NCBI RefSeq assembly: GCF_014203595.1
Contig: NZ_JACHJK010000007.1
Location: 310,001-374,000, forward strand
Length of the DNA stretch: 64,000 nucleotides
DNA from: Streptomyces echinatus
GTDB lineage: Bacteria > Actinomycetota > Actinomycetes > Streptomycetales > Streptomycetaceae
Reading direction: 5' to 3'
Shown one piece after another: positions 1 through 64,000 of the stretch. The notes beneath the pieces are model-generated. The model was not told where the DNA came from. It was given only the letters and a program-made list of their open reading frames with translations, and made no database searches. The first letter of the stretch is position 1. Each line of letters starts with the position of its first letter. Made by a program: the position numbers and the translations under genes.

Positions 1-547
1 GCTCCGTGAGAAGGGTCTCGTCACCGCGGGCGTACGCGGCGTTGACCCGGCTGAGGAACTCCTCGCGCCGCTTGCGCTCCTCTTCCTCCTGGGCCAGGTC
101 GGGGTGCGCCTTGCGGGCGAGGTCGCGGTAGAGCTTGCGGGCCCCCTCGCTGGGCCGCACCCGCGGCGGGGGCTGCACCGCCTGGCCGGTGAGCATGGCG
201 GTGGCCTCCGGGAACAGGCCGTCCCCGTCCATCCAGCCGTGCAGCAGCTCCTCCACGCCCGGGATCGGCTGCACGCGGGCGCGGGCCTCCTCGGCGAGGC
301 GGAGGTCCTCGGGATCACCGGTTCGGGCGGCCTTCGCCTCGGCGATCTCCGCGTCCAGTTCCTCGATCCGGACGTAGAGGGGGCCGAGGCGCTGCTCGTG
401 CAGGCGGGAGAAGTTCTCGACCTCGACGCGGAAGGTCTCCACAGCGATCTCGTACTCGATCAACGCCTGCTCGGCGGCCCGTACGGCCTGTTCCAGCCGT
501 TCCTCGGGACGCGGCGGCCGGGACCGGTCGGCTTCGGGGGTCGTCAC
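1..547 (-). CDS. J-domain protein, 3' end outside the window
   Basis: The protein starts at GTG 547 (VTTPEADRSRPP) and is still open at base 1, so only about 182 residues are seen. Residues 15-90 are rich in Glu, Ala and Arg and look like a coiled coil. Near residue 145 the sequence turns into a J-domain-like helix pair with the diagnostic HPD tripeptide (KLYRDLARKAHPDLAQEEEE), followed by FLSRVNAAYARGDE. J domains recruit Hsp70 (DnaK) and stimulate its ATPase. Here the J domain follows the coiled coil instead of opening the protein as in DnaJ, so this is a type III-like or specialised J protein, not DnaJ itself. Its client is unknown. Confidence 0.75.
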   Translation of the reverse strand, partial: MTTPEADRSRPPRPEERLEQAVRAAEQALIEYEIAVETFRVEVENFSRLHEQRLGPLYVRIEELDAEIAEAKAARTGDPEDLRLAEEARARVQPIPGVEELLHGWMDGDGLFPEATAMLTGQAVQPPPRVRPSEGARKLYRDLARKAHPDLAQEEEERKRREEFLSRVNAAYARGDETLLTE

Positions 548-680
548 CCGCCCAGCGTAGCGCTGCGCTCGGCCTGGGCCGGGGTCCGAGGTTCCGGTCC
601 GGTGAGGATGCGGTGGGCGTGGGTGGGGATGCGGTGTCTCGCCGTGGGGCGATGGGTCCGCTGCCGGGTGCCGGGCCGTC

Positions 681-710
681 GTGGCCGCTCGCGCAGTTCC
701 CCGCGCCCCT
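681..710. repeat. Half copy of a common Streptomyces intergenic palindrome
   Basis: The core GCGCAGTTCCCCGCGCCCCT at 691-710 is one arm of a GC-rich palindrome that I know as very abundant between genes in Streptomyces. The second arm, which would read AGGGGCGCGGGGAACTGCGC, is missing here. The degenerate 44-bp repeats begin directly after it. Confidence 0.55.
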
Positions 711-885
711 CAGGAAGCCGCAGTCACGCCTGCTCGACAGCCCCCACCGACCCCAGGAAGCGGCAGGCACGCCTGCTCAGCATCTGCCCACGAGCCTCAG
801 GGAACTGCGGTATCGCCTGCTCGACAGCTCCCCACCGGCCTCAGGGAACTGCCCTCTCGCCTGCTCAGCACTGCCCGCGTCCCCA
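711..885. repeat. Four tandem copies of a degenerate 44-bp unit
   Basis: Units lie at 711-753, 754-797, 798-841 and 842-885 (43, 44, 44 and 44 bp). Each opens with CAGG[G/A]A[A/G]C.GC and carries CGCCTGCTC about 17 bases in. Units 1 and 3 share CTCGACAGC; units 2 and 4 share CTCAGCA. They fill most of the 380-bp gap between the J-domain gene and the DUF2252 gene. I see no coding frame or terminator in the gap. Confidence 0.75.
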
Positions 886-927
886 CCCAGCTGCCGCGCC
901 GTCCGCTCAGTGGCGGCCCGGGCTTCC

Positions 928-2367
928 TCACGCCTCCGTCTCGGCCGCCAGCCGGCCCGTGCGGATGGCTGTGAGGAGGTCGGTGTGGTCCGCCTCGGTG
1001 CGGTCGGCGTAGGAGACGGCGAACGTGGCGATCGCCTCGTCGAGCTCCTCGTTCTTGCCGCAGTACCCGGCGATCAGCCGCGGGTCGGCGCTGTGGGAGT
1101 GGGCGCGGGCCAGCAGCGCGCCGGTCATGCGGCCGTAGTCGTCGATCTGGTCGGTGGCGAGGGCGGCCGGGTCGACGCTGCCCTTGCGGTTGCGGAACTG
1201 ACGCACCTGGTACGGGCGCCCCTCGACGGTGGTCCAGCCGAGCAGGATGTCGCTGACGACCTGCATCCGCTGCTGGCCGAGGACCACCCGGCGGCCCTCG
1301 TGCGCGACCGGCCGGGTCGCGAGCCCGGCCGTGGCCAGGTGCGGGACGAGCACGGAGGGCCGGGCCTCCTTCACCTGGAGGACCAGGGGCTCTCCGCGGT
1401 GGTCGAGCAGCAGGACGACGTACGAGCGGGTGCCGACACTGCCGGTGCCCACCACCCGGAAGGCGACGTCGTGCACGGCGTGCCGGGCCAGCAGCGGGCG
1501 GAGGTCCTCGCCGAGGGTGTCGACGTACGGCTCCAGGGCCGCGACGACCGCCGCGGCCTCGGCGTCCGGGATGCCGCGCAGCACCGGCGGCGCGGGCACG
1601 AACCGGCGTCCGCCGTCCTCGGCCGCCTCGGTCGACTTCGCCGCGAACCGGCCGCTGGTGTTGGACCGGGCCTTCTCCGAGACCCGCTGCAGCGTGCCGA
1701 GCAGGTCGTGGGCGTCGGTGTGGGAGACCAGTTCCTCGTCCGCGATGGCGTTCCAGGCGTCGAGCGCGGGCAGCTTCGCGAGCAGCCGCATGGTGCGGCG
1801 GTAGGCGCCGGCCGCGTCGCGGGCCGCCGCGTGGCAGGTGTCCTCGTCGGCGCCCGCCTCCCGGCCGGCGAGCACCAGCGAGGTCGCGAGCCGCTTCAGG
1901 TCCCACTCCCAGGGGCCGTGCACGGTCTCGTCGAAGTCGTTGAGGTCGATCACGAGGTCGCCGCGGGCGTCGCCGTACAGCCCGAAGTTGGCCGCGTGCG
2001 CGTCCCCGCATATCTGGGTGCCGATCCTGGTCAGCGGAGTGCGCGCGAGGTCGTACGCCATGAGCCCGGCCGAGCCGCGCAGGAAGGCGAACGGGCCGGC
2101 TGCCATCCGGCCCACGCGGAGCGGGGTCAGCTCGGGGATGCGGCCGGCGTTGGACTCGGTCACCGCGCTCACCGCGTCGGGCCGGGCGGGGTCAAGGTCG
2201 AGGGCGCTGTGCGCGGAGCGGGGCACGCTCGACCGGAGCGCCTTGCCCTCCTCCTTCGGCGAACCCTGCGAGCCCCGCGGCGGCCACTCGGCGAATCCGC
2301 GCACCCGGGGCAGCCGGCGCGCCGCCCGGTCCGCCACGTCCGCCGCTCCCACACCGGTTCCGGTCAC
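928..2367 (-). CDS. DUF2252 family protein
   Basis: The product has 479 residues. I chose GTG 2367 because GGGGGAGG lies 8 bases upstream; an in-frame ATG at 2478 has no such site. The sequence matches the DUF2252 family: RMAAGPFAFLRGSAGLMAYD near the start, CGDAHAANFG, then DLNDFDET, a GDxHxxNFG...DFD pattern also seen in kinase-like phosphotransferase folds. From this the protein is probably a cytosolic phosphotransferase-like enzyme, but no substrate is established for the family. No signal peptide or membrane segment is visible. It appears monocistronic. Confidence 0.85.
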   Translation of the reverse strand: MTGTGVGAADVADRAARRLPRVRGFAEWPPRGSQGSPKEEGKALRSSVPRSAHSALDLDPARPDAVSAVTESNAGRIPELTPLRVGRMAAGPFAFLRGSAGLMAYDLARTPLTRIGTQICGDAHAANFGLYGDARGDLVIDLNDFDETVHGPWEWDLKRLATSLVLAGREAGADEDTCHAAARDAAGAYRRTMRLLAKLPALDAWNAIADEELVSHTDAHDLLGTLQRVSEKARSNTSGRFAAKSTEAAEDGGRRFVPAPPVLRGIPDAEAAAVVAALEPYVDTLGEDLRPLLARHAVHDVAFRVVGTGSVGTRSYVVLLLDHRGEPLVLQVKEARPSVLVPHLATAGLATRPVAHEGRRVVLGQQRMQVVSDILLGWTTVEGRPYQVRQFRNRKGSVDPAALATDQIDDYGRMTGALLARAHSHSADPRLIAGYCGKNEELDEAIATFAVSYADRTEADHTDLLTAIRTGRLAAETEA

Positions 2368-2850
2368 CGTGACCGCCTCCCCCGTACTGTCCGCACGCCG
2401 TGAACAGGCGTCCCCACGAACATCAACTCGAAGAGACCGTACAGCCGGTGGCCGAAACGCGTCAGACCCTGTGGACAACTCCGCCGGACGGCCACCGGGG
2501 AACGGCCCCCCACGGCCTCACCCGCCGCATCACCCCGCCGCCACCGCCCCGCCGGCACCGCCCTGCGACCCCGCCGCGAAATGCCCTGCCGCCCCACCTG
2601 ATTGGGGACGCACGCGGAGAGCGCGCCGACGGAAGACACCGCGCACACCGCCCACTGCACCCACCCGCACCACCCGGGTGACCCGGCTCTCATGAGGCGG
2701 ACGCCACCCCGTGACACCGGTCATGTGACCCGCGCCTCGCCCGGCCGCCACCTGCCCCCGCACTCGACGCACCGTCAGTCCGCACTGCCCCCACCGGCCT
2801 GAGAGCTTGCTCACAGCCGAGGCCCCCACGCGCGGGCGGCACGAAAACGA
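2368..2850. other. Intergenic, no gene seen
   Basis: The stretch is GC-rich and proline-codon-like in every frame with no convincing start, ribosome-binding site or homology. It must contain the promoter of the DUF2252 gene, which I cannot place. Confidence 0.5.
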
Positions 2851-2884
2851 CCAAGGGCCCATCGTTTTCACGATGGGCCCTTGG
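2851..2884 (-). terminator. Terminator of tRNA-Leu
   Basis: A perfect 14-bp stem (CCAAGGGCCCATCG and its complement) closes a 6-base loop. On the minus strand it sits 8 bases past the tRNA and is followed by TCGTTTTCGT. Confidence 0.85.
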
Positions 2885-2892
2885 CCTCTGTG

Positions 2893-2976
2893 TGCGCGAG
2901 GGGGGAGTTGAACCCCCACGCCCTTGCGGGCACTGGAACCTGAATCCAGCGCGTCTGCCTATTCCGCCACCCGCGC
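2893..2976 (-). tRNA. tRNA-Leu (CAG)
   Basis: The 84-nt cloverleaf has acceptor arms GCGCGGG and CTCGCGC (one G-U pair), anticodon loop TTCAGGT giving CAG, a long variable arm (GTGCCCGCAAGGGCGT) as expected of class II tRNAs, and the T-loop GTTCAACTC. The discriminator is A and CCA is not encoded. A possible -10 hexamer TAATGT lies upstream at 3033-3038, with only a weak -35. Confidence 0.95.
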
Positions 2977-3487
2977 ATTGGGTGTGTCTTCCGTTTCCCG
3001 CCCTTTCGGGCCGGCCCCTTCCGACACCCAGAACATTAGCACGTCGTACGGGGTGGATTCACATCGCTTCCCGCCCGCCCGCCTCCGCCTGCCCGGCCCG
3101 CACGCAGGCCCCCGGGACCCCGGCGCGCGCCGCACGCACCGCGCCCGCCGCGCCCGGAAACACCCGCACCTGCACCCGGCGGACCGTGCCGTGGCTCACG
3201 TGTCCCGTACGTATCAAGGAGACACGCCTCACGTATCAACCTCGTACCGGTCCAGGTCATCTGCCCAGGAGACGGACCGGGTCCACAGCCGGGTGCGGGA
3301 CACTGGTCTTCGCCCCCCTCTACGATCCATGGCAGCGGGACACGCGCCGAGAGTTCGAAGGGGAGCCGCTCGGGGAACCGGCTGATTGACGGGCGCGTAG
3401 ATACGATCAGTGAGCAGTACCGGCAGTACCCGGCACGGCAGCGGCACAGAGCAGGCAAGACGACGGCAGGGACGGAGGAGGTGCCCC
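2977..3487. other. Divergent promoter region between tRNA-Leu and fhaA
   Basis: The promoter of the cell-wall operon should lie here. Two TACGAT hexamers (near 3321 and 3397) are -10 candidates, but neither has a good -35 at 16-18 bases. The sequence ACGTATCAA occurs twice between 3210 and 3240. I see no gene. Confidence 0.4.
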
Positions 3488-4357
3488 ATGGGAGTCCTGA
3501 AGAAGTTCGAGCAGCGTCTCGAAGGTCTGGTGAACGGCACCTTCGCCAAGGTGTTCAAGTCCGAGGTCCAGCCCGTGGAGATCGCCGGAGCGCTCCAGAG
3601 GGAGTGCGACAACAACGCGACCATCTGGAACCGCGACCGCACCGTCGTACCCAACGACTTCATCGTGGAGCTGAGCGCGCCCGACTTCGAGCGCCTCAGC
3701 CCCTACTCCGGGCAGCTCGGCGACGAGCTGGCCGGCATGGTGCGCGACTACGCGAAGCAGCAGCGCTACACCTTCATGGGGCCGATCAAGGTCAACCTGG
3801 AGAAGGCCGACGACCTGGACACGGGTCTGTACCGGGTGCGCTCGCGCACCCTCGCCTCCTCCAGCAGCCAGCAGGGCGCGCCGGGGGCGGCCCCCGGCGC
3901 TCCGGCGGCCGGCCGCCCCGGCCAGCCGGCCCCCGGCGGCTACGGCTACCCGCCCGCCGCCCCTGCCGGCGCCCCCCCGATGCCGTCCGCGCCGCCGCCC
4001 GGCGCCCGCCCCGGCGGATACGGTTACCCGCAGCCCGCCACCCAGCGGCCCGCCGCGGCCCCGATGAGCGGCGCGCGGACCCGCTACTGGATCGAGATCA
4101 ACGGCACCCGCCATCAGATCTCCCGCTCGACGCTCGTGCTGGGCCGCAGCACCGACGCCGACGTGCGGATCGACGACCCCGGCGTCTCCCGCCGGCACTG
4201 CGAGATCCGGACCGGAACGCCCTCGACGATCCAGGATCTCGGCTCCACCAACGGCATCGTGGTGGACGGGCAGCACACCACCCGCGCTACGCTCCGCGAC
4301 GGCTCGCGGATCGTCGTGGGCAGCACCACCGTTATCTATAGGCAAGCCGAAGGGTGA
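3488..4357 (+). CDS. fhaA: FhaA-like protein: DUF3662 plus FHA domain
   Basis: The product has 289 residues from ATG 3488, preceded by GGAGG. Residues 1-115 form the DUF3662 domain (MGVLKKFEQRLEGLVNGTFA, then QPVEIAGALQREC). Residues 130-195 are a Gly/Pro/Ala linker. Residues 200-289 are an FHA domain, with LGRS, SRRH and LGSTNG marking the phosphothreonine-binding loops. In mycobacteria the orthologue is phosphorylated by PknB and binds the phosphorylated pseudokinase domain of MviN/MurJ to restrain peptidoglycan synthesis. The same cluster order here (FHA, FHA, PP2C, RodA, PBP, PASTA kinase) supports that role, and the likely partner lies at 57339-59060. It opens the operon; fhaB starts 10 bases downstream. 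Confidence 0.93.
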   Translation: MGVLKKFEQRLEGLVNGTFAKVFKSEVQPVEIAGALQRECDNNATIWNRDRTVVPNDFIVELSAPDFERLSPYSGQLGDELAGMVRDYAKQQRYTFMGPIKVNLEKADDLDTGLYRVRSRTLASSSSQQGAPGAAPGAPAAGRPGQPAPGGYGYPPAAPAGAPPMPSAPPPGARPGGYGYPQPATQRPAAAPMSGARTRYWIEINGTRHQISRSTLVLGRSTDADVRIDDPGVSRRHCEIRTGTPSTIQDLGSTNGIVVDGQHTTRATLRDGSRIVVGSTTVIYRQAEG

Positions 4358-4367
4358 AGCGGGGGCA

Positions 4368-4898
4368 ATGTCAGAGCTGACCCTCACGGTCATGCGGCTG
4401 GGTTTCCTGGCCGTACTGTGGCTGTTCGTGATCGTGGCCGTGCAGGTCATCCGGAGCGACCTGTTCGGTACGCGCGTCACTCAGCGCGGATCGCGTAGGG
4501 AAGCGTCCCGGCCGCAGCAGTCCGGCCGGCAGCAGGCCCGGCAGCAGGCCACGCCGCCGCCGCAGCGCGGCCAGCAGGGCGGCGGTGGCCGCCGCGGCCG
4601 CAACGCCCCCACCAAACTGGTCGTGTCCGAGGGCACACTGACCGGCACCACCGTGGCGCTGCAGGGGCAGACGATCACGCTGGGCCGGGCCCACGACTCC
4701 ACGATCGTGCTGGACGACGACTACGCCTCCAGCCGTCATGCCAGGATCTACCCCGACCGCGACGGCCAGTGGATCGTCGAGGATCTGGGCTCCACCAACG
4801 GCACCTACCTGGACCGGTCCCGGCTGACGACCCCGACGCCGATCCCGCTGGGCGCACCGATCCGCATCGGCAAGACCGTCATCGAGCTGCGGAAGTAG
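4368..4898 (+). CDS. fhaB: FhaB/FipA-like membrane FHA protein
   Basis: This 176-residue protein begins with a membrane segment at residues 5-27 (MRLGFLAVLWLFVIVAVQVI), so the rest probably faces the cytosol. Residues 40-85 are a Gln/Arg-rich linker. The C-terminal FHA domain (about 88-176) has LGRAHDSTIVL, SSRHARIY and LGSTNGTYLD. FHA domains bind phosphothreonine; the mycobacterial counterpart is a substrate of the PASTA kinases and links them to cell division and wall synthesis. GCGGGGG precedes the ATG. It lies between fhaA and the PP2C gene in the same direction, so co-transcription is likely. Confidence 0.92.
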   Translation: MSELTLTVMRLGFLAVLWLFVIVAVQVIRSDLFGTRVTQRGSRREASRPQQSGRQQARQQATPPPQRGQQGGGGRRGRNAPTKLVVSEGTLTGTTVALQGQTITLGRAHDSTIVLDDDYASSRHARIYPDRDGQWIVEDLGSTNGTYLDRSRLTTPTPIPLGAPIRIGKTVIELRK

Positions 4899-4990
4899 TG
4901 CTACATCATGAGTGAGCGCGAGCGGAGCGAGCACGCAGCGGCAGGCCGCCACCCGGTCTCCGGCGCGCTCCCGACCGGAGGGTGGGCAGT

Positions 4991-6601
4991 GTGGCTCGAC
5001 ACGACCGGCTGTACCCGGAGCCGACAGGCGAGGTGCGCATGAGTCTGTCCCTGCGCTTCGCCGCCGGATCGCACAAGGGCATGATCCGGGAGGGCAACGA
5101 GGACTCCGGTTACGCCGGTCCGCGCCTGCTCGCCATCGCCGACGGCATGGGCGGCCAGGCGGCCGGCGAGGTCGCCTCCTCCGAAGTGATCTCCACCCTG
5201 GTCGCGCTCGACGACGACGTGCCCGGCTCCGACCTCCTCACCTCCCTGGGCACGGCCGTGCGGCGTGCCAACGACCAGCTGCGCACCATGGTCGAGGAGG
5301 ACCCCCAGCTGGAAGGCATGGGGACGACCCTCACCGCGCTGCTGTGGACCGGGCAGCGGCTCGGCCTCGTGCACATCGGCGACTCCCGCGCGTATCTGCT
5401 GCGTGACGGCGTCCTCACCCAGATCACCCAGGACCACACCTGGGTGCAGCGGCTCGTCGACGAGGGCCGGATCACCGAAGAGGAAGCCACCACCCACCCG
5501 CAGCGCGCCCTGCTGATGCGCGCCCTCGGCAGCGGCGACCACGTCGAGCCCGATCTGTCGATCCGCGAGGTCCGCGCCGGCGACCGCTACCTGATCTGCT
5601 CCGACGGCCTCTCCGGCGTCGTCTCCCAGCAGACCCTGGAGGAGGCTCTCGCCAGCTACCAGGGCCCGCAGGAGACCGTGCAGGAACTGATCCAGCTCGC
5701 CCTGCGCGGCGGCGGCCCCGACAACATCACCGTCATCGTCGCCGACGTGCTCGACCTGGACACCGGCGACACCCTCGCCGGGCAGCTGTCCGACCAGCCG
5801 GTCGTGGTCGGCGCCGTCGCCGAGACCCAGCACCACCTGCACGACAACGGCATCATGCAGACGCCGGCCGGCCGAGCCTCCCACCTGGGCCGTCAGGGCC
5901 GGCGGCACGGCGGCGGCGAGTTCGGCCCGCCCGGCTCCGGCGACACCACCGGCTACATCCCGGCCGACGACTACGCCGACGACGACTTCACCAAGCCGCG
6001 CAAGCGGCGCTGGCTGAAGACCTCGCTCTTCGGCGCCCTCGCCCTCGCCGTGATCGGCGGCGGCCTGTACGGCGGCTACCGCTGGACGCAGACGCAGTAC
6101 TACGTCGGCACCAAGGACGAGCACATCGCGCTGTACCGCGGGATCAGCCAGGACCTGGCCTGGGTCTCGTTGTCGAAGGTGGAGAACGACCACCCCGAGA
6201 TCGAACTCAAGTACCTGCCGCCGTATCAGCAGAAGCAGGTGAAGGCCACGATTCCGGAGGGCGGTCTGGAGGCGGCCCGGACGAAGGTCCAGGAGCTGGC
6301 CGTGCAGGCGTCCGCCTGCCGCAAGCAGACCGAGCGCCAGGCCGCCGAGGAGGCGCGGCGCAACGCCAAGAACGGTGGCAAGGACAAGACCACCGGCTCC
6401 GGCACCGCGCGCAGCACCACGGGTGCCGTCACGCAGACCGCCTTCACCAAGGCCTCCCCGACGCCGAACCCTTCGGCCTCGAAGACGTCCCCCACGCCCC
6501 CTTCGAAGTCTCCGTCCACGACCCCGTCCGCGACCCCCAGCCCCGGCCCCACTCTCTCGGAGGATGAGCAGAAGGTCGTCTCGCTGTGCGGTAAGCAGTA
6601 G
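4991..6601 (+). CDS. pstP: PP2C-type Ser/Thr phosphatase, membrane anchored
   Basis: The product has 536 residues from GTG 4991, which has GGAGGG upstream; ATG 5039 is an alternative that removes 16 residues. The PP2C domain spans about residues 20-255, with the metal-binding signatures ADGMGGQAAGE, VHIGDSRAYL, CSDGLSG and DNITVIV. A basic stretch (KPRKRRW) precedes one membrane helix at about 345-368. A Lys- and then Ser/Thr/Pro-rich extracellular tail ends in LSEDEQKVVSLCGKQ. It should dephosphorylate targets of the PASTA kinase encoded four genes downstream, as PstP does in mycobacteria. Confidence 0.92.
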   Translation: MARHDRLYPEPTGEVRMSLSLRFAAGSHKGMIREGNEDSGYAGPRLLAIADGMGGQAAGEVASSEVISTLVALDDDVPGSDLLTSLGTAVRRANDQLRTMVEEDPQLEGMGTTLTALLWTGQRLGLVHIGDSRAYLLRDGVLTQITQDHTWVQRLVDEGRITEEEATTHPQRALLMRALGSGDHVEPDLSIREVRAGDRYLICSDGLSGVVSQQTLEEALASYQGPQETVQELIQLALRGGGPDNITVIVADVLDLDTGDTLAGQLSDQPVVVGAVAETQHHLHDNGIMQTPAGRASHLGRQGRRHGGGEFGPPGSGDTTGYIPADDYADDDFTKPRKRRWLKTSLFGALALAVIGGGLYGGYRWTQTQYYVGTKDEHIALYRGISQDLAWVSLSKVENDHPEIELKYLPPYQQKQVKATIPEGGLEAARTKVQELAVQASACRKQTERQAAEEARRNAKNGGKDKTTGSGTARSTTGAVTQTAFTKASPTPNPSASKTSPTPPSKSPSTTPSATPSPGPTLSEDEQKVVSLCGKQ

Positions 6602-6628
6602 GCAAGCCGTGAGAGGCCCTGTCACACG

Positions 6629-8071
6629 ATGAGCAGTACTACGAACTCGCCGACGCATCACACGTCCACGATCGGCGCCATCGGCGCCCCGAGCCGCCGC
6701 AACACCGAGCTGGCCCTGCTGGTCTTCGCCGTGGTCATCCCGGTGTTCGCCTACGCCAACGTGGGCCTGGCCATCGACGACCAGGTGCCCGCGGGCCTGC
6801 TGAGCTACGGACTCGGCCTCGGTCTGCTGGCCGGCGTCGCCCACCTCGGGGTGCGGAAGTTCGCGCCCTACGCCGACCCGCTGCTGCTGCCGCTGGCCAC
6901 CCTGCTGAACGGGCTCGGTCTGGTGTGCATCTGGCGGCTGGACCAGTCGAAGCTGCTGCAGTCGCTGCCCAACTTCGTCACGGCCGCGCCCCGCCAGCTG
7001 CTGTACACCGCACTGGGCATCGCCCTGTTCGTCGTGGTGCTGATCTTCCTCAAGGACCACCGCGTCCTGCAGCGCTACACCTACATCTCGATGTTCGGCG
7101 CCCTCGTGCTGCTCATCCTGCCGCTGGTGCCGGGCCTCGGTGCCAACATCTACGGCGCAAAGATCTGGATCCGGGTGCCCGGCCTGGGCTCGCTGCAGCC
7201 CGGTGAGTTCGCGAAGATCGTCCTCGCCGTCTTCTTCGCCGGCTACCTGATGGTGAAGCGGGACGCCCTGGCCCTCGCCAGCCGCCGCTTCATGGGGCTG
7301 TACCTGCCGCGTGGCCGCGACCTCGGTCCGATCCTGGTCGTCTGGGGCATCTCGATCCTCATCCTGGTCTTCGAGACCGACCTCGGCACCTCGCTGCTGT
7401 TCTTCGGAATGTTCGTCATCATGCTGTACGTCGCCACCGAGCGGACCAGCTGGATCGTCTTCGGTCTGCTGATGTCCTCGGCCGGTGCCGTCGGCGTGGC
7501 GAGCTTCGAGCCGCACGTGAAGATGCGTGTCCAGGCGTGGCTCGACCCGATGAAGGAGTACACCCTCAGCCAGCAGGGCGTGCTCGGCCACTCCGAGCAG
7601 GCCATGCAGGCCCTGTGGGCCTTCGGCTCCGGCGGCACGCTCGGCACCGGCTGGGGCCAGGGCCACTCGGACCTGATCAAGTTCGCCGCCAACTCCGACT
7701 TCATCCTCGCCACCTTCGGCGAGGAACTGGGGCTCGCCGGCATCATGGCGATCCTGCTGGTCTACGGCCTGATCGTGGAGCGCGGCGTGCGCACCGCCCT
7801 CGCCGCCCGCGACCCGTTCGGCAAGCTGCTCGCCATCGGCCTGTCCGGCGCCTTCGCCCTCCAGGTCTTCGTGGTGGCGGGCGGTGTCATGGGCCTCATC
7901 CCGCTGACCGGTATGACCATGCCGTTCATGGCGTACGGCGGTTCCTCCGTGCTGGCGAACTGGGCGCTGATCGCCATTCTCATCCGCATCAGCGACACCG
8001 CCCGGCGCCCGGCGCCCGCCCCCGCCAGCAACCCTGATGCCGAGATGACCCAGGTGGTCCGCCCGTCATGA
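6629..8071 (+). CDS. rodA: RodA/FtsW-family peptidoglycan glycosyltransferase
   Basis: This is a SEDS protein of 480 residues with about ten hydrophobic segments. The central part contains the family signatures GAKIWIRVPGLGSLQPGEFAK and, after the large loop, the C-terminal NSDFILATFGEELGLAG and MAYGGSS motifs. SEDS proteins polymerise lipid II into glycan strands in partnership with a class B PBP. That partner is encoded next, overlapping by four bases (ATGA), a strong sign of a working pair. I call it RodA rather than FtsW from this pairing and from the PASTA kinase context. Confidence 0.92.
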   Translation: MSSTTNSPTHHTSTIGAIGAPSRRNTELALLVFAVVIPVFAYANVGLAIDDQVPAGLLSYGLGLGLLAGVAHLGVRKFAPYADPLLLPLATLLNGLGLVCIWRLDQSKLLQSLPNFVTAAPRQLLYTALGIALFVVVLIFLKDHRVLQRYTYISMFGALVLLILPLVPGLGANIYGAKIWIRVPGLGSLQPGEFAKIVLAVFFAGYLMVKRDALALASRRFMGLYLPRGRDLGPILVVWGISILILVFETDLGTSLLFFGMFVIMLYVATERTSWIVFGLLMSSAGAVGVASFEPHVKMRVQAWLDPMKEYTLSQQGVLGHSEQAMQALWAFGSGGTLGTGWGQGHSDLIKFAANSDFILATFGEELGLAGIMAILLVYGLIVERGVRTALAARDPFGKLLAIGLSGAFALQVFVVAGGVMGLIPLTGMTMPFMAYGGSSVLANWALIAILIRISDTARRPAPAPASNPDAEMTQVVRPS

Positions 8072-9549
8072 ACAAGCCCCTGCGCCGTATCGCGATCTTC
8101 TGCGGTCTCCTCGTGCTGACCCTGCTCCTGCGGGACAACTGGCTCCAGTACCTCAAGTCCGACAGTCTCAAGGAAGACCCCAAGAACCGCCGCGTCACGA
8201 TCGCCCGCTACGCGACGCCGCGCGGCGACATCATCGTCGACGGCAACCCGATCACCGGGTCCGTGGAGTCGAGCAAGACCGGCCTGAACGACCTGAAGTA
8301 CAAGCGGACCTACAAGAACGGCGCCATGTGGGCGCCGGTCACCGGCTACGCCTCGCAGGCCTTCGGCGCCACCCAGCTGGAGTCCATCGACGACGGCATC
8401 CTCACCGGCAACGACGACCGGCTGTTCTTCCGCAAGACCCTGGACATGATCACCGGCAAGGAGCAGCAGGGCGGGAACGTCGTCACCACGCTCAACGGCG
8501 CCGCCCAGAAGGCCGCCTTCGAGGGCCTGAAGAAGCAGGGCGGCAAGGGTGCCGTGGTCGCCCTGGAACCCTCCACGGGCAAGATCCTGGCGCTGGCCTC
8601 CTACCCGTCGTACGACCCCTCGTCCTTCGCGGGCAACAGCGACGACGACGCGGCGGCCTGGAAGAAGCTCCAGAAGAAGTACGACCCCAACGACCCGATG
8701 CTGAACCGGGCGCTGCGCGAGACCTACCCGCCGGGCTCCACCTTCAAGGTGGTCACGGCCGCGGCGGCGCTGGAGAACGGCAAGTACACCTCGGCCGACC
8801 AGAAGACCGACTCGCCGCTGCCGTGGGTCATGCCGGGCACCACGACCCAGCTGAAGAACGAGGGCAACATCCCGTGCAAGGACGCGCCCATGCGGGTCGC
8901 GCTCCAGTACTCCTGCAACACCGTCTTCGGCAAGATCGGCTCCGACCTCGGCAACGACAAGATGCTCGAGGAGGCGAAGAAGTTCGGCTTCGACACCGAG
9001 CAGTTCACGCCGGTCCGCGCCACCGCGTCGGTGTTCTCCGACGACATGAACCAGTCGCAGACCGCGCTGTCCTCCATCGGCCAGTACAACACCGCCGCCA
9101 CCCCGCTGCAGATGGCCATGGTCGCCTCGGCGGTCGCCAACGACGGCAAGCTGATGAAGCCGTACATGGTGGACGAACTGGAGTCCAACCTGGACCCGAT
9201 CGCCAAGACCGAGCCGGAGGAGCTGAGCCGGCCGCTGTCCGCGGAGAACGCGCAGATCCTGCAGGACATGATGGAGACGGTGGTCGAGAAGGGCACCGGC
9301 ACGAACGCCAAGATCGACGGCGTGAAGGTCGGCGGCAAGACCGGTACCGCCCAGCACGGTGTGGAGAACAGCGAGAACCCGTACGCGTGGTTCATCTCCT
9401 ACGTCAAGCAGAGCGACGGCAGCTCGCCGGTCGCCGTGGCCGTGGTGGTCGAGGACGAGAGTGCCAACCGCGACGACATCTCCGGCGGCGGCCTGGCGGC
9501 GCCGATCGCGAAGAACGTCATGGAGGCGGTCATCAACTCCAGGAAGTGA
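8068..9549 (+). CDS. pbpA: Class B penicillin-binding protein (transpeptidase)
   Basis: The product has 493 residues with one N-terminal membrane helix (about 6-26) and a short dimerisation-like region. The transpeptidase domain has all three active-site motifs in order: PPGSTFK with the nucleophilic serine near residue 222, SCN near 281 and KTGTA near 422. It cross-links peptidoglycan outside the membrane using strands made by the adjacent RodA. Its ATG overlaps the rodA stop codon. In mycobacteria the PbpA encoded beside PknB is a kinase substrate needed for septation, so a similar link is likely. Confidence 0.94.
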   Translation: MNKPLRRIAIFCGLLVLTLLLRDNWLQYLKSDSLKEDPKNRRVTIARYATPRGDIIVDGNPITGSVESSKTGLNDLKYKRTYKNGAMWAPVTGYASQAFGATQLESIDDGILTGNDDRLFFRKTLDMITGKEQQGGNVVTTLNGAAQKAAFEGLKKQGGKGAVVALEPSTGKILALASYPSYDPSSFAGNSDDDAAAWKKLQKKYDPNDPMLNRALRETYPPGSTFKVVTAAAALENGKYTSADQKTDSPLPWVMPGTTTQLKNEGNIPCKDAPMRVALQYSCNTVFGKIGSDLGNDKMLEEAKKFGFDTEQFTPVRATASVFSDDMNQSQTALSSIGQYNTAATPLQMAMVASAVANDGKLMKPYMVDELESNLDPIAKTEPEELSRPLSAENAQILQDMMETVVEKGTGTNAKIDGVKVGGKTGTAQHGVENSENPYAWFISYVKQSDGSSPVAVAVVVEDESANRDDISGGGLAAPIAKNVMEAVINSRK

Positions 9550-9744
9550 CCGCCGACGGCCACCGAGAGTGACACCTCTCACATCCCCTTCACATCGTTG
9601 CACGTTGCGATACCGGTCCTGTATCGGGTTACGGGCTTGGCCAGGTCACACAGAACGAGCCGGGTACGGTAGGCCCGGACGGCAGCCTCCGGCCGCGCAC
9701 GCAGATGCGTGGCCGGGACCGACGGAGAGGGCTGGTAGGTAGCT
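9550..9744. other. Gap before pknB with a small inverted repeat
   Basis: This is the only gap longer than about 100 bp in the operon, so the kinase may have its own promoter. CGATAC (9608-9613) and GTATCG (9621-9626) form an inverted repeat with a 7-base centre. TTGCAC upstream could be a -35, but no clean -10 follows at the usual distance. Confidence 0.35.
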
Positions 9745-11754
<2,010 letters not shown>

Positions 11755-11772
11755 CGCCTCCGGCACACAGTC

Positions 11773-11810
11773 GTGGGCCCCGTCCGGGAGATCTCCCGGA
11801 CGGGGCCCAC
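11773..11810. terminator. Bidirectional terminator between pknB and sortase
   Basis: This is a perfect 38-base palindrome (19-bp arms beginning GTGGGCCCCGTCCGGGAGA). It lies between the convergent pknB and the first sortase gene and can serve both. It has no long T run, as is usual in Streptomyces. Confidence 0.85.
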
Positions 11811-11850
11811 GTCGTTCCGCCGTCCCGCCACGGGCTCGGGCGGCACGAAC

Positions 11851-12603
11851 TCAGTCGAGCAGCTCCTTGGGGGGAGTGCGCTCGCTGTCCACCTTCTGCA
11901 CGCGGACCAGCTCGCCCCACACCACGTACCGGTAGCGGGAGGTGTAGACGGGCGTGCAGGTCGTCAGGGTGATGTAGCGGCCGGGCTTCTCCTTGCCGGA
12001 CTCCTCCGGGACCGACGACAGCACCTTGACGTTGTACTTCGAGGTCTCCGGGAGGATCGAGTAGACCTTGTAGACGTACCAGTCGTCCCGCGTCTCGAAG
12101 ACGATCGGGTCGCCCTCCTCCAGCTGGTCGATGTTGTGGAACTTGGCGCCGTGCCCGTCCCGGTGGGCGGCGACGGCGAAGTTGCCCTTCTTTCCCGTCA
12201 TGGGCAGCGTGGCCTTGACCGGGTCGGTGTAGTAGCCGGCCACACCGTCGTTCAGGACGTCCGTGCCCGTGCCCTTCTCGACCAGCACCTCGCCGTTGTC
12301 CATCGCCGGCACGTGGAGGAACCCGATGCCGTCCTTGGTGTCGAGCGCGCCGGGACCGGAGTCCTGACCCTGCGCCCAGTGCTCGCGCACCTTGCCGGCC
12401 TGCCGGTCGGCCTTGCGGTCCGCTATCACGTTCGTCCACCACAGCGAGTAGACGACGAACAGGCCGAGCAACACGCCCGCCGTGATGAGGAGTTCTCCGA
12501 AGACGCTGACCGTCAGCGCGATCCGGCCGGGGCGGCGGCGCGGCTCCGGATCCGGTTCGGACGCGTCCGTGGTCTCGTCGGTCTCGTCGGCGGTCGCTGC
12601 CAC
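11851..12603 (-). CDS. srtE2: Class E sortase
   Basis: The 250-residue product starts at GTG 12603 behind AGAGGAA. The first 28 residues are acidic and Pro-rich; a membrane helix lies at about 33-55 (SVFGELLITAGVLLGLFVVY). The sortase domain carries the catalytic His in AAHRDGHG, Cys in TLTTCTP and Arg in SRYRYVVWG. Class E sortases of Streptomyces cleave LAXTG-type signals and fix chaplins and other proteins to the wall; two act together in S. coelicolor and lie beside the PASTA kinase there. I assign srtE2 by position next to pknB. No substrate gene is seen in the window. Confidence 0.9.
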   Translation of the reverse strand: MAATADETDETTDASEPDPEPRRRPGRIALTVSVFGELLITAGVLLGLFVVYSLWWTNVIADRKADRQAGKVREHWAQGQDSGPGALDTKDGIGFLHVPAMDNGEVLVEKGTGTDVLNDGVAGYYTDPVKATLPMTGKKGNFAVAAHRDGHGAKFHNIDQLEEGDPIVFETRDDWYVYKVYSILPETSKYNVKVLSSVPEESGKEKPGRYITLTTCTPVYTSRYRYVVWGELVRVQKVDSERTPPKELLD

Positions 12604-12630
12604 AGTTCCTCTGCCCTTACTCGATGAGCC

Positions 12631-13764
12631 CTACTCGATGAGCGCGTCCGGCTTGCCCTGGCTGCGCGGGCGTTCCTGGACCATTTTGCCCCAGACGATC
12701 AGCCGGTACTTGCTGGTGAACTCCGGCGTACAGGTGGTGAGCGTGATGTAGCGGCCGGGCTCGGTGAAGCCGGAGCCCGGGGGAACCGGGTTCAGCACAC
12801 CCGTGTTCGACGGCGGGGTCACCGGAAGCATCGAGGTCACCTTGTACACGAAATAGGTGTCCTGCGTCTCGACGACGACCTCGTCACCGGCCTTGAGCCG
12901 GTTGATGTACCGGAACGGCTCACCGTGCGTGTTGCGGTGCGCCGCGAGGCCGAAGTTGCCGGTCCTGTCCTGCGGCATCGCCGTCTTCAGCGGAGCCTCG
13001 CCGTAGTGCCCGACCATGCCCTTGTCGAGCACCTTCTTGTTGCTGACGCCCTCCGCGATGGGCGCCACCACGTCCAGCTTCGGGATGTGCAGGATGGCGA
13101 AGCCCTGCCCCGGCTCGAAGACGCCCGGACTGCGCTTGCCGCTGGCCCAGTCGTCCTGGAGCTGGTGCGTCTCGCTGCCCGCCTGCGCGTGGGCGCGGAC
13201 GTTGGTCCACCACAGCTGGTAGGTGACGAACAGCAGCATCAGCACGCCCGTGGTGATGAACACCTCGCCGATGGCGCGGCTCGCGACGGTCGCCGGGCTC
13301 GGCTTGCGCAGCCGGGCCTGCCGCCGGGCCTCCACCCTGGTCAGGGGCCGCTCGGAAGCCCGCTGCGCCGGGGCGGCCGCCGTCTCCCGGGGACCGCCGC
13401 CGTGCCGGCCCCCGCCACGCCGCTTGGCGGCCTTTCTCCGGGCCGCACGGCCGCCCGGGGTGACTTGGGTGCCAGAAGGGGCCGAGGAGGCCCCAGCGGC
13501 CCGTCCGGCCCCGCTCCGCCGGTGGAATTCCTCCGCCCCCGGGACGCGCAGCGCCATCGTCTCGTCGTCGACGGCGGGCAGCGGCGCCGTGAAGTCCTCG
13601 GCCGCCGTGCGGGACGGCACGGTCGGGCCGTCCGCGGCCACCCGGGGCATCGGGGCCGTCGGCGGGTCCGGCCGGCGTCCCGTGTACGACCGCGCACCGC
13701 CGGAGGACTTGTACGGTCTCTCCCCGCCGTACAGGTCCTCGCGCTCGGGGCGCAGGGCGGTCAC
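12631..13764 (-). CDS. srtE1: Class E sortase with long N-terminal extension
   Basis: The product has 377 residues from GTG 13764, which overlaps the TGA of trpG by four bases (GTGA), so the genes are probably translationally coupled. The first 170 residues are a disordered, Arg/Pro/Ala-rich cytosolic extension. A membrane helix lies at about residues 190-212 (GEVFITTGVLMLLFVTYQLW). The sortase core has AAHRNTHG (His), TLTTCTP (Cys) and SKYRLIVWG (Arg). By position it matches SrtE1, which anchors LAXTG surface proteins needed for aerial growth. The next sortase gene starts 27 bases after its stop. Confidence 0.9.
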   Translation of the reverse strand: MTALRPEREDLYGGERPYKSSGGARSYTGRRPDPPTAPMPRVAADGPTVPSRTAAEDFTAPLPAVDDETMALRVPGAEEFHRRSGAGRAAGASSAPSGTQVTPGGRAARRKAAKRRGGGRHGGGPRETAAAPAQRASERPLTRVEARRQARLRKPSPATVASRAIGEVFITTGVLMLLFVTYQLWWTNVRAHAQAGSETHQLQDDWASGKRSPGVFEPGQGFAILHIPKLDVVAPIAEGVSNKKVLDKGMVGHYGEAPLKTAMPQDRTGNFGLAAHRNTHGEPFRYINRLKAGDEVVVETQDTYFVYKVTSMLPVTPPSNTGVLNPVPPGSGFTEPGRYITLTTCTPEFTSKYRLIVWGKMVQERPRSQGKPDALIE

Positions 13765-14399
13765 GCCGTGGCCCTGCCCACCACCGGGGCGAGCCCCGCA
13801 GACCTCGCCACGGCACCGTGGTCGCCGCACTCCACCAGCCAGTTGGCCAGCATCCGGTGTCCGTGCTCGGTCAGCACCGACTCGGGGTGGAACTGCACAC
13901 CCTCGACCGGGAGCTCCCGGTGCCGCAGGCCCATGATGATGCCGTCGTGGGTGCGGGCGGTCACCTCCAGCTCGGCCGGGACCGTCGCCGGTTCGGCGGC
14001 CAGGGAGTGGTAGCGGGTCGCCGTGAAGGGCGAGGGCAGGCCCGCGAAGACGCCCTTGCCCTCGTGCTCGACCGGCGAGGTCTTGCCGTGCAGCAGCTCG
14101 GGCGCCCGGTCGACCACACCGCCGTAGGCCACCTGCATCGACTGCATGCCGAGGCACACCCCGAAGACCGGCACCCCGGTCGCGGCGCAGTGCCGGACCA
14201 TGTCCACGCACACGCCGGCCTGCTCAGGCGTCCCCGGCCCGGGTGAGAGCAGCACGCCGTCGAAGCCGTCCTGGGCGTGTGCCGTCGACACCTCGTCGTT
14301 GCGCAGCACCTCGCACTCGGCGCCCAACTGGTACAGGTACTGGACGAGGTTGAAGACGAAGCTGTCGTAGTTGTCGACGACGAGAATCCGCGCACTCAC
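13761..14399 (-). CDS. trpG: Glutamine amidotransferase, anthranilate/PABA synthase component II
   Basis: The product has 212 residues from GTG 14399 (VSARILVVDNYDSFVFNLVQ). It is a class I glutaminase domain with the nucleophilic Cys in FGVCLGMQ and the His-Glu pair in FHPESVLTEHG. It supplies ammonia from glutamine to a chorismate-binding subunit that makes anthranilate (tryptophan) or aminodeoxychorismate (folate). The partner is not in the window, so trpG versus pabA cannot be decided; the position beside pknB matches mycobacterial trpG. The start overlaps the stop of the small upstream gene and its end overlaps srtE1, so all three seem coupled. Confidence 0.92.
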   Translation of the reverse strand: MSARILVVDNYDSFVFNLVQYLYQLGAECEVLRNDEVSTAHAQDGFDGVLLSPGPGTPEQAGVCVDMVRHCAATGVPVFGVCLGMQSMQVAYGGVVDRAPELLHGKTSPVEHEGKGVFAGLPSPFTATRYHSLAAEPATVPAELEVTARTHDGIIMGLRHRELPVEGVQFHPESVLTEHGHRMLANWLVECGDHGAVARSAGLAPVVGRATA

Positions 14400-14557
14400 T
14401 GGTTGTCCACCGTCACATCGTTGAAGGGCAGCAGCGGTTCGGCCCACGGGAAGACGTACTGGAAGAGGACGTAGATCACGGCCAGGACCAGTACCAGCGA
14501 GATGACCGCCTTCACCCACGCGTTCCCCGGCAGATGCCGCCAGATCCAGCCGTACAT
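14396..14557 (-). CDS. Small membrane protein, 53 residues
   Basis: This short gene runs from ATG 14557 to TGA 14396. It encodes MYGWIWRHLPGNAWVKAVIS followed by a hydrophobic run (LVLVLAVIYVLFQYVFPW) and a short acidic tail, giving one membrane helix with an aromatic-rich start. Its TGA shares four bases with the GTG of trpG, so trpG translation probably depends on it. AAGGGA lies upstream of the ATG. I know of no function. Coupling to trpG and sortases suggests it is a real, conserved member of this operon. Confidence 0.8.
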   Translation of the reverse strand: MYGWIWRHLPGNAWVKAVISLVLVLAVIYVLFQYVFPWAEPLLPFNDVTVDNQ

Positions 14558-14619
14558 GCCGTCCCTTGCCGTCCCTTCCGTATCCCTACGGCACCAGACC
14601 CACGCCGTACGTCACCAGA

Positions 14620-15309
14620 CTAACGGCGCAGAGCCTTCGGTTCGCCTGCCTCCACAGGCTGTGTGGAATCCAGGTGCGCCCAGACGATCAGCCGGTGACT
14701 GTGCCCCCATTCCGGATCACACGTGGTCAGCGTCAGATACCGGCCCGGACGCGTATACCCGGACTTACGTGGGACAGGGTCGATCACCTCGACGTCGGTG
14801 GGCACGGTTTTGTAGGGCCCTTTGTCGATCCGATACGTGAACCAGGTCGTGCCGTCCGTGAGCACCACCGGGTCGCCCGGCCGCAGCTCCGGGAAGTCCT
14901 TGAGCGGGTCGCCGTACGTCCGCCGGTGCCCGGCGACCGCGAAATTCCCGGTCCCGCCGAGCTTCGCGGTCCCCCGATAGTGGGCGAGTCCCTTGGCCAG
15001 GACATCACGACCGGTGCCCTCCAGCACCGGCTTGTTCCACGTGAAACCGAACCGCGGGATGTACATGATCGCGAAGGCCTCGCCGCGGCGGTACGGCTCC
15101 GGCCGCGTCGCGGAGACCGTCCGCTCGCCCGGTCCGTCCGTCGGCCGCACGCTCCCCCGGGACCACTGCCGGTGCAGCTGGTCGATCTGGTCGCTCATCG
15201 CGGCGTCCGCGCGCACCCCCGTCCAGAACAGCACGTAGACGACGAAGAGCACGATCAGGGTGCCGAGGGTGATGCACAGTTCGCTGACGGTCCTGATGAT
15301 CACACGCAC
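14620..15309 (-). CDS. Third class E sortase
   Basis: The product has 229 residues from GTG 15309, with GGAG seven bases upstream. A membrane helix lies at about residues 8-30 (ELCITLGTLIVLFVVYVLFW). The sortase core has AGHRRTYG (His), TLTTCDPEW (Cys) and HSHRLIVWAH (Arg). Compared with the two sortases downstream it lacks a cytosolic extension, and the Cys motif is TTCDP rather than TTCTP, so its substrate preference may differ. The gene starts 20 bases after the stop of the frameshifted DUF881 gene. It overlaps a near-perfect parS sequence at 15034-15047. Confidence 0.9.
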   Translation of the reverse strand: MRVIIRTVSELCITLGTLIVLFVVYVLFWTGVRADAAMSDQIDQLHRQWSRGSVRPTDGPGERTVSATRPEPYRRGEAFAIMYIPRFGFTWNKPVLEGTGRDVLAKGLAHYRGTAKLGGTGNFAVAGHRRTYGDPLKDFPELRPGDPVVLTDGTTWFTYRIDKGPYKTVPTDVEVIDPVPRKSGYTRPGRYLTLTTCDPEWGHSHRLIVWAHLDSTQPVEAGEPKALRR

Positions 15310-15329
15310 CGGCGGCTCCTGCCAGAGAC

Positions 15330-16119
15330 CTACCTGTCCACGGGCTTCGCGTAGTGCAGATCCACTGTGCCGGAGTAGCCGGGAAGAGTCACCGTCCCGT
15401 CGTCGGCGACTTTCCAGCCGAGGCCGTACACGTTGACGTAGACCATGTACGTCTGGATCGCCTTGCTGTCGGCGAGCGACTGCTTGAGCCGGTCCGGGTC
15501 CCCGATCGCCGTGATCTTGTACGGCGGCGAGTAGACCCGGCCCTGGAGGATCAGGGTGTTGCCGACACAGCGCACCGCGCTGGTGGATATCAGCCGCTGG
15601 TCCATGACCTTGATCCCCTTGGCGCCGCCCTGCCACAGCGCGTTCACCACGGCCTGCAGATCCTGCTGGTGGATGACCAGGTAGTCGGGCTGCGGCTCGG
15701 GGTAGCCGGGGAGCTTGGCGGTGGCGTCCGGCGGGGCGTCGTTCAGGGTGACGGTGATGGCCTTGCCGGTCAGCTTCCGGGTGCCCGCCCGCTCCTCGAG
15801 GCCGCCTAGCTTCTCGTCCTCGGCCTTGGTGCTGCCGTCGTCGCTCTCGGCGAGTGACTCGACGCTGTCGCGCAGGGTCGCGTTGGACTCGTCCAGCCCC
15901 TTTGTTCTTGCGGCTGCGCTGCTGGATCAGGTCGGACAGCTTCAGCAGGGAGCCGTCCTGGCGGATGTCGGTGCCCTTGGCCGTGTTGAAGCTGGTGAAG
16001 AAGATCAGCCCGGCGAGGGCGAAAACGGCGGCCGTGAGCACCCGCACCGGCCGGAAACGCAGCCTGCGGGCGGGGCTGCCCGTTGATCCCGTCCCGGGGG
16101 AGTCGGCAGAATTGCTCAA
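15330..16119 (-). pseudogene. DUF881 membrane protein gene with a +1 frameshift
   Basis: Translation starts at TTG 16119 behind AAGGAGATAAGGG ([14 protein letters not shown]), with a membrane helix at about 29-46 and an extracytoplasmic start ([20 protein letters not shown]). The frame breaks after QQRSRKNKG. The DUF881 body continues in another frame ([18 protein letters not shown] ... DLHYAKPVDR) to TAG 15330. One extra base in the run CCCCTTT at 15897-15903 explains the shift; without it a 262-residue protein is restored. The rest of the gene has no stop and clean codon use, so the break is very recent or a sequencing error. DUF881 proteins sit beside crgA and trpG in many actinomycetes and are thought to act near the wall; no reaction is known. 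Confidence 0.8.
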
Positions 16120-16270
16120 CGTACCCTTATCTCCTTCGGCGCCACGGAAGCACTACGCTAACGGACGCCCGGGGGAGTACACAGAGTCGTCATGTTGGCC
16201 GCTTGTACGCTGCCCGAGCCCGACCCAGTTCCCTGCGCGGCCACGCAGCGCATCGACAGGAGAGACCCTC

Positions 16271-16525
16271 GTGCCGAAGTCACGTATCCGCAAGAAGGCC
16301 GACTACACGCCGCCGCCGGCGAAGCAGGCTCAGGCCATCAAGCTCACCAACAGCGCGTGGGTCGCCCCGGTCATGCTGGCCATGTTCCTGATCGGCCTGG
16401 CCTGGATCGTCGTCTTCTACGTGACCGACGGTTCGCTGCCGATCGACAGCCTGGACAACTGGAACATCGTGGTCGGCTTCGGCTTCATCGCCGCCGGGTT
16501 CGGTGTCTCCACGCAGTGGAAGTAG
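16271..16525 (+). CDS. crgA: Cell division protein CrgA
   Basis: The 84-residue product starts at GTG 16271 ([20 protein letters not shown]) behind AGGAGAG. It has a basic N-terminus and two membrane helices (about 33-52 and 65-80, ending GFGVSTQWK), the full CrgA family layout. CrgA coordinates growth and septation in Streptomyces by affecting FtsZ rings and, in mycobacteria, by binding FtsZ, FtsQ, FtsI and PBPs at the septum. It is divergent from the DUF881 gene, sharing the 151-bp gap 16120-16270. I see no confident promoter in that gap. Confidence 0.96.
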
Positions 16526-16564
16526 CCAGGGCCGAAACAGCTCTCCCCAGGGCTATCCACTGAG

Positions 16565-16766
16565 TTATCCACAGCCGTTTTCCACAGTGGGGAAAAAGAA
16601 CGACGATCTGTGGATAACCCGTCGGGTGTTGACGCCGGTGTGACTGGTCCAGCGTCCCTCAGACATCCGTTCGCCCCCTGTCCGACCTGCGGAAACACAT
16701 CCGAGCGACAGGGGGCACAGCTGTGCCCGAACGGTGTGCACAAGATCCGCCACCCGCTGTGGACAA
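16565..16766. promoter_or_regulatory. Cluster of DnaA boxes away from oriC
   Basis: The gap between crgA and the rhomboid gene contains TTATCCACA (16565-16573), TTTTCCACA (16578-16586), TGTGGATAA (16609-16617) and TGTGGACAA (16758-16766). Two are perfect E. coli-type boxes and one is the Streptomyces consensus TTGTCCACA read on the minus strand. The first three are 4-22 bases apart. The cluster could titrate DnaA or regulate the rhomboid gene. Confidence 0.65.
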
Positions 16767-16807
16767 CGGTTCGGTATCGACCTGTTCCCCAGCCCCTCAG
16801 GAGCCCC

Positions 16808-17698
16808 TCAGGTGAGCTGGGCCGTCCTGACCAGCACAAGGGCCAGGGCCAGTGCCAGAACGACGGCACAGGTGCCGTACTGCACCAGCGACCTCCGCTC
16901 GCGCGGCGCGTGGACCATCGCGTAGCCGGTGACGACACCGGCGACGAGCCCGCCGATGTGCGCCTCCCAGGAGATGTTCAGGGACGAGTTGAAGGTGAAG
17001 ATCAGGTTGATCACCAGCAGCGCGAGGACCGGCCGCATGTCGTAGTTCAGCCGGCGCATCAGTACGGCGGTGGCGCCGAAGAGCCCGAAGATCGCGCCCG
17101 AGGCGCCGAGCGAGGGTTGGTTCGGTGCGGCGATCAGATAGGTGAGCGCGCTGCCGGCCAGGCCCGAGACGAAGTAGAGGGCCAGATAGCGGGCGCGGCC
17201 GAGGGCGGCTTCCAGGGGTCCGCCGACCCACCACAGTCCGAGCATGTTGAACACGATGTGCGCATAGCCACCGTGCAGGAACATCGACGTCAGCAGCCGG
17301 TAGTACTGCCCCTCGGCGACTCCCTGCACCCCGTCGAGGAAGGGGGCGTAGGCCTGGCCGATGAGTTCGAACCGGTTGGTGAAGCGGTCACCGACGGACA
17401 GCTGGACCAGGAAGACCGCGAGGTTGATCCCGATCAGGATCTTGGTCAGCAGCCGGGGGTCCGCCGTGACCGTGCCGCCGGCGACCGTTCGCGGGCGGGA
17501 GGCGCCCGGTGCGTGCCCCGTGCCGGAACCGCCGCGGACGCACTCCGGGCACTGGAAGCCGACCGAGGCGCTGACCATGCACTCCGGGCAGATGGGCCGT
17601 TCACAGCGGGTGCAGCGCACGCCGGTCTCGCGGTCCGGGTGCCGGTAGCACACGGGCACGCTGTGGGCGTCCTGCGTGCTCCCTGCGGCCTGCTCCAT
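16808..17698 (-). CDS. Rhomboid family intramembrane serine protease with zinc-binding head
   Basis: This 296-residue protein begins with a B-box-like zinc motif of paired cysteines and a histidine (VCYRHPDRETGVRC, RPICPECM, FQCPEC, about residues 16-57). The rhomboid domain follows with about six or seven membrane helices from residue 83. The catalytic serine is in SLGASGAIFGLFG and the histidine in EAHIGGLVAG, so the enzyme looks active. Rhomboids cut single-pass proteins within the membrane. The substrate is not known here; the same gene lies beside crgA and ppiA in mycobacteria. DnaA boxes lie just past its 3' end. Confidence 0.92.
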   Translation of the reverse strand: MEQAAGSTQDAHSVPVCYRHPDRETGVRCTRCERPICPECMVSASVGFQCPECVRGGSGTGHAPGASRPRTVAGGTVTADPRLLTKILIGINLAVFLVQLSVGDRFTNRFELIGQAYAPFLDGVQGVAEGQYYRLLTSMFLHGGYAHIVFNMLGLWWVGGPLEAALGRARYLALYFVSGLAGSALTYLIAAPNQPSLGASGAIFGLFGATAVLMRRLNYDMRPVLALLVINLIFTFNSSLNISWEAHIGGLVAGVVTGYAMVHAPRERRSLVQYGTCAVVLALALALVLVRTAQLT

Positions 17699-17818
17699 CA
17701 GATCCCCTTGCTTTTCGTGTCCCTGCTGACGCCACTATCCTGCCCCGCTCATCCTTACGGTCGAGCGGGACGTTTGGTTCCCCTCGGGAATCTCCGGTGA
17801 GCGGTGTGGCGGAGGGGC

Positions 17819-18349
17819 TCAGTCCGCGCGCGTCTCGATGACCACCGTCTCGATGACGACGTCGGTCAGGGGCCGGTCGTTGCGTCCGGTCGGCACGCTC
17901 GCGATGGCGTCGACGACCTTCCGGCCGGCCGGGCCGGTGACTTCGCCGAAGATGGTGCGCTTGCCGTTCAGCCAGGTGCTCGGGGTGACCGTGATGAAGA
18001 ACTGCGAGCCGTTGGTCCCCGGGCCCGCGTTGGCCATCGCCATCAGATACGGGGTGTCGAAGGCCAGGTCCGGACGGCACTCGTCCTCGAACCCGTAGCC
18101 GGGGCCGCCGAGGCCGTTGCCCAGGGGATCGCCGCCCTGGATCATGAAGCCGCCGATGACGGAGTGGAAGACCGTGCCGTCGTACAGCCGGTCTCTGCTC
18201 TTCACGCCGGTGCCGGGATGCGTCCACTCGCGTTCGCCGCGGGCCAGCTCGACGAAGTTCCTGACCGTGACGGGAGCGCGCAGCGGGAAGAGCCGGACCT
18301 CGATGTCGCCGAGGGAGGTCTTCAGGGTCGCGTACAGCTGCTCGGCCAC
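17819..18349 (-). CDS. ppiA: Cyclophilin-type peptidyl-prolyl isomerase
   Basis: The product has 176 residues from GTG 18349 (VAEQLYATLKTSLGDIEVRL), with GGAAGG six bases upstream. It is a single cyclophilin domain with no signal peptide, so it is probably cytosolic. Active-site sequences are FHSVIGGFMIQGGDP, GTNGSQFFIT and the Trp-containing STWLNGKRTIFGEV, the Trp matching the cyclosporin-contact residue. It catalyses cis-trans isomerisation of prolyl bonds during folding. The gene is divergent from the DUF5324 gene across 271 bp. Confidence 0.95.
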   Translation of the reverse strand: MAEQLYATLKTSLGDIEVRLFPLRAPVTVRNFVELARGEREWTHPGTGVKSRDRLYDGTVFHSVIGGFMIQGGDPLGNGLGGPGYGFEDECRPDLAFDTPYLMAMANAGPGTNGSQFFITVTPSTWLNGKRTIFGEVTGPAGRKVVDAIASVPTGRNDRPLTDVVIETVVIETRAD

Positions 18350-18620
18350 GGTCCGCCTTCCGTTGTCGTCCGTCGCACCTCGATCCTTCCACGCCCCCGG
18401 CCGCGCGTCGCCAGGCGGCCATGACTTCCGCCGGGCGGGCGGCGCGTCCCGGCGATTCGTGGCAGTGTCGACGACGGGCCCTTGTTGCCCGGAAGCACGC
18501 GGAAGGAAGCGATCGGCACCCATATGCCCGTCCGCGCATGCCGCACCGGCCCCGGGCAGGCATGATCCGTAAAAGGGTGGAAAGTCGAAATACCGTACGC
18601 CACCGAGGAGGAGGAAACCC

Positions 18621-19322
18621 GTGACCCGCATCGACAGCGTGCGCGCCGCGACCGGCTCGGCGAAGGACAGCGTGCTGCACGCCGCGGAAGTGGTGGCGCC
18701 CTACGCCGACACGGCCAAGGAGCGTGCCGCGTACTACGCGCAAGAGGCACGCGTACGGCTGGCGCCCGTGGTGTCGCAGGCCGCTGAGCAGGCCCGCGAG
18801 CAGTACGACGCCCGGCTCGCCCCGCGTCTGGAGCAGGCTCTCGCGCATGTGCCGCCGAAGGTGGACCTGGCCGCGCACGAGGCCGCCGTCCGTACCCGAA
18901 AGGCGGCCCGGCAGGCCGCCGACTACTCACGTCCCAGGATCGAGCACGCGGTGGCCGCGACGGCCCCGGTGCGCGACGAGGCCGCCGCGCGCGGCGCCGC
19001 CGCGCTGGCCGCGCTGCGCGGTCAGGTCTCGGCTCGGGACATCCAGAAGCTTGCCCGGCGGAACCAGCGGCGGTGCCGGGCCGGCCGTGCCCTGAAGTAC
19101 ACCGCGCTGCTGGCCGCCCTGGCGGGTGGCGCCTTCGCGGCCTGGAAGTGGTGGGACAAGCAGGCCAACCCCGACTGGCTGGTCGAACCGCCCGCGCCGA
19201 CGGAGGTCCCCGACTCGCCCCACCTCACCTCCGTGGACGGCACCGGCACCTCGGGCCTGGACCCCGAGGTACAGGCGAAGCAGGCGGAGGAGGACGCGGC
19301 GGACCCCGACGATCAGGCCTGA
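18621..19322 (+). CDS. DUF5324 family protein
   Basis: The product has 233 residues from GTG 18621 behind GAGGAGGAGG. The first 160 residues are Ala/Arg/Glu-rich and helical, with repeated amphipathic segments (DTAKERAAYYAQEARVRLAP), like coiled-coil or apolipoprotein-type helices. One membrane helix lies at about 164-182 (TALLAALAGGAFAAWKWW), followed by a short acidic tail. This pattern matches DUF5324, a Streptomyces family of unknown role. It appears to be a single-gene unit ended by the hairpin at 19344-19388. Confidence 0.85.
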   Translation: MTRIDSVRAATGSAKDSVLHAAEVVAPYADTAKERAAYYAQEARVRLAPVVSQAAEQAREQYDARLAPRLEQALAHVPPKVDLAAHEAAVRTRKAARQAADYSRPRIEHAVAATAPVRDEAAARGAAALAALRGQVSARDIQKLARRNQRRCRAGRALKYTALLAALAGGAFAAWKWWDKQANPDWLVEPPAPTEVPDSPHLTSVDGTGTSGLDPEVQAKQAEEDAADPDDQA

Positions 19323-19343
19323 TCCCGTCCCTCCGGTTGTCCT

Positions 19344-19388
19344 CGACGGGCCCTCGCCGACCGTTTACCGGTCGGCGAGGGCCCGTCG
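19344..19388 (+). terminator. Strong terminator after the DUF5324 gene
   Basis: A perfect 20-bp stem (left arm CGACGGGCCCTCGCCGACCG at 19344-19363, right arm 19369-19388) encloses the loop TTTAC. A second copy of the right arm follows directly. Confidence 0.85.
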
Positions 19389-19419
19389 GGCGTTTACCGG
19401 TCGCCGAGGGCCCGTCGAG
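19362..19419. repeat. 29-bp tandem duplication of a terminator arm
   Basis: Bases 19362-19390 and 19391-19419 match at 27 of 29 positions; both open with CGTTTACCGGTCG. The copy includes the loop and right arm of the hairpin, so the left arm can pair with either copy. Confidence 0.85.
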
Positions 19420-19426
19420 TGTTTGT

Positions 19427-19810
19427 TCACGGCAGCAATGCCGTCGGCGGTGTTCCGGGCTGTGGACCGGGAGTGAAGCCCTGCGGATGCGAAGAGCCTG
19501 CGCCGGGCGGCGGCGGTGCGGGCGCCCGGGCGGCCACCTGGGCGTGCCCTGCTCGGTGGCCACGGGGATCTTCGGGGTGCCCGGCTCGCGCTGGGTCGGG
19601 CGGCTCACGGTGAGGCGGGCGGGCGTGTCGGCGGCCGGCACCAGGGTCGTGGCGGGCCACGGCGGGCCGTCGGCTGCCGTCGGGAGGAGCGCGACCGTCT
19701 TCCGGCCCGCGCCCGGGCGTCTCTTCCGGCGTCGGCTCCGGCGGCACGGGACAACACGGCGAACCGGCACAGGCGTTGGCCCGGCCACGGCGGGAAGGCG
19801 GCACCGATCA
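19427..19810 (-). pseudogene. Possible decayed minus-strand gene
   Basis: No single frame is convincing, but two minus-strand frames together resemble a protein: one reads KTVALLPTAADGPPWPATT and PARLTVSRPTQREPGTP up to VATEQGT near 19555, and another continues VAARAPAPPPPGAGSSHPQG to a stop at 19427. The switch needs a one-base deletion or two-base insertion near 19540-19556. Upstream of about 19700 the frames are unclear. It may instead be non-coding, and no ribosome-binding site supports a start. Confidence 0.35.
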
Positions 19811-19841
19811 CGCCCCGGCCAGGGCGACCATCGACGACAAA

Positions 19842-19880
19842 AGACCCCTCGGACCACGTTTCCGCAGGTCAGAGGGGTCT
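19842..19880 (-). terminator. Terminator of tRNA-Ala
   Basis: The arms AGACCCCTCGGACC (19842-19855) and GGTCAGAGGGGTCT (19867-19880) pair with little mismatch. On the minus strand the hairpin lies 7 bases past the tRNA and is followed by TTTTGTCG. Confidence 0.8.
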
Positions 19881-19887
19881 ACCGGGG

Positions 19888-19960
19888 TGGAGCCTAGGGG
19901 AGTCGAACCCCTGACATCCGCCATGCAAAGACGGCGCTCTACCAACTGAGCTAAGGCCCC
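19888..19960 (-). tRNA. tRNA-Ala (TGC)
   Basis: The 73-nt cloverleaf has acceptor arms GGGGCCT and AGGCTCC, D-arm AGCTCAGTTGGTAGAGC, anticodon stem-loop CGTCTTTGCATGGCG with anticodon TGC, and T-loop GTTCGACTC. The discriminator is A and CCA is not encoded. A candidate promoter is TTGCGG (20037-20042) and TACTCT (20012-20017) with a long 19-base spacer. Confidence 0.96.
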
Positions 19961-20092
19961 GGGAAGCAGCTCCCGGCCGGAGGGTGTGGATTCCGGCGGG
20001 TGCCGCAGACCAGAGTACCGGGTCACCCCCCGTATCCCGCAAAAAGATTGGGGGTCCCCGCGGATGACCACTCTCCGTAAGATGCTCGTCGT

Positions 20093-20110
20093 GGTTCGCT
20101 ACAGCGAACC
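20093..20110. promoter_or_regulatory. Palindrome upstream of the HTH gene, likely operator
   Basis: GGTTCGCT and AGCGAACC are perfect 8-base arms around a 2-base centre. The site is 33 bases upstream of the ATG of a helix-turn-helix protein, a typical place for autoregulation. GGTTTTTCAGGGGAAG follows it. Confidence 0.5.
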
Positions 20111-20143
20111 GCGGTTTTTCAGGGGAAGCGATGGGGAGACGCA

Positions 20144-20692
20144 ATGGACGCCGCACAGCAGGAAGCCACCGCCAGAGCGCGGGAGCTGCAGCGGAACTGG
20201 TACGGGGAGCCGTTGGGGGCGCTCTTCCGTAAGCTCATCGACGATCTCGGGCTGAACCAGGCACGGCTCGCGGCGGTCCTGGGCCTGTCCGCTCCGATGC
20301 TCTCGCAGCTGATGAGCGGCCAGCGCGCGAAGATCGGCAATCCGGCGGTCGTCCAGCGGGTGCAGCTGCTGCAGGACCTGGCGTCCCAGGTCGCGGACGG
20401 CAGCGTCAGCGCCGCCGAGGCCACGGAGCGGATGGACGAGATCAAGAAGTCGCAGGGGGGCTCCGTGCTCAGCAACACCACGCAGACCACGAGCAGTTCG
20501 GGTGCTCCCACGGTCAAGCGAGTGGTGCGCGAGATCCAGTCGCTGCTTCGGTCGGTGGCCGCCGCGGGTGACATCATCGACGCCGCGGACACCCTCGCGC
20601 CGAGCCATCCCGAACTCGCGGAGTTCCTCCGGGTCTACGGCGCCGGCCGCACCTCCGACGCCGTCGCGCACTACCAGTCCCACCAGAACTGA
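20144..20692 (+). CDS. Helix-turn-helix DNA-binding protein
   Basis: The 182-residue product starts at ATG 20144 behind GGGGAG. A Cro/CI-like helix-turn-helix occupies about residues 38-72 (LNQARLAAVLGLSAPMLSQL then MSGQRAKIGNP). A central Ser/Thr linker (about 110-125) leads to a second helical domain with AAAGDIIDAADTLAPSHPEL, probably for dimerisation or ligand binding. No catalytic motif is visible. The palindrome at 20093-20110 may be its own target. A Ser/Thr kinase gene follows after 261 bp. Confidence 0.85.
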   Translation: MDAAQQEATARARELQRNWYGEPLGALFRKLIDDLGLNQARLAAVLGLSAPMLSQLMSGQRAKIGNPAVVQRVQLLQDLASQVADGSVSAAEATERMDEIKKSQGGSVLSNTTQTTSSSGAPTVKRVVREIQSLLRSVAAAGDIIDAADTLAPSHPELAEFLRVYGAGRTSDAVAHYQSHQN

Positions 20693-20802
20693 TCCATGGG
20701 CCGGCGGACCGGAGGGTAGCCGGGCCGGCCGGGTCGGAACGCTCGTCTCTTGGGTAGGGAGGGGAGCGAGGGAATCCACGGGGGAGAAGAGGTCGGGGGG
20801 CT

Positions 20803-20938
20803 TCGTGGGGCCGGTGGGTTCGAGGGCGCGGTGGTGTCACCGGACCTGGGGGGTCGCAGAGCCTCCGGGTTCGCCGGGCCTGTGGGGGCGTAGAGCCTCT
20901 GGTTTCGCAGAACCAGTGGGTTCACAGAGCCAGTGGGG
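20803..20938. repeat. Eight tandem copies of a degenerate 17-bp unit
   Basis: Units start at 20803, 20820, 20837, 20854, 20871, 20888, 20905 and 20922, with no spacer bases. The consensus is close to TCGCAGAGCCTGTGGGT. The last three are most alike (GCGTAGAGCCTCTGGTT, TCGCAGAACCAGTGGGT, TCACAGAGCCAGTGGGG). Because 17 is not a multiple of three, this is not a simple peptide repeat. The final GGGG joins GGGGAGGAG, the ribosome-binding site of the next kinase. Confidence 0.85.
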
Positions 20939-20953
20939 AGGAGCGGCGGCTGC

Positions 20954-22624
20954 ATGGGTGAGGTCTTCGCCGGCCGGTACGAGCTGGCCGACCCGATCGG
21001 ACGCGGTGGCGTGGGTGCCGTGTGGCGCGCCTGGGACCACCGCCGACGGCGCTACGTGGCCGCCAAGGTCCTTCAGCAGCGCGATGCCCACTCGCTGCTC
21101 CGCTTCGTCCGGGAGCAGGGACTGCGCATCGACCACCCGCACGTCCTCGCCCCGGCCAGCTGGGCCGCCGACGACGACAAGGTGCTGTTCACCATGGACC
21201 TGGTCGCCGGCGGCTCCCTGGTCCACCTGGTCGGCGACTACGGCCCCCTCCCGCCGGCCTTCGTGGCCACCCTGCTCGACCAGTTGCTGTCGGGGCTCGC
21301 CGCGGTGCATGCGGAAGGCGTCGTGCACCGGGACGTCAAGCCGGCCAACGTGCTCCTCGAAGCCACCGGTACGGGCCGGCCGCGGCTGCGGCTGTCCGAC
21401 TTCGGCATCGCCATGCGGCTCGGTGAGCCCCGGCTGACCGAGACCAACCTCGTGGTGGGCACGCCCGGCTATCTCGCCCCCGAGCAGATGCTGGGCGCCG
21501 AACCCGACTTCACGGCCGACCTGTTCGCCGTCGGTCTCGTCGCCCTGTACCTCCTGGAGGGGGCCAAGCCCGACGCCAAGGCGCTGGTGCAGCACTTCCT
21601 GGAGCACGGGACGCCCGGTCCGCCCAAGAGCATCCCGGAACCGCTCTGGCAGGTCGTCGCCTCACTGCTCCAGCCCGATCCCGCGGACCGTTTCCGCACC
21701 GCCACGGGGGCGCGCAAGGCGCTCGCCACCGCCGCGGAACTCCTGCCGGAGCCGGGGCCGGACGACGAGCTCATCGAGATCTTCGACCAACTGGGCCCGC
21801 TGCCGCCGGGGTTCGCCCACGACGGCCCCCTCCAGCAGGCCTCCGGCGTGGTGTTGGAACTGATCTCGGGCACGACCACGGCAACGACCCTGCGCAAAGC
21901 ACCGGAACGGCCGACGGATCCGGAGGCGGAGGCAGCCCCGGGCGGGAGCGCGGGCCCCGGTGCGCAGGCGAGCGCGGCTGCGTCCGCCGGTCCGAGTGCG
22001 GGCGGGGGCACGACCACGGGTACGGGCGGTACGGGCCCTGACGCGGGTGCGGGTGCGGGTGCGAGTCCGGGGGCGGGCTTGAGCGCGGGCGCGGGCCTGG
22101 AACCAGGTGCGGGCACAGGGCTTGGTGCGGGCACAGGGTTCGGTGCAGGTCCGGGACTTGGTGCGGGCACAGGACCTGGTGCGGACAACGGGCGTGGCGC
22201 GGGTGCGGATCCCGGCGCGTCCACCCACACCGGCTCGATGTCGGACACCGGAAGCTTCCGGCTGCCGCCGCCCCACCACGGCCCGGCGCCCGATCCGACC
22301 CCGCTCCCGTTCCCCGTCCAGGCACCGGACCCGATGCCGTACCAGCCCGCCTCTCCGCCACAGGCGCCGCCTCCCCTGCCGACCCCGCTGCCGGGCACCC
22401 CCGTCGACACCACCACCGCCGCGTACACCACCCGCGATGCCCAGGCGGCGCCCCACACTCCGCCTCTGCCGGAAGCGCTCACCCCACCCACATCACCCGC
22501 ACCCCGCGCACGGGGTCGCCGGGCGCGCCGCAGGCCCGGCCCCCCGGCCAAGGCCGCCATCCCCCTCCTGCTGCTGGCGCTGGCCTGCTACGCGGTGGGG
22601 TTCTGGGCACTGACCCGTCTCTGA
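20954..22624 (+). CDS. Ser/Thr protein kinase with C-terminal membrane anchor
   Basis: The 556-residue product starts at ATG 20954 behind GGGGAGGAG. The kinase domain (about 6-270) is complete: GRGGVGAVWRAWD, YVAAKVL, HRDVKPANVLLE, DFGIAMRLGE and GTPGYLAPEQ. A long low-complexity region (about 320-430) is made of Gly/Ala/Thr/Pro stretches such as GAGTGLGAGTGFGAGPG. A Pro-rich segment then leads to a single hydrophobic helix at the very end (IPLLLLALACYAVGFWALT), so it is tail-anchored with the kinase in the cytosol. There is no PASTA or other sensor outside the membrane. Partners are unknown. Confidence 0.9.
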   Translation: MGEVFAGRYELADPIGRGGVGAVWRAWDHRRRRYVAAKVLQQRDAHSLLRFVREQGLRIDHPHVLAPASWAADDDKVLFTMDLVAGGSLVHLVGDYGPLPPAFVATLLDQLLSGLAAVHAEGVVHRDVKPANVLLEATGTGRPRLRLSDFGIAMRLGEPRLTETNLVVGTPGYLAPEQMLGAEPDFTADLFAVGLVALYLLEGAKPDAKALVQHFLEHGTPGPPKSIPEPLWQVVASLLQPDPADRFRTATGARKALATAAELLPEPGPDDELIEIFDQLGPLPPGFAHDGPLQQASGVVLELISGTTTATTLRKAPERPTDPEAEAAPGGSAGPGAQASAAASAGPSAGGGTTTGTGGTGPDAGAGAGASPGAGLSAGAGLEPGAGTGLGAGTGFGAGPGLGAGTGPGADNGRGAGADPGASTHTGSMSDTGSFRLPPPHHGPAPDPTPLPFPVQAPDPMPYQPASPPQAPPPLPTPLPGTPVDTTTAAYTTRDAQAAPHTPPLPEALTPPTSPAPRARGRRARRRPGPPAKAAIPLLLLALACYAVGFWALTRL

Positions 22625-22665
22625 ACACGCCCCCGAGCCCATAACCCCAACCCCAACCGAACACC

Positions 22666-24066
22666 TCACCGAGCCCGCGCGTGGGACCGGCGGGACGTCA
22701 GGGTCCAGACGGCGAGGACGAACAGCAGCGCGGTTCCCGTGCCGATGCCCCCGACGGCGATCAGCCGCATCACGCGGTCGTCGTCGCCGCCCCCGGTGTC
22801 CCCGGTCAGCGTGGCCAGCCGCTCCTGCTCGGTGACCGTGAAGACGTCCTTCGGCGCGGGACTGCCCGCGTACGCGGGCCCCCCATGCGCCTGTCCGTCC
22901 ACCCGGACCCGCAGGGTCACCTCGAACGGCCCCTGGCCGAACGTGTCGGCCAGCCGCGTGCTGAGGTGCAGGACGAGGTAGTACTCGCCGGCGAAGCGGA
23001 CAGAGGTCACGCCCGCCTGGACGGCGTACCGGTTGGCGTACTCCACCGGCGGCAGCGGCGCGAGGGCGGCGGGCTTGGCGACGCCGGTGTAGCCGACGGC
23101 GGCGTCGTCGACGTAGCCGCGGACGGGGTTGTAGAGGGAGAGGTTCAGGGCGCCCCCGACGTAGCCGTGGCCGGAGGCGCCGCCCAGCTCGGCGGAGGCG
23201 TGCAGCTGCCGGCCCCAGTCCAGCGGCACCTTGTAGAAGCGGGTCTCACCGGGCGCGAGCGCGGTCCGCCAGACCCCCTGGCCCAGCGGGCGCGCCCCGG
23301 CGAACCCGGTACCGCCGGTGCGGTCGCGGGGCCGGCCGGTGAGGGGTGCCGGGGTGGCGGAGTTCCAGGTCCGCGGCGGATCGGTGGGGCCGGCCCGCTT
23401 CAGGCCCGGTTCCGTGGCGGGCGCGATCTCCAGGCCCCACGGCTCGGCCGAGGCCGCCGCGCCGGAACCCTCGGCGTCCAGACGTTCCACGAGCAGGTGG
23501 TACGTCCCCCCGCCCTGGCACAGCGCCTTGCCCGTCTCGCGCTGCGCCAGCGCCGTGACCGGGCGCGGGCTGAGCCCGGCGCCGAAGCGGGCGGAGGAGT
23601 AGAAGCAGGAGGTGCCGTTCGGGTCCCGGAGCGAGACACGGATGCCGTCGGTGGCGGAGACGGTGGTGTCCGCCGGCGGTACGGCGGTGACCGCGACGTA
23701 CGCCGTGTCCTGGGCGGTGAGCCGGAGGCCGTAGTAGAGCCTGCCGCCGCGCGGCAGGGAGCTGCGGTAGGTGTGGCGGGCGTCCAGCGGGACGGCGTCC
23801 GCGGTGGCCTCCGCGCCCTCGACGTTCCGGGCGCCGGGCGTGAAGGAGTACGGACCGGGCCGCGCGCCCGCGTCGGCGGCGGCCGCGGCACCGGCACCGG
23901 CACCGGCACTGGCCGGCAGGACGACGGTGGCGCAGAGTCCCAGCAGCAGGATCACGGCGGACCGGGCGGTGACGGCCCGCCACCGCGCCCACGCCGTACG
24001 CCCTCGCCCCCGCACGCGCCACCACCCCCAGGTCGTCGCAAGGCCCTGCCGGACCGCAGGCCCCAT
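22666..24066 (-). CDS. Secreted, membrane-anchored protein of unknown function
   Basis: The product has 466 residues if it starts at ATG 24066; the ribosome-binding site is weak and GTG starts further in are possible. A signal sequence (AVILLLGLCATVVLPASAGA) is followed by an extracellular region of about 380 residues rich in Gly, Ala, Thr and Tyr, with beta-strand-like segments (RGGRLYYGLRLTAQDTAYVA). A membrane helix lies near the C-terminus (LIAVGGIGTGTALLFVLAVW) with a short basic tail. I do not recognise the family and see no LAXTG signal. It converges on the tail-anchored kinase gene with a 41-bp gap. Confidence 0.78.
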   Translation of the reverse strand: MGPAVRQGLATTWGWWRVRGRGRTAWARWRAVTARSAVILLLGLCATVVLPASAGAGAGAAAAADAGARPGPYSFTPGARNVEGAEATADAVPLDARHTYRSSLPRGGRLYYGLRLTAQDTAYVAVTAVPPADTTVSATDGIRVSLRDPNGTSCFYSSARFGAGLSPRPVTALAQRETGKALCQGGGTYHLLVERLDAEGSGAAASAEPWGLEIAPATEPGLKRAGPTDPPRTWNSATPAPLTGRPRDRTGGTGFAGARPLGQGVWRTALAPGETRFYKVPLDWGRQLHASAELGGASGHGYVGGALNLSLYNPVRGYVDDAAVGYTGVAKPAALAPLPPVEYANRYAVQAGVTSVRFAGEYYLVLHLSTRLADTFGQGPFEVTLRVRVDGQAHGGPAYAGSPAPKDVFTVTEQERLATLTGDTGGGDDDRVMRLIAVGGIGTGTALLFVLAVWTLTSRRSHARAR

Positions 24067-24258
24067 CCTGCCCTGACCGCCCCTGCGCCATCCGGGCAAC
24101 GCGTACGCCCGTCCGAATCGCCCGGCAACATCCGGCACCGGCCGGCACCGCTCACCGTCCCGCTTACCGCACCCGCCGGGCCCCCGCAACACGAGGCACC
24201 GTAGGGGCTCCCCGGACCACGGACCACGGGCCCCGCCCCGGGCCCCGGACAACACAAA

Positions 24259-24284
24259 ACCCCGACCGCTCGGGCGGCCGGGGT
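24259..24284 (-). terminator. Terminator of the DLW-39 gene
   Basis: The arms ACCCCGACCGC and GCGGCCGGGGT pair with one mismatch around TCGG, followed on the minus strand by TTTGTGTTGT. Confidence 0.75.
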
Positions 24285-24319
24285 CTGTTCAGATTCGGTG
24301 TCAGATTCGGTATCGGGAC

Positions 24320-24448
24320 TCACGAACCCGTGGGCACGGAGTCAGTCGCCTCCGTCCACAGGTCCTGCTCGGCGCGATCCGCCTGGATCTGGCGGTACAC
24401 GAGGAGCCCGCCGATGGCGGCCAGTGCGACCAGGAGCAGCTTCTTCAC
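24320..24448 (-). CDS. DLW-39 family small protein
   Basis: This 42-residue protein starts at GTG 24448 with GAGG eight bases upstream. It reads VKKLLLVALAAIGGLLVYRQ, then a charged segment with the EQDLW motif that names the family. One membrane helix is predicted, with a short cytosolic or extracytoplasmic tail. The family is confined to actinomycetes and has no known role; it typically lies near gyrA. A TATAGT -10 and a near-perfect palindrome lie upstream, so it appears to be regulated alone. Confidence 0.85.
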   Translation of the reverse strand: MKKLLLVALAAIGGLLVYRQIQADRAEQDLWTEATDSVPTGS

Positions 24449-24493
24449 CGCGCGACCTCGTCTTTCCTTGACGTAGGGGACCTCTGGCGCCCG

Positions 24494-24499
24494 ACTATA
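24494..24499 (-). promoter_or_regulatory. Candidate -10 box of the DLW-39 gene
   Basis: TATAGT on the minus strand is close to the TATAAT consensus and 45 bases upstream of the start. The -35 region has no good match and is covered by the palindrome at 24502-24523, so an activator or repressor may control it. Confidence 0.5.
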
Positions 24500-24501
24500 C
24501 A

Positions 24502-24523
24502 CACCGACCGATATCGATCGGTG
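24502..24523. promoter_or_regulatory. 22-bp near-perfect palindrome, likely operator
   Basis: The site reads CACCGA, CCGATATCGA, TCGGTG in order; 20 of 22 bases are symmetric (CACCGAYCGATATCGRTCGGTG). It ends three bases from TATAGT, exactly over the expected -35 position of the DLW-39 promoter. Its size and symmetry fit a dimeric repressor such as a TetR-type protein. No such gene is next to it. Confidence 0.6.
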
Positions 24524-24796
24524 ACCTGCGTCGGGGCCCAACTCCCGCCCCCGACAGCGCAATAGGCCAGGTCGGACGCCATTCGGGCCGGAGGGTGACC
24601 GTGCCCGCACGGACGGTTACTTTGCTCCCCCTTCGCTCGCGCTCAGCGTGATTTGTGAGCTTTCAGGGCTCTTGCGTCCATACGAGTGGTGTTCATCGGA
24701 ACATCGACGCGCCACGGCCATAGGTCCACCACTTCGCGACGCTCATACACATCATGAACAAAGTACGCAAATCGCCCAACCTGAAAGTGAGGGGCC
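24524..24796. other. Divergent intergenic region, rest unassigned
   Basis: Together with the sites above, this makes up the 348-bp gap between the DLW-39 gene and the small secreted protein gene. It is less GC-rich around 24640-24780, as expected for promoters, but I cannot place one firmly. Confidence 0.4.
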
Positions 24797-25132
24797 ATGA
24801 CCCAGAACAAGGTCATGAAGCTGTGGACCACCATCGTCACCGCCTTCCTCGCGCTGTTCACGGCGCTCGGACTCGTCTCCGCCGGAACCGCCACCGCCGC
24901 CGCGGCCGGACCCCGGGCCGAGACGCCCCTCACCGGCACCGCGCACCGCACGATCCCGACGATCCCGGCCCCCTGGGCCTGGTCCCATGGCAGGGCCCTG
25001 CCCCCCACGATGAAGCAGCGGATCCGGGCCGAGGCCCACGGAAAGACCCCCGGCTGCCGGCACCGCGCCCTGACGGAGACACAGGCGGAGCCCCAGGCCC
25101 CCGACGCCACCTCGCCGGAGCTCGACTGCTGA
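24797..25132 (+). CDS. Small secreted protein (DUF6344-like)
   Basis: This 111-residue protein starts at ATG 24797 behind GTGAGGGG. It opens with MTQNKVMKLWTTIVTAFLAL and a clear signal peptide ending near ATAAAAG (about residue 37). The mature part is short, Pro/Ala-rich and ends in cysteine (SPELDC); a second Cys sits at PGCRHRA. This resembles the Streptomyces DUF6344 family, an assignment from memory of its N-terminus, and no function is known. A single-gene unit with its own terminator at 25205-25234. Confidence 0.7.
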   Translation: MTQNKVMKLWTTIVTAFLALFTALGLVSAGTATAAAAGPRAETPLTGTAHRTIPTIPAPWAWSHGRALPPTMKQRIRAEAHGKTPGCRHRALTETQAEPQAPDATSPELDC

Positions 25133-25204
25133 GCCTGCGCCCCTGACGCAGTACCGCAACGTCTCGACACAAGGCGACTTGCGTACGCACCAGTCGAAAC
25201 GGAA

Positions 25205-25234
25205 AGACCCCCGGCCGGGATCGGCCGGGGGTCT
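25205..25234 (+). terminator. Terminator after the small secreted protein
   Basis: A perfect 12-bp stem (AGACCCCCGGCC and complement) closes the loop GGGATC. The A-rich left flank (GGAAA) means it could also work on the minus strand. Confidence 0.8.
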
Positions 25235-25323
25235 CGCGCTGTTCAGGGCTCCGCCGTGCGCCATGCTGGCAGCGACAAGAGCGAGAAACCCGCCCCGCCC
25301 ACGGAAAGGTGGTGAGCGCCCCC

Positions 25324-26124
25324 GTGAGCCGGCGCGTCACCGTAGTCACCGCTGTCCACGGCCCGTCCGCCCGGTTCCTGCCGGACGCCTACGCCTCCCT
25401 GCGCGCGCAGCGGCTGCCCGCCGGCTGGGAGTGGGACTGGGTCGTCCAGCAGGACGGCACGACGGACGACGTCCGCCCGTACCTCCCGGACGACGGGCGC
25501 GTGAGCTTCCGCCAGGGCCGTCCGGGCGGTCCCGGTGTGGCCCGGACGATCGCGCTGGCTCGCGCCGAGGGCGCGTACGTCAAGGTGCTGGACGCGGACG
25601 ACCAGCTCATGCCCGGCGCGCTCGCCCGGGACCTGGCCGTGCTGGAGGCCGACTCCACCGTCGGGTGGACGACGTGCCGCGTCCTGGACCTGTTGCCCGA
25701 CGGCTCCACGGTCGCCTTCCCCGGCGACCCCGGCGACGGTCCGCTCGAACGCGGTGCCGTCCTCGACCACTGGAAGCGCAACGGCTTTCGCGCGCCGGTC
25801 CATCCGGCGAGCCTGTGCGTACGGCGCGAGCTGCTGGTCGCCCTGGGCGGCTGGATGGCACTGCCGGCCTCCGAGGACACCGGCCTGCTGCTGGCACTGG
25901 ACGCGGTGAGCCGGGGCTGGTTCTCGGCGGAGGCGGGTCTGCTGTACCGCAAGTGGGAAGGGCAGGTCACGGGCCAGGCCGCCCATGTCGACCCCGCCGA
26001 GCTCGCGGCCCGGACGTCGGTCGCCGAGGGCCGGGCCCGCGCGCTGGCCGACTTCGGCTGGGGCTATCCCCCGGCCCCGGCCGCCCCCGCGTCCGCCGCC
26101 CCCGCTACCCCTCCCGCTCCGTGA
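25324..26124 (+). CDS. Glycosyltransferase family 2 protein
   Basis: The product has 266 residues from GTG 25324; in-frame GTGs at 25309 and 25312 sit too close to GGAAAGG. It opens with VSRRVTVVTAVHGPSARFLP, the GT-A nucleotide-sugar strand. Further marks are WVVQQDGTTDD and the DXD-like KVLDADDQLMPG that holds the metal and sugar nucleotide. PASEDTGLLLAL is the acceptor-side ED motif. There are no membrane segments, so it is cytosolic. Donor and acceptor are unknown and no sugar-pathway genes lie nearby. The Pro/Ala-rich end overlaps the convergent ferredoxin gene by 20 bp. Confidence 0.85.
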   Translation: MSRRVTVVTAVHGPSARFLPDAYASLRAQRLPAGWEWDWVVQQDGTTDDVRPYLPDDGRVSFRQGRPGGPGVARTIALARAEGAYVKVLDADDQLMPGALARDLAVLEADSTVGWTTCRVLDLLPDGSTVAFPGDPGDGPLERGAVLDHWKRNGFRAPVHPASLCVRRELLVALGGWMALPASEDTGLLLALDAVSRGWFSAEAGLLYRKWEGQVTGQAAHVDPAELAARTSVAEGRARALADFGWGYPPAPAAPASAAPATPPAP

Positions 26125-26314
26125 CGGCGATGGCCTGCGAGGGGCACTTCTCGGCCGCCTCCCGGACCGCCTCCCGCGTCCGCGGGTCATCGGCGGCCTG
26201 AGCGGCGCCGGGGCGTACGACGCCGTATCCGTCCTCGAACGCGAACACGGCGGGCGCCCGGTGCGCGCACTCGGCCGAGCCGTAGCACAGGGAGCGGTCG
26301 ACGGAGACCTTCAT
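26105..26314 (-). CDS. 3Fe-4S type ferredoxin
   Basis: The 69-residue product starts at ATG 26314 behind TGGAGGACGC. It reads MKVSVDRSLCYGSAECAHRA, with cysteines at CxxxxxC and a third in EKCPSQAI. Three cysteines without a fourth in the first group is the signature of the Streptomyces 3Fe-4S ferredoxins that usually give electrons to cytochrome P450s. No P450 or ferredoxin reductase gene is in the window, so the partner is encoded elsewhere. Its 3' end overlaps the glycosyltransferase gene by 20 bp. Confidence 0.9.
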   Translation of the reverse strand: MKVSVDRSLCYGSAECAHRAPAVFAFEDGYGVVRPGAAQAADDPRTREAVREAAEKCPSQAIAVTEREG

Positions 26315-26468
26315 GCGTCCTCCAGCCGTCAGCGGTGACCTCCAGGACGTCACTGCCCGGCGAACCACCCACCGAACCGGCGCGCGGGCCCGGCGCCTTC
26401 CGGCCGGACCGGGCCGACCCGACACGAACGGAAGGCCCTGGGGTCTCTCTGATCCGAACGCCAGGCCC

Positions 26469-26942
26469 TTAACCCCGGCCGCCCGCCATGGACAGCCACT
26501 GGGCCACCCGGCGGACGGTGGGCTCGTCGAGCCGGTCGGCCAGGATCCGTACCGTCTCGCCGTCCTCGGGGCTCAGGTCGTACAGGCCCGCCTTGCCGAG
26601 CCCGGCCATGAGCACCTGGTGACGGCGGTCCGTCATGCGCTCGGTGAGCCGGGCCGGTTCCGGTGAGCCTTGCGCGGGCCGCTCCGGCGCGGGTGCGGGT
26701 GCCGGGGCGGACGGGGTGCCGAAGAGGCGCCAGGCACCGTCCTCGGGCCCCCAGAGCGCGACCGCCACCTCGTCTCCCCGCGCCCGTACGGTCCGGGTCA
26801 TGTCGCCGACGGCGTACAGCACCGGGCCCCGGTACGGGGACTCCGCGCCCACCGTCCAGGTGCCCCGGGCGGACTCGTGGAACATCGCGACCCAGCGAGG
26901 CTCGCCGGGCGGTCGCGGGCACCGGGAACGCTGCTTCTCCAT
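26469..26942 (-). CDS. Hypothetical protein, 157 residues
   Basis: I chose ATG 26942 because GAAGGG lies 9 bases upstream; ATG 26951 directly abuts that site. The first 75 residues are Trp/Gly-rich with strand-like segments (RGPVLYAVGDMTRTVRARGD). A short Pro/Ala linker (PAPAPAPERPAQGSPEPAR) leads to a helical C-terminus (RILADRLDEPTVRRVAQWLS). No signal peptide, membrane helix or catalytic motif is visible and I do not recognise the family. Two folded parts joined by a linker suggest a cytosolic binding protein. Confidence 0.7.
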   Translation of the reverse strand: MEKQRSRCPRPPGEPRWVAMFHESARGTWTVGAESPYRGPVLYAVGDMTRTVRARGDEVAVALWGPEDGAWRLFGTPSAPAPAPAPERPAQGSPEPARLTERMTDRRHQVLMAGLGKAGLYDLSPEDGETVRILADRLDEPTVRRVAQWLSMAGGRG

Positions 26943-27019
26943 GGCACTCATCCCTTCGGGAACGGCCGGCGAGGCGACCGTAGCTGACACACCATCAGAT
27001 TTCCAGGCACGCGGCGGCC

Positions 27020-27186
27020 GACAGCCGCCCGCCACCCCAGGGTCCGCGCCCTCAACACCCGACAGCCGCCCGCCGCCTCCGTCCGCGCCCTCAGGCCTGG
27101 CAGCCCACAGCCCGCACCCCGCGCCCCCAGCCAAGAGCCGACACCCGGCACCCCGCACCCCGGCACCCCGGCACCCCGGCACCCCG
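27020..27186. repeat. GC-rich direct repeats in a gene-free gap
   Basis: The gap 26943-27310 has no gene. It holds two copies of GACAGCCGCCCGCC...GTCCGCGCCCTCA (27020-27054 and 27061-27093). A run of about four 10-bp units of CACCCCGGCA type follows at 27147-27186. The repeats look like slippage products. Confidence 0.65.
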
Positions 27187-27310
27187 CAGAAACCCTCGCG
27201 CTTGTGTGGTCTCCTCGCGTCCGGCGTGGCACCCTGCCCGCGCCCGCCCCGCGCGGTGACGGAGCGGACGGTGTCGTCCCGGGAGCCGTCCCGGGAGAGG
27301 AGGCCGGAGG

Positions 27311-27799
27311 ATGAGCGTGAGCGGACGGGAAGCGGCGGCGGCCGCGGCGGACACACGCGCACAGGAACTGCGCCGGGCCCACGGCGCCCGCGCCCACAGC
27401 GCCTACGACCGCGCGGTCGCCGCGTGCCGGCACGCCGGTGTCGGCCGGGACGCCGCCGAGATCGTGCCGAAGGACGCCGTGGGCCGGGCCGCCAACGCGC
27501 TACGGCTGTCGGCACAGTCACTCGACGCCCTGGCCGCGAGCGTTCCCGACCCGGCGGCGGACGCCCGCTGCGCCCGCAACGCGGCCGCCACCGCCGCTCT
27601 GGCCACGCAGCTGGCCGCGGCCCGGGACGGCGGGCCGGCCGGTGCGACGGCACTGCGCGCGGCACTCGCGGCCTCCCGGGCCGCGGCGGCGGCCGCCGGC
27701 GGCACCGCACAGGGGCGGGACGCGGCGCTGAACGACGACGCCGAGGAAACCGAGCGGCAAGCCGTCACCACGGCCCGCGACGCGGGTTGGCTCGGCTGA
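27311..27799 (+). CDS. Hypothetical Ala-rich helical protein
   Basis: The 162-residue product starts at ATG 27311 with GAGGAGGCCGGAGG directly upstream. Alanine and arginine dominate and long amphipathic helices are likely throughout (AAAADTRAQELRRAHGARAH, TARDAGWLG at the end). Only two cysteines and no membrane segment are present. Codon third positions are strongly G/C in this frame and a terminator follows directly, so it is likely real. I do not recognise a family. Confidence 0.65.
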   Translation: MSVSGREAAAAAADTRAQELRRAHGARAHSAYDRAVAACRHAGVGRDAAEIVPKDAVGRAANALRLSAQSLDALAASVPDPAADARCARNAAATAALATQLAAARDGGPAGATALRAALAASRAAAAAAGGTAQGRDAALNDDAEETERQAVTTARDAGWLG

Positions 27800-27821
27800 C
27801 GGATTCTGCTTCCCGACCGCC

Positions 27822-27857
27822 CGGCACCGGTCCCTCCCCTCGTGGGGACCGGTGCCG
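27822..27857 (+). terminator. Terminator after the Ala-rich protein gene
   Basis: A 13-bp perfect stem (CGGCACCGGTCCC and GGGACCGGTGCCG) with a 10-base loop lies 23 bases past the stop codon. Confidence 0.8.
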
Positions 27858-28197
27858 AACGGTGCGAGGCCGTCGACCCGTACCGTGTCGGCGCTGCGGT
27901 GCGGGTCGAAGAACGGGGTCGGTTTCCGGGGCGCGCGGGCTCATTCGCCGGGCGCGGCACGGGTCGACCGAATCTGGCCGAGAACATTCGGCGCCTCGGG
28001 CCGTCTCTCCGAGCGGCGAGCCGGTGGCCAGTCCGGACGGTATGTGACCGTTCCGCTACCGGGATGGGATCCTGCCACCTGTGGCCGCCGACGAGGAGGT
28101 TCCGGTCTCCGGCCCACCCCTTCTCCGCAGGTCAGCCGTATAGGGTGAGTTTTCCGGTCCGGACGTCCGCACGCGGGGGAGAGTAAGGGGTGGAACC
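27858..28197. other. Promoter region of the WD40 gene
   Basis: TATAGG at 28139-28144, in CCGTATAGGGTGAG, is the best -10 candidate, about 50 bases upstream of the TTG start, but it has no clear -35. I see no other gene in the gap. Confidence 0.4.
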
Positions 28198-31100
28198 TTG
28201 AGTTTCGACTCAGGGGCACGCACAGCCTTCGCCGAGCGGCTCGCGCTGCTGTACAAGGAGGCCGGAAATCCTCCCCTGAAGAGCGTCGCCGAGGCGGTCG
28301 TACGGCTGCAACGGGTCGACGAGCGCGGCCGGCCCGTACGGGTGTCCGCGCAGCGGATCAGCGACTGGCGCCGGGCCAGGAACGTACCCGCCCAGTTCGC
28401 CGCCCTCGCGGCGGTCCTGCAGATCCTGATCCCGGAGGCCCGGCGCCTGAGTCCCGCTCCGGTCTCCGCCGGGCTGTACGACATCACCCACTGGCAGCGG
28501 CTGTGGGAGCTGGCCCTGGCCGGTCCGGCCGGCGACCGCGCCGCGCCGCCCGCGGAGGAGAACCGGCGGCCACCGGCCCAGGCACCACCAGCCGTCGCCG
28601 GTGGTGTGTGCCCGTACCGGGGGCTGGCCCCGTACCGGCGGGAGGACGCCCGGTGGTTCTTCGGCCGGGAGCGCAGCACGAACACCCTCGTCGCGCAGCT
28701 CCACGCGGCCGAGCGGTCGGGTGGACTGATCATGCTGGTCGGCGCCTCCGGAGCCGGGAAGTCGTCCCTGCTGAACGCCGGTCTCGTCCCCGCGATCCGG
28801 GGCGGCGCCCTGAACACCGGCGCCGGCGCCGGACGGAACGGCCCGCAGGCCGACGGGGCGGCCCAGGCCCAGCAGTCCCAGAAACTCCCCTCCGCCCCCT
28901 CCGCCTCCTCAGGCCCCTCTGCCTCCTCAGGCCCCACCGCCCCTTCCGGCTCCTCCGCCTCATCGGGTCCGTCCGCGCTCTCCGGACCCCCCACCCCCTC
29001 CGCCACCTCACAGCCGGCGCCCCCGCCCGCCGCTGGTTCCCCCGCCGGCCCTGTCGCCGATCCCGCCGCCGGTCCCCCCGGCCCCGTCCTCCAGCTCGTC
29101 CCGGGTGCCGATCCGCTGGGCGAGCTGGTCCGCCGCGTCCCCGGACTCGCCGACGTCGCCGCCGAGGCGCGCGAGGCCGAGCGGCAGGCGTCCCGGAACC
29201 CGGCGCTGCCCGGGGGCGACGCCCCGCACGTCGCCCGGGGCGTGCGCAAGGCGTTCGCGGCCTGGGCGAGCCACGCGAACTCCCCCGCCGACCGGCCGGT
29301 CGTCATCGTGGACCAGTTCGAGGAGGCGTTCACCCTCTGCTCCGACGAGGTGGACCGCCGCACCTTCATCCAGTTCCTGCACGCCGCCTGCACCCCGCCC
29401 GCCGGCTCCGGCGAACCCGCGCCCGTCCGGGTCGTCCTCGGTATCCGCGCCGACTTCTACGAGCAGTGCCTCGGCTACCCGGAACTGGCCGACGCGCTCC
29501 AGCACCGCCACATGGTGCTCGGGCCGCTGACCAGCACCGAACTGCGCGAGGCGGTGACCGGCCCGGCCAAGGCGGTCGGTCTCGAACTGGAGTCGGGGCT
29601 CGCCGAGCTGATCGTGCGCGAGGTGAGCGCCGACGGCCCGCGCGGCGCGCACGACGCGGGCGTGCTCCCCCTGCTGTCGCACGCCCTGCTCGCCACCTGG
29701 CAGCGCCGGAAGGCCGGAAAGCTCACCCTGGCCGGCTACCGCGCGTCGGGCGGCATCCAGGGCGCGGTGGCGGCGACCGCCGAGCGCGCCTGGTCCGGCC
29801 TGGACCCCGCGGCCCGTACCGCCGCCCGGCTGCTGCTGCTGCGACTGGTCCGGCTCGGCGAGGACACCCAGGCCACGCGCCGGCGCGGCACCCGGCGGCA
29901 GCTGGCGGAGGAGTCCGCGGACCCCGGCAAGACGGAGGAGTCGCTGGAGGCCCTGGTGCGGGCCCGGCTGGTGACGCTGGACGCCGACACGGTGGAGATC
30001 ACCCACGAGGCACTGCTGCACGCCTGGCCCCGGCTGCGGCACTGGATCGACGAGGGCCGGGGCGACCATCTGCTGCGCCAGCGGCTGGAGGAGGACGGCC
30101 GGTCCTGGGAGGACTCGGGCCGGGACAGCTCGCTGCTGTACCGGGGGTCCCGGCTGGAGCAGGCCCGCAGCTGGGCCCGGTCGGCCGGCGACACCTATCT
30201 GACCCGCAGCGCGGTGGAGTTCCTGGCCGCCTCGGTACGGCTGCGCAAGCGCTCCGTGTGGCTGAGCCGGGCCGCGGTGGCGGCGCTGGTCGCGCTGGCC
30301 GTCCTCGCCGCCGGTACCGCGGTGATCGCCTGGAAGCAGCGCGACGACGCCGTCTTCGAACAGGTGCTCGCCGAGGCCGACCGGGTCCAGCACACCGACC
30401 CCTCCCTCGCCGCCCAGCTCGACCTGGTCGCCCACCAGCTGCGCCCCGGCGACGAGGGCACGTACAGCCGCCTGCTCTCGATCGTCAACGCTCCCCTGGC
30501 CACCCCGCTGTCCGGGCACCGGGGCGCCGTCTACCTCACGTCGTTCAGCCCGGACGGCAGGACGCTGGCCACGGCCGCCTACGACCGCACGGTCCGGCTG
30601 TGGGACGTACGGGACCCGAACCGCCCGGCCCCGCTCGGCAAACCCCTCACCGGCCACACCAGCTGGGTGAGCAGCGCCGTCTTCAGCCCGGACGGCCGCA
30701 CCCTGGCCAGCGCCGGCGACGACGGCACGGTCCGGCTGTGGGACGTCACCGACCCCGCGCACGCCGTACCGCTCGGCGCACCGCTCACCGGCCACCGGGG
30801 CACCATCTACCTGGTCGCCTTCAGCCCGGACGGGCGCACGCTGGCCACGGCCGGCGAGGACCGCACCGTGCGGCTGTGGAACGTGGCCGACCCGCACCGG
30901 CCCACCCCGACGGCCACGCTGCGCGGCCACACCGCCGCCGTGCGCTCCGTGGCGTTCAGCCCGGACGGGCACACGCTCGCGACCGGCGGCGACGACGACA
31001 CCGTCCGGCTGTGGGACGTGACCGCCGCACGCCGGCCCGAGCCGGTCGGGACGCTGCGCGGACACACGGAGCTGGTGCACTCGGTGGCCTTCAGCCCCGA

Positions 31101-32478
31101 CGGGAACACGCTGGCCAGCGGCAGCGCGGACGACACCGTCCGGCTGTGGGACGTGACCGACCCCGGCCGCGCGGCACCGGTCGGCTCCCCGCTGACCGGG
31201 CACACCGGACCCATCTGGTCGGTGGCCTTCAGCCCCGACGGCGGCCGGCTGGCCGCCGCGAGCGCGGACAGCACGGCGAGCCTGTGGAACGTCACCGACC
31301 CCGCGTCCCCGTCCCAGGTCGGCGAGCCGCTCGCGGGCAGCAGCGGCGAGATGTACGCCCTGGGGTTCAGCCCGGACGGCCGTACCCTCGCCACCGGCAG
31401 CGGGGACGGCAAGGTGCGGCTGTGGTCGGTCCCCACCTCGGACATGGTCGGCCGGAGTGGAGCGTTCCGCCCGGACGGCAAGGTCCTGGCCACCGCTGCC
31501 CGGGACGGCAGGCTGCGGCTGTGGAACGTGACGCGGCCCGGCCGGCCCGTCCCGCTCGGCAAGTCGTTCATGCACGCCGACGGCGACCAGCGCTCCCTGG
31601 TGTTCTCCCCCGACGGCCGCACACTCGCCGTCCTCACCGGCGTCCGGTCGGTCTACCTGTGGGACGTCACCGACCCCGCCCACCCCGTCACCGCCGGCCC
31701 TCCGCTGTCGCTGCGGACCCGCTTCATGGGACCGAACGCGCTGGCGTTCAGCCCGGACGGGCACACCCTGGCCACCGCCTACGACGACCGCACCATCCAA
31801 CTGTGGAACGTCGGTGACCCCCGGCACGCCGTCCCGGTCGGCAGGCCGGTCACCGGCCACCGCGGCTACATCAACGCCCTCGCGTTCAGCCCGGACGGCC
31901 GCACCCTGGCCGGCGGCAGCGCGGACAGCACGATCCGGCTGTGGAACGTCACCGATCCCGCGCAGGCCGTACCGCTGCGGGGGCCCCTCACCGAGCACGC
32001 CGGACCGGTCAACGCCCTCGCGTTCAGCCCGGACGGCCACACCCTGGCCAGCGGCAGCGACGACGACACGGTCCGGCTGTGGAACGTCACCGAACCGGCC
32101 ACGGCGAGCGCCCTGGGCGACCCGCTCACCGGGCACACCGAGGCGGTGACGTCGCTGACCTTCAGCGCCGACGGCCACACCCTGGCCAGCGGCGGCAACG
32201 ACAACACGGTCCGGCTGTGGAACGTCACCGAACCGGCCGGGGCGAGCGCGATCGGCCAGTCGATGAGCCCCAACGCCAAGACGGGCAACTTCCTCTCCTT
32301 CAGCCCCAACAGCCGTGTCCTCGGCGTCTCCAGCGGTGCCGACACCGTGCGCCTGTGGAGCCTGGACGCCGACACGGCCATCCGGCACATCTGCTCGGTC
32401 ACCCGGGGCGTGCTGACCCCGCAGCGGTGGCACGAGTACCTGCCCCGTCTGTCCTACGACCCCCCGTGCGGTCGATGA
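28198..32478 (+). CDS. HTH-STAND-WD40 giant signalling protein
   Basis: The product has 1426 residues. It starts at TTG 28198 behind GGGGTGG; an upstream GTG hits a stop at once. Residues 1-90 resemble an HTH domain (RVSAQRISDWRRARNVPAQF). The STAND NTPase (nSTAND1-like) follows: CPYRGLAPY at about 139, Walker A GASGAGKSSLLN near 181, a Ser/Pro/Ala insert near 220-300, and Walker B VVIVDQFEEAF near 367. One membrane helix lies at about 693-713. Residues 770-1400 hold 14 WD40 repeats (FSPDGRTLATA...VRLWDV), enough for two seven-bladed propellers. STAND proteins are NTP switches that oligomerise on signal. The helix implies the HTH/NTPase and propellers are on opposite sides of the membrane, or that the helix is not truly membrane-spanning. 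Confidence 0.92.
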   Translation: MSFDSGARTAFAERLALLYKEAGNPPLKSVAEAVVRLQRVDERGRPVRVSAQRISDWRRARNVPAQFAALAAVLQILIPEARRLSPAPVSAGLYDITHWQRLWELALAGPAGDRAAPPAEENRRPPAQAPPAVAGGVCPYRGLAPYRREDARWFFGRERSTNTLVAQLHAAERSGGLIMLVGASGAGKSSLLNAGLVPAIRGGALNTGAGAGRNGPQADGAAQAQQSQKLPSAPSASSGPSASSGPTAPSGSSASSGPSALSGPPTPSATSQPAPPPAAGSPAGPVADPAAGPPGPVLQLVPGADPLGELVRRVPGLADVAAEAREAERQASRNPALPGGDAPHVARGVRKAFAAWASHANSPADRPVVIVDQFEEAFTLCSDEVDRRTFIQFLHAACTPPAGSGEPAPVRVVLGIRADFYEQCLGYPELADALQHRHMVLGPLTSTELREAVTGPAKAVGLELESGLAELIVREVSADGPRGAHDAGVLPLLSHALLATWQRRKAGKLTLAGYRASGGIQGAVAATAERAWSGLDPAARTAARLLLLRLVRLGEDTQATRRRGTRRQLAEESADPGKTEESLEALVRARLVTLDADTVEITHEALLHAWPRLRHWIDEGRGDHLLRQRLEEDGRSWEDSGRDSSLLYRGSRLEQARSWARSAGDTYLTRSAVEFLAASVRLRKRSVWLSRAAVAALVALAVLAAGTAVIAWKQRDDAVFEQVLAEADRVQHTDPSLAAQLDLVAHQLRPGDEGTYSRLLSIVNAPLATPLSGHRGAVYLTSFSPDGRTLATAAYDRTVRLWDVRDPNRPAPLGKPLTGHTSWVSSAVFSPDGRTLASAGDDGTVRLWDVTDPAHAVPLGAPLTGHRGTIYLVAFSPDGRTLATAGEDRTVRLWNVADPHRPTPTATLRGHTAAVRSVAFSPDGHTLATGGDDDTVRLWDVTAARRPEPVGTLRGHTELVHSVAFSPDGNTLASGSADDTVRLWDVTDPGRAAPVGSPLTGHTGPIWSVAFSPDGGRLAAASADSTASLWNVTDPASPSQVGEPLAGSSGEMYALGFSPDGRTLATGSGDGKVRLWSVPTSDMVGRSGAFRPDGKVLATAARDGRLRLWNVTRPGRPVPLGKSFMHADGDQRSLVFSPDGRTLAVLTGVRSVYLWDVTDPAHPVTAGPPLSLRTRFMGPNALAFSPDGHTLATAYDDRTIQLWNVGDPRHAVPVGRPVTGHRGYINALAFSPDGRTLAGGSADSTIRLWNVTDPAQAVPLRGPLTEHAGPVNALAFSPDGHTLASGSDDDTVRLWNVTEPATASALGDPLTGHTEAVTSLTFSADGHTLASGGNDNTVRLWNVTEPAGASAIGQSMSPNAKTGNFLSFSPNSRVLGVSSGADTVRLWSLDADTAIRHICSVTRGVLTPQRWHEYLPRLSYDPPCGR

Positions 32479-32548
32479 TCAGCCAACGTGCCCGAATCCT
32501 CACCGACTTGCCCCCACGGAACCGGCAACCTTGTTACCCTTGGCCATA

Positions 32549-32588
32549 GCCCGATCGCTGGTGCATCCCCCGTCGCCAGCGGTCGGGC
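32549..32588 (+). terminator. Hairpin with C-rich loop, terminator or small RNA end
   Basis: GCCCGATCGCTGG (32549-32561) pairs with CCAGCGGTCGGGC (32576-32588) with one wobble. The loop TGCATCCCCCGTCG is unusually long, and GTTTTCG follows. It is 70 bases past the WD40 stop, so it can end that transcript. Confidence 0.7.
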
Positions 32589-32755
32589 GTTTTCGTTGCG
32601 GAAAAGCAACATGACCGGCCGTCCGGAGCAGCGGGGCCCCGGCCCCAGCGGGCCCCGGCCGCCTGTTTCCGGTGCGTCCCACGGGGTGGTTTTTGCCTCC
32701 TGCCTCACGGGCACATCAAGGGCACATCACCGGTGAGACTCCGGGGAGGTACGAG

Positions 32756-32929
32756 ATGAGTTCCGGAGAACGGGCCAAGGCCAAGGCCGAACAGGTCCTC
32801 GGGAAGACCGTGCGGAAGGCGGCCCACGCGGTGCACAAGGAGACCCTGGCGGCGAAAGGCGCCGCGCTGGAGACACGGGGCCGGATGCGGGCCGCGAAAG
32901 AACGGACCAAGGACTCCTTCAAGCACTGA
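32756..32929 (+). CDS. CsbD-like small stress protein
   Basis: This 57-residue protein starts at ATG 32756 behind GGGGAGG. It reads MSSGERAKAKAEQVLGKTVR and is charged and helical throughout, with Lys/Ala/Glu/Arg making up most residues. The AKAEQVLGK pattern resembles the CsbD family, small general-stress proteins controlled by alternative sigma factors in Bacillus and Streptomyces. Its biochemical role is unknown. No alternative-sigma promoter could be firmly placed upstream. Confidence 0.75.
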   Translation: MSSGERAKAKAEQVLGKTVRKAAHAVHKETLAAKGAALETRGRMRAAKERTKDSFKH

Positions 32930-32962
32930 CAGGCTGCTTCCGCCGTCGGCCGGACAACGAAA

Positions 32963-32992
32963 AGACCCCCTGCCCCACCGGGCCGGGGGTCT
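32963..32992. terminator. Bidirectional terminator between csbD-like and VOC genes
   Basis: AGACCCCC (32963-32970) pairs with GGGGGTCT (32985-32992). The left flank is AAAA, giving a T run on the minus strand for the VOC gene. Confidence 0.7.
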
Positions 32993-33029
32993 TCCGCCGG
33001 GCGGACCGACAGACCGCTCCCGGGGACGC

Positions 33030-33383
33030 TCACTGACTCCGTCGGCCGAGGACACAGAATTCGTTGCCCTCGGGGTCGGACATGACCACCCACGACTGGT
33101 CGCCCTGGCCGATGTCGACGCGCTTCGCGCCATGGGCCTCCAGGCGTGCCACCTCGGCGGCCTGGTCATCGGGCCTGAAGTCGAGGTGCAGCCGGCTCTT
33201 GGCCTTCCTGGGCTCGTCGAGCCGGACGAAGTCCAGCCCCGGCAGGCGGTCCGGCGCCGGGCGGATCTCGAACTCGTCGTCGGAGGAATAGACCACGACC
33301 CAGCCGAGAGCCTCGGCCCACCACTGCCCCAGGGCCGCAGGATCCGCCGAGTGAACGATTACCTGTTCCCATTCCAAGGTCAT
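33030..33383 (-). CDS. VOC (glyoxalase-like) family protein
   Basis: The 117-residue product starts at ATG 33383 (MTLEWEQVIVHSADPAALGQ). It has the paired beta-alpha-beta-beta-beta layout of the vicinal oxygen chelate fold: WWAEALGWVVVYSSDDEFEI in the first half and SRLHLDFRPDD, then VVMSDPEGNEFCVL, in the second. The DPEGNEFC end motif is typical of small Streptomyces glyoxalase/bleomycin-resistance-like proteins. The metal-binding set is His and Glu at the usual places, but the reaction is unknown. It appears monocistronic. Confidence 0.88.
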   Translation of the reverse strand: MTLEWEQVIVHSADPAALGQWWAEALGWVVVYSSDDEFEIRPAPDRLPGLDFVRLDEPRKAKSRLHLDFRPDDQAAEVARLEAHGAKRVDIGQGDQSWVVMSDPEGNEFCVLGRRSQ

Positions 33384-33442
33384 TCGCCGAGCCTAGGACC
33401 ACCGGGGCTTCGAGAACCAGTGCCTTTGCGCGGAACAGACAA

Positions 33443-33472
33443 AGACCCCCAGCCGATACCGGCTGGGGGTCT
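33443..33472 (-). terminator. Terminator of tRNA-Ile
   Basis: A perfect 12-bp stem (AGACCCCCAGCC and complement) with loop GATACC lies 8 bases past the tRNA on the minus strand, followed by TTTGTCTG. Confidence 0.85.
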
Positions 33473-33480
33473 TCTGTCTG

Positions 33481-33554
33481 TGGGGCTAACAGGATTTGAA
33501 CCTGTGGCCTCATCCTTATCAGGGATGCGCTCTAACCAACTGAGCTATAGCCCC
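33481..33554 (-). tRNA. tRNA-Ile (GAT)
   Basis: The 74-nt cloverleaf has acceptor arms GGGGCTA and TAGCCCC, D-arm AGCTCAGTTGGTTAGAGC, anticodon loop CTGATAA giving GAT, and T-loop GTTCAAATC. The discriminator is A and CCA is not encoded. tRNA-Ile lies downstream of gyrA in most actinomycetes. Confidence 0.97.
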
Positions 33555-33594
33555 GCCGCGCTCTGCGGTGTATGTCCCGCGCGCTGACTCCTGA

Positions 33595-33623
33595 AGATTA
33601 GCGCACGACCACGCCAGTCCCAA
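33595..33623 (-). promoter_or_regulatory. Promoter of tRNA-Ile
   Basis: On the minus strand TTGGGA (33618-33623), a 17-base spacer and TAATCT (33595-33600) lie about 40 bases upstream of the tRNA 5' end. Confidence 0.6.
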
Positions 33624-33677
33624 AATCGGTTGTCGGGCAACCGTCCGTCAGGGAGGCGCGGCCGGTCACGGGCGCCG

Positions 33678-34415
33678 TCACTCGTCCTCGGCCAGGGTCA
33701 GTTCGATGCCGCCCACGAAACCCGCGGACAGGTTGTAGATGAACGCGCCGAGCGTCGCGAGCGCCGTGGCCAGCACCACGTCGATGACCGCGATGATCGT
33801 CGCGAACATCAGGACGTGGGGGAGGGACAGGAACGCCTGGAGGTCGAAGCCGTTCGCCTCGTTCGAGCCGGTCGCCTCCGAGATCGTGCCGCCGACCGTC
33901 GAGAACACGCCCATCGCGTCCATGACCATCCACAGCACCGCCGCGGCGACGACCGTGCAGATGCCGAGCGCGATGGAGAGCAGGAAGCTGACCTTCATCA
34001 CCGACCACGGGTCGGCCTTGGCCACCCGCAGCCGTGCCTTGCGGGTCCGCGGCGCCGTCCGCACCCCGGTCCGGGGCTTGCGGACCGCCCCGGTGGGAGC
34101 CTGCGCCGGGTAGGCCTGCGGCGGGTGGTACGGCCCGTCGGGCTGCTCGGGGCGCCGCTCGCCGGGGAGCGGCGACGCCGGCCGTGCGTCACCGGCCGGA
34201 GCCGGTCCTCGGGTGTCCGTCACGGTTACCCCCTGGGATGCCTGCTGGGATTCCTGCGTGCCTGAAGCGTCCGCCACGGAAGCCTTCACCGGCCTCAGGT
34301 TGGTCGTGTGCGGGTCGTTCGCACTCGCCGCACGCGCGGCGGAGCCACGGCCGCCGCCGCCCGCTTCCGTACCCGTGGAGGTACCGGCCGATCCGGCGCC
34401 CGTGGCTCCGCTCAC
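33678..34415 (-). CDS. DUF3566 membrane protein downstream of gyrA
   Basis: The 245-residue product starts at GTG 34415 behind GAGGAG, 18 bases after gyrA. The first 120 residues are a Gly/Pro/Ala-rich disordered region. The DUF3566 domain (about 125-245) has two membrane helices, SFLLSIALGICTVVAAAVLW and a second at about 200-225, joined by a loop with GVFSTVGGTISEATGS. The family follows gyrA in nearly all actinomycetes. Its role is unknown; the tight operon suggests it is made with gyrase. Confidence 0.9.
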   Translation of the reverse strand: MSGATGAGSAGTSTGTEAGGGGRGSAARAASANDPHTTNLRPVKASVADASGTQESQQASQGVTVTDTRGPAPAGDARPASPLPGERRPEQPDGPYHPPQAYPAQAPTGAVRKPRTGVRTAPRTRKARLRVAKADPWSVMKVSFLLSIALGICTVVAAAVLWMVMDAMGVFSTVGGTISEATGSNEANGFDLQAFLSLPHVLMFATIIAVIDVVLATALATLGAFIYNLSAGFVGGIELTLAEDE

Positions 34416-34433
34416 GATGACTCACTCCTCGTG

Positions 34434-37028
<2,595 letters not shown>

Positions 37029-37070
37029 TGCTGGTGAAGATCCTTCCTGGTGCGGTCAGCTGAGACCGAC

Positions 37071-39513
<2,443 letters not shown>

Positions 39514-40080
39514 TCACCCGTACGTATCGCCGGGCCCGGTGCTCCCCGGAGCCCGCAGGGGGCCGTAGCGGCGGGCCGGGCCGCCGGGGTTGAGCACCTT
39601 GATCATCCGTACGCTGCCGTGCCCGAGATCCTCGTTGAGCCGGGCCACCAGCGCGGGGGCGAGCACGCGCAGCTGCGTCGCCCAGGCCGTCGAGTCGCAC
39701 TGGACGGTCAGCACCCGCTCGTCCTCGTCGTACCGCTGCGGCACGCAGTGCTTGGCCAGGTCCTCGCCGACGATCTCCGGCCAGCGGCCCATCACCCCGC
39801 CCACCGCGGCCGGGGTCTCCCATCCGCGCTCGTTGATCAGCCGGTTGATCGCCGCGCCCAGCGCCAACGGATCGCGTCCGTCGGCGCGCGCGCCGGAGCG
39901 CAGGCCGCCGCCCCGCCGCGCCTGCTTCTTCTGCCGTGCCGCGTCCCCACGCGCGCGTGCCTGTTCCTTCGCCGCGCGCAACGCCACGCGCGCGAGGTCG
40001 ACACCGGAGGGCTCCTGCTCGCTCCGGGCGCGGCCCGAGGCGTTCTTCCGGGCGTTCGGTGCGGGGTCGTCGGTGCTCAT
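39514..40080 (-). CDS. dciA: DciA-like helicase operator (DUF721)
   Basis: The 188-residue product overlaps the stop of recF by four bases (ATGA). The first 75 residues are basic and Ala-rich. The DUF721 domain follows (about 80-160), with [39 protein letters not shown] and [19 protein letters not shown], a KH-like fold. DciA proteins replace DnaC in most bacteria and help load the replicative helicase DnaB at the origin. Coupling to recF and dnaN, next to oriC, fits this role. Confidence 0.9.
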
Positions 40081-41234
40081 ACGCGCTCCACCGTCCCGCC
40101 GGCCACCGCGTACCGCGCGCCGGCCAGCACATGCGGTACGTCGTCGTCCACGGCGGCGGTGACCAGCACCTGCTCGCCGGGCGCGACCAGCTCCGCGAGC
40201 CGTTCCCGGCGGCGGGCGTCCAGCTCGGCGAAGACGTCGTCCAGGATCAGCACCGGCTCGTTGCCCTCGGCCCGCAGCAGGTCGTAGGAGGCCAGCCGCA
40301 GGGCGAGGGCGTAGGACCAGGACTCGCCGTGCGAGGCGTATCCCTTGGCGGGCAGCTGGCCGAGGCGGAGCCCCAGGTCGTCCCGGTGGGGGCCGACGAG
40401 GGTGACGCCCCGCTCGATCTCCTGCTTGCGCGCCTCCGTCAGGGCCGCCATGAGCTGGGCGTAGAGGCCCTCGCGCGTGTGGGCCTCACCGGGCGCGGAC
40501 GGCTTGTACTCCAGCACGACCGGGCCGCCGCCGGGAGCCAGCTGCTCGTACGCCTTGTCGGCCAGCGGCTGCAGCGCGGCGATGAGATCCAGCCGCTGGG
40601 CGAGCAGCTCCGCGCCCGCGCGCGCGAGGTGCTGGTCCCACACGTCGAGGGTGGACAGGTCCGCCCCCGGGCTCGAATCCGCCCGCCCGGGAGGTGCCCC
40701 CCTCCGGCCGCCGTGCCGGCGCGCGAGCGCGGCCGACTTCAGCAGGGTGTTGCGCTGCTTGAGCACCCGCTCGTAGTCGGAGCGCACGCCCGCCATCCGC
40801 GGGGAGCGCGCGGTGATCAGCTCGTCCAGGAACCGCCGCCGCTCGCCGGGGTCCCCCTTCACCAGCGCGAGGTCCTCGGGCGCGAACAGCACGGTCCGTA
40901 CGATGCCCAGCACATCGCGCGGTCTGACCTGCGAGGACCGGTTGATGCGGGCACGGTTGGCCCTGCCCGGGTTCAGCTCCAGCTCGATCAGCTGCTGCCG
41001 CTCGCCCTGCCGGACCTGCGCCCGGACGACGGCGCGCTCGGCGCCCATGCGGACCAGGGGGGCGTCGGAGGCGACCCGGTGGCTGCCGAGCGTCGCCAGG
41101 TACCCGACCGCCTCCACGAGATTGGTCTTGCCCTGCCCGTTGGGGCCGACGAAGGCGGTGACGCCCGGGTCGAGCGGAACCTCGGCCCGGGCGTACGAGC
41201 GGAAGTCGGCCAGCGAAAGATGCGTGACGTGCAT
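40077..41234 (-). CDS. recF: Recombination protein RecF
   Basis: The 385-residue product opens [20 protein letters not shown]. It is an SMC-like ATPase with Walker [17 protein letters not shown] at about 30-45, a signature motif near [11 protein letters not shown], and Walker [15 protein letters not shown] near 340. RecF with RecO and RecR loads RecA at gaps behind stalled forks. It ends by overlapping dciA. An Arg/Gly/Pro insert ([20 protein letters not shown]) near 175-195 is typical of high-GC actinomycetes. Confidence 0.96.
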
Positions 41235-41280
41235 GGTCGTCCCGCCGACCTCCCTGCTTCTCTCCGGCCCGTCGAAAGGC

Positions 41281-42156
41281 CTACTTCTTCTCTACGGCGT
41301 GGCCGCCGAACTGGTTGCGCAGCGCGGCGATCATCTTCATCTGCGGCGAGTCCTCCTGCCGGGAGGCGAACCGCGCGAACAGCGACGCGGTGATCGCCGG
41401 CAGCGGCACCGCGTTGTCGATCGCGGCCTCCACCGTCCAGCGTCCCTCACCGGAGTCCTGTGCGTAACCGCGCAGGCCGTCCAGGTGCTCGTCCTCGTCG
41501 AGGGCGTTGACCGTGAGGTCCAGCAGCCAGGACCGGATGACCGTGCCCTCCTGCCAGGAGCGGAAGACCTCGCGGACGTTCTCCACGGAGTCGACCTTCT
41601 CCAGCAGCTCCCAGCCCTCGGCGTACGCCTGCATCATCGCGTACTCGATGCCGTTGTGGACCATCTTCGCGAAGTGGCCCGCGCCGACCTTGCCGGCGTG
41701 CACCGAGCCGAAGTCACCCTCCGGCTTCAGCGCGTCGAAGACCGGCTGCACCTTGGCGACGTTCTCGGCGTCGCCGCCGTACATCAGCGCGTACCCGTTC
41801 TCCAGGCCCCAGACGCCACCGGAGACGCCGCAGTCGACGAAGCCTATGCCCTTGGCGGCCAGCTCCTCGGCGTGCCTCTCGTCGTCCGTCCAGCGGGAGT
41901 TGCCGCCGTCCACGACCACGTCACCGGGCTCCAGCAGCTCGGCGAGCCGGTCGATGGTCGACTGCGTGGGCTCGCCGGCCGGGACCATCACCCAGACCAC
42001 ACGCGGGCCGCTGAGCTTGCCCACAAGCTCTTCCAGGCTGTGGACGTCCGCGACGTCCGCGTTGCGGTCGTATCCGATGACGGTGTGGCCCGCGCGGCGG
42101 ATCCGCTCGCGCATGTTGCCGCCCATCTTGCCGAGGCCGACGAGACCGAGCTCCAT
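41281..42156 (-). CDS. gnd: 6-phosphogluconate dehydrogenase, short form
   Basis: The 291-residue product starts at ATG 42156 behind AAGGA. The Rossmann motif [12 protein letters not shown] opens it; next come [12 protein letters not shown] and [20 protein letters not shown], and the catalytic lysine/asparagine pair in [20 protein letters not shown]. It is the short, YqeC-type enzyme of about 300 residues and not the 470-residue E. coli form. It oxidatively decarboxylates 6-phosphogluconate to ribulose 5-phosphate, making NAD(P)H. Its place between dnaN and recF is constant in Streptomyces. Confidence 0.95.
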
Positions 42157-42466
42157 CAGTTGTGTTCCTTAAGGTCGCTGTGTGGCGTGTGAGGCACGAG
42201 ATGCCGGACCGAGCCTAAACCCGTCTCATCACGCACAGTTGTGGGCATACGCGCTCATGCGTAGCCCCTGCGACCTGCGGCTTTCCCCACCTGGCCGACG
42301 AGCGGTCGTGCCGCCGGGCCGGCACGGGCGAACGGCGGCACGAGTGGGCGCCGAACGCACCCCTCGGGGAGACAACCGGCCGGCGCCGGCAGGCGGCCCG
42401 CCCCGCCGGCCACAGCCCCGGGCACCCACAAGGGGCACCCGGAACCGTGCACACTTGTGGAAAACG
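42157..42466. other. Gap between gnd and dnaN
   Basis: It contains a weak terminator for dnaN (42418-42442) and presumably the gnd promoter; TAGGCT on the minus strand near 42220 is a possible -10. No gene is seen. Confidence 0.4.
42418..42442 (-). terminator. Possible terminator of dnaN
   Basis: CCGGGCACCC (42418-42427) pairs with GGGCACCCGG (42433-42442) with two G-T pairs; the loop is short and no T run follows. Confidence 0.4.
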
Positions 42467-43597
42467 TCAGCCGCTGAGACGCACCGGCATGATCAGGTAC
42501 TTGTAGGCGTCGTCGGCCTCGGCGTCCAGCGCCGGCTTGCCGCTGAGCAGCGCCGGCTTCGTGGACGTGGTGAACGACAGCTGCGCCACCGGCGAGTCGA
42601 TCGCGCTCAGACCGTCCAGCAGGAACGTCGGGTTGAAGGCGATCGAGATGTCGTCGCCCTCCAGCTGGGCGTCGACCCTTTCCACAGCCTGTGCGTCGTC
42701 GCTGGAACCGGCCTCCAGGATCAGCACACCCTGCTCGAAGCTCAGCCGCACCGGGGTGTTGCGCTCGGCGACCAGGGCCACACGCTTGACCGCCTCCACG
42801 AACGGCGCGGTCTCGATCACGGCGACGGAGTTGAACTCGGTCGGGAACAGCGTCCGGTACTTCGGCAGGTCGCCCTCGAGCAGGCGGGTGGTCGTGCGCC
42901 GACCGGCCCCCTCGAAGCCGATCAGGCCCTCACCGGCACCGGCACCGGCCAGCGCCAGCGTGACGCTGTCCCCGGCACCCAGCGACTTCGCGGTGTCCAG
43001 CAGCGTCTTGGCGGGGACCAGGGCGACGGCGGAGGCGTCCGGGTTCTCCGGCTTCCACAGGAACTCGCGGACCGCGAAGCGGTAGCGGTCGGTGGAGGCC
43101 AGGGTGACCGTGTCGCCCTCGATCTCGATGCGCACACCGGTGAGCACCGGGAGGGTGTCGTCACGGCCGGCGGCGATGGCGACCTGGGAGACGGCCGCGG
43201 CGAAGACCTCGCCGGGGACGGTGCCGGTCGCGGTCGGCATCTGCGGCAGCGCCGGGTACTCCTCCACAGGCAGGGTGTGGAGTGTGAACCGCGAGGAGCC
43301 ACAGACCACCGTCGCCCGTACACCGTCTGTGGAAATCTCCACCGGCCGGTTGGGGAGGGCGCGGGAGATGTCGGCGAGCAGGCGGCCGGAGACCAGGACC
43401 GTGCCGTCCTCCTCGACCTCGGCCTCGACGCTCACCTTGGCGGAGACCTCGTAGTCGAAGCTCGACAGGCTCAGCTGGCCGTCCTCGGCCTTCAGCAGCA
43501 GGCCGGCGAGGACAGGCGCCGGCGGACGGGCCGGGAGGCTGCGTGCAGCCCACGCCACTGCCTCCGCGAGTACGTCGCGTTCCACCCGGATCTTCAC
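42467..43597 (-). CDS. dnaN: DNA polymerase III beta sliding clamp
   Basis: The 376-residue product starts at GTG 43597 (VKIRVERDVLAEAVAWAARS) behind AGGAGG. It is built of three clamp domains of about 120 residues. Marks include VSGRLLADISRALPNRPVEI in domain 1 and the C-terminal YKYLIMPVRLSG, which forms part of the pocket that binds polymerase and other clamp-binding peptides. The clamp holds polymerase III on DNA. The gene borders oriC on the side of the unwinding element. Confidence 0.97.
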   Translation of the reverse strand: MKIRVERDVLAEAVAWAARSLPARPPAPVLAGLLLKAEDGQLSLSSFDYEVSAKVSVEAEVEEDGTVLVSGRLLADISRALPNRPVEISTDGVRATVVCGSSRFTLHTLPVEEYPALPQMPTATGTVPGEVFAAAVSQVAIAAGRDDTLPVLTGVRIEIEGDTVTLASTDRYRFAVREFLWKPENPDASAVALVPAKTLLDTAKSLGAGDSVTLALAGAGAGEGLIGFEGAGRRTTTRLLEGDLPKYRTLFPTEFNSVAVIETAPFVEAVKRVALVAERNTPVRLSFEQGVLILEAGSSDDAQAVERVDAQLEGDDISIAFNPTFLLDGLSAIDSPVAQLSFTTSTKPALLSGKPALDAEADDAYKYLIMPVRLSG

Positions 43598-43799
43598 CGT
43601 AAGCCGCCTCCTGCTGTTGCTACTGAGTCCTCCGACTCGGTGTCACCGCCCACTGCGACGGGAAGGACACCGGGGACCAGTCTGACGCACCGCACTGACA
43701 GTAGGTGCCCGTCGGGGTCAAGTCGGTCCGGGCGGCAGCCGGACGCGAGACGGCGAGTTGTGCACAGGCCCCGCTTCAAAGCGATTGCCGAACTCTCTC

Positions 43800-44340
43800 T
43801 AGTTGGGAGTAGTAGTAGGGCCTGTGGATACCGTGGATAACCACGTTTGCCCAGCTCAGCGCGGGTTTTTTATCCACTGGGCCTGTGGGTGGAGGCAGTG
43901 GAAAACCGGGCCCGTCTGTGGAGAACAGAAAGTTCTGCACACATCGCCCACAGCCTGAGGGCAGTTCTCCCCAGCTGTGTCCCCAGGAATACCCAGGTTT
44001 CCCACACCCCAACCCGGCAGCTTCCTGTGACGCCTTTCACTCGACGCGGTGAGCGGGTGCGTCGGGTTGCCGAACAGTGGACAGCCATGTGGAGAAGCCG
44101 GGGATCGCTGGGGACAACCGCCCCCAGCCTGTGGGCGGCCGGTGGACAACTTCGTGCACAGGTTGTGGAACCTCGCGTTTTCCACAACCTGTGGAGATCG
44201 TTCGTCCACGATTCCACAGCCCCCTGAGCTGGGCCGTCGGGCTGGAACCAGCTTCCCTGTGGACGCAGTTCGGGACAACTCCACAGTCCCCAGGATGTGG
44301 ACGGAAGAAAGTCACCGAATCTGTGGAGAGTGGCCGTAAC
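43800..44340. other. oriC: oriC, chromosomal replication origin
   Basis: Between divergent-facing dnaN and dnaA lies a 1.2-kb gap free of genes, with about 16 DnaA-box-like sites in 540 bp. Examples are TGTGGATAC (43823), CGTGGATAA (43832), TTATCCACT (43870), TGTGGAGAA (43917, 44088), TGGGGACAA (44109), GGTGGACAA (44141), TGTGGAACC (44164), TTTTCCACA (44178), TGTGGAGAT (44190), TGTGGACGC (44258), TGTGGACGG (44296) and TGTGGAGAG (44322). Streptomyces origins are known for many boxes, mostly of weak consensus, which fits. Boxes occur in both orientations and in two groups either side of 43990. Confidence 0.95.
43809..43840 (-). other. Putative basal unwinding element: DnaA boxes, GC spacer, DnaA-trios
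   Basis: On the minus strand, TTATCCACG (43832-43840) and GTATCCACA (43823-43831) are directly adjacent, then GGCCC (43818-43822), then TAC three times (43809-43817). This is the same order and spacing as in the B. subtilis origin, where DnaA extends from boxes onto TAC/TAT trios to open DNA. A less GC-rich stretch (43780-43808) follows toward dnaN. Confidence 0.75.
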
Positions 44341-44527
44341 CAGGCAAGTAATCGAACACCGGATGGCCGGGGAGGAACGGCGCACAGGGCTGAGCGCGGC
44401 ACCGGGGACGGGCGCGAGGAGCGCCGAAGGGGCTTCGGAGGGGCCTTTGGGGGCCTCCGAGGGGCGCGCCGGAGGGTCGTCGCAGGGGTCGGACGGGCGT
44501 CGGGCGGGCGTCGGGCGGCGCTCGGAC

Positions 44528-44577
44528 AGCCCGGCTCGTGGTCCTCGGACAGAGCCCGGCTCGTGGTCCTCGGGCAG
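44528..44577. repeat. 25-bp tandem duplication
   Basis: AGCCCGGCTCGTGGTCCTCG plus GACAG (44528-44552) is followed at once by a copy (44553-44577) with one change. It lies in the gene-free, GGGCGTCGGGC-rich spacer 44341-44760 between oriC and dnaA, which has no DnaA boxes that I can see. Confidence 0.8.
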
Positions 44578-44760
44578 CCCGTCCGGCGGGCGTCGGGCAG
44601 GTGTCCGGGCGCCCTCTTGAGCATCGGCGGGCGGCGACGGGGGCGCGGTGCCGGTGGGGGCGTGGTGCCGGTGGGCCGGCCGGCGGCGGTGTGGACGGCG
44701 TTCCGGCAGGGCGGGAGGCGGACCCCGGACGGTCCCGCGGATCGGCCCCGGAACGCCGGA

Positions 44761-44793
44761 GGGCGCCCCGGGGATGCGTTCCCCGAGGCGCCC
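44761..44793 (-). terminator. Terminator of dnaA
   Basis: GGGCGCCCCGGGGA (44761-44774) and TCCCCGAGGCGCCC (44780-44793) pair with one mismatch around TGCGT, about 22 bases past the dnaA stop codon. Confidence 0.75.
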
Positions 44794-44815
44794 CGTGCGC
44801 CGGCGTACGGCGCGC

Positions 44816-46792
44816 TCAGCCGTTCTTGATGCGGTTGGTCAGCTCGGTGACCTGGTTGTAGATCGAGCGCCGCTCCGCCATGAGCGCGCGGATCTTGCGG
44901 TCGGCGTGCATGACGGTCGTGTGGTCGCGGCCGCCGAACTGCGCACCGATCTTCGGCAGCGACAGATCCGTCAGCTCACGGCACAGGTACATCGCGATCT
45001 GCCGGGCCGTGACCAGCGCGCGGCCACGGGAGGTGCCGCACAGGTCCTCCACGGTCAGCCCGAAGTAGTCCGCTGTGGCCCCCATGATCGCCGTGGCCGT
45101 GATCTCCGGCGCGCTGTCCTCGCCGCCGGGGATCAGGTCCTTCAGGACGATCTCCGTCAGGCCCAGGTCCACCGGCTGCCGGTTGAGCGAGGCGAAGGCC
45201 GTCACCCGGATCAGCGCGCCCTCCAGCTCCCGGATGTTCCGCGAGATCCGGGAGGCGATGAACTCCAGCACCTCCGGCGGGGCGTTGAGCTGCTCCTGCA
45301 CCGCCTTCTTGCGCAGGATCGCGATGCGCGTCTCCAGCTCGGGCGGCTGGACGTCGGTGATCAGGCCCCACTCGAAACGGTTCCGCAGCCGGTCCTCCAG
45401 CGTGACCAGCTGCTTGGGCGGCCGGTCGCTGGAGAGCACGATCTGCTTGTTGGCGTTGTGGAGCGTGTTGAAGGTGTGGAAGAACTCCTCCTGCGTCGAC
45501 TCCTTGTCCGCGAGGAACTGGATGTCGTCGACGAGCAGGATGTCCATCTCGCGGTAGCGCTTGCGGAAGCTGTCGCCCTTGCCGTCGCGGATGGAGTTGA
45601 TGAACTCGTTGGTGAACTCCTCCGAGCTGACGTACCGCACGCGGGTGCCCGGGTAGAGGCTGCGCGCGTAGTGCCCGATCGCGTGGAGCAGATGCGTCTT
45701 GCCGAGCCCCGACTCCCCGTAGATGAACAGCGGGTTGTACGCCTTCGCCGGCGCTTCGGCGACCGCGACCGCGGCCGCGTGCGCGAACCGGTTGGACGCG
45801 CCGATGACGAACGTGTCGAACAGGTACTTGGGGTTCAGCCGTGCCGTCGGTTCGCCCGGGCCGCTCGCCGGGGCCGGCTGCGCGGCCGACGGAGCGGGGG
45901 CACCCGTCGAGGACGCGTCCGGCCGGCCGGGGCCTCCGCGGTGCGCCGGGGGTTCGGGCAGCTCGCGGCGCACCGGGTCGCGCTGGTCGTACTCGGTACG
46001 GGAGCGGTCGTAGTCGGTCCGGGAACGGTCGTACTCGGAACGCGCGGCGTCGTAGTCCGGGCGGGACGGCTCGTAGTCCGCGCGCGGCGACTCGTACTCG
46101 CCGCGCTGCTGCTCGTACGGCGGCCGCTCCATGGCCTGCGGGCGGTAGTCCTGGGGCGGTGTGCCGTAGGCGTCCGCCCCGGAACCGTAGGCGTCCTGGG
46201 ACGACGGGGAGGCGTACGGGTCCCGCTCCGGGAAGCCGAGCCGGGGCTGCTGCCAGCTGTACTCGTCCTGCCCGGGGCGCGGCCAGGCGCCGGGCTCGGG
46301 GCGCTGGTACTCGGACGGGTAGGCGGGGCGGGCCGTGGGGAGCTGGTCCGACCGGGAGGACGGAGGCTGCTCGGAGCGCGGCTCGGCACCCGGACGCTGG
46401 TCGGCACCGCGGTGACGGCCGTAGCCCTCGTACGGGCCGGAGGGCAGCTCCGGCTCCTCGTAGCGCGGCTTCGGCGACTGCTGCGCGGGGGGCGCCGCGG
46501 GCGCCGGCGGTTCGCCCGCCGAGTCGTCCACGGTGATCGCGATCCGGATGGGCCGGCCGCACTCACGGCTCAGGGTCTCGCTGACGATCGGAGCGAGACG
46601 GCCCTCCAGTACGTTCTTCGCGAATTCGTTCGGCACGGCGAGGAGAGCGGTGTCCGCGACCAGCGCGAGCGGCTGGCAGCGCCGGATCCAGTGCTCGTCC
46701 TTGGTCTCCACACCCTGACCACGGCCCTCCCCGAGTAGCTGCTCCAGTACTCGTGGCCACACTGCGGCAAGATCGGCAGGTACGTCAGCCAC
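44816..46792 (-). CDS. dnaA: Chromosomal replication initiator DnaA
   Basis: The 658-residue product starts at GTG 46792 ([20 protein letters not shown]). Domain I spans about residues 1-95. The linker (domain II, about 96-320) is very long, against about 50 residues in E. coli, and is rich in Pro, Tyr, Arg and Glu with heptad-like repeats (YDRSRTD). Domain III has Walker [14 protein letters not shown] and Walker [13 protein letters not shown]; domain IV has the DNA-binding [12 protein letters not shown]. It binds DnaA boxes, opens oriC and loads the helicase. The promoter at 46894-46923 has DnaA boxes just upstream, indicating autoregulation. Confidence 0.98.
45989..46100 (-). repeat. 21-bp repeats coding for Tyr heptads in DnaA linker
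   Basis: On the plus strand GTACTCG or GTAGTCC recurs every 21 bases at 45989, 46010, 46031, 46052, 46073 and 46094. They encode heptads of the type Y-[DE]-x-x-R-x-[DE], such as [28 protein letters not shown] and YDRSRTE. Confidence 0.85.
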
Positions 46793-46893
46793 AGGGCACG
46801 CTCTCTCACGGGTCCCACGAACGTGTGGTTCAGGGACGGGTCGGGATGAAAATCAGGTCGGGCGGGGATAAGGGAACGAATCGGAGTCCAGCC

Positions 46894-46948
46894 ACGGTAG
46901 TCAGCGCGGCCGGTACGGTTCAAGTTGTTGTCCCCAGCCTGTGGATAG
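46894..46948 (-). promoter_or_regulatory. dnaA promoter with two DnaA boxes
   Basis: On the minus strand TTGAAC (46918-46923), an 18-base spacer and TACCGT (46894-46899) form a good promoter about 100 bases upstream of the dnaA start. TTGTCCCCA (46928-46936) and TGTGGATAG (46940-46948) sit just upstream and are likely bound by DnaA. DnaA autoregulation through paired boxes is known in Streptomyces. Confidence 0.75.
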
Positions 46949-46969
46949 TGTCTCTCGGTGACCCCCGGT

Positions 46970-46999
46970 TTGACCGGATGGCGTAGCCCCGCGTACCGT
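46970..46999 (+). promoter_or_regulatory. rpmH promoter
   Basis: TTGACC (46970-46975), an 18-base spacer and TACCGT (46994-46999) match the vegetative consensus. The leader to rpmH is about 160 bases. It points away from the dnaA promoter, so the DnaA boxes between them could affect both. Confidence 0.7.
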
Positions 47000-47165
47000 A
47001 ACCAGGTCGAGTTGTCGATGGCTGCTGCCGCCTGCCTCCGATGGGCACAGATCGCGTCAGGTGATCGGGAAGCGGTGCAATCGGGCGTGACGCGAGCTAC
47101 TCGTGGGCGCACGGTGACAGCCAGGACGGCACCCCGCCACTACCGAATCTTTCTGGAGCCCCCGA

Positions 47166-47303
47166 GTGAGCAAGCGCACCTTCCAGCCGAACAACCGTCG
47201 TCGCGCGAAGACCCACGGCTTCCGCCTGCGGATGCGCACCCGCGCCGGCCGCGCGATTCTCGCGAACCGTCGTGCCAAGGGTCGCGCGAGCCTGTCCGCC
47301 TGA
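47166..47303 (+). CDS. rpmH: Ribosomal protein L34
   Basis: This 45-residue protein starts at GTG 47166 behind GGAG. It reads [20 protein letters not shown] and ends GRASLSA, with the universal L34 pattern [12 protein letters not shown] and [15 protein letters not shown]. It binds 23S rRNA in the large ribosomal subunit. It is divergent from dnaA and 21 bases before rnpA, the standard bacterial arrangement. Confidence 0.98.
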
Positions 47304-47324
47304 TCCCGATCAGGTCATGACATC

Positions 47325-47696
47325 GTGCTGCCCACCGAGAACCGGCTGAGGCGGCGCGAGGACTTCGCGACCGCGGTTCGACGAGGCCGCCGGGCAGGCC
47401 GCCCGACCCTCGTCGTCCACCTTCGTAGCGGTGCCACGGACCCGCACGCGCCTGGGGAGAGCGCTCCCTCGACGCGTGCGGGTTTCGTCGTGAGCAAGGC
47501 CGTGGGTGGCGCGGTCGTGCGCAACACAGTGAAGCGCAGACTGCGCCATCTGATGCGTGACCGAGTCGCCCTGTTTCCCCCCGGTAGCCTGGTAGTCGTA
47601 CGAGCGCTGCCCGGAGCGGGTGACGCAGACCACGCACAGCTGGCCCGAGACCTGGACGCCGCCCTTCAGCGGCTGCTGGGAGGGGGCGCGCGATGA
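47325..47696 (+). CDS. rnpA: RNase P protein component
   Basis: The 123-residue product starts at GTG 47325 ([20 protein letters not shown]). The signature RNR-like motif reads [20 protein letters not shown]. It helps RNase P RNA bind pre-tRNA leaders and remove them. An insert rich in Pro, Ala and Ser ([14 protein letters not shown]) lies before it. The stop overlaps the ATG of yidD by four bases (ATGA), suggesting coupled translation. Confidence 0.96.
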
Positions 47697-48058
47697 AGTA
47701 CCCGCTGCTGGCTCTGATCAAGCTGTACCAGTGGACGATCAGTCCGCTGCTGGGGCCGGTGTGCAAGTACTACCCGTCGTGCTCCCACTACGGCTACACG
47801 GCCATCGACCGGCACGGTGCGGTCAAGGGAACGGCACTCACCGCCTGGCGCATCCTCCGGTGCAATCCGTGGTCGCTGGGTGGTGTGGACCATGTTCCGC
47901 CGCGCAAGCGCCCGCGGTGGCACGAAATGCTGCGCAACGCTTGGCGCGCACGCAAGGCGGGGCCCTCCGCCGCCGAACCGGCCACCGAAGCGAAGCTTCA
48001 TCGGGAGTCTCCTTCGGGCCCGGCCGCAGAGACCTCGTCCCATGCCCAAGGAGCATGA
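47693..48058 (+). CDS. yidD: Membrane protein insertion efficiency factor YidD
   Basis: This 121-residue protein has the family core in its first 80 residues: [57 protein letters not shown]. Its cysteines ([14 protein letters not shown]) are conserved in the family. The C-terminal 40 residues are a charged, variable extension. YidD aids YidC in inserting membrane proteins. It overlaps rnpA and precedes yidC by three bases. Confidence 0.95.
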
Positions 48059-48061
48059 TTA

Positions 48062-49342
48062 GTGGACACGATTGCCAGCCTCTTCAGTTTCATCACCTGG
48101 CCCGTCTCCTGGGTCATCGTCCAGTTCCACACGGTGTACGGGACGATCTTCGGACCTGACACCGGGTGGGCCTGGGGCCTGTCCATCGTGTCTCTGGTGA
48201 TCCTGATCCGCATTTGCCTGGTCCCGCTTTTCGTGAAGCAGATCAAGGCGACTCGCGCGATGCAGACGCTCCAGCCGGAGATGAAGAAGATCCAGGAGCG
48301 CTACAAGAACGACCGGCAGCGTCAGTCCGAAGAGATGATGAAGCTGTACAAGGAGTCGGGTACCAACCCGCTCTCCTCGTGCCTTCCCATCCTGGCGCAG
48401 TCCCCGTTCTTCTTCGCCCTGTACCACGTGCTCAACGGCATCGCGTCCGGCAAGCAGATCGGCGTCATCGACGAGGGCCTGCTCGAGAGCGCGCGGAAGG
48501 CGCACATCTTCGGCGCCCCGCTGGCCGCGAAGTTCTTCAGCAGCGAGGAGCAGGTCACCGCGCTCCACGCCTCGCTCACCGACGTCCGCGTCGTGACCGC
48601 GATCATGATCGTGCTGATGTCGGCGTCGCAGTTCTACACGCAGCGCCAGCTGATGACCAAGAACGTCGACACCACGGTGAAGACGCCGTTCATGCAGCAG
48701 CAGAAGATGCTGATGTACGTCTTCCCGGTCATGTTCGCCGTTTTCGGTGTGAACTTCCCGGTCGGTGTCCTCGTCTACTGGCTGACCACCAACGTGTGGA
48801 CCATGGGCCAGCAGATGTACGTCATCCACAACAACCCGACCCCGGGTTCCAAGGCCCAGGCCTCCTACCTGGAGCGCCTGACCAAGCACGTCACGCAGCA
48901 CGGCAAGGTTCGCCGGCGCAGCGAGAAGGCCATCGTCAAGGCGATCGTCACCAAGGGCCGCGACCGCAACGAGTTCGAGCGCAAGTTCATCAACGCGCTG
49001 AACAAGGCCGGCCTCGCCGCCCAGCCCGACGGCACCGTGTCGAAGAGCGCGGCCCAGGCCGCGGCGCAGACCGAGGAAGGCGCCGAGGTCGGCACCACCA
49101 CGGCCACGGCCACCGGTCCCCGGCGCCAGCAGCCCAAGCGCCAGAGCAAGTCCCAGCGTCAGACCGCCGCCCCCCGGCAGGTGGGTGACTCTCCCTCGCT
49201 GGAGAAGTCCGACACGCCGCAGGACGCCAAGCCCGAGGCTGCCCAGCAGTCCCAGAAGCCCGGCTCCGGCACCCGCAGCAAGGCCCAGTCCGGGCAGCGC
49301 AAGGGTGGCCCGCAGCGGCCCAAGTCCCCGTCCAAGAAGTAA
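48062..49342 (+). CDS. yidC: Membrane protein insertase YidC
   Basis: The 426-residue product starts at GTG 48062, with AAGGAG inside the end of yidD. It is a YidC/Oxa1 protein with about five membrane segments; key parts are [20 protein letters not shown] with the conserved Arg in the first core helix, [19 protein letters not shown], and [20 protein letters not shown]. No large E. coli-type periplasmic domain is present. The C-terminal 110 residues are a Lys/Arg/Gln/Ser-rich tail, as expected of forms that bind ribosomes. It inserts membrane proteins with or without SecYEG. Confidence 0.96.
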
Positions 49343-49357
49343 GAAGGAGCCCAGCCC

Positions 49358-49870
49358 GTGACGGAAGGCACCACCTCCGCCGCTGCCGAGGGTGCAGACA
49401 CCCTCACCCGCCTGGAGCAGGAGGGTGAGATCGCGGCGGACTACCTGGAGGGTCTGCTGGACATCGCCGACCTCGACGGCGACATCGACATGGACGTCGA
49501 GGCCGACCGCGCCTCCGTGTCGATCATCAGCGACACCGGCGGCCGCGACTTGCATAAGCTGGTCGGCCGGGACGGCGAGGTGCTGGAGGCGCTGCAGGAG
49601 CTGACGCGCCTGGCGGTGCACCGGGAGACCGGCGACCGCAGCCGGCTGATGCTGGACATCGCGGGATACCGGGCCAAGAAGCGGTCCGAGCTGTCCGAGC
49701 TGGGTGCCAAGGCCGCCGCCGAGGCGAAGAACACCGGTGAGCCCGTGAAGCTGCAGCCGATGACCCCGTTCGAGCGCAAGGTCGTGCACGACGCGGTCAA
49801 GGCCGCCGGGCTGCGCAGCGAGTCCGAGGGCGAGGAGCCGCAGCGCTTCGTCGTCGTGCTGCCGGCCTGA
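49358..49870 (+). CDS. khpB: KhpB/Jag-like RNA-binding protein (KH plus R3H)
   Basis: The 170-residue product starts at GTG 49358 behind AAGGAG. A helical N-terminus leads to a KH domain (about 45-105) with LHKLVGRDGEVLEALQELTR in place of the usual GxxG loop region. The R3H domain (about 105-165) has the R-x3-H type core in MTPFERKVVHDAVKAAGLRS. KhpB proteins bind many RNAs and, in firmicutes, affect cell elongation. It lies after yidC as in nearly all bacteria that have it. A terminator follows at 49888-49916. Confidence 0.94.
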   Translation: MTEGTTSAAAEGADTLTRLEQEGEIAADYLEGLLDIADLDGDIDMDVEADRASVSIISDTGGRDLHKLVGRDGEVLEALQELTRLAVHRETGDRSRLMLDIAGYRAKKRSELSELGAKAAAEAKNTGEPVKLQPMTPFERKVVHDAVKAAGLRSESEGEEPQRFVVVLPA

Positions 49871-49887
49871 TCGGCTCCCCATCCCAC

Positions 49888-49916
49888 CGGCCCCGTCTGT
49901 TGAGCAGGCGGGGCCG
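49888..49916 (+). terminator. Terminator after khpB
   Basis: CGGCCCCGTCTG (49888-49899) pairs with CAGGCGGGGCCG (49905-49916) with one wobble; AACTTTGTC follows. Confidence 0.8.
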
Positions 49917-49986
49917 AACTTTGTCAGCCTGGTAGTTCTGGTGGCCGACGCGCGAAGCGCCGGCGCTGTACGGAAGGACGGTCCCC

Positions 49987-50703
49987 GTGACGGAGGCAGC
50001 GGAGCTTCCCCCCGCGCCCGAGCAGGCTCGGGAAGTGTTTGGTGATCGCTTCGCCGATGCGGTCCGCTATGCGGAACTGCTCGCCGAGGCAGGCGTGCAG
50101 CGCGGTCTGATCGGCCCGCGGGAAGTGCCCCGCCTGTGGGAGCGGCACCTGCTGAACTGCGCGGTGCTCTCCGAGGCCGTGCCGCAAGGGGTGACGGTCT
50201 GCGACGTCGGCTCCGGCGCCGGGCTGCCGGGTATCCCGCTGGCCCTGGTCCGCGACGACCTGAACATCACCCTGCTGGAGCCCTTGCTGAGGCGTACCAA
50301 CTTCCTCACGGAGGTCGTCGAGCTGCTCGGCCTGGACCACGTCACCGTGGTGCGCGGCCGTGCCGAGGAGGTCCTCGGTAAGTTGCCGCCGGTGCACGTG
50401 GTGACGGCGCGGGCCGTTGCGCCGCTGGACCGTCTGGCCACCTGGGGGATTCCGCTGCTGCGCCCGTACGGCGAGATGCTCGCACTCAAGGGCGACACCG
50501 CCGAGGAGGAGCTGAAGGCCGCGGCCACGGCTCTCAGCAAGCTCGGCGCGGTGGAGACGTCCATCGTGCATGTGGGTGAGGGCGTGGTGGACCCGCTGTC
50601 CACGGTGGTGCGGGTCGAGGTCGGGGAGAGCCCGGGTGGTGTGCGCTTCGCCGCGAAGCGTGCCAAGGCGGCCCGTACCGGTCGCGTTCGTCGCCGTCGC
50701 TGA
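49987..50703 (+). CDS. rsmG: 16S rRNA (guanine-N7)-methyltransferase RsmG
   Basis: The 238-residue product starts at GTG 49987 behind GGAAGGA. The S-adenosylmethionine-binding loop is VCDVGSGAGLPGIPLALVRD; LLEPLLRRTNFLTEVVELLG and the later VTARAVAPLDRLATW complete the family pattern. It methylates the universal guanosine equal to G527 of E. coli 16S rRNA. Loss of RsmG gives low-level streptomycin resistance and can raise antibiotic output in Streptomyces. The gene appears intact. parA follows. Confidence 0.96.
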   Translation: MTEAAELPPAPEQAREVFGDRFADAVRYAELLAEAGVQRGLIGPREVPRLWERHLLNCAVLSEAVPQGVTVCDVGSGAGLPGIPLALVRDDLNITLLEPLLRRTNFLTEVVELLGLDHVTVVRGRAEEVLGKLPPVHVVTARAVAPLDRLATWGIPLLRPYGEMLALKGDTAEEELKAAATALSKLGAVETSIVHVGEGVVDPLSTVVRVEVGESPGGVRFAAKRAKAARTGRVRRRR

Positions 50704-51004
50704 TCCGTCCTGACGACGAGACGTACTCCACACAAGCTTCCAAACCTACGCAAGCCGGAGTGTCGCGAAGGTCCGGTCGCAGCCGCTGTGCATCGTGTTT
50801 CACGTGAAACGTCGCTCTCTGCTGCACGGCATCATCAGTCGTGGTCGCGCCGCGGCCGAACCACGCGACCGGAAGCCTCTTGGATCACTCACGGAGGATC
50901 CTGTCTCGACGGAGACTTCGTCCCCCTCCAGGGGCACGGAGTTGTCCACAGAGGTGGATTTCTCCACAGAACGCCAGGGCTCACTGGTTCACGACCCCGA
51001 AGGC
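50704..51004. other. parAB promoter region with parS and a DnaA box
   Basis: The gap holds a perfect parS (50797-50810) and a perfect DnaA box TTGTCCACA (50942-50950). The reading frame of parA stays open back to 50795, so a longer ParA is formally possible. Promoters of parAB are known to lie in this area in S. coelicolor but I cannot place them. Confidence 0.55.
50797..50810. promoter_or_regulatory. parS: parS site 1
   Basis: This is a perfect GTTTCACGTGAAAC palindrome. ParB binds it, spreads and clamps on DNA with CTP. It lies 94 bases past rsmG and 208 bases before the parA start. Confidence 0.97.
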
Positions 51005-52078
51005 ATGGGAGGCTCTGTTCATTGCGAGCCTGAAGTCGAGGAGAGTGAATCCTTGCGGTCCGACGCCAACATCGCGGGACCGATGACCGATCCGGTCCCC
51101 GGTCCCCGTACCGAGTCGATGGGGGCGGATGTTTCACGTGAAACACCGCCCCCGATGGACGACACTCCCATCGGTCGTGCGGCCCAACTGGCGGTGGAGG
51201 CTCTCGGCCGCGCCGGCGAAGGCCTGCCGCGACCGGAGCAGACCCGAGTCATCGTGGTCGCCAACCAGAAGGGCGGCGTGGGCAAGACGACGACGACCGT
51301 CAACCTTGCCGCTTCGCTGGCTCTGCACGGTGGCCGCGTCCTGGTGATCGACCTCGACCCGCAGGGCAACGCGTCCACGGCTCTCGGGATCGACCACCAC
51401 GCCGATGTGCCGTCCATCTACGACGTGTTGGTGGAGAGCAAGCCTCTGGCCGAGGTCGTCCAGCCTGTCCCGGATGTCGAAGGCCTCTTCTGTGCCCCCG
51501 CCACCATCGATCTCGCTGGTGCGGAGATCGAGCTGGTGTCCCTGGTGGCCCGGGAGAGCCGCCTGGAGCGGGCCATCCAGGCCTACGAGCAGCCGTTGGA
51601 CTACATCCTCATCGACTGCCCGCCCTCGCTCGGCCTGCTGACGGTCAATGCGCTCGTCGCGGGCCAGGAGGTCCTCATCCCGATCCAGTGCGAGTACTAC
51701 GCGCTGGAGGGACTGGGGCAGCTGCTTCGCAACGTCGACCTGGTGCGGGGGCACCTCAACCCCACCCTGCATGTGTCGACCATCCTGCTCACCATGTACG
51801 ACGGCCGGACGCGTCTCGCCTCCCAGGTCGCGGAAGAGGTGCGCACCCATTTCGGCGACGAGGTGCTGCGGACGAGCATTCCCCGCTCGGTCCGTATCTC
51901 CGAGGCGCCGAGCTACGGGCAGACGGTGCTGACTTACGATCCAGGATCGAGCGGCGCCCTCTCGTATCTTGAGGCGGCCCGAGAAATTGCGCTGAAGGGC
52001 ATCGGCATCAGCTACGACGCGAGCCAGGCCCACATCGGCGCTCAGAACGACCCGAACATGGTGGAGGGGATCCAGTGA
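51005..52078 (+). CDS. parA: Chromosome partitioning ATPase ParA
   Basis: The 357-residue product is given from ATG 51005 ([14 protein letters not shown]), which has a weak GAAGG. ATGs at 51083, 51119 and 51155 lack any ribosome-binding site. The deviant Walker [32 protein letters not shown] and [12 protein letters not shown] mark a ParA/MinD ATPase. It binds DNA in the ATP form and is released by ParB, moving or aligning origins during sporulation. The 100-residue N-terminal extension is unusual for ParA and includes parS site 2 as codons for DVSRET. Confidence 0.92.
51131..51144. promoter_or_regulatory. parS: parS site 2, inside parA
   Basis: A perfect GTTTCACGTGAAAC lies 126 bases into the chosen parA frame, where it codes for part of DVSRET. 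Confidence 0.97.
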
Positions 52079-53175
52079 GCGAGCGACGGAGGGGGCTGGG
52101 CCGTGGTCTCGGCGCACTGATCCCCGCTGCCCCGACCGAGAAGACGCCGACCCCGGCGGCGTTGGGGGGTGGAGCGTCCGCCTCCCCCGCAGCCGTCCCG
52201 GTGCTGACGAGCGACCGTGGAGTGGCCGCTGCCAAGGTGGCCACGCTGCCGCCCGTGGCACACGAGACCGAGATGGCTCCGGCGAGCCCGGCCGCGGAGG
52301 TGCCCGCGCCTCCCATGGGGGCCCACTTCGCCGAGATCCCCCTGGACGCCATCACGCCCAACCCGCGTCAGCCGCGTGAGATCTTCGACGAGGACGCACT
52401 CCAGGAACTGGTCACCTCCATCCAGGAGGTCGGTCTCCTGCAGCCCGTCGTGGTGCGGCAGCTGGGGACCGGCCGCTATGAGCTGATCATGGGCGAGCGT
52501 CGTTGGCGCGCCTGCCGTGAGGCGGGTCTGGACGCCATCCCGGCCATCGTGCGGGCCACGGACGACGAGAAGCTCCTCCTGGACGCGTTGCTGGAGAACC
52601 TGCACCGTGCGCAGCTGAACCCGATCGAAGAGGCAGCTGCCTACGACCAGCTGCTGAAGGACTTCAACTGCACGCACGACCAGCTGGCCGACCGGATCGG
52701 GCGCTCCCGCCCGCAGGTCTCCAACACCCTGCGTCTGCTGAAGCTGTCCCCGACCGTCCAGAAGCGGGTGGCCGCCGGGGTGCTCTCGGCCGGCCACGCG
52801 CGGGCTCTGCTGGCCGTCGAGGACTCCGAGGAGCAGGACCGGCTGGCGCACCGGATCGTGGCCGAAGGACTTTCGGTGCGGTCCGTGGAAGAGATCGTGA
52901 CGCTGATGGGCTCGCGCCCTCAGAAGGCATCACGGTCCCGGGGCCCCCGGGCCGGTTCCGTGCCTTCTCCGGCGCTGAGCGAGCTGGCCACACGTCTCTC
53001 GGACCGCTTCGAGACCCGGGTGAAGGTCGAGCTGGGTCAGAAGAAGGGCAAGATCACCGTCGAGTTCGCCTCTGCGGACGATCTTGAGAGGATCCTCAGT
53101 TCGCTCGCCCCGGGCGAGAAGCTGGCTCTCCAGAAGAGCCTTCAGGAGAGCGACGACGAGGAACTGCACGACTGA
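52075..53175 (+). CDS. parB: Chromosome partitioning protein ParB
   Basis: The 366-residue product starts at GTG 52075, overlapping the parA stop by four bases, with GGAGGGG upstream. The N-terminus [20 protein letters not shown] has the basic [10 protein letters not shown] box that contacts ParA. The CTP-binding domain has [20 protein letters not shown] and [16 protein letters not shown]. The helix-turn-helix [20 protein letters not shown] reads parS. The C-terminus is a dimerisation domain. It forms large complexes at parS sites near oriC for segregation into spores. Confidence 0.97.
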
Positions 53176-53206
53176 TCCTCGGGCGGTACCGCCCGTCGGT
53201 GCAGTG

Positions 53207-53247
53207 GAGCGGGCCGTGTCCGGTGTGTACCGGAACACGGTCCGCTC
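53207..53247 (+). terminator. Terminator of parAB
   Basis: GAGCGGGCCGTGTCCGGT and the facing ACCGGAACACGGTCCGCTC pair with a bulge and two mismatches; TTTGCTTTG follows. Confidence 0.75.
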
Positions 53248-53353
53248 TTTGCTTTGAGGCGGTATCGAGTGAATCCCATCGTGGATACGATGCGATCAGG
53301 TATGGCACAACCACCGGACAGCAGCTGCATCTGTGAGTGGGGAGACGGGGGCC

Positions 53354-53611
53354 ATGCGATCGATGAGCCGCATCGGACTGCTGAGCGCGGGCCTGAGCCT
53401 CGGAGTGGCCGGCGGATTCGTCGGCAGTCTCCTCAGGGAACGGACCTCTCTGGCAGCCGCTCGTGATGCGGCGGGCGAAGGAAGCGAGGATCAGCCTTCA
53501 TGGGGCGTCGGCTCGTGCCGCTCACTCTGGACAACCTTCAGGACCTTCCCCACCGGTGTCGCTCCTGCGTCTTCTGGGAACTGGATCCCGTCAGCGGCGA
53601 AGCGGCGCTGA
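53354..53611 (+). CDS. Possible small membrane protein overlapping the acetyltransferase
   Basis: ATG 53354 has GGGGAGACGGGGG upstream and opens an 85-residue frame: MRSMSRIGLLSAGLSLGVAG then GFVGSLLRERTSLAAARD. The first 35 residues look like a membrane helix or signal. The last 37 residues overlap the acetyltransferase gene in another frame and look less natural. The real gene may end by frameshift or simply be short. It is uncertain. Confidence 0.4.
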   Translation: MRSMSRIGLLSAGLSLGVAGGFVGSLLRERTSLAAARDAAGEGSEDQPSWGVGSCRSLWTTFRTFPTGVAPASSGNWIPSAAKRR

Positions 53612-54117
53612 AGGCGGGCACAGCCGCGATGGAGAAGGAAGCCTGGATCTCCGCCGTCCTGCTGGACTGGGGATCGTGCGGCCGGGTGGTGTACGTCGAT
53701 GACGTCCCGGCGGGTTTCGTTCTCTATGCCCCGCCGGCTTATGTGCCGCGCTCGACGGCCTTCCCCACGAGTCCCCTCTCACCGGACGCCGTCCAGTTGA
53801 TGACGGCGTTCGTCATGCCCGGCTATCAGGGCCAGGGGCTGGGCCGGGTCCTGGTGCAGACGGTCGCCAAGGATCTGCTGCGCCGGGGGTTCAAGGCGAT
53901 CGAGGCGTTCGGTGACTCCCGTTGGGAACATCCCGCGTGTCTGCTGCCCGCCGACCATCTGCTGGCTGTGGGGTTCAAGACGGTCCGGCAGCATCCCACG
54001 CACCCCCGGCTGAGGCTGGAGCTGCGGTCCACGCTCTCCTGGAAGGAAGACGTGGAACTGGCCCTCGACCGGCTCCTGGGGGCCGTCCAGAAGGAGCCGG
54101 CGCTGAGGCCGCTGTAG
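53500..54117 (+). CDS. GNAT family N-acetyltransferase
   Basis: The 205-residue product starts at ATG 53500 with GAGGATC upstream. The first part has a Cys-containing start (HRCRSCVFWELDPVSGEAAL). The acetyl-CoA motif A is TAFVMPGYQGQGLGRVLVQT, and FKAIEAFGDSRWEHPACLLP follows. It transfers an acetyl group to an unknown amine. It sits between parB and trxA, where mycobacteria have the amidase-like CwlM gene. It ends 16 bases before a bidirectional terminator. Confidence 0.88.
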   Translation: MGRRLVPLTLDNLQDLPHRCRSCVFWELDPVSGEAALKAGTAAMEKEAWISAVLLDWGSCGRVVYVDDVPAGFVLYAPPAYVPRSTAFPTSPLSPDAVQLMTAFVMPGYQGQGLGRVLVQTVAKDLLRRGFKAIEAFGDSRWEHPACLLPADHLLAVGFKTVRQHPTHPRLRLELRSTLSWKEDVELALDRLLGAVQKEPALRPL

Positions 54118-54132
54118 CTGAGGCCACTATGG

Positions 54133-54166
54133 CGAATGGGCCAACCCGAGAGGGTCGGCCCATTCG
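54133..54166. terminator. Bidirectional terminator between acetyltransferase and trxA
   Basis: CGAATGGGCCAACCC and GGGTCGGCCCATTCG pair with one mismatch around GAGA. One base separates it from parS site 3. Confidence 0.8.
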
Positions 54167-54167
54167 T

Positions 54168-54181
54168 GTTTCACGTGAAAC
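54168..54181. promoter_or_regulatory. parS: parS site 3
   Basis: A perfect GTTTCACGTGAAAC lies one base past the terminator and one base before the trxA stop codon. Confidence 0.97.
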
Positions 54182-54182
54182 G

Positions 54183-54515
54183 TCACTTGGTGATGAACTC
54201 TTCGAGGTCGCGGAGGAGCGCGGCCTTGGGCTTGGCGCCGACGATGGTCTTGGCAACCTCGCCGCCCTGGTAGACGTTCAGGGTCGGGATGGACATGACG
54301 CCGTACTTGGCGGCCGTGCCGGGGTTCTCGTCGATGTTGAGCTTGACGATCTCGATCTTGTCACCGTACTCGGCGGCGATCGCCTCCAGGGACGGCGCGA
54401 TCTGGCGGCACGGTCCGCACCAGGCTGCCCAGAAGTCCACCAGAACGGGCTTCTCGTTCTTGAGGACTTCCTGATCGAAGGAGTCGTCGGTAACAATCTT
54501 CAGGTTGCCGGCCAC
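54183..54515 (-). CDS. trxA: Thioredoxin
   Basis: The 110-residue product starts at GTG 54515 behind AAGGAG. It is a single thioredoxin domain with the active site FWAAWCGPCRQIAP and the cis-proline loop MSIPTLNVYQGGE. It reduces protein disulphides and is itself reduced by the TrxB encoded 48 bases upstream. The two genes are one operon under the sigma-R promoter at 55604-55629. Confidence 0.97.
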   Translation of the reverse strand: MAGNLKIVTDDSFDQEVLKNEKPVLVDFWAAWCGPCRQIAPSLEAIAAEYGDKIEIVKLNIDENPGTAAKYGVMSIPTLNVYQGGEVAKTIVGAKPKAALLRDLEEFITK

Positions 54516-54563
54516 GGTGGGCTCCTTAGCTTGCTCGTGCGGTGAGGCGGGGGAAGGGGAAGG

Positions 54564-55532
54564 TCAGACGGCGGTCTTCTCGGGCTCCGCCTGCTCCTCG
54601 TCCGCGAGAGCGGCGAGGAAGCGCTCGGCGTCCAGAGCCGCGGAGCAGCCGGTACCCGCTGCGGTGATCGCCTGGCGGTAGGTGTGATCGACCACGTCAC
54701 CGGCGGCGAAGACACCGGTCACATTGGTGCGGGTGGACGGAGCGGCGACCTTCAGGTAGCCCTCCTCGTCCAGGTCCAGCTGGCCCTTGAACAGCTCGGT
54801 GCGCGGGTCGTGGCCGATCGCGATGAAGAGACCCGTCACGGGCAGGTCGGACAGCTCGCCGGTCTTGACGTTGCGCAGCTTCAGCCCGGAGAGCTTCTGG
54901 TCGCCCTGGACCTCGGCGACCTCGCTGTCCCACACGAACTTGATCTTCGGGTCGCCGAAGGCGCGCTCCTGCATCGCCTTGGAGGCGCGCAGGGTGTCCC
55001 GCCGGTGGACGATCGTCACCGACTTGGCGAAGCGCGACAGGAAGGTGGCCTCCTCCATCGCGGTGTCGCCGCCGCCGATCACGGCGATGTCGTGGTCCTT
55101 GAAGAAGAACCCGTCGCAGGTGGCGCACCAGGAGACGCCACGGCCCGAGAGCGCGTCCTCGTTCGGCAGGCCCAGCTTGCGGTGCTGCGAGCCGGTGGTC
55201 ACGATGACGGCCTTGGCCTCGTGGACCGTGCCCGCGGTGTCGGTGACCTTCTTGATCTCACCGGTCAGATCGACGGAGACGATGTCGTCCGGGACCAGCT
55301 CGGCGCCGAAGCGTTCGGCTTGGGCGCGCATGTTGTCCATGAGGTCGGGGCCCATGATGCCGTCGCGGAAGCCCGGGAAGTTCTCCACCTCGGTGGTGTT
55401 CATCAGGGCGCCACCCGCGGTGACGGCGCCTTCGAACACCAGGGGCTTCAGCGACGCACGGGCGGTGTAGAGCGCCGCCGTGTAGCCTGCGGGCCCGGAG
55501 CCGATGATGATCACGTTACGGACGTCGCTCAC
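54564..55532 (-). CDS. trxB: Thioredoxin reductase
   Basis: The 322-residue product starts at GTG 55532 behind GAGGAA. It has the FAD motif [15 protein letters not shown], the redox-active pair in [12 protein letters not shown], the NADPH motif [12 protein letters not shown], and the second FAD motif [20 protein letters not shown]. It passes electrons from NADPH to thioredoxin. In S. coelicolor trxBA is a key target of the thiol-stress factor sigma-R, and the matching promoter is present here. Confidence 0.97.
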
Positions 55533-55603
55533 GGCTTGATTCCTCGTCTCTGGTCTGCGTCAGTCGACCGGTGGAAGACCCTTTCGGGACTCCCACCCCA
55601 CCC

Positions 55604-55629
55604 AACGGATCCTACGGGGCCCGCATTCC
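55604..55629 (-). promoter_or_regulatory. Sigma-R promoter of trxBA
   Basis: On the minus strand GGAAT (55625-55629), an 18-base spacer and GTT (55604-55606) match the sigma-R consensus GGAAT-N18-GTT exactly. It lies about 72 bases upstream of trxB, as expected from the known trxBA promoter in S. coelicolor. Confidence 0.88.
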
Positions 55630-55685
55630 CGGTGTGTCCGGGCACACGCGTGGCCGGGGACGACCGAAGAAGTGTTCCAGCAGAC

Positions 55686-56567
55686 TCAGTGACGCGCGAC
55701 GGATTGCTTCAGCAGAACCCTGCCGACGGAAGCAGGTTGCTGCTGGACGCAGATCGCGTCGACCACGTAGGCCGTGACCCGCTTGCTGTCCTGGGAATCG
55801 GCCACGACGACGAGGTAGGCAGCCTTCCCTCCGTACGTGCCCGTCTTGGCGCCCAGGACGTCAGGGCTCTGGCCGAGCGCCTGCCGGACACAGTCGGGAA
55901 CGGGGACCTCGGTCTGGATCAACGTGTTCGGGCCCTCTGTCGAGCGCGGTGTGCCCGACTCGCTCTCGGTGCCCAGCCGGGGCTTCTCGCTGCTTTGCGG
56001 CAGCCCCTTCTTCGTGACGAGGAGTCCGTGCACCTGGTTCTGCACGCTGTCGCCCGAGAAGGTGCCGGCGGACGCGGTCGGCGTCCTGTGTGCCGTCGTG
56101 TGGTCGGTGTTGCCGCGGAGCGAGGTCACGACCAGAGTTCCGGCGCCCAGGACAGCGGCGGTGAGAACAGCGCCCAGGACGAGCCGGCTGCGGCGTCGGC
56201 CGCGCTCATGTGCCTTGCGTCCCGGCCCGGTCGCCGCACGCGCATGCCCGGTGGGACGGTCGGCCGTGACCGATGTTTCACGTGAAACATGACCCGCTGT
56301 GTCTGCGCCTTGGGTGTCCAGTGGCGCCTCGGCGGCAAGGGCTGCCTCGATCCGCGCGGTCACGTCGTCCGGCATACGCTCCGGGGCCGGTACGGACCCC
56401 AGCAGCCCCCGGATCTCCTCCAGGGAGGCGTACATGTCCGCACACGCCTCACAGGCGTCCAGGTGGAGCCGCACATCGGTACTGCGGTCAGGTGGGAGCA
56501 GGCCCTCGGTGAGGTCGGAGATCTCCGCGACGTCCGGGTGCCCGGCCGTGTCTGTCGAGGAAGTCAC
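55686..56567 (-). CDS. Anti-sigma factor with zinc-finger-like domain
   Basis: The 293-residue product starts at GTG 56567 behind GGAGGTGGG and overlaps the sigM stop by four bases (GTGA). Residues 10-60 resemble a ZAS anti-sigma domain: VRLHLDACEACADMYASLEE has the H-x3-C-x2-C pattern. A basic stretch and one membrane helix (LVLGAVLTAAVLGAGTLVVT, about 127-147) follow. The 140-residue outer domain includes VPVPDCVRQALGQSPDVLGA. It should hold the ECF sigma factor inactive until an envelope signal arrives. parS site 4 lies inside the coding frame. Confidence 0.88.
   Translation of the reverse strand: MTSSTDTAGHPDVAEISDLTEGLLPPDRSTDVRLHLDACEACADMYASLEEIRGLLGSVPAPERMPDDVTARIEAALAAEAPLDTQGADTAGHVSRETSVTADRPTGHARAATGPGRKAHERGRRRSRLVLGAVLTAAVLGAGTLVVTSLRGNTDHTTAHRTPTASAGTFSGDSVQNQVHGLLVTKKGLPQSSEKPRLGTESESGTPRSTEGPNTLIQTEVPVPDCVRQALGQSPDVLGAKTGTYGGKAAYLVVVADSQDSKRVTAYVVDAICVQQQPASVGRVLLKQSVARH
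56275..56288. promoter_or_regulatory. parS: parS site 4, inside the anti-sigma gene
   Basis: This perfect GTTTCACGTGAAAC codes for part of HVSRETS, the same reading phase as parS site 2 in parA. Confidence 0.97.
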
Positions 56568-57313
56568 GCTCGCCCACCTCCGCCCTTCACTACGGCTGAA
56601 CCACTCGGTCCCGTGCTCCTGGGATGTCCGCTCGGTGACCCCGTCGCCGGTGGGACGGATGGCCCTTGTCCCCGGTTCCGTTCCGGGTCCTTTTCTTTCC
56701 CGGGCTCGCCGCTGCCCGATCGTGGGCTTCCGGCTCCCTCGGGCCGTAGATGCGTGAGCAGAGGAAGCAGCCTGGCCCGCCCCCGGGCGCACCGGCTCTT
56801 CACCGTCCCCGTCGGCACCTCCAGGATCCGCGCGGCCTCCGCCACGGGATAGCCCTGCATGTCCACCAGGACCAGAGCGGCCCGCTGCTCGGGCGGCAGG
56901 GTGCCGAGCGCCTCGAGGAGCTGGCGGTGCACGTCCTTCCGCTCGGCGGGTGCCGAGGCGGACTCGTGCGGCTCCAGCAGCTGCTCCAGCCGCTCGGTGT
57001 CGTCGACCGGTGCCGTCTTCCGTGAGGCCGCCTTGCGTACCCGGTCCAGACAGGCGTTCACCGTGATCCGGTGCAGCCAGGTCGTGACGGCCGACTGGCC
57101 GCGGAAGGTGTGGGCGGCCCGGTAGGCCGACACCAGGGCGTCCTGGACCGCGTCAGAGGCCTCCTCGCGGTCCCCCAGGGTTCGCAGGGCGACCGCCCAG
57201 AGCCGGTCCCGATGCCGCCGCACGATCTCGCCGAAGGCCTCGGGGTCGCCTTTCACGTGGCGGGCCAGCAGGTCCCTGTCGCCCACGCCGTCGTATCCGG
57301 CGCCCTCCGCCAT
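56564..57313 (-). CDS. sigM: ECF sigma factor, SigM-like
   Basis: The 249-residue product starts at ATG 57313 behind GGAGGGG. Region 2 has DLLARHVKGDPEAFGEIVRR and DREEASDAVQDALVSAYRA; region 4 has LGTLPPEQRAALVLVDMQGY and VPTGTVKSRCARGRARLL. A 65-residue Gly/Ser/Pro-rich tail, not part of the usual ECF fold, follows. It lies between the pseudokinase and anti-sigma genes, the same order as sigM of mycobacteria, hence the name. Only 25 bases separate it from the upstream gene, so it is probably co-transcribed with murJ. Confidence 0.92.
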   Translation of the reverse strand: MAEGAGYDGVGDRDLLARHVKGDPEAFGEIVRRHRDRLWAVALRTLGDREEASDAVQDALVSAYRAAHTFRGQSAVTTWLHRITVNACLDRVRKAASRKTAPVDDTERLEQLLEPHESASAPAERKDVHRQLLEALGTLPPEQRAALVLVDMQGYPVAEAARILEVPTGTVKSRCARGRARLLPLLTHLRPEGAGSPRSGSGEPGKEKDPERNRGQGPSVPPATGSPSGHPRSTGPSGSAVVKGGGGRA

Positions 57314-57338
57314 CTGCCCCTCCGGTCCGGGTGAGACG

Positions 57339-59060
57339 TCAGCCCGTGAACTTCACTTCGCCGATGGCCTGCTTGTAGCCGGGACTGGCGTACAAGGTGG
57401 CGTCGTAGCCCGAATTCGGCACGGCCGTCAGCCAGACGAGGACGTACTGCGACTTGACCGACTTGGTGGCCTTCACCGTGGCAGTGGTGCCCGTGGTCGT
57501 GACGCTGCCGATCTTCGTCATCGAGTCCAGTGACGCCGGCGTCAGCGAGTCCGCAGCGTACAGCTCGACCGTCGTGTGGTCACCGCCGTAGCGCAGGTCG
57601 AGAGTGGCGGTGCTGAGCTGCTTCGCCGAGCCGAGGTCGTACACGATGCCGACGCCCGGCTTGTACGGCGCGATCGGCGGGCCCTCGTCGAAGCTCTTGG
57701 TCTTCCAGTACGTCGACGCGTCGCCGTCGTAGGTCTTGGATTCGGCACCGGCGTTCTGAGGGCCGTACTGGGCGACGAACTCCTGGCTGCCCTGGATCGC
57801 TATCGGAACCGGCTTCGGCTTCGCGGCGTTCTTGTCGCCGTTGTCCGTCGTCTGGCTCTGGTGGGTGTCGTCCGACTTGTCGCCCTGGTCCATCAGGGCG
57901 TCAGCCAGCTGCCAGCTGCCCAGACCGAGGGCCGCGATGAGAAGCGCCGACACCGCCCACTTCAGGGCCTTGCCGGTGCGGCTCTGCAGCGGGGGCGGCG
58001 GGGGCGCGATCGGCTGCGTGGCCCCGGGACGGGGCGACTGGCGGCCGTAGGTGCCCTGCTGGTACGTCGTGCGCTGGTACTCCGGCGGCGCCGTGAACGC
58101 CGGCTCCGGCGGGCGGATGCGCGGCATCTCGCCGATCGCCTTCACCAGCTCCTCCGGCGTGGTGCACGGAGTCTCGTGCCGTGACGCCGTGGCCCCGTCG
58201 TTGGCGAGGGCGCGCATGGCCAGCTCGGACAGGCCGCGGTGCACACCGGCCCGTACCTGGTCCGGGGGGATGAGGCCGAGGTCCTTGGGGAGACCGGACA
58301 GGCCGTACGCGTCGTTGTCGTACGGCCAGCGCAGGGTCAGCGCCGCGTACAGCAGGGCGCCGATCGCCTCGGTGTCGGTGCGCTGCGGGGTGTCGGAGCT
58401 GATGCCCCGCAGCGCCGCGTTCACGGCGAGGCCGCGGATGCGCCACTGGCCCGTGGAGGCGCGCAGTACGGCGTTCGGGTTCAGCCGCAGATGGGCGAGG
58501 CCCTCCCGGTGCGCGGCAGCCATGGCCGAGGCGACCTGACTGACCATCTGGTAGGCGTCGTGCGGCTCCAGCGGGCCACCGGCCAGGAGCGTGGACAGCT
58601 CGGTGGCATCGGGCAGCCACTCGTGGACGACGTAGACGAGGTCGTTCTCCTCGACGGCGTCCAGGACCTGGACGAAGCGCGGATCGCCGAGCAGCGCGGA
58701 GGAACGGGCGGCGGCAAGCACGGACCGGGCCCGGGGATGGTCCGCGGGCAGCACATGGACGCCGACGGCACGACGGAGTTTCTCGTCGACCGCACGCCAA
58801 CTGCTGAATCCGTCCAGACGGGTGACGCACTCCTCCAGCCGGTAGCGTCTGGCGAGCTTGTGACCGCTGTGCAGTTCCGGAGGCGAGGCCTTCCGGCCGG
58901 GACCTTCGGCTTCGCTGCTCCCCTGCGCCTTGTCGCTGTCCGTGTCCCGCTCCGGGTTCTTGGCCGCCCCGTCGGACGTGGACTGGTCCGCCTTGGCGGT
59001 CAGCGGCTGCTCACCGCTGTTGTCTGCCACGTCGACGGCAGCCGTACTCCGTTCCGCCAC
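57339..59060 (-). CDS. Pseudokinase membrane protein, MurJ partner
   Basis: The 573-residue product starts at GTG 59060. After a 75-residue acidic start a kinase-like fold (about 80-330) opens with RYRLEECVTRLDGFSSWRAV. The catalytic HRD is HLRLNP and DFG is RGLAVN, so it is a pseudokinase. A Pro-rich linker, one membrane helix (about 375-395) and an outer beta domain follow, with YGPQNAGAESKTYDGDASTY and VGIVYDLGSAKQL, like a discoidin/galactose-binding fold. In mycobacteria the same parts are fused to MviN/MurJ and the phosphorylated pseudokinase binds FhaA. Here they are a separate protein encoded right after murJ. Confidence 0.88.
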   Translation of the reverse strand: MAERSTAAVDVADNSGEQPLTAKADQSTSDGAAKNPERDTDSDKAQGSSEAEGPGRKASPPELHSGHKLARRYRLEECVTRLDGFSSWRAVDEKLRRAVGVHVLPADHPRARSVLAAARSSALLGDPRFVQVLDAVEENDLVYVVHEWLPDATELSTLLAGGPLEPHDAYQMVSQVASAMAAAHREGLAHLRLNPNAVLRASTGQWRIRGLAVNAALRGISSDTPQRTDTEAIGALLYAALTLRWPYDNDAYGLSGLPKDLGLIPPDQVRAGVHRGLSELAMRALANDGATASRHETPCTTPEELVKAIGEMPRIRPPEPAFTAPPEYQRTTYQQGTYGRQSPRPGATQPIAPPPPPLQSRTGKALKWAVSALLIAALGLGSWQLADALMDQGDKSDDTHQSQTTDNGDKNAAKPKPVPIAIQGSQEFVAQYGPQNAGAESKTYDGDASTYWKTKSFDEGPPIAPYKPGVGIVYDLGSAKQLSTATLDLRYGGDHTTVELYAADSLTPASLDSMTKIGSVTTTGTTATVKATKSVKSQYVLVWLTAVPNSGYDATLYASPGYKQAIGEVKFTG

Positions 59061-59178
59061 CGTCGTCCCTGCCTCCCCATCCGTTGCACGCTGTCCGACG
59101 CCGAAACCAATTGTGCCCACAGTCTGTCGCTATGCACGACACACGACGGCGGCCGATGGTTGTGCGCCTACCCCGGCC

Positions 59179-61554
59179 TCAACGCCCCAGACGCCCGCGG
59201 ACCATTCCGACGAGCGAGTTGAGTTCCTCGATACGCATCCGGCGGGCGGCGACGAAGAAGATGCCGAACAGGACGGCTCCGCCGACGAGCAACGCGGCGA
59301 AGGAGCCGATCACGCCCTGGCCGAGGCTGTGCCCGATGCCGTAGCAGGCCGCGCCGCTGAGCAGGGCGGCCGGTACGGAGGCGATACCCAGCCGTGCGTA
59401 CGTGCGCAGCACCCGGGCCCCGTCCAGGTCCCCGCCCAGCCGCTTGCGCAGCCTGCGCCAGGCGACGCCCACACCGATGGCGTAGGCGAGCCCGTAGGTC
59501 GCGGCCATTCCGGCGACCGCCCAGCGCGCGGGCAGCAGGAAGTAGCACAGTGCCGAGGCGCCGGCGTTGACCGCGGCCACGATGACCGTGTTGTAGAAGG
59601 GGGTGCGGGTGTCCTCGTAGGCGTAGAAGGCGCGCAGGACGACGTACTGCACGGAGTAGGGGATCAGGCCGAGGCCGAAGGCCATCAGCATGTACCCCAT
59701 GTTGGTGGCCGCGTCGGTGCCCGCGGAGCCGAAGATCATCGTGCACATCGGGATGCCGAGCGAGACGAATCCGAACGCGATGGGCACGATGGCCACCGCG
59801 GTGGTGCGCAGGCCCTGGGAGATGTCGTCGCGGATGGCGCCCGCGTCGCCCTCGGCGGCCGAGCGCGAGATGCGCGGCAGCAGGGCGGCCATCAGGGACA
59901 CGGTGATGATGGCCTGCGGCAGGCCCCAGATCAGCTGGGCGTTGGCGTAGGCGGCGAAGCCGGTGCCCTTGACGCCGGAATCCTTGCCGGCGGCCGTCGA
60001 CAGCTGGGTCACCACCATGGCGCCCGCCTGGTTGGCGAGGACGAACAGGACCGTCCACTTGGCGAGCATCGCGGCCTTGCCGAGGCCGTGGCCCTTCCAG
60101 TCGAAGCGCAGCCGGATCCGGAAGCCGGTCTCGCGCAGGTAGGGGATCATCGCCAGCGCCTGGACGACCAGGCCGAGCAGCACGCCGACACCGAGCAGGC
60201 GCTGTCCCTCCGGCGGGATGTTCTCGACGGCGAGGTGGGAGTTCGCGGCAGTGCCGTACACCCAGATGAACGCGCCCAGCGAGACGATGATGACGATGTT
60301 GTTCAGGACCGGCGTCCACATCATCGCGCCGAACTTCCCGCGCGCGTTCAGGATCTGACCCATCACCACATGGATGCCCATGAAGAAGATCGAGGGCAGG
60401 AAGTAGCGGGTGAAGGTGACCGCGACGTCGTTCGCCGCCGGGTTGCTGGCCACGGGGTTGGCCAGCAGCCGTACCAGAAGCGGCGCGGCGAACATCGCGA
60501 GGGCGGTGAGCGCGGCCAGCGCCACCATCACGAGGGTCAGCAGCCGGTTGGCGAAGGCCTCGCCGCCGTCCTCGTCCTCCTTCATGGAGCGCACCAGCTG
60601 CGGCACGAACACGGAGTTCAGGCCGCCGCCGACGGTGAGGATGTAGATCATCGTCGGCAGCTGGTAGGCCACCTGGAAGGAGTCGGCGAGGAAGCCGAGG
60701 CCCAGTGCGGCGGCGATCAGCGCGGAGCGGATGAAACCGGTGAGGCGGGACACCATCGTGCCCGCCGCCATGACGGCGCTGGACTTCAGGAGCCCGGCGG
60801 CCCGCCCGCCCTTCTTGGCGGGAGCGGAGCCGGCGTCACCGGACGTGACCTCCGGCTCGACGGTCCCGACGGCCCCGACGGGACCCGGGGGGGCGGCCGG
60901 AGCGGGCACCGGGGGCTGCGCCGGGTATCCGGCGGCGGCCGGACCGGCGGAGTAGGCGGGGCCGGGGTACGGCTGGCCCTGCTGCGGGTTGTGGGCGTAC
61001 GGCTGCTGGTACTGACCCGCGGCGTCGTACCCCCCGCCCGGCGCGGCGGCCGGTCCGGGTGCGGCCGGCGGCTCCATGGCCGCGTTCCCACCGCCGTGCT
61101 GCTGGTCCTTGAAGAGATGCGCGAAGGCGTCCGGCTCGTGGTACTCCTCGCCGGAGTGCGACACCAGGTCGTCCACACCCACGAACTGGGTCGTGCGCGG
61201 ATCCTCGCCGTACGGCAGGTACTGGGTGGCACCACCCGGCTCCGGCGCCGGGGTCTGTGCCCACACGCGCGGGTCGGGTGCGTAGGGCGACTGGCCGGGC
61301 GGCGCGTACGGCTGCTGCTGCGGGTCGTACGACCCCGGAGGCGGCGGCGGGTGCGCGGCGCGGTCGTACAGCGCCTCGGCCACCGGGTCCTGCGCGGCGA
61401 GGTCGTGCGCCCGGTAGGGGTCCTGCTCGTAGGCGTCCTGGAGGTACATGTCCGCCGCGTGCGGCTGCGGCGCCTGGCCGGGCTCGGGCGGCGGCTCGGG
61501 GTAGCCCGAGCCGGCCGCGCCCTGGCCGCTTTCACCGTCGTACGGCGCGTTCAT
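59179..61554 (-). CDS. murJ: Lipid II flippase MurJ (MviN)
   Basis: The 791-residue product starts at ATG 61554 behind GAGGTGGGG. Residues 1-255 are a disordered cytosolic extension rich in Pro, Tyr, Gln and Gly (ALYDRAAHPPPPPGSYDPQQ). About 14 membrane helices follow from AAGLLKSSAVMAAGTMVSRL, which includes the MOP-superfamily start TGFIRSALIAAALG. MurJ flips lipid II across the membrane for wall synthesis. The mycobacterial kinase-like C-terminal region is absent because it is encoded separately downstream. The extension may be a phosphorylation or scaffold region. Confidence 0.95.
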   Translation of the reverse strand: MNAPYDGESGQGAAGSGYPEPPPEPGQAPQPHAADMYLQDAYEQDPYRAHDLAAQDPVAEALYDRAAHPPPPPGSYDPQQQPYAPPGQSPYAPDPRVWAQTPAPEPGGATQYLPYGEDPRTTQFVGVDDLVSHSGEEYHEPDAFAHLFKDQQHGGGNAAMEPPAAPGPAAAPGGGYDAAGQYQQPYAHNPQQGQPYPGPAYSAGPAAAGYPAQPPVPAPAAPPGPVGAVGTVEPEVTSGDAGSAPAKKGGRAAGLLKSSAVMAAGTMVSRLTGFIRSALIAAALGLGFLADSFQVAYQLPTMIYILTVGGGLNSVFVPQLVRSMKEDEDGGEAFANRLLTLVMVALAALTALAMFAAPLLVRLLANPVASNPAANDVAVTFTRYFLPSIFFMGIHVVMGQILNARGKFGAMMWTPVLNNIVIIVSLGAFIWVYGTAANSHLAVENIPPEGQRLLGVGVLLGLVVQALAMIPYLRETGFRIRLRFDWKGHGLGKAAMLAKWTVLFVLANQAGAMVVTQLSTAAGKDSGVKGTGFAAYANAQLIWGLPQAIITVSLMAALLPRISRSAAEGDAGAIRDDISQGLRTTAVAIVPIAFGFVSLGIPMCTMIFGSAGTDAATNMGYMLMAFGLGLIPYSVQYVVLRAFYAYEDTRTPFYNTVIVAAVNAGASALCYFLLPARWAVAGMAATYGLAYAIGVGVAWRRLRKRLGGDLDGARVLRTYARLGIASVPAALLSGAACYGIGHSLGQGVIGSFAALLVGGAVLFGIFFVAARRMRIEELNSLVGMVRGRLGR

Positions 61555-61599
61555 GCTTACCCCACCTCATCGTCCCGGGCCCACCGGCCACGACATCGC

Positions 61600-63972
61600 T
61601 CAACGGTCCACTCTCTCACCCGTCCCGGACGGGTCGGCGCTTTCCGGTGCGGTGTCCGGCGCAGGGTCACTCGGCTGCTCCGGGTCATCTGCTCCGGAGG
61701 CGGAGTCGGATTCCTCGGGGAGACGGTCCCCGGGCGCTTCGGGGTTCCCGGGCTCGTCCGGGCCCTCTCCCGCCGTGCCGGGGCCGTCCTCGTCCGTCTG
61801 CCGGGCGGCGGCACGCTTGCGCTGGGTGTACATCCGGAAGCCGGCGAGGACGAGGAGCAGTACTCCACCGCCGATGACCAGCATGACCGTGGGGGTGACC
61901 TCGGTGACCTTCACGTCGAAGCTGACGGGGTCGCCGTACTTGCGGCCGTCCTCGGTGTACAGCTGGGCGATGACCGCGACACGGCCGTTGGCGTTGGCCG
62001 AGGTGGTGAATTTCACCGACTGGCTGTGCCCGCCGGAGATCTCCACGGGCTGCTCGTAGTAGGCCTTGTCGCCGATCTTCAGACGGGTCGGCATGGTCGA
62101 CTCCAGGCGCAGCACCAGGTGGCCGACGGGCTGCACGAGGTTGTTCTGGACCGTCACCGGGATCGTGGCGCTGCGGCCCGAGAGCTTGGTCTCGGACTTG
62201 TCGATCAGCTTGACCTGGTCGGCCAGCTCGTCGAGCCATGCCTCCACGGCGCCGCGGTAGCTGTCCGCCTCGCCGCCGCGGCCACGCCAGGACGTGGACA
62301 TCTCCCGGTTTATGGCCCGTCCGAAGGGGGTGACCACGCGGGACTGGTCGGTGAGGACCACGCGGAAGCTGTCGAGCTTGTCCTGGGTGCGGGCGATCTG
62401 CTCGAAGGCCGTCCGCGGGAGCTCCTGCCGGCGCAGCGAGGAGGGGTAGGCGGACGTCGACGGGATGCGGGTGGTGGCGTCCGGGTCGGGCTTGTCCTTG
62501 GAGGTCGCGGTGAGGTCCTGGGGCAGGGACCAGGTGCCGCCCTGGAGCGCCGTCAGCGCTGCCGCCATCGCCTGTGCCTGGCTGGCCGTGGGCGTGCGCT
62601 GCGGGGCGACGACGATGCTGCGCTGCTCGTCCGTCTGCGTGTTCAGCTGCAGGCTCAGGGCCAGGAACTGCTGCACGGCGAGGGTGGCCGAGCCCGCCTT
62701 CGTCAGGTCGCCCTCGAACGCCGTGGACAGCCTGGAATCGGCGACCACGGCCGTGGTGCCTCCGCCGACCGGGCGGGCGGCGGACGGTGTGTACGACAGT
62801 CCGGCGGTCTCCCGGAGGCTGTCGCTGCGGGCGATCACCCGGTCGGCTCCGGCGGAGGTCGCGACCTTCATGATCGACGGGTCCACGGCGCCGTTCACCG
62901 GCCAGGCGAAGTCGGTGCTCGGTGTGACGTGCAACACGGTCTTGACAGTGGTCGCGGCCACGTCGGTGGCGTCCTTGAGGTGGCTGAGCGAGCCGGTGAC
63001 GCTGGTGCCCTTGTGCGCCAGGGAGGCGAGGTCCGGGTCGGCGAAGGGCAGCGCGACGACCTCCTTGCCGGCCACCGCCTTCTGCAGGGAGGCCAGCCAC
63101 TGCTTGGCGACCGCCTGGTGCTCCCGCGAGCCGGGCGTGCTGGTGCCGCCGGCGCCCTGGAGCCGGTAGTTGCCCACCGCCATCGCGTCGACCGAGGCCA
63201 GCAGGTCCGGGTCGATCACCCAGGTGACGTCGAGGTCCTTGCCCAGCTCCACCATCTGCGCCAGCCGGCCGCCCGGTACCAGATCCTTGGCCAGGTCGTC
63301 GTCGAGGAACTCCGGCGTCTGCAGATCGCCCGCGCCCGTCTTGGCCGTCATGTGGACCGTGGAGAGCAGCGGCCACAGGAACGTCGTCTTCGTCTTGGTG
63401 TCGGCGTCCGAGGGCTGCCACGGCAGGAACGTCCGCCGGATGCCCAGGGGCTGGTCCCAGGGCTGGGCGGAGGTCTGGCCGGACAGGGCGACCCCGAGTT
63501 CATAGACCCCGTCCTCGCCGAGGTCGAGCTTGTCCACGGGGACGGAGATGCTGAAGTGCTCGGCGACGCCCGGGGCCAGCTTGTCGAAGTCCTCCTCGTA
63601 CTTCCCGCCGATCTCCGAGCCGGAGCTGCCCTGCACTTCGTCGGAGTGCCGGGCCACGGAGTCGATGGCCGACCGGGTGGTCAGCGGGGAGCCCACCTGA
63701 AGGCCCACATGGGCGTGGGTGACGGTCTGCTTGCCGTTGTTGGTCACCGTGCCGGACACGGTCAGCGTGTCGCCGTCCGTGGGAGCACTGGGGCTGAGCG
63801 CGTCCACGGAGACCGACACCGTGTCGGAGGAGGCGGCCTGCGCGGGTCCGGCGGCCGGCAACTGGAGCAGACCTGCCAGCAGCGGTGTCCCCGCGAGAAG
63901 TGCTCCGGCCCGCCGCAGCCATCGGCGGGCAGGTGAGGCACTGGTCCCCTGGAAGTCAGCCGCCTCGGCCAC
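61600..63972 (-). CDS. DUF6049 family secreted membrane protein
   Basis: The 790-residue product starts at GTG 63972 (VAEAADFQGTSASPARRWLR), 28 bases from the window end, with GAGGGA upstream. A signal peptide ends near PAAGPAQAASS (residue 47). About 650 extracellular residues follow, starting with an Ig-like piece (LTVSGTVTNNGKQTVTHAHV) and including VTWVIDPDLLASVDAMAVGN. One membrane helix lies near 703-723 (VMLVIGGGVLLLVLAGFRMY), then an acidic Pro/Glu/Ser tail. It always precedes murJ in actinomycetes, so a role in wall assembly is likely but unproven. murJ starts 45 bases after its stop. Confidence 0.9.
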   Translation of the reverse strand: MAEAADFQGTSASPARRWLRRAGALLAGTPLLAGLLQLPAAGPAQAASSDTVSVSVDALSPSAPTDGDTLTVSGTVTNNGKQTVTHAHVGLQVGSPLTTRSAIDSVARHSDEVQGSSGSEIGGKYEEDFDKLAPGVAEHFSISVPVDKLDLGEDGVYELGVALSGQTSAQPWDQPLGIRRTFLPWQPSDADTKTKTTFLWPLLSTVHMTAKTGAGDLQTPEFLDDDLAKDLVPGGRLAQMVELGKDLDVTWVIDPDLLASVDAMAVGNYRLQGAGGTSTPGSREHQAVAKQWLASLQKAVAGKEVVALPFADPDLASLAHKGTSVTGSLSHLKDATDVAATTVKTVLHVTPSTDFAWPVNGAVDPSIMKVATSAGADRVIARSDSLRETAGLSYTPSAARPVGGGTTAVVADSRLSTAFEGDLTKAGSATLAVQQFLALSLQLNTQTDEQRSIVVAPQRTPTASQAQAMAAALTALQGGTWSLPQDLTATSKDKPDPDATTRIPSTSAYPSSLRRQELPRTAFEQIARTQDKLDSFRVVLTDQSRVVTPFGRAINREMSTSWRGRGGEADSYRGAVEAWLDELADQVKLIDKSETKLSGRSATIPVTVQNNLVQPVGHLVLRLESTMPTRLKIGDKAYYEQPVEISGGHSQSVKFTTSANANGRVAVIAQLYTEDGRKYGDPVSFDVKVTEVTPTVMLVIGGGVLLLVLAGFRMYTQRKRAAARQTDEDGPGTAGEGPDEPGNPEAPGDRLPEESDSASGADDPEQPSDPAPDTAPESADPSGTGERVDR

Positions 63973-64000
63973 GCGCTCGCCCGTCCCTCGTCGTCGTCAG

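Follow-up and report, generated by a model that had tools for sequence, protein, structure and literature searches.

A probable basal unwinding system in a Streptomyces-type chromosome origin and adenine-or-cytosine centres in natural DnaA-trios

The basal unwinding system (BUS) was established in Bacillus subtilis (PMC6669920), and Pelliciari et al. (2021, PMC8287927) predicted it in 1755 of 2070 species. Their search rule combines a DnaA box with at most two mismatches, an optional second box with at most four, a spacer of 0-16 nt (most commonly 13 nt) between box and trios, and at least three DnaA-trios of the form 3'-NAN-5', mostly GAT (PMC8287927). Deviant trios lacking the middle adenine were suspected in that study, and its available text names none (PMC8287927). 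In B. subtilis, the G and A of a trio are captured between adjacent DnaA subunits, A via its amine to Asn187 and G by Arg202 and Glu228, and the third base faces away (PMC10721633). An engineered central cytosine can replace the adenine in vitro, and in the cell it supports growth better than G or T, in keeping with the amine contact of Asn187 (Pelliciari et al. 2023, PMC10721633). In B. subtilis, DnaD has its site on the strand opposite the trios (PMC10201434). A 2026 review still defines the trio as NAN (PMC13220808), and a paper on Kocuria notes trios in actinobacterial oriC, giving no sequence in its available text (PMC12500396). The oriC of Streptomyces coelicolor and S. lividans has been described as 19 DnaA boxes in two groups, with a site for AdpA (PMC3411110, PMC4285127).

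A box, spacer and trio module upstream of dnaN

The window, that is, the whole 64-kb stretch of Streptomyces echinatus DNA that was analysed, carries dnaA and dnaN along with 6PGD-like, RecF/SMC-like, DciA and gyrB genes (Table 1). GC skew in 4-kb bins is negative in eight of the 11 bins up to 44 kb and positive in four of the five beyond, with four of the 16 bins as exceptions; the sign tends to change near 44 kb, as expected at an origin. The dnaA-dnaN spacer contains 25 DnaA-box-like sites (at most two mismatches to TTATCCACA or TTGTCCACA). None of these is perfect and nine have a single mismatch, both boxes of the module described below and seven others, and the module does not stand out by box strength as the preliminary description had it.

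On the minus strand, positions 43840-43807 read TTATCCACG GTATCCACA GGCC CTA CTA CTA CTC. The module consists of a pair of DnaA boxes in the same orientation, followed by a GC spacer and then by three 3'-GAT-5' DnaA-trios and a GAG. The trios are on the plus strand (3'-GAT GAT GAT GAG-5'), where they lead away from the boxes in the direction of dnaN; the gene lies about 210 bp downstream. The preliminary description had placed a box-GC-trio unit at the dnaN end, and both its sequence and its place are confirmed on the minus strand. It had marked the same DNA as trios, in the register TAC after GGCCC; because the DnaA-trio (3'-GAT-5') sits on the plus strand, its complement reads CTA, and the correct register is CTA after GGCC.

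Table 1. Features of the origin region, with positions counted from the first letter of the window
Feature	Position	Strand	Detail
dnaA	44816..46792	-	
dnaA-dnaN intergenic region (oriC)	43598..44815	.	1218 bp, GC 0.692
DnaA box 1, TTATCCACG, distal of the pair	43832..43840	-	1 mismatch to TTATCCACA
DnaA box 2, GTATCCACA, co-oriented, abuts box 1	43823..43831	-	1 mismatch
GC spacer GGCC, box 2 to trio 1	43819..43822	-	
Three DnaA-trios 3'-GAT-5' (TAG x3 on plus, CTA x3 on minus)	43810..43818	+	
Weak fourth trio 3'-GAG-5'	43807..43809	+	
Least stable 27-bp stretch of the spacer	43791..43817	.	nearest-neighbour energy
dnaN, downstream of the module	42467..43597	-	
DciA-family protein (PF05258)	39514..40080	-	

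Set beside the 2021 rule, the module has two co-oriented boxes with one mismatch each, 13 nt (box 1) and 4 nt (box 2) from the first trio, and a run of four NAN trios, and it lies in the chromosome origin, in a dnaA-dnaN spacer with 25 box-like sites. Among these 25 sites, three [G/A]A[T/A] trios within 16 nt are found solely after the module's box pair, and the published NAN rule likewise picks out this pair alone. In dinucleotide shuffles of the spacer, 0 of 2000 gave three such [G/A]A[T/A] trios. The string CTACTACTA occurs once in the 64-kb window, and TATCCACNGGNCCTACTAC, a near-complete pattern of the module, occurs once in the 9.39-Mb genome (reversed control, 0).

The stability minimum of the spacer overlaps the trios and the DNA just downstream of them. 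The ten lowest-stability 27-mers start at 43788-43797 and all overlap the trios; trios and weakest duplex coincide in part, even in this GC-rich origin. These data bear on the alternative that DnaA binds the module and the first melting occurs elsewhere in oriC, at another low-stability stretch or by an E. coli-like loop-back geometry, and the trios merely assist. The region is 69% GC, the 27-mer of rank 11, which starts at 44304, is also fairly unstable, and published oriC mutants of Streptomyces are cited as evidence that every DnaA box contributes, as does the spacer separating the two groups of boxes (PMC3411110). Melting elsewhere is nonetheless very unlikely, given that the least stable DNA overlaps the trios, that the trios do not vary and lie within the best-conserved 20-mer of the spacer (see below), and that no other box is accompanied by three trios.

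Conservation, DnaA residues and a model for opening

A dnaN gene was located in 101 of 101 same-genus genomes, and five more were added to give 106, of which 78 contributed the 79 loci of our genus sample (L039 and L081 belong to one genome). Many same-genus genomes also have a second DnaN-like match, at about 45-53% identity, and in the genome studied here there is a second, partial one with 34% identity (G000:C20:37455-38084).

The ten-base trio core CCTACTACTA is unchanged in 78 of 78 genomes, as is the TCCACA of box 2. In box 1, seven of nine columns show the same base in 76 or more of the 78 genomes, and the third (68) and ninth (64) vary. The central base of the fourth trio is A in 53 genomes, C in 16, G in nine and T in none (n=78). 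In the genus alignment of the spacer, positions 43828-43809 form the most conserved 20-mer, followed by 44084-44065. Two other stretches are at least 98.5% conserved in that alignment. The longest such run (17 bp), TGTCCACTGTTCGGCAA at 44067-44083 on the minus strand, contains a DnaA-box-like site plus an unexplained GTTCGGCAA. The second, a 10-bp run, CGTCAGACTG at 43678-43687 on the minus strand, lies between the module and dnaN and is perhaps a candidate dnaN promoter or regulator site.

A conserved block about 210 bp upstream of dnaN, with other conserved blocks near it (43687-43678), could itself be a dnaN promoter or regulator site, or a site of oriC repression, and not an unwinding element. 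Such a role would have to accommodate tandem DnaA boxes, a period of three and A/C variation at the trio centres, and a box-trio register that is kept across families and phyla although the distance to the dnaN match ranges from 68 to 636 bp (76 sites of the GTDB-wide scan described below). We regard it as extremely improbable. The invariance in 78 of 78 genomes is consistent with an in vivo need for boxes and trios, and, judged from its sequence, the module is a canonical and strongly conserved example of the established BUS type.

We aligned the DnaA of the window to B. subtilis DnaA (PDB 8btg). Residues E183, N187, I190, I193, R202, K222, E223 and E228 are identical, which includes all five base-capture residues of the BUS (N187, I190, I193, R202 and E228). 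Position 196, the third-base contact in B. subtilis, is Gly here and Asn there. Every readable DnaA sequence from the relatives examined (58 of 58 in one set, 62 of 62 in the other) has Asn187.

The helicase-loading limb of the Bacillus system (DnaD/DnaB/DnaI) looks different. PF07261 (DnaB_2), which we take to cover DnaD and which was the only DnaD model searched, has 0 matches in this genome; the positive controls B. subtilis and L. lactis both match. The genome encodes DciA, which is likely the helicase loader in place of DnaD/DnaB/DnaI, a role assigned by inference. The earlier proposal that the module gives the direction of helicase loading is an extrapolation, since the Bacillus loader limb was not found in this genome: PF07261 has no match and DciA is encoded.

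The module is very likely the origin-opening BUS of a Streptomyces-type chromosome, acting by capture of the DnaA-trio strand. A Bacillus-type module of boxes, GC spacer and trios at the dnaN end had been proposed from the start, and the proposal is borne out by its agreement with the 2021 rule, the genus-invariant trio core, the overlap with the stability minimum, the retained DnaA capture residues and the recurrence of the same frame across actinomycetes. The sequence, position, conservation, stability minimum, DnaA residues and A/C alphabet are observed directly, and we infer DnaA binding, oligomer growth, melting and a loader at the module. DnaA would bind both tandem boxes as double-stranded DNA. 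An ATP-DnaA oligomer would then extend 3'->5' on the plus strand across the trios, toward dnaN, with the leading G and A of every trio held by two neighbouring DnaA molecules. Capture could keep the strand unpaired at 43818-43807, and opening may extend to the adjoining low-stability DNA at 43806-43790. Helicase loading would follow, probably with DciA rather than DnaD/DnaB/DnaI. Several features call for caution in this BUS reading: the good trios number just three, which is the published minimum; the DnaA has Gly196, with Gln often replacing Arg202 in C-centred relatives; and, in the loci outside the genus described below, families f12, f22 and f29 depart from the A/C pattern and eight of 78 loci yielded no box pair above threshold.

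Central bases of DnaA-trios in other origins

Outside the genus, we sampled 78 loci from 115 same-class genomes with a dnaN match. Modules were anchored with a box-plus-spacer profile that excludes the trios, searched over 650 bp per locus. Tandem boxes with a period-3 array in the pooled sequences were found in 70 of the 78 loci (29 families). The eight loci left out had a box-profile score of at most 12 within the searched 650 bp; in L148, one of these eight, a good module lies immediately beyond that stretch. In family f29 (L156, L157), GTTAACACCGTTA or close variants replace the trios behind the tandem boxes, and there are no clear trios.

In the 70 loci, the central bases (A/C/G/T) are 61/8/0/1 in trio 1, 32/31/3/4 in trio 2, 24/27/15/4 in trio 3, 18/34/16/2 in trio 4 and 14/36/19/1 in trio 5. 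Trio 6 gives no comparable signal (14/5/25/26), and the period-3 signal covers five trios. We also considered other trio registers. The amino bases A or C occupy 76, 285 and 59 of 350 positions at offsets 0, 1 and 2, the centres being at offset 1; the share is highest there, and therefore the canonical register fits best. For T-G-A trios (3'-ACT-5'), and for these alone, a shifted NAN reading is available.

C outnumbers G at the centres by 136 to 53, though each makes up 33% of the downstream flank in the same loci. Counted per family, C exceeds G in 21, G exceeds C in six and two are tied (sign test p 0.006); f12 (G 10, C 6) and f22 (G 7, C 5) clearly break the pattern. In a class-wide pattern survey with open trio centres and one mismatch allowed, at least 252 of 383 genomes matched, and a reversed-pattern control gave about 48 matches in about 46 genomes. 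In the 64 listed zero-mismatch rows of this survey, G outnumbers C at trio 3 (25 to 21), and many of these rows are near-identical sequences from f15, f29 and f16; among the 34 unique trio strings of the listed rows, trio 3 is C in 18 and G in seven.

Changes at the centres were followed on a quick tree of 60 DnaA fragments from the 70 loci, with 10 rows that had no usable fragment omitted, and were counted from one Fitch (parsimony) resolution, not from a model-based estimate. A<->C accounts for 47 of 95 changes at trio centres (49%), compared with 79 of 587 downstream, 64 of 427 upstream and 20 of 132 in boxes and spacer (13-15%). At first trio bases, the commonest change is A<->G (30 of 66), and at third bases C<->T (21 of 51).

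We next extended the comparison to a GTDB-wide scan, with a pattern in which the centres of trios 2-4 may equally be C or G. It matched 99 stretches, and all 99 loci (100 sites) together have C at 290 and G at 10 of 300 constrained centres, as raw counts that ignore kinship. Analyses of position, group, NAN and DnaA used the 80 loci (81 sites) among the matches listed, which have C 235 and G 8. Among these listed matches, dnaN lies on the same strand within 700 bp downstream in 76 of the 81 sites, and a majority count per group (48 named groups) gives C 138 and G 6. The unconstrained trio 5 is C in 52 of the listed sites, A in 22, G in five and T in two, and trio 6 is never C in the 81. The hosts are mostly actinomycetes (Isoptericola, Nocardioides, Microtetraspora, Tsukamurella, Ornithinimicrobium and others); further hosts include Mariprofundus, Gemmatimonadota, Polyangium and two Clostridia MAGs. 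One match from Planctomycetota (L245) was counted regardless of its genomic place.

Mariprofundus-type genomes have two or three BUS-like copies (L168:4366 and L168:6047; G660:C91:20336, 22017 and 23025), and the two copies of L168 lie on either side of the dnaA match. The arrangement suggests a multipartite origin with several possible unwinding sites. Single phyla were also surveyed, again with open trio centres. In Zetaproteobacteria, 16 of 61 matched, 14 with box-CTATGA sites, and the control also gave 19 matches. In Gemmatimonadota (22 of 121) and Myxococcota (26 of 112), the matches were mostly chance-like strings with few convincing sites. With zero mismatches, a survey of a Clostridia-type phylum matched 6 of 249, mostly A-centred, and a phylum-draw survey matched 9 of 149.

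From these data, we consider it likely that the trio code is an amino centre, roughly 3'-[purine][A or C][T or C]-5', rather than NAN, and that cytosine-centred trios are natural. Many actinomycetes and at least some Zetaproteobacteria, Gemmatimonadota, Myxococcota and Clostridia would, on the same likely reading, use C-centres. The centre would drift back and forth between A and C because Asn187 of DnaA reads only the amino group, and the Streptomyces module would stand at the all-adenine end of the range.

The A/C alternation could instead come from GC pressure or trinucleotide slippage and not from recognition by DnaA: most hosts have GC-rich DNA, the trio array amounts to a simple repeat, and the number of A-centres falls weakly with locus GC (Spearman -0.25, p 0.04; 70 loci). 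Such a cause is very unlikely. C is strongly preferred over G in the scan, where both were equally permitted, and in the 70 loci despite equal C and G in the flank, A<->C is far commoner at the centres than at control sites, and the number of C-centres has no significant correlation with locus GC (Spearman 0.15, p 0.21; 70 loci). For that last reason we rejected GC adaptation as the cause of C-centres; GC may contribute in part, because the A-centre count falls with GC.

The amino-centre reading also changes what a search retrieves. Three consecutive NAN near a box, in any register, are found in 19 of the 70 actinomycete loci and 17 of the 81 listed sites of the GTDB-wide scan. In 14 of those 81 listed sites, trios 2-4 contain no A whatsoever, and therefore a NAN reading is irrecoverable in any register. 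Most of the C-centred sites examined escape the central-adenine rule.

In C-centred origins (L159-L238), DnaA position 202 is Gln in 39, Arg in 21, Lys in three and His in two of 65 readable sequences. Gln202 is possibly another way of reading the first trio base, and it falls outside what the B. subtilis findings given in PMC10721633 explain. We also considered whether absence of DnaD licenses C-centres. PF07261 is found in 0 of 12 non-Clostridia C-trio genomes tested, and the idea is weakened by its presence in both of the two Clostridia MAGs.

Comparison with described systems

The module presumably resembles the B. subtilis BUS letter by letter and in chromosomal order. Like that BUS (DnaA-box 6/7 and DnaA-trios), it has two co-oriented boxes, a GC spacer and 3'-GAT-5' trios, arranged from the dnaA side to the dnaN side, and the DnaA base-capture residues are identical. 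Unlike that BUS, which has six trios, it has three good ones; it lies in a region of 69% GC that has no strongly AT-rich DUE; and its genome has DciA and no match to PF07261. In B. subtilis, the trios have the order G-A-T, are preceded by two G:C pairs and include an odd trio 3 (PMC10721633).

As in the oriC of S. coelicolor and S. lividans, there are many DnaA boxes, several of them weak, and TTGTCCACA is the high-affinity box named for those species; the unwinding site is given no assignment in the available text of PMC3411110 and PMC4285127. The module offers a concrete candidate for the place of melting, open to direct test, in a Streptomyces-type origin that is GC-rich and has no classical AT-rich unwinding element. 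Relative to Pelliciari et al. (2021), the window satisfies the search rule and a BUS call is expected; the Streptomyces module may well already be in the supplementary table of that study.

Relative to Pelliciari et al. (2023), C-centres were engineered there and are found here in natural origins. In the DnaA-trio literature searched, supplements aside, we recognised no description of natural cytosine-centred trios. A preference for A or C in natural origins is what the amine-capture experiments in B. subtilis would predict; a mutant result, C standing in for A via its amine, becomes a prediction about evolution, one with which natural origins appear to comply. If this is true, a standard central-adenine search would overlook most C-centred unwinding sites, and the amino centre suggests a way to locate sites that escape it. 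The comparison likely adds to the described systems a general, directly testable rule: the trio centre is A or C, in agreement with the published chemistry.
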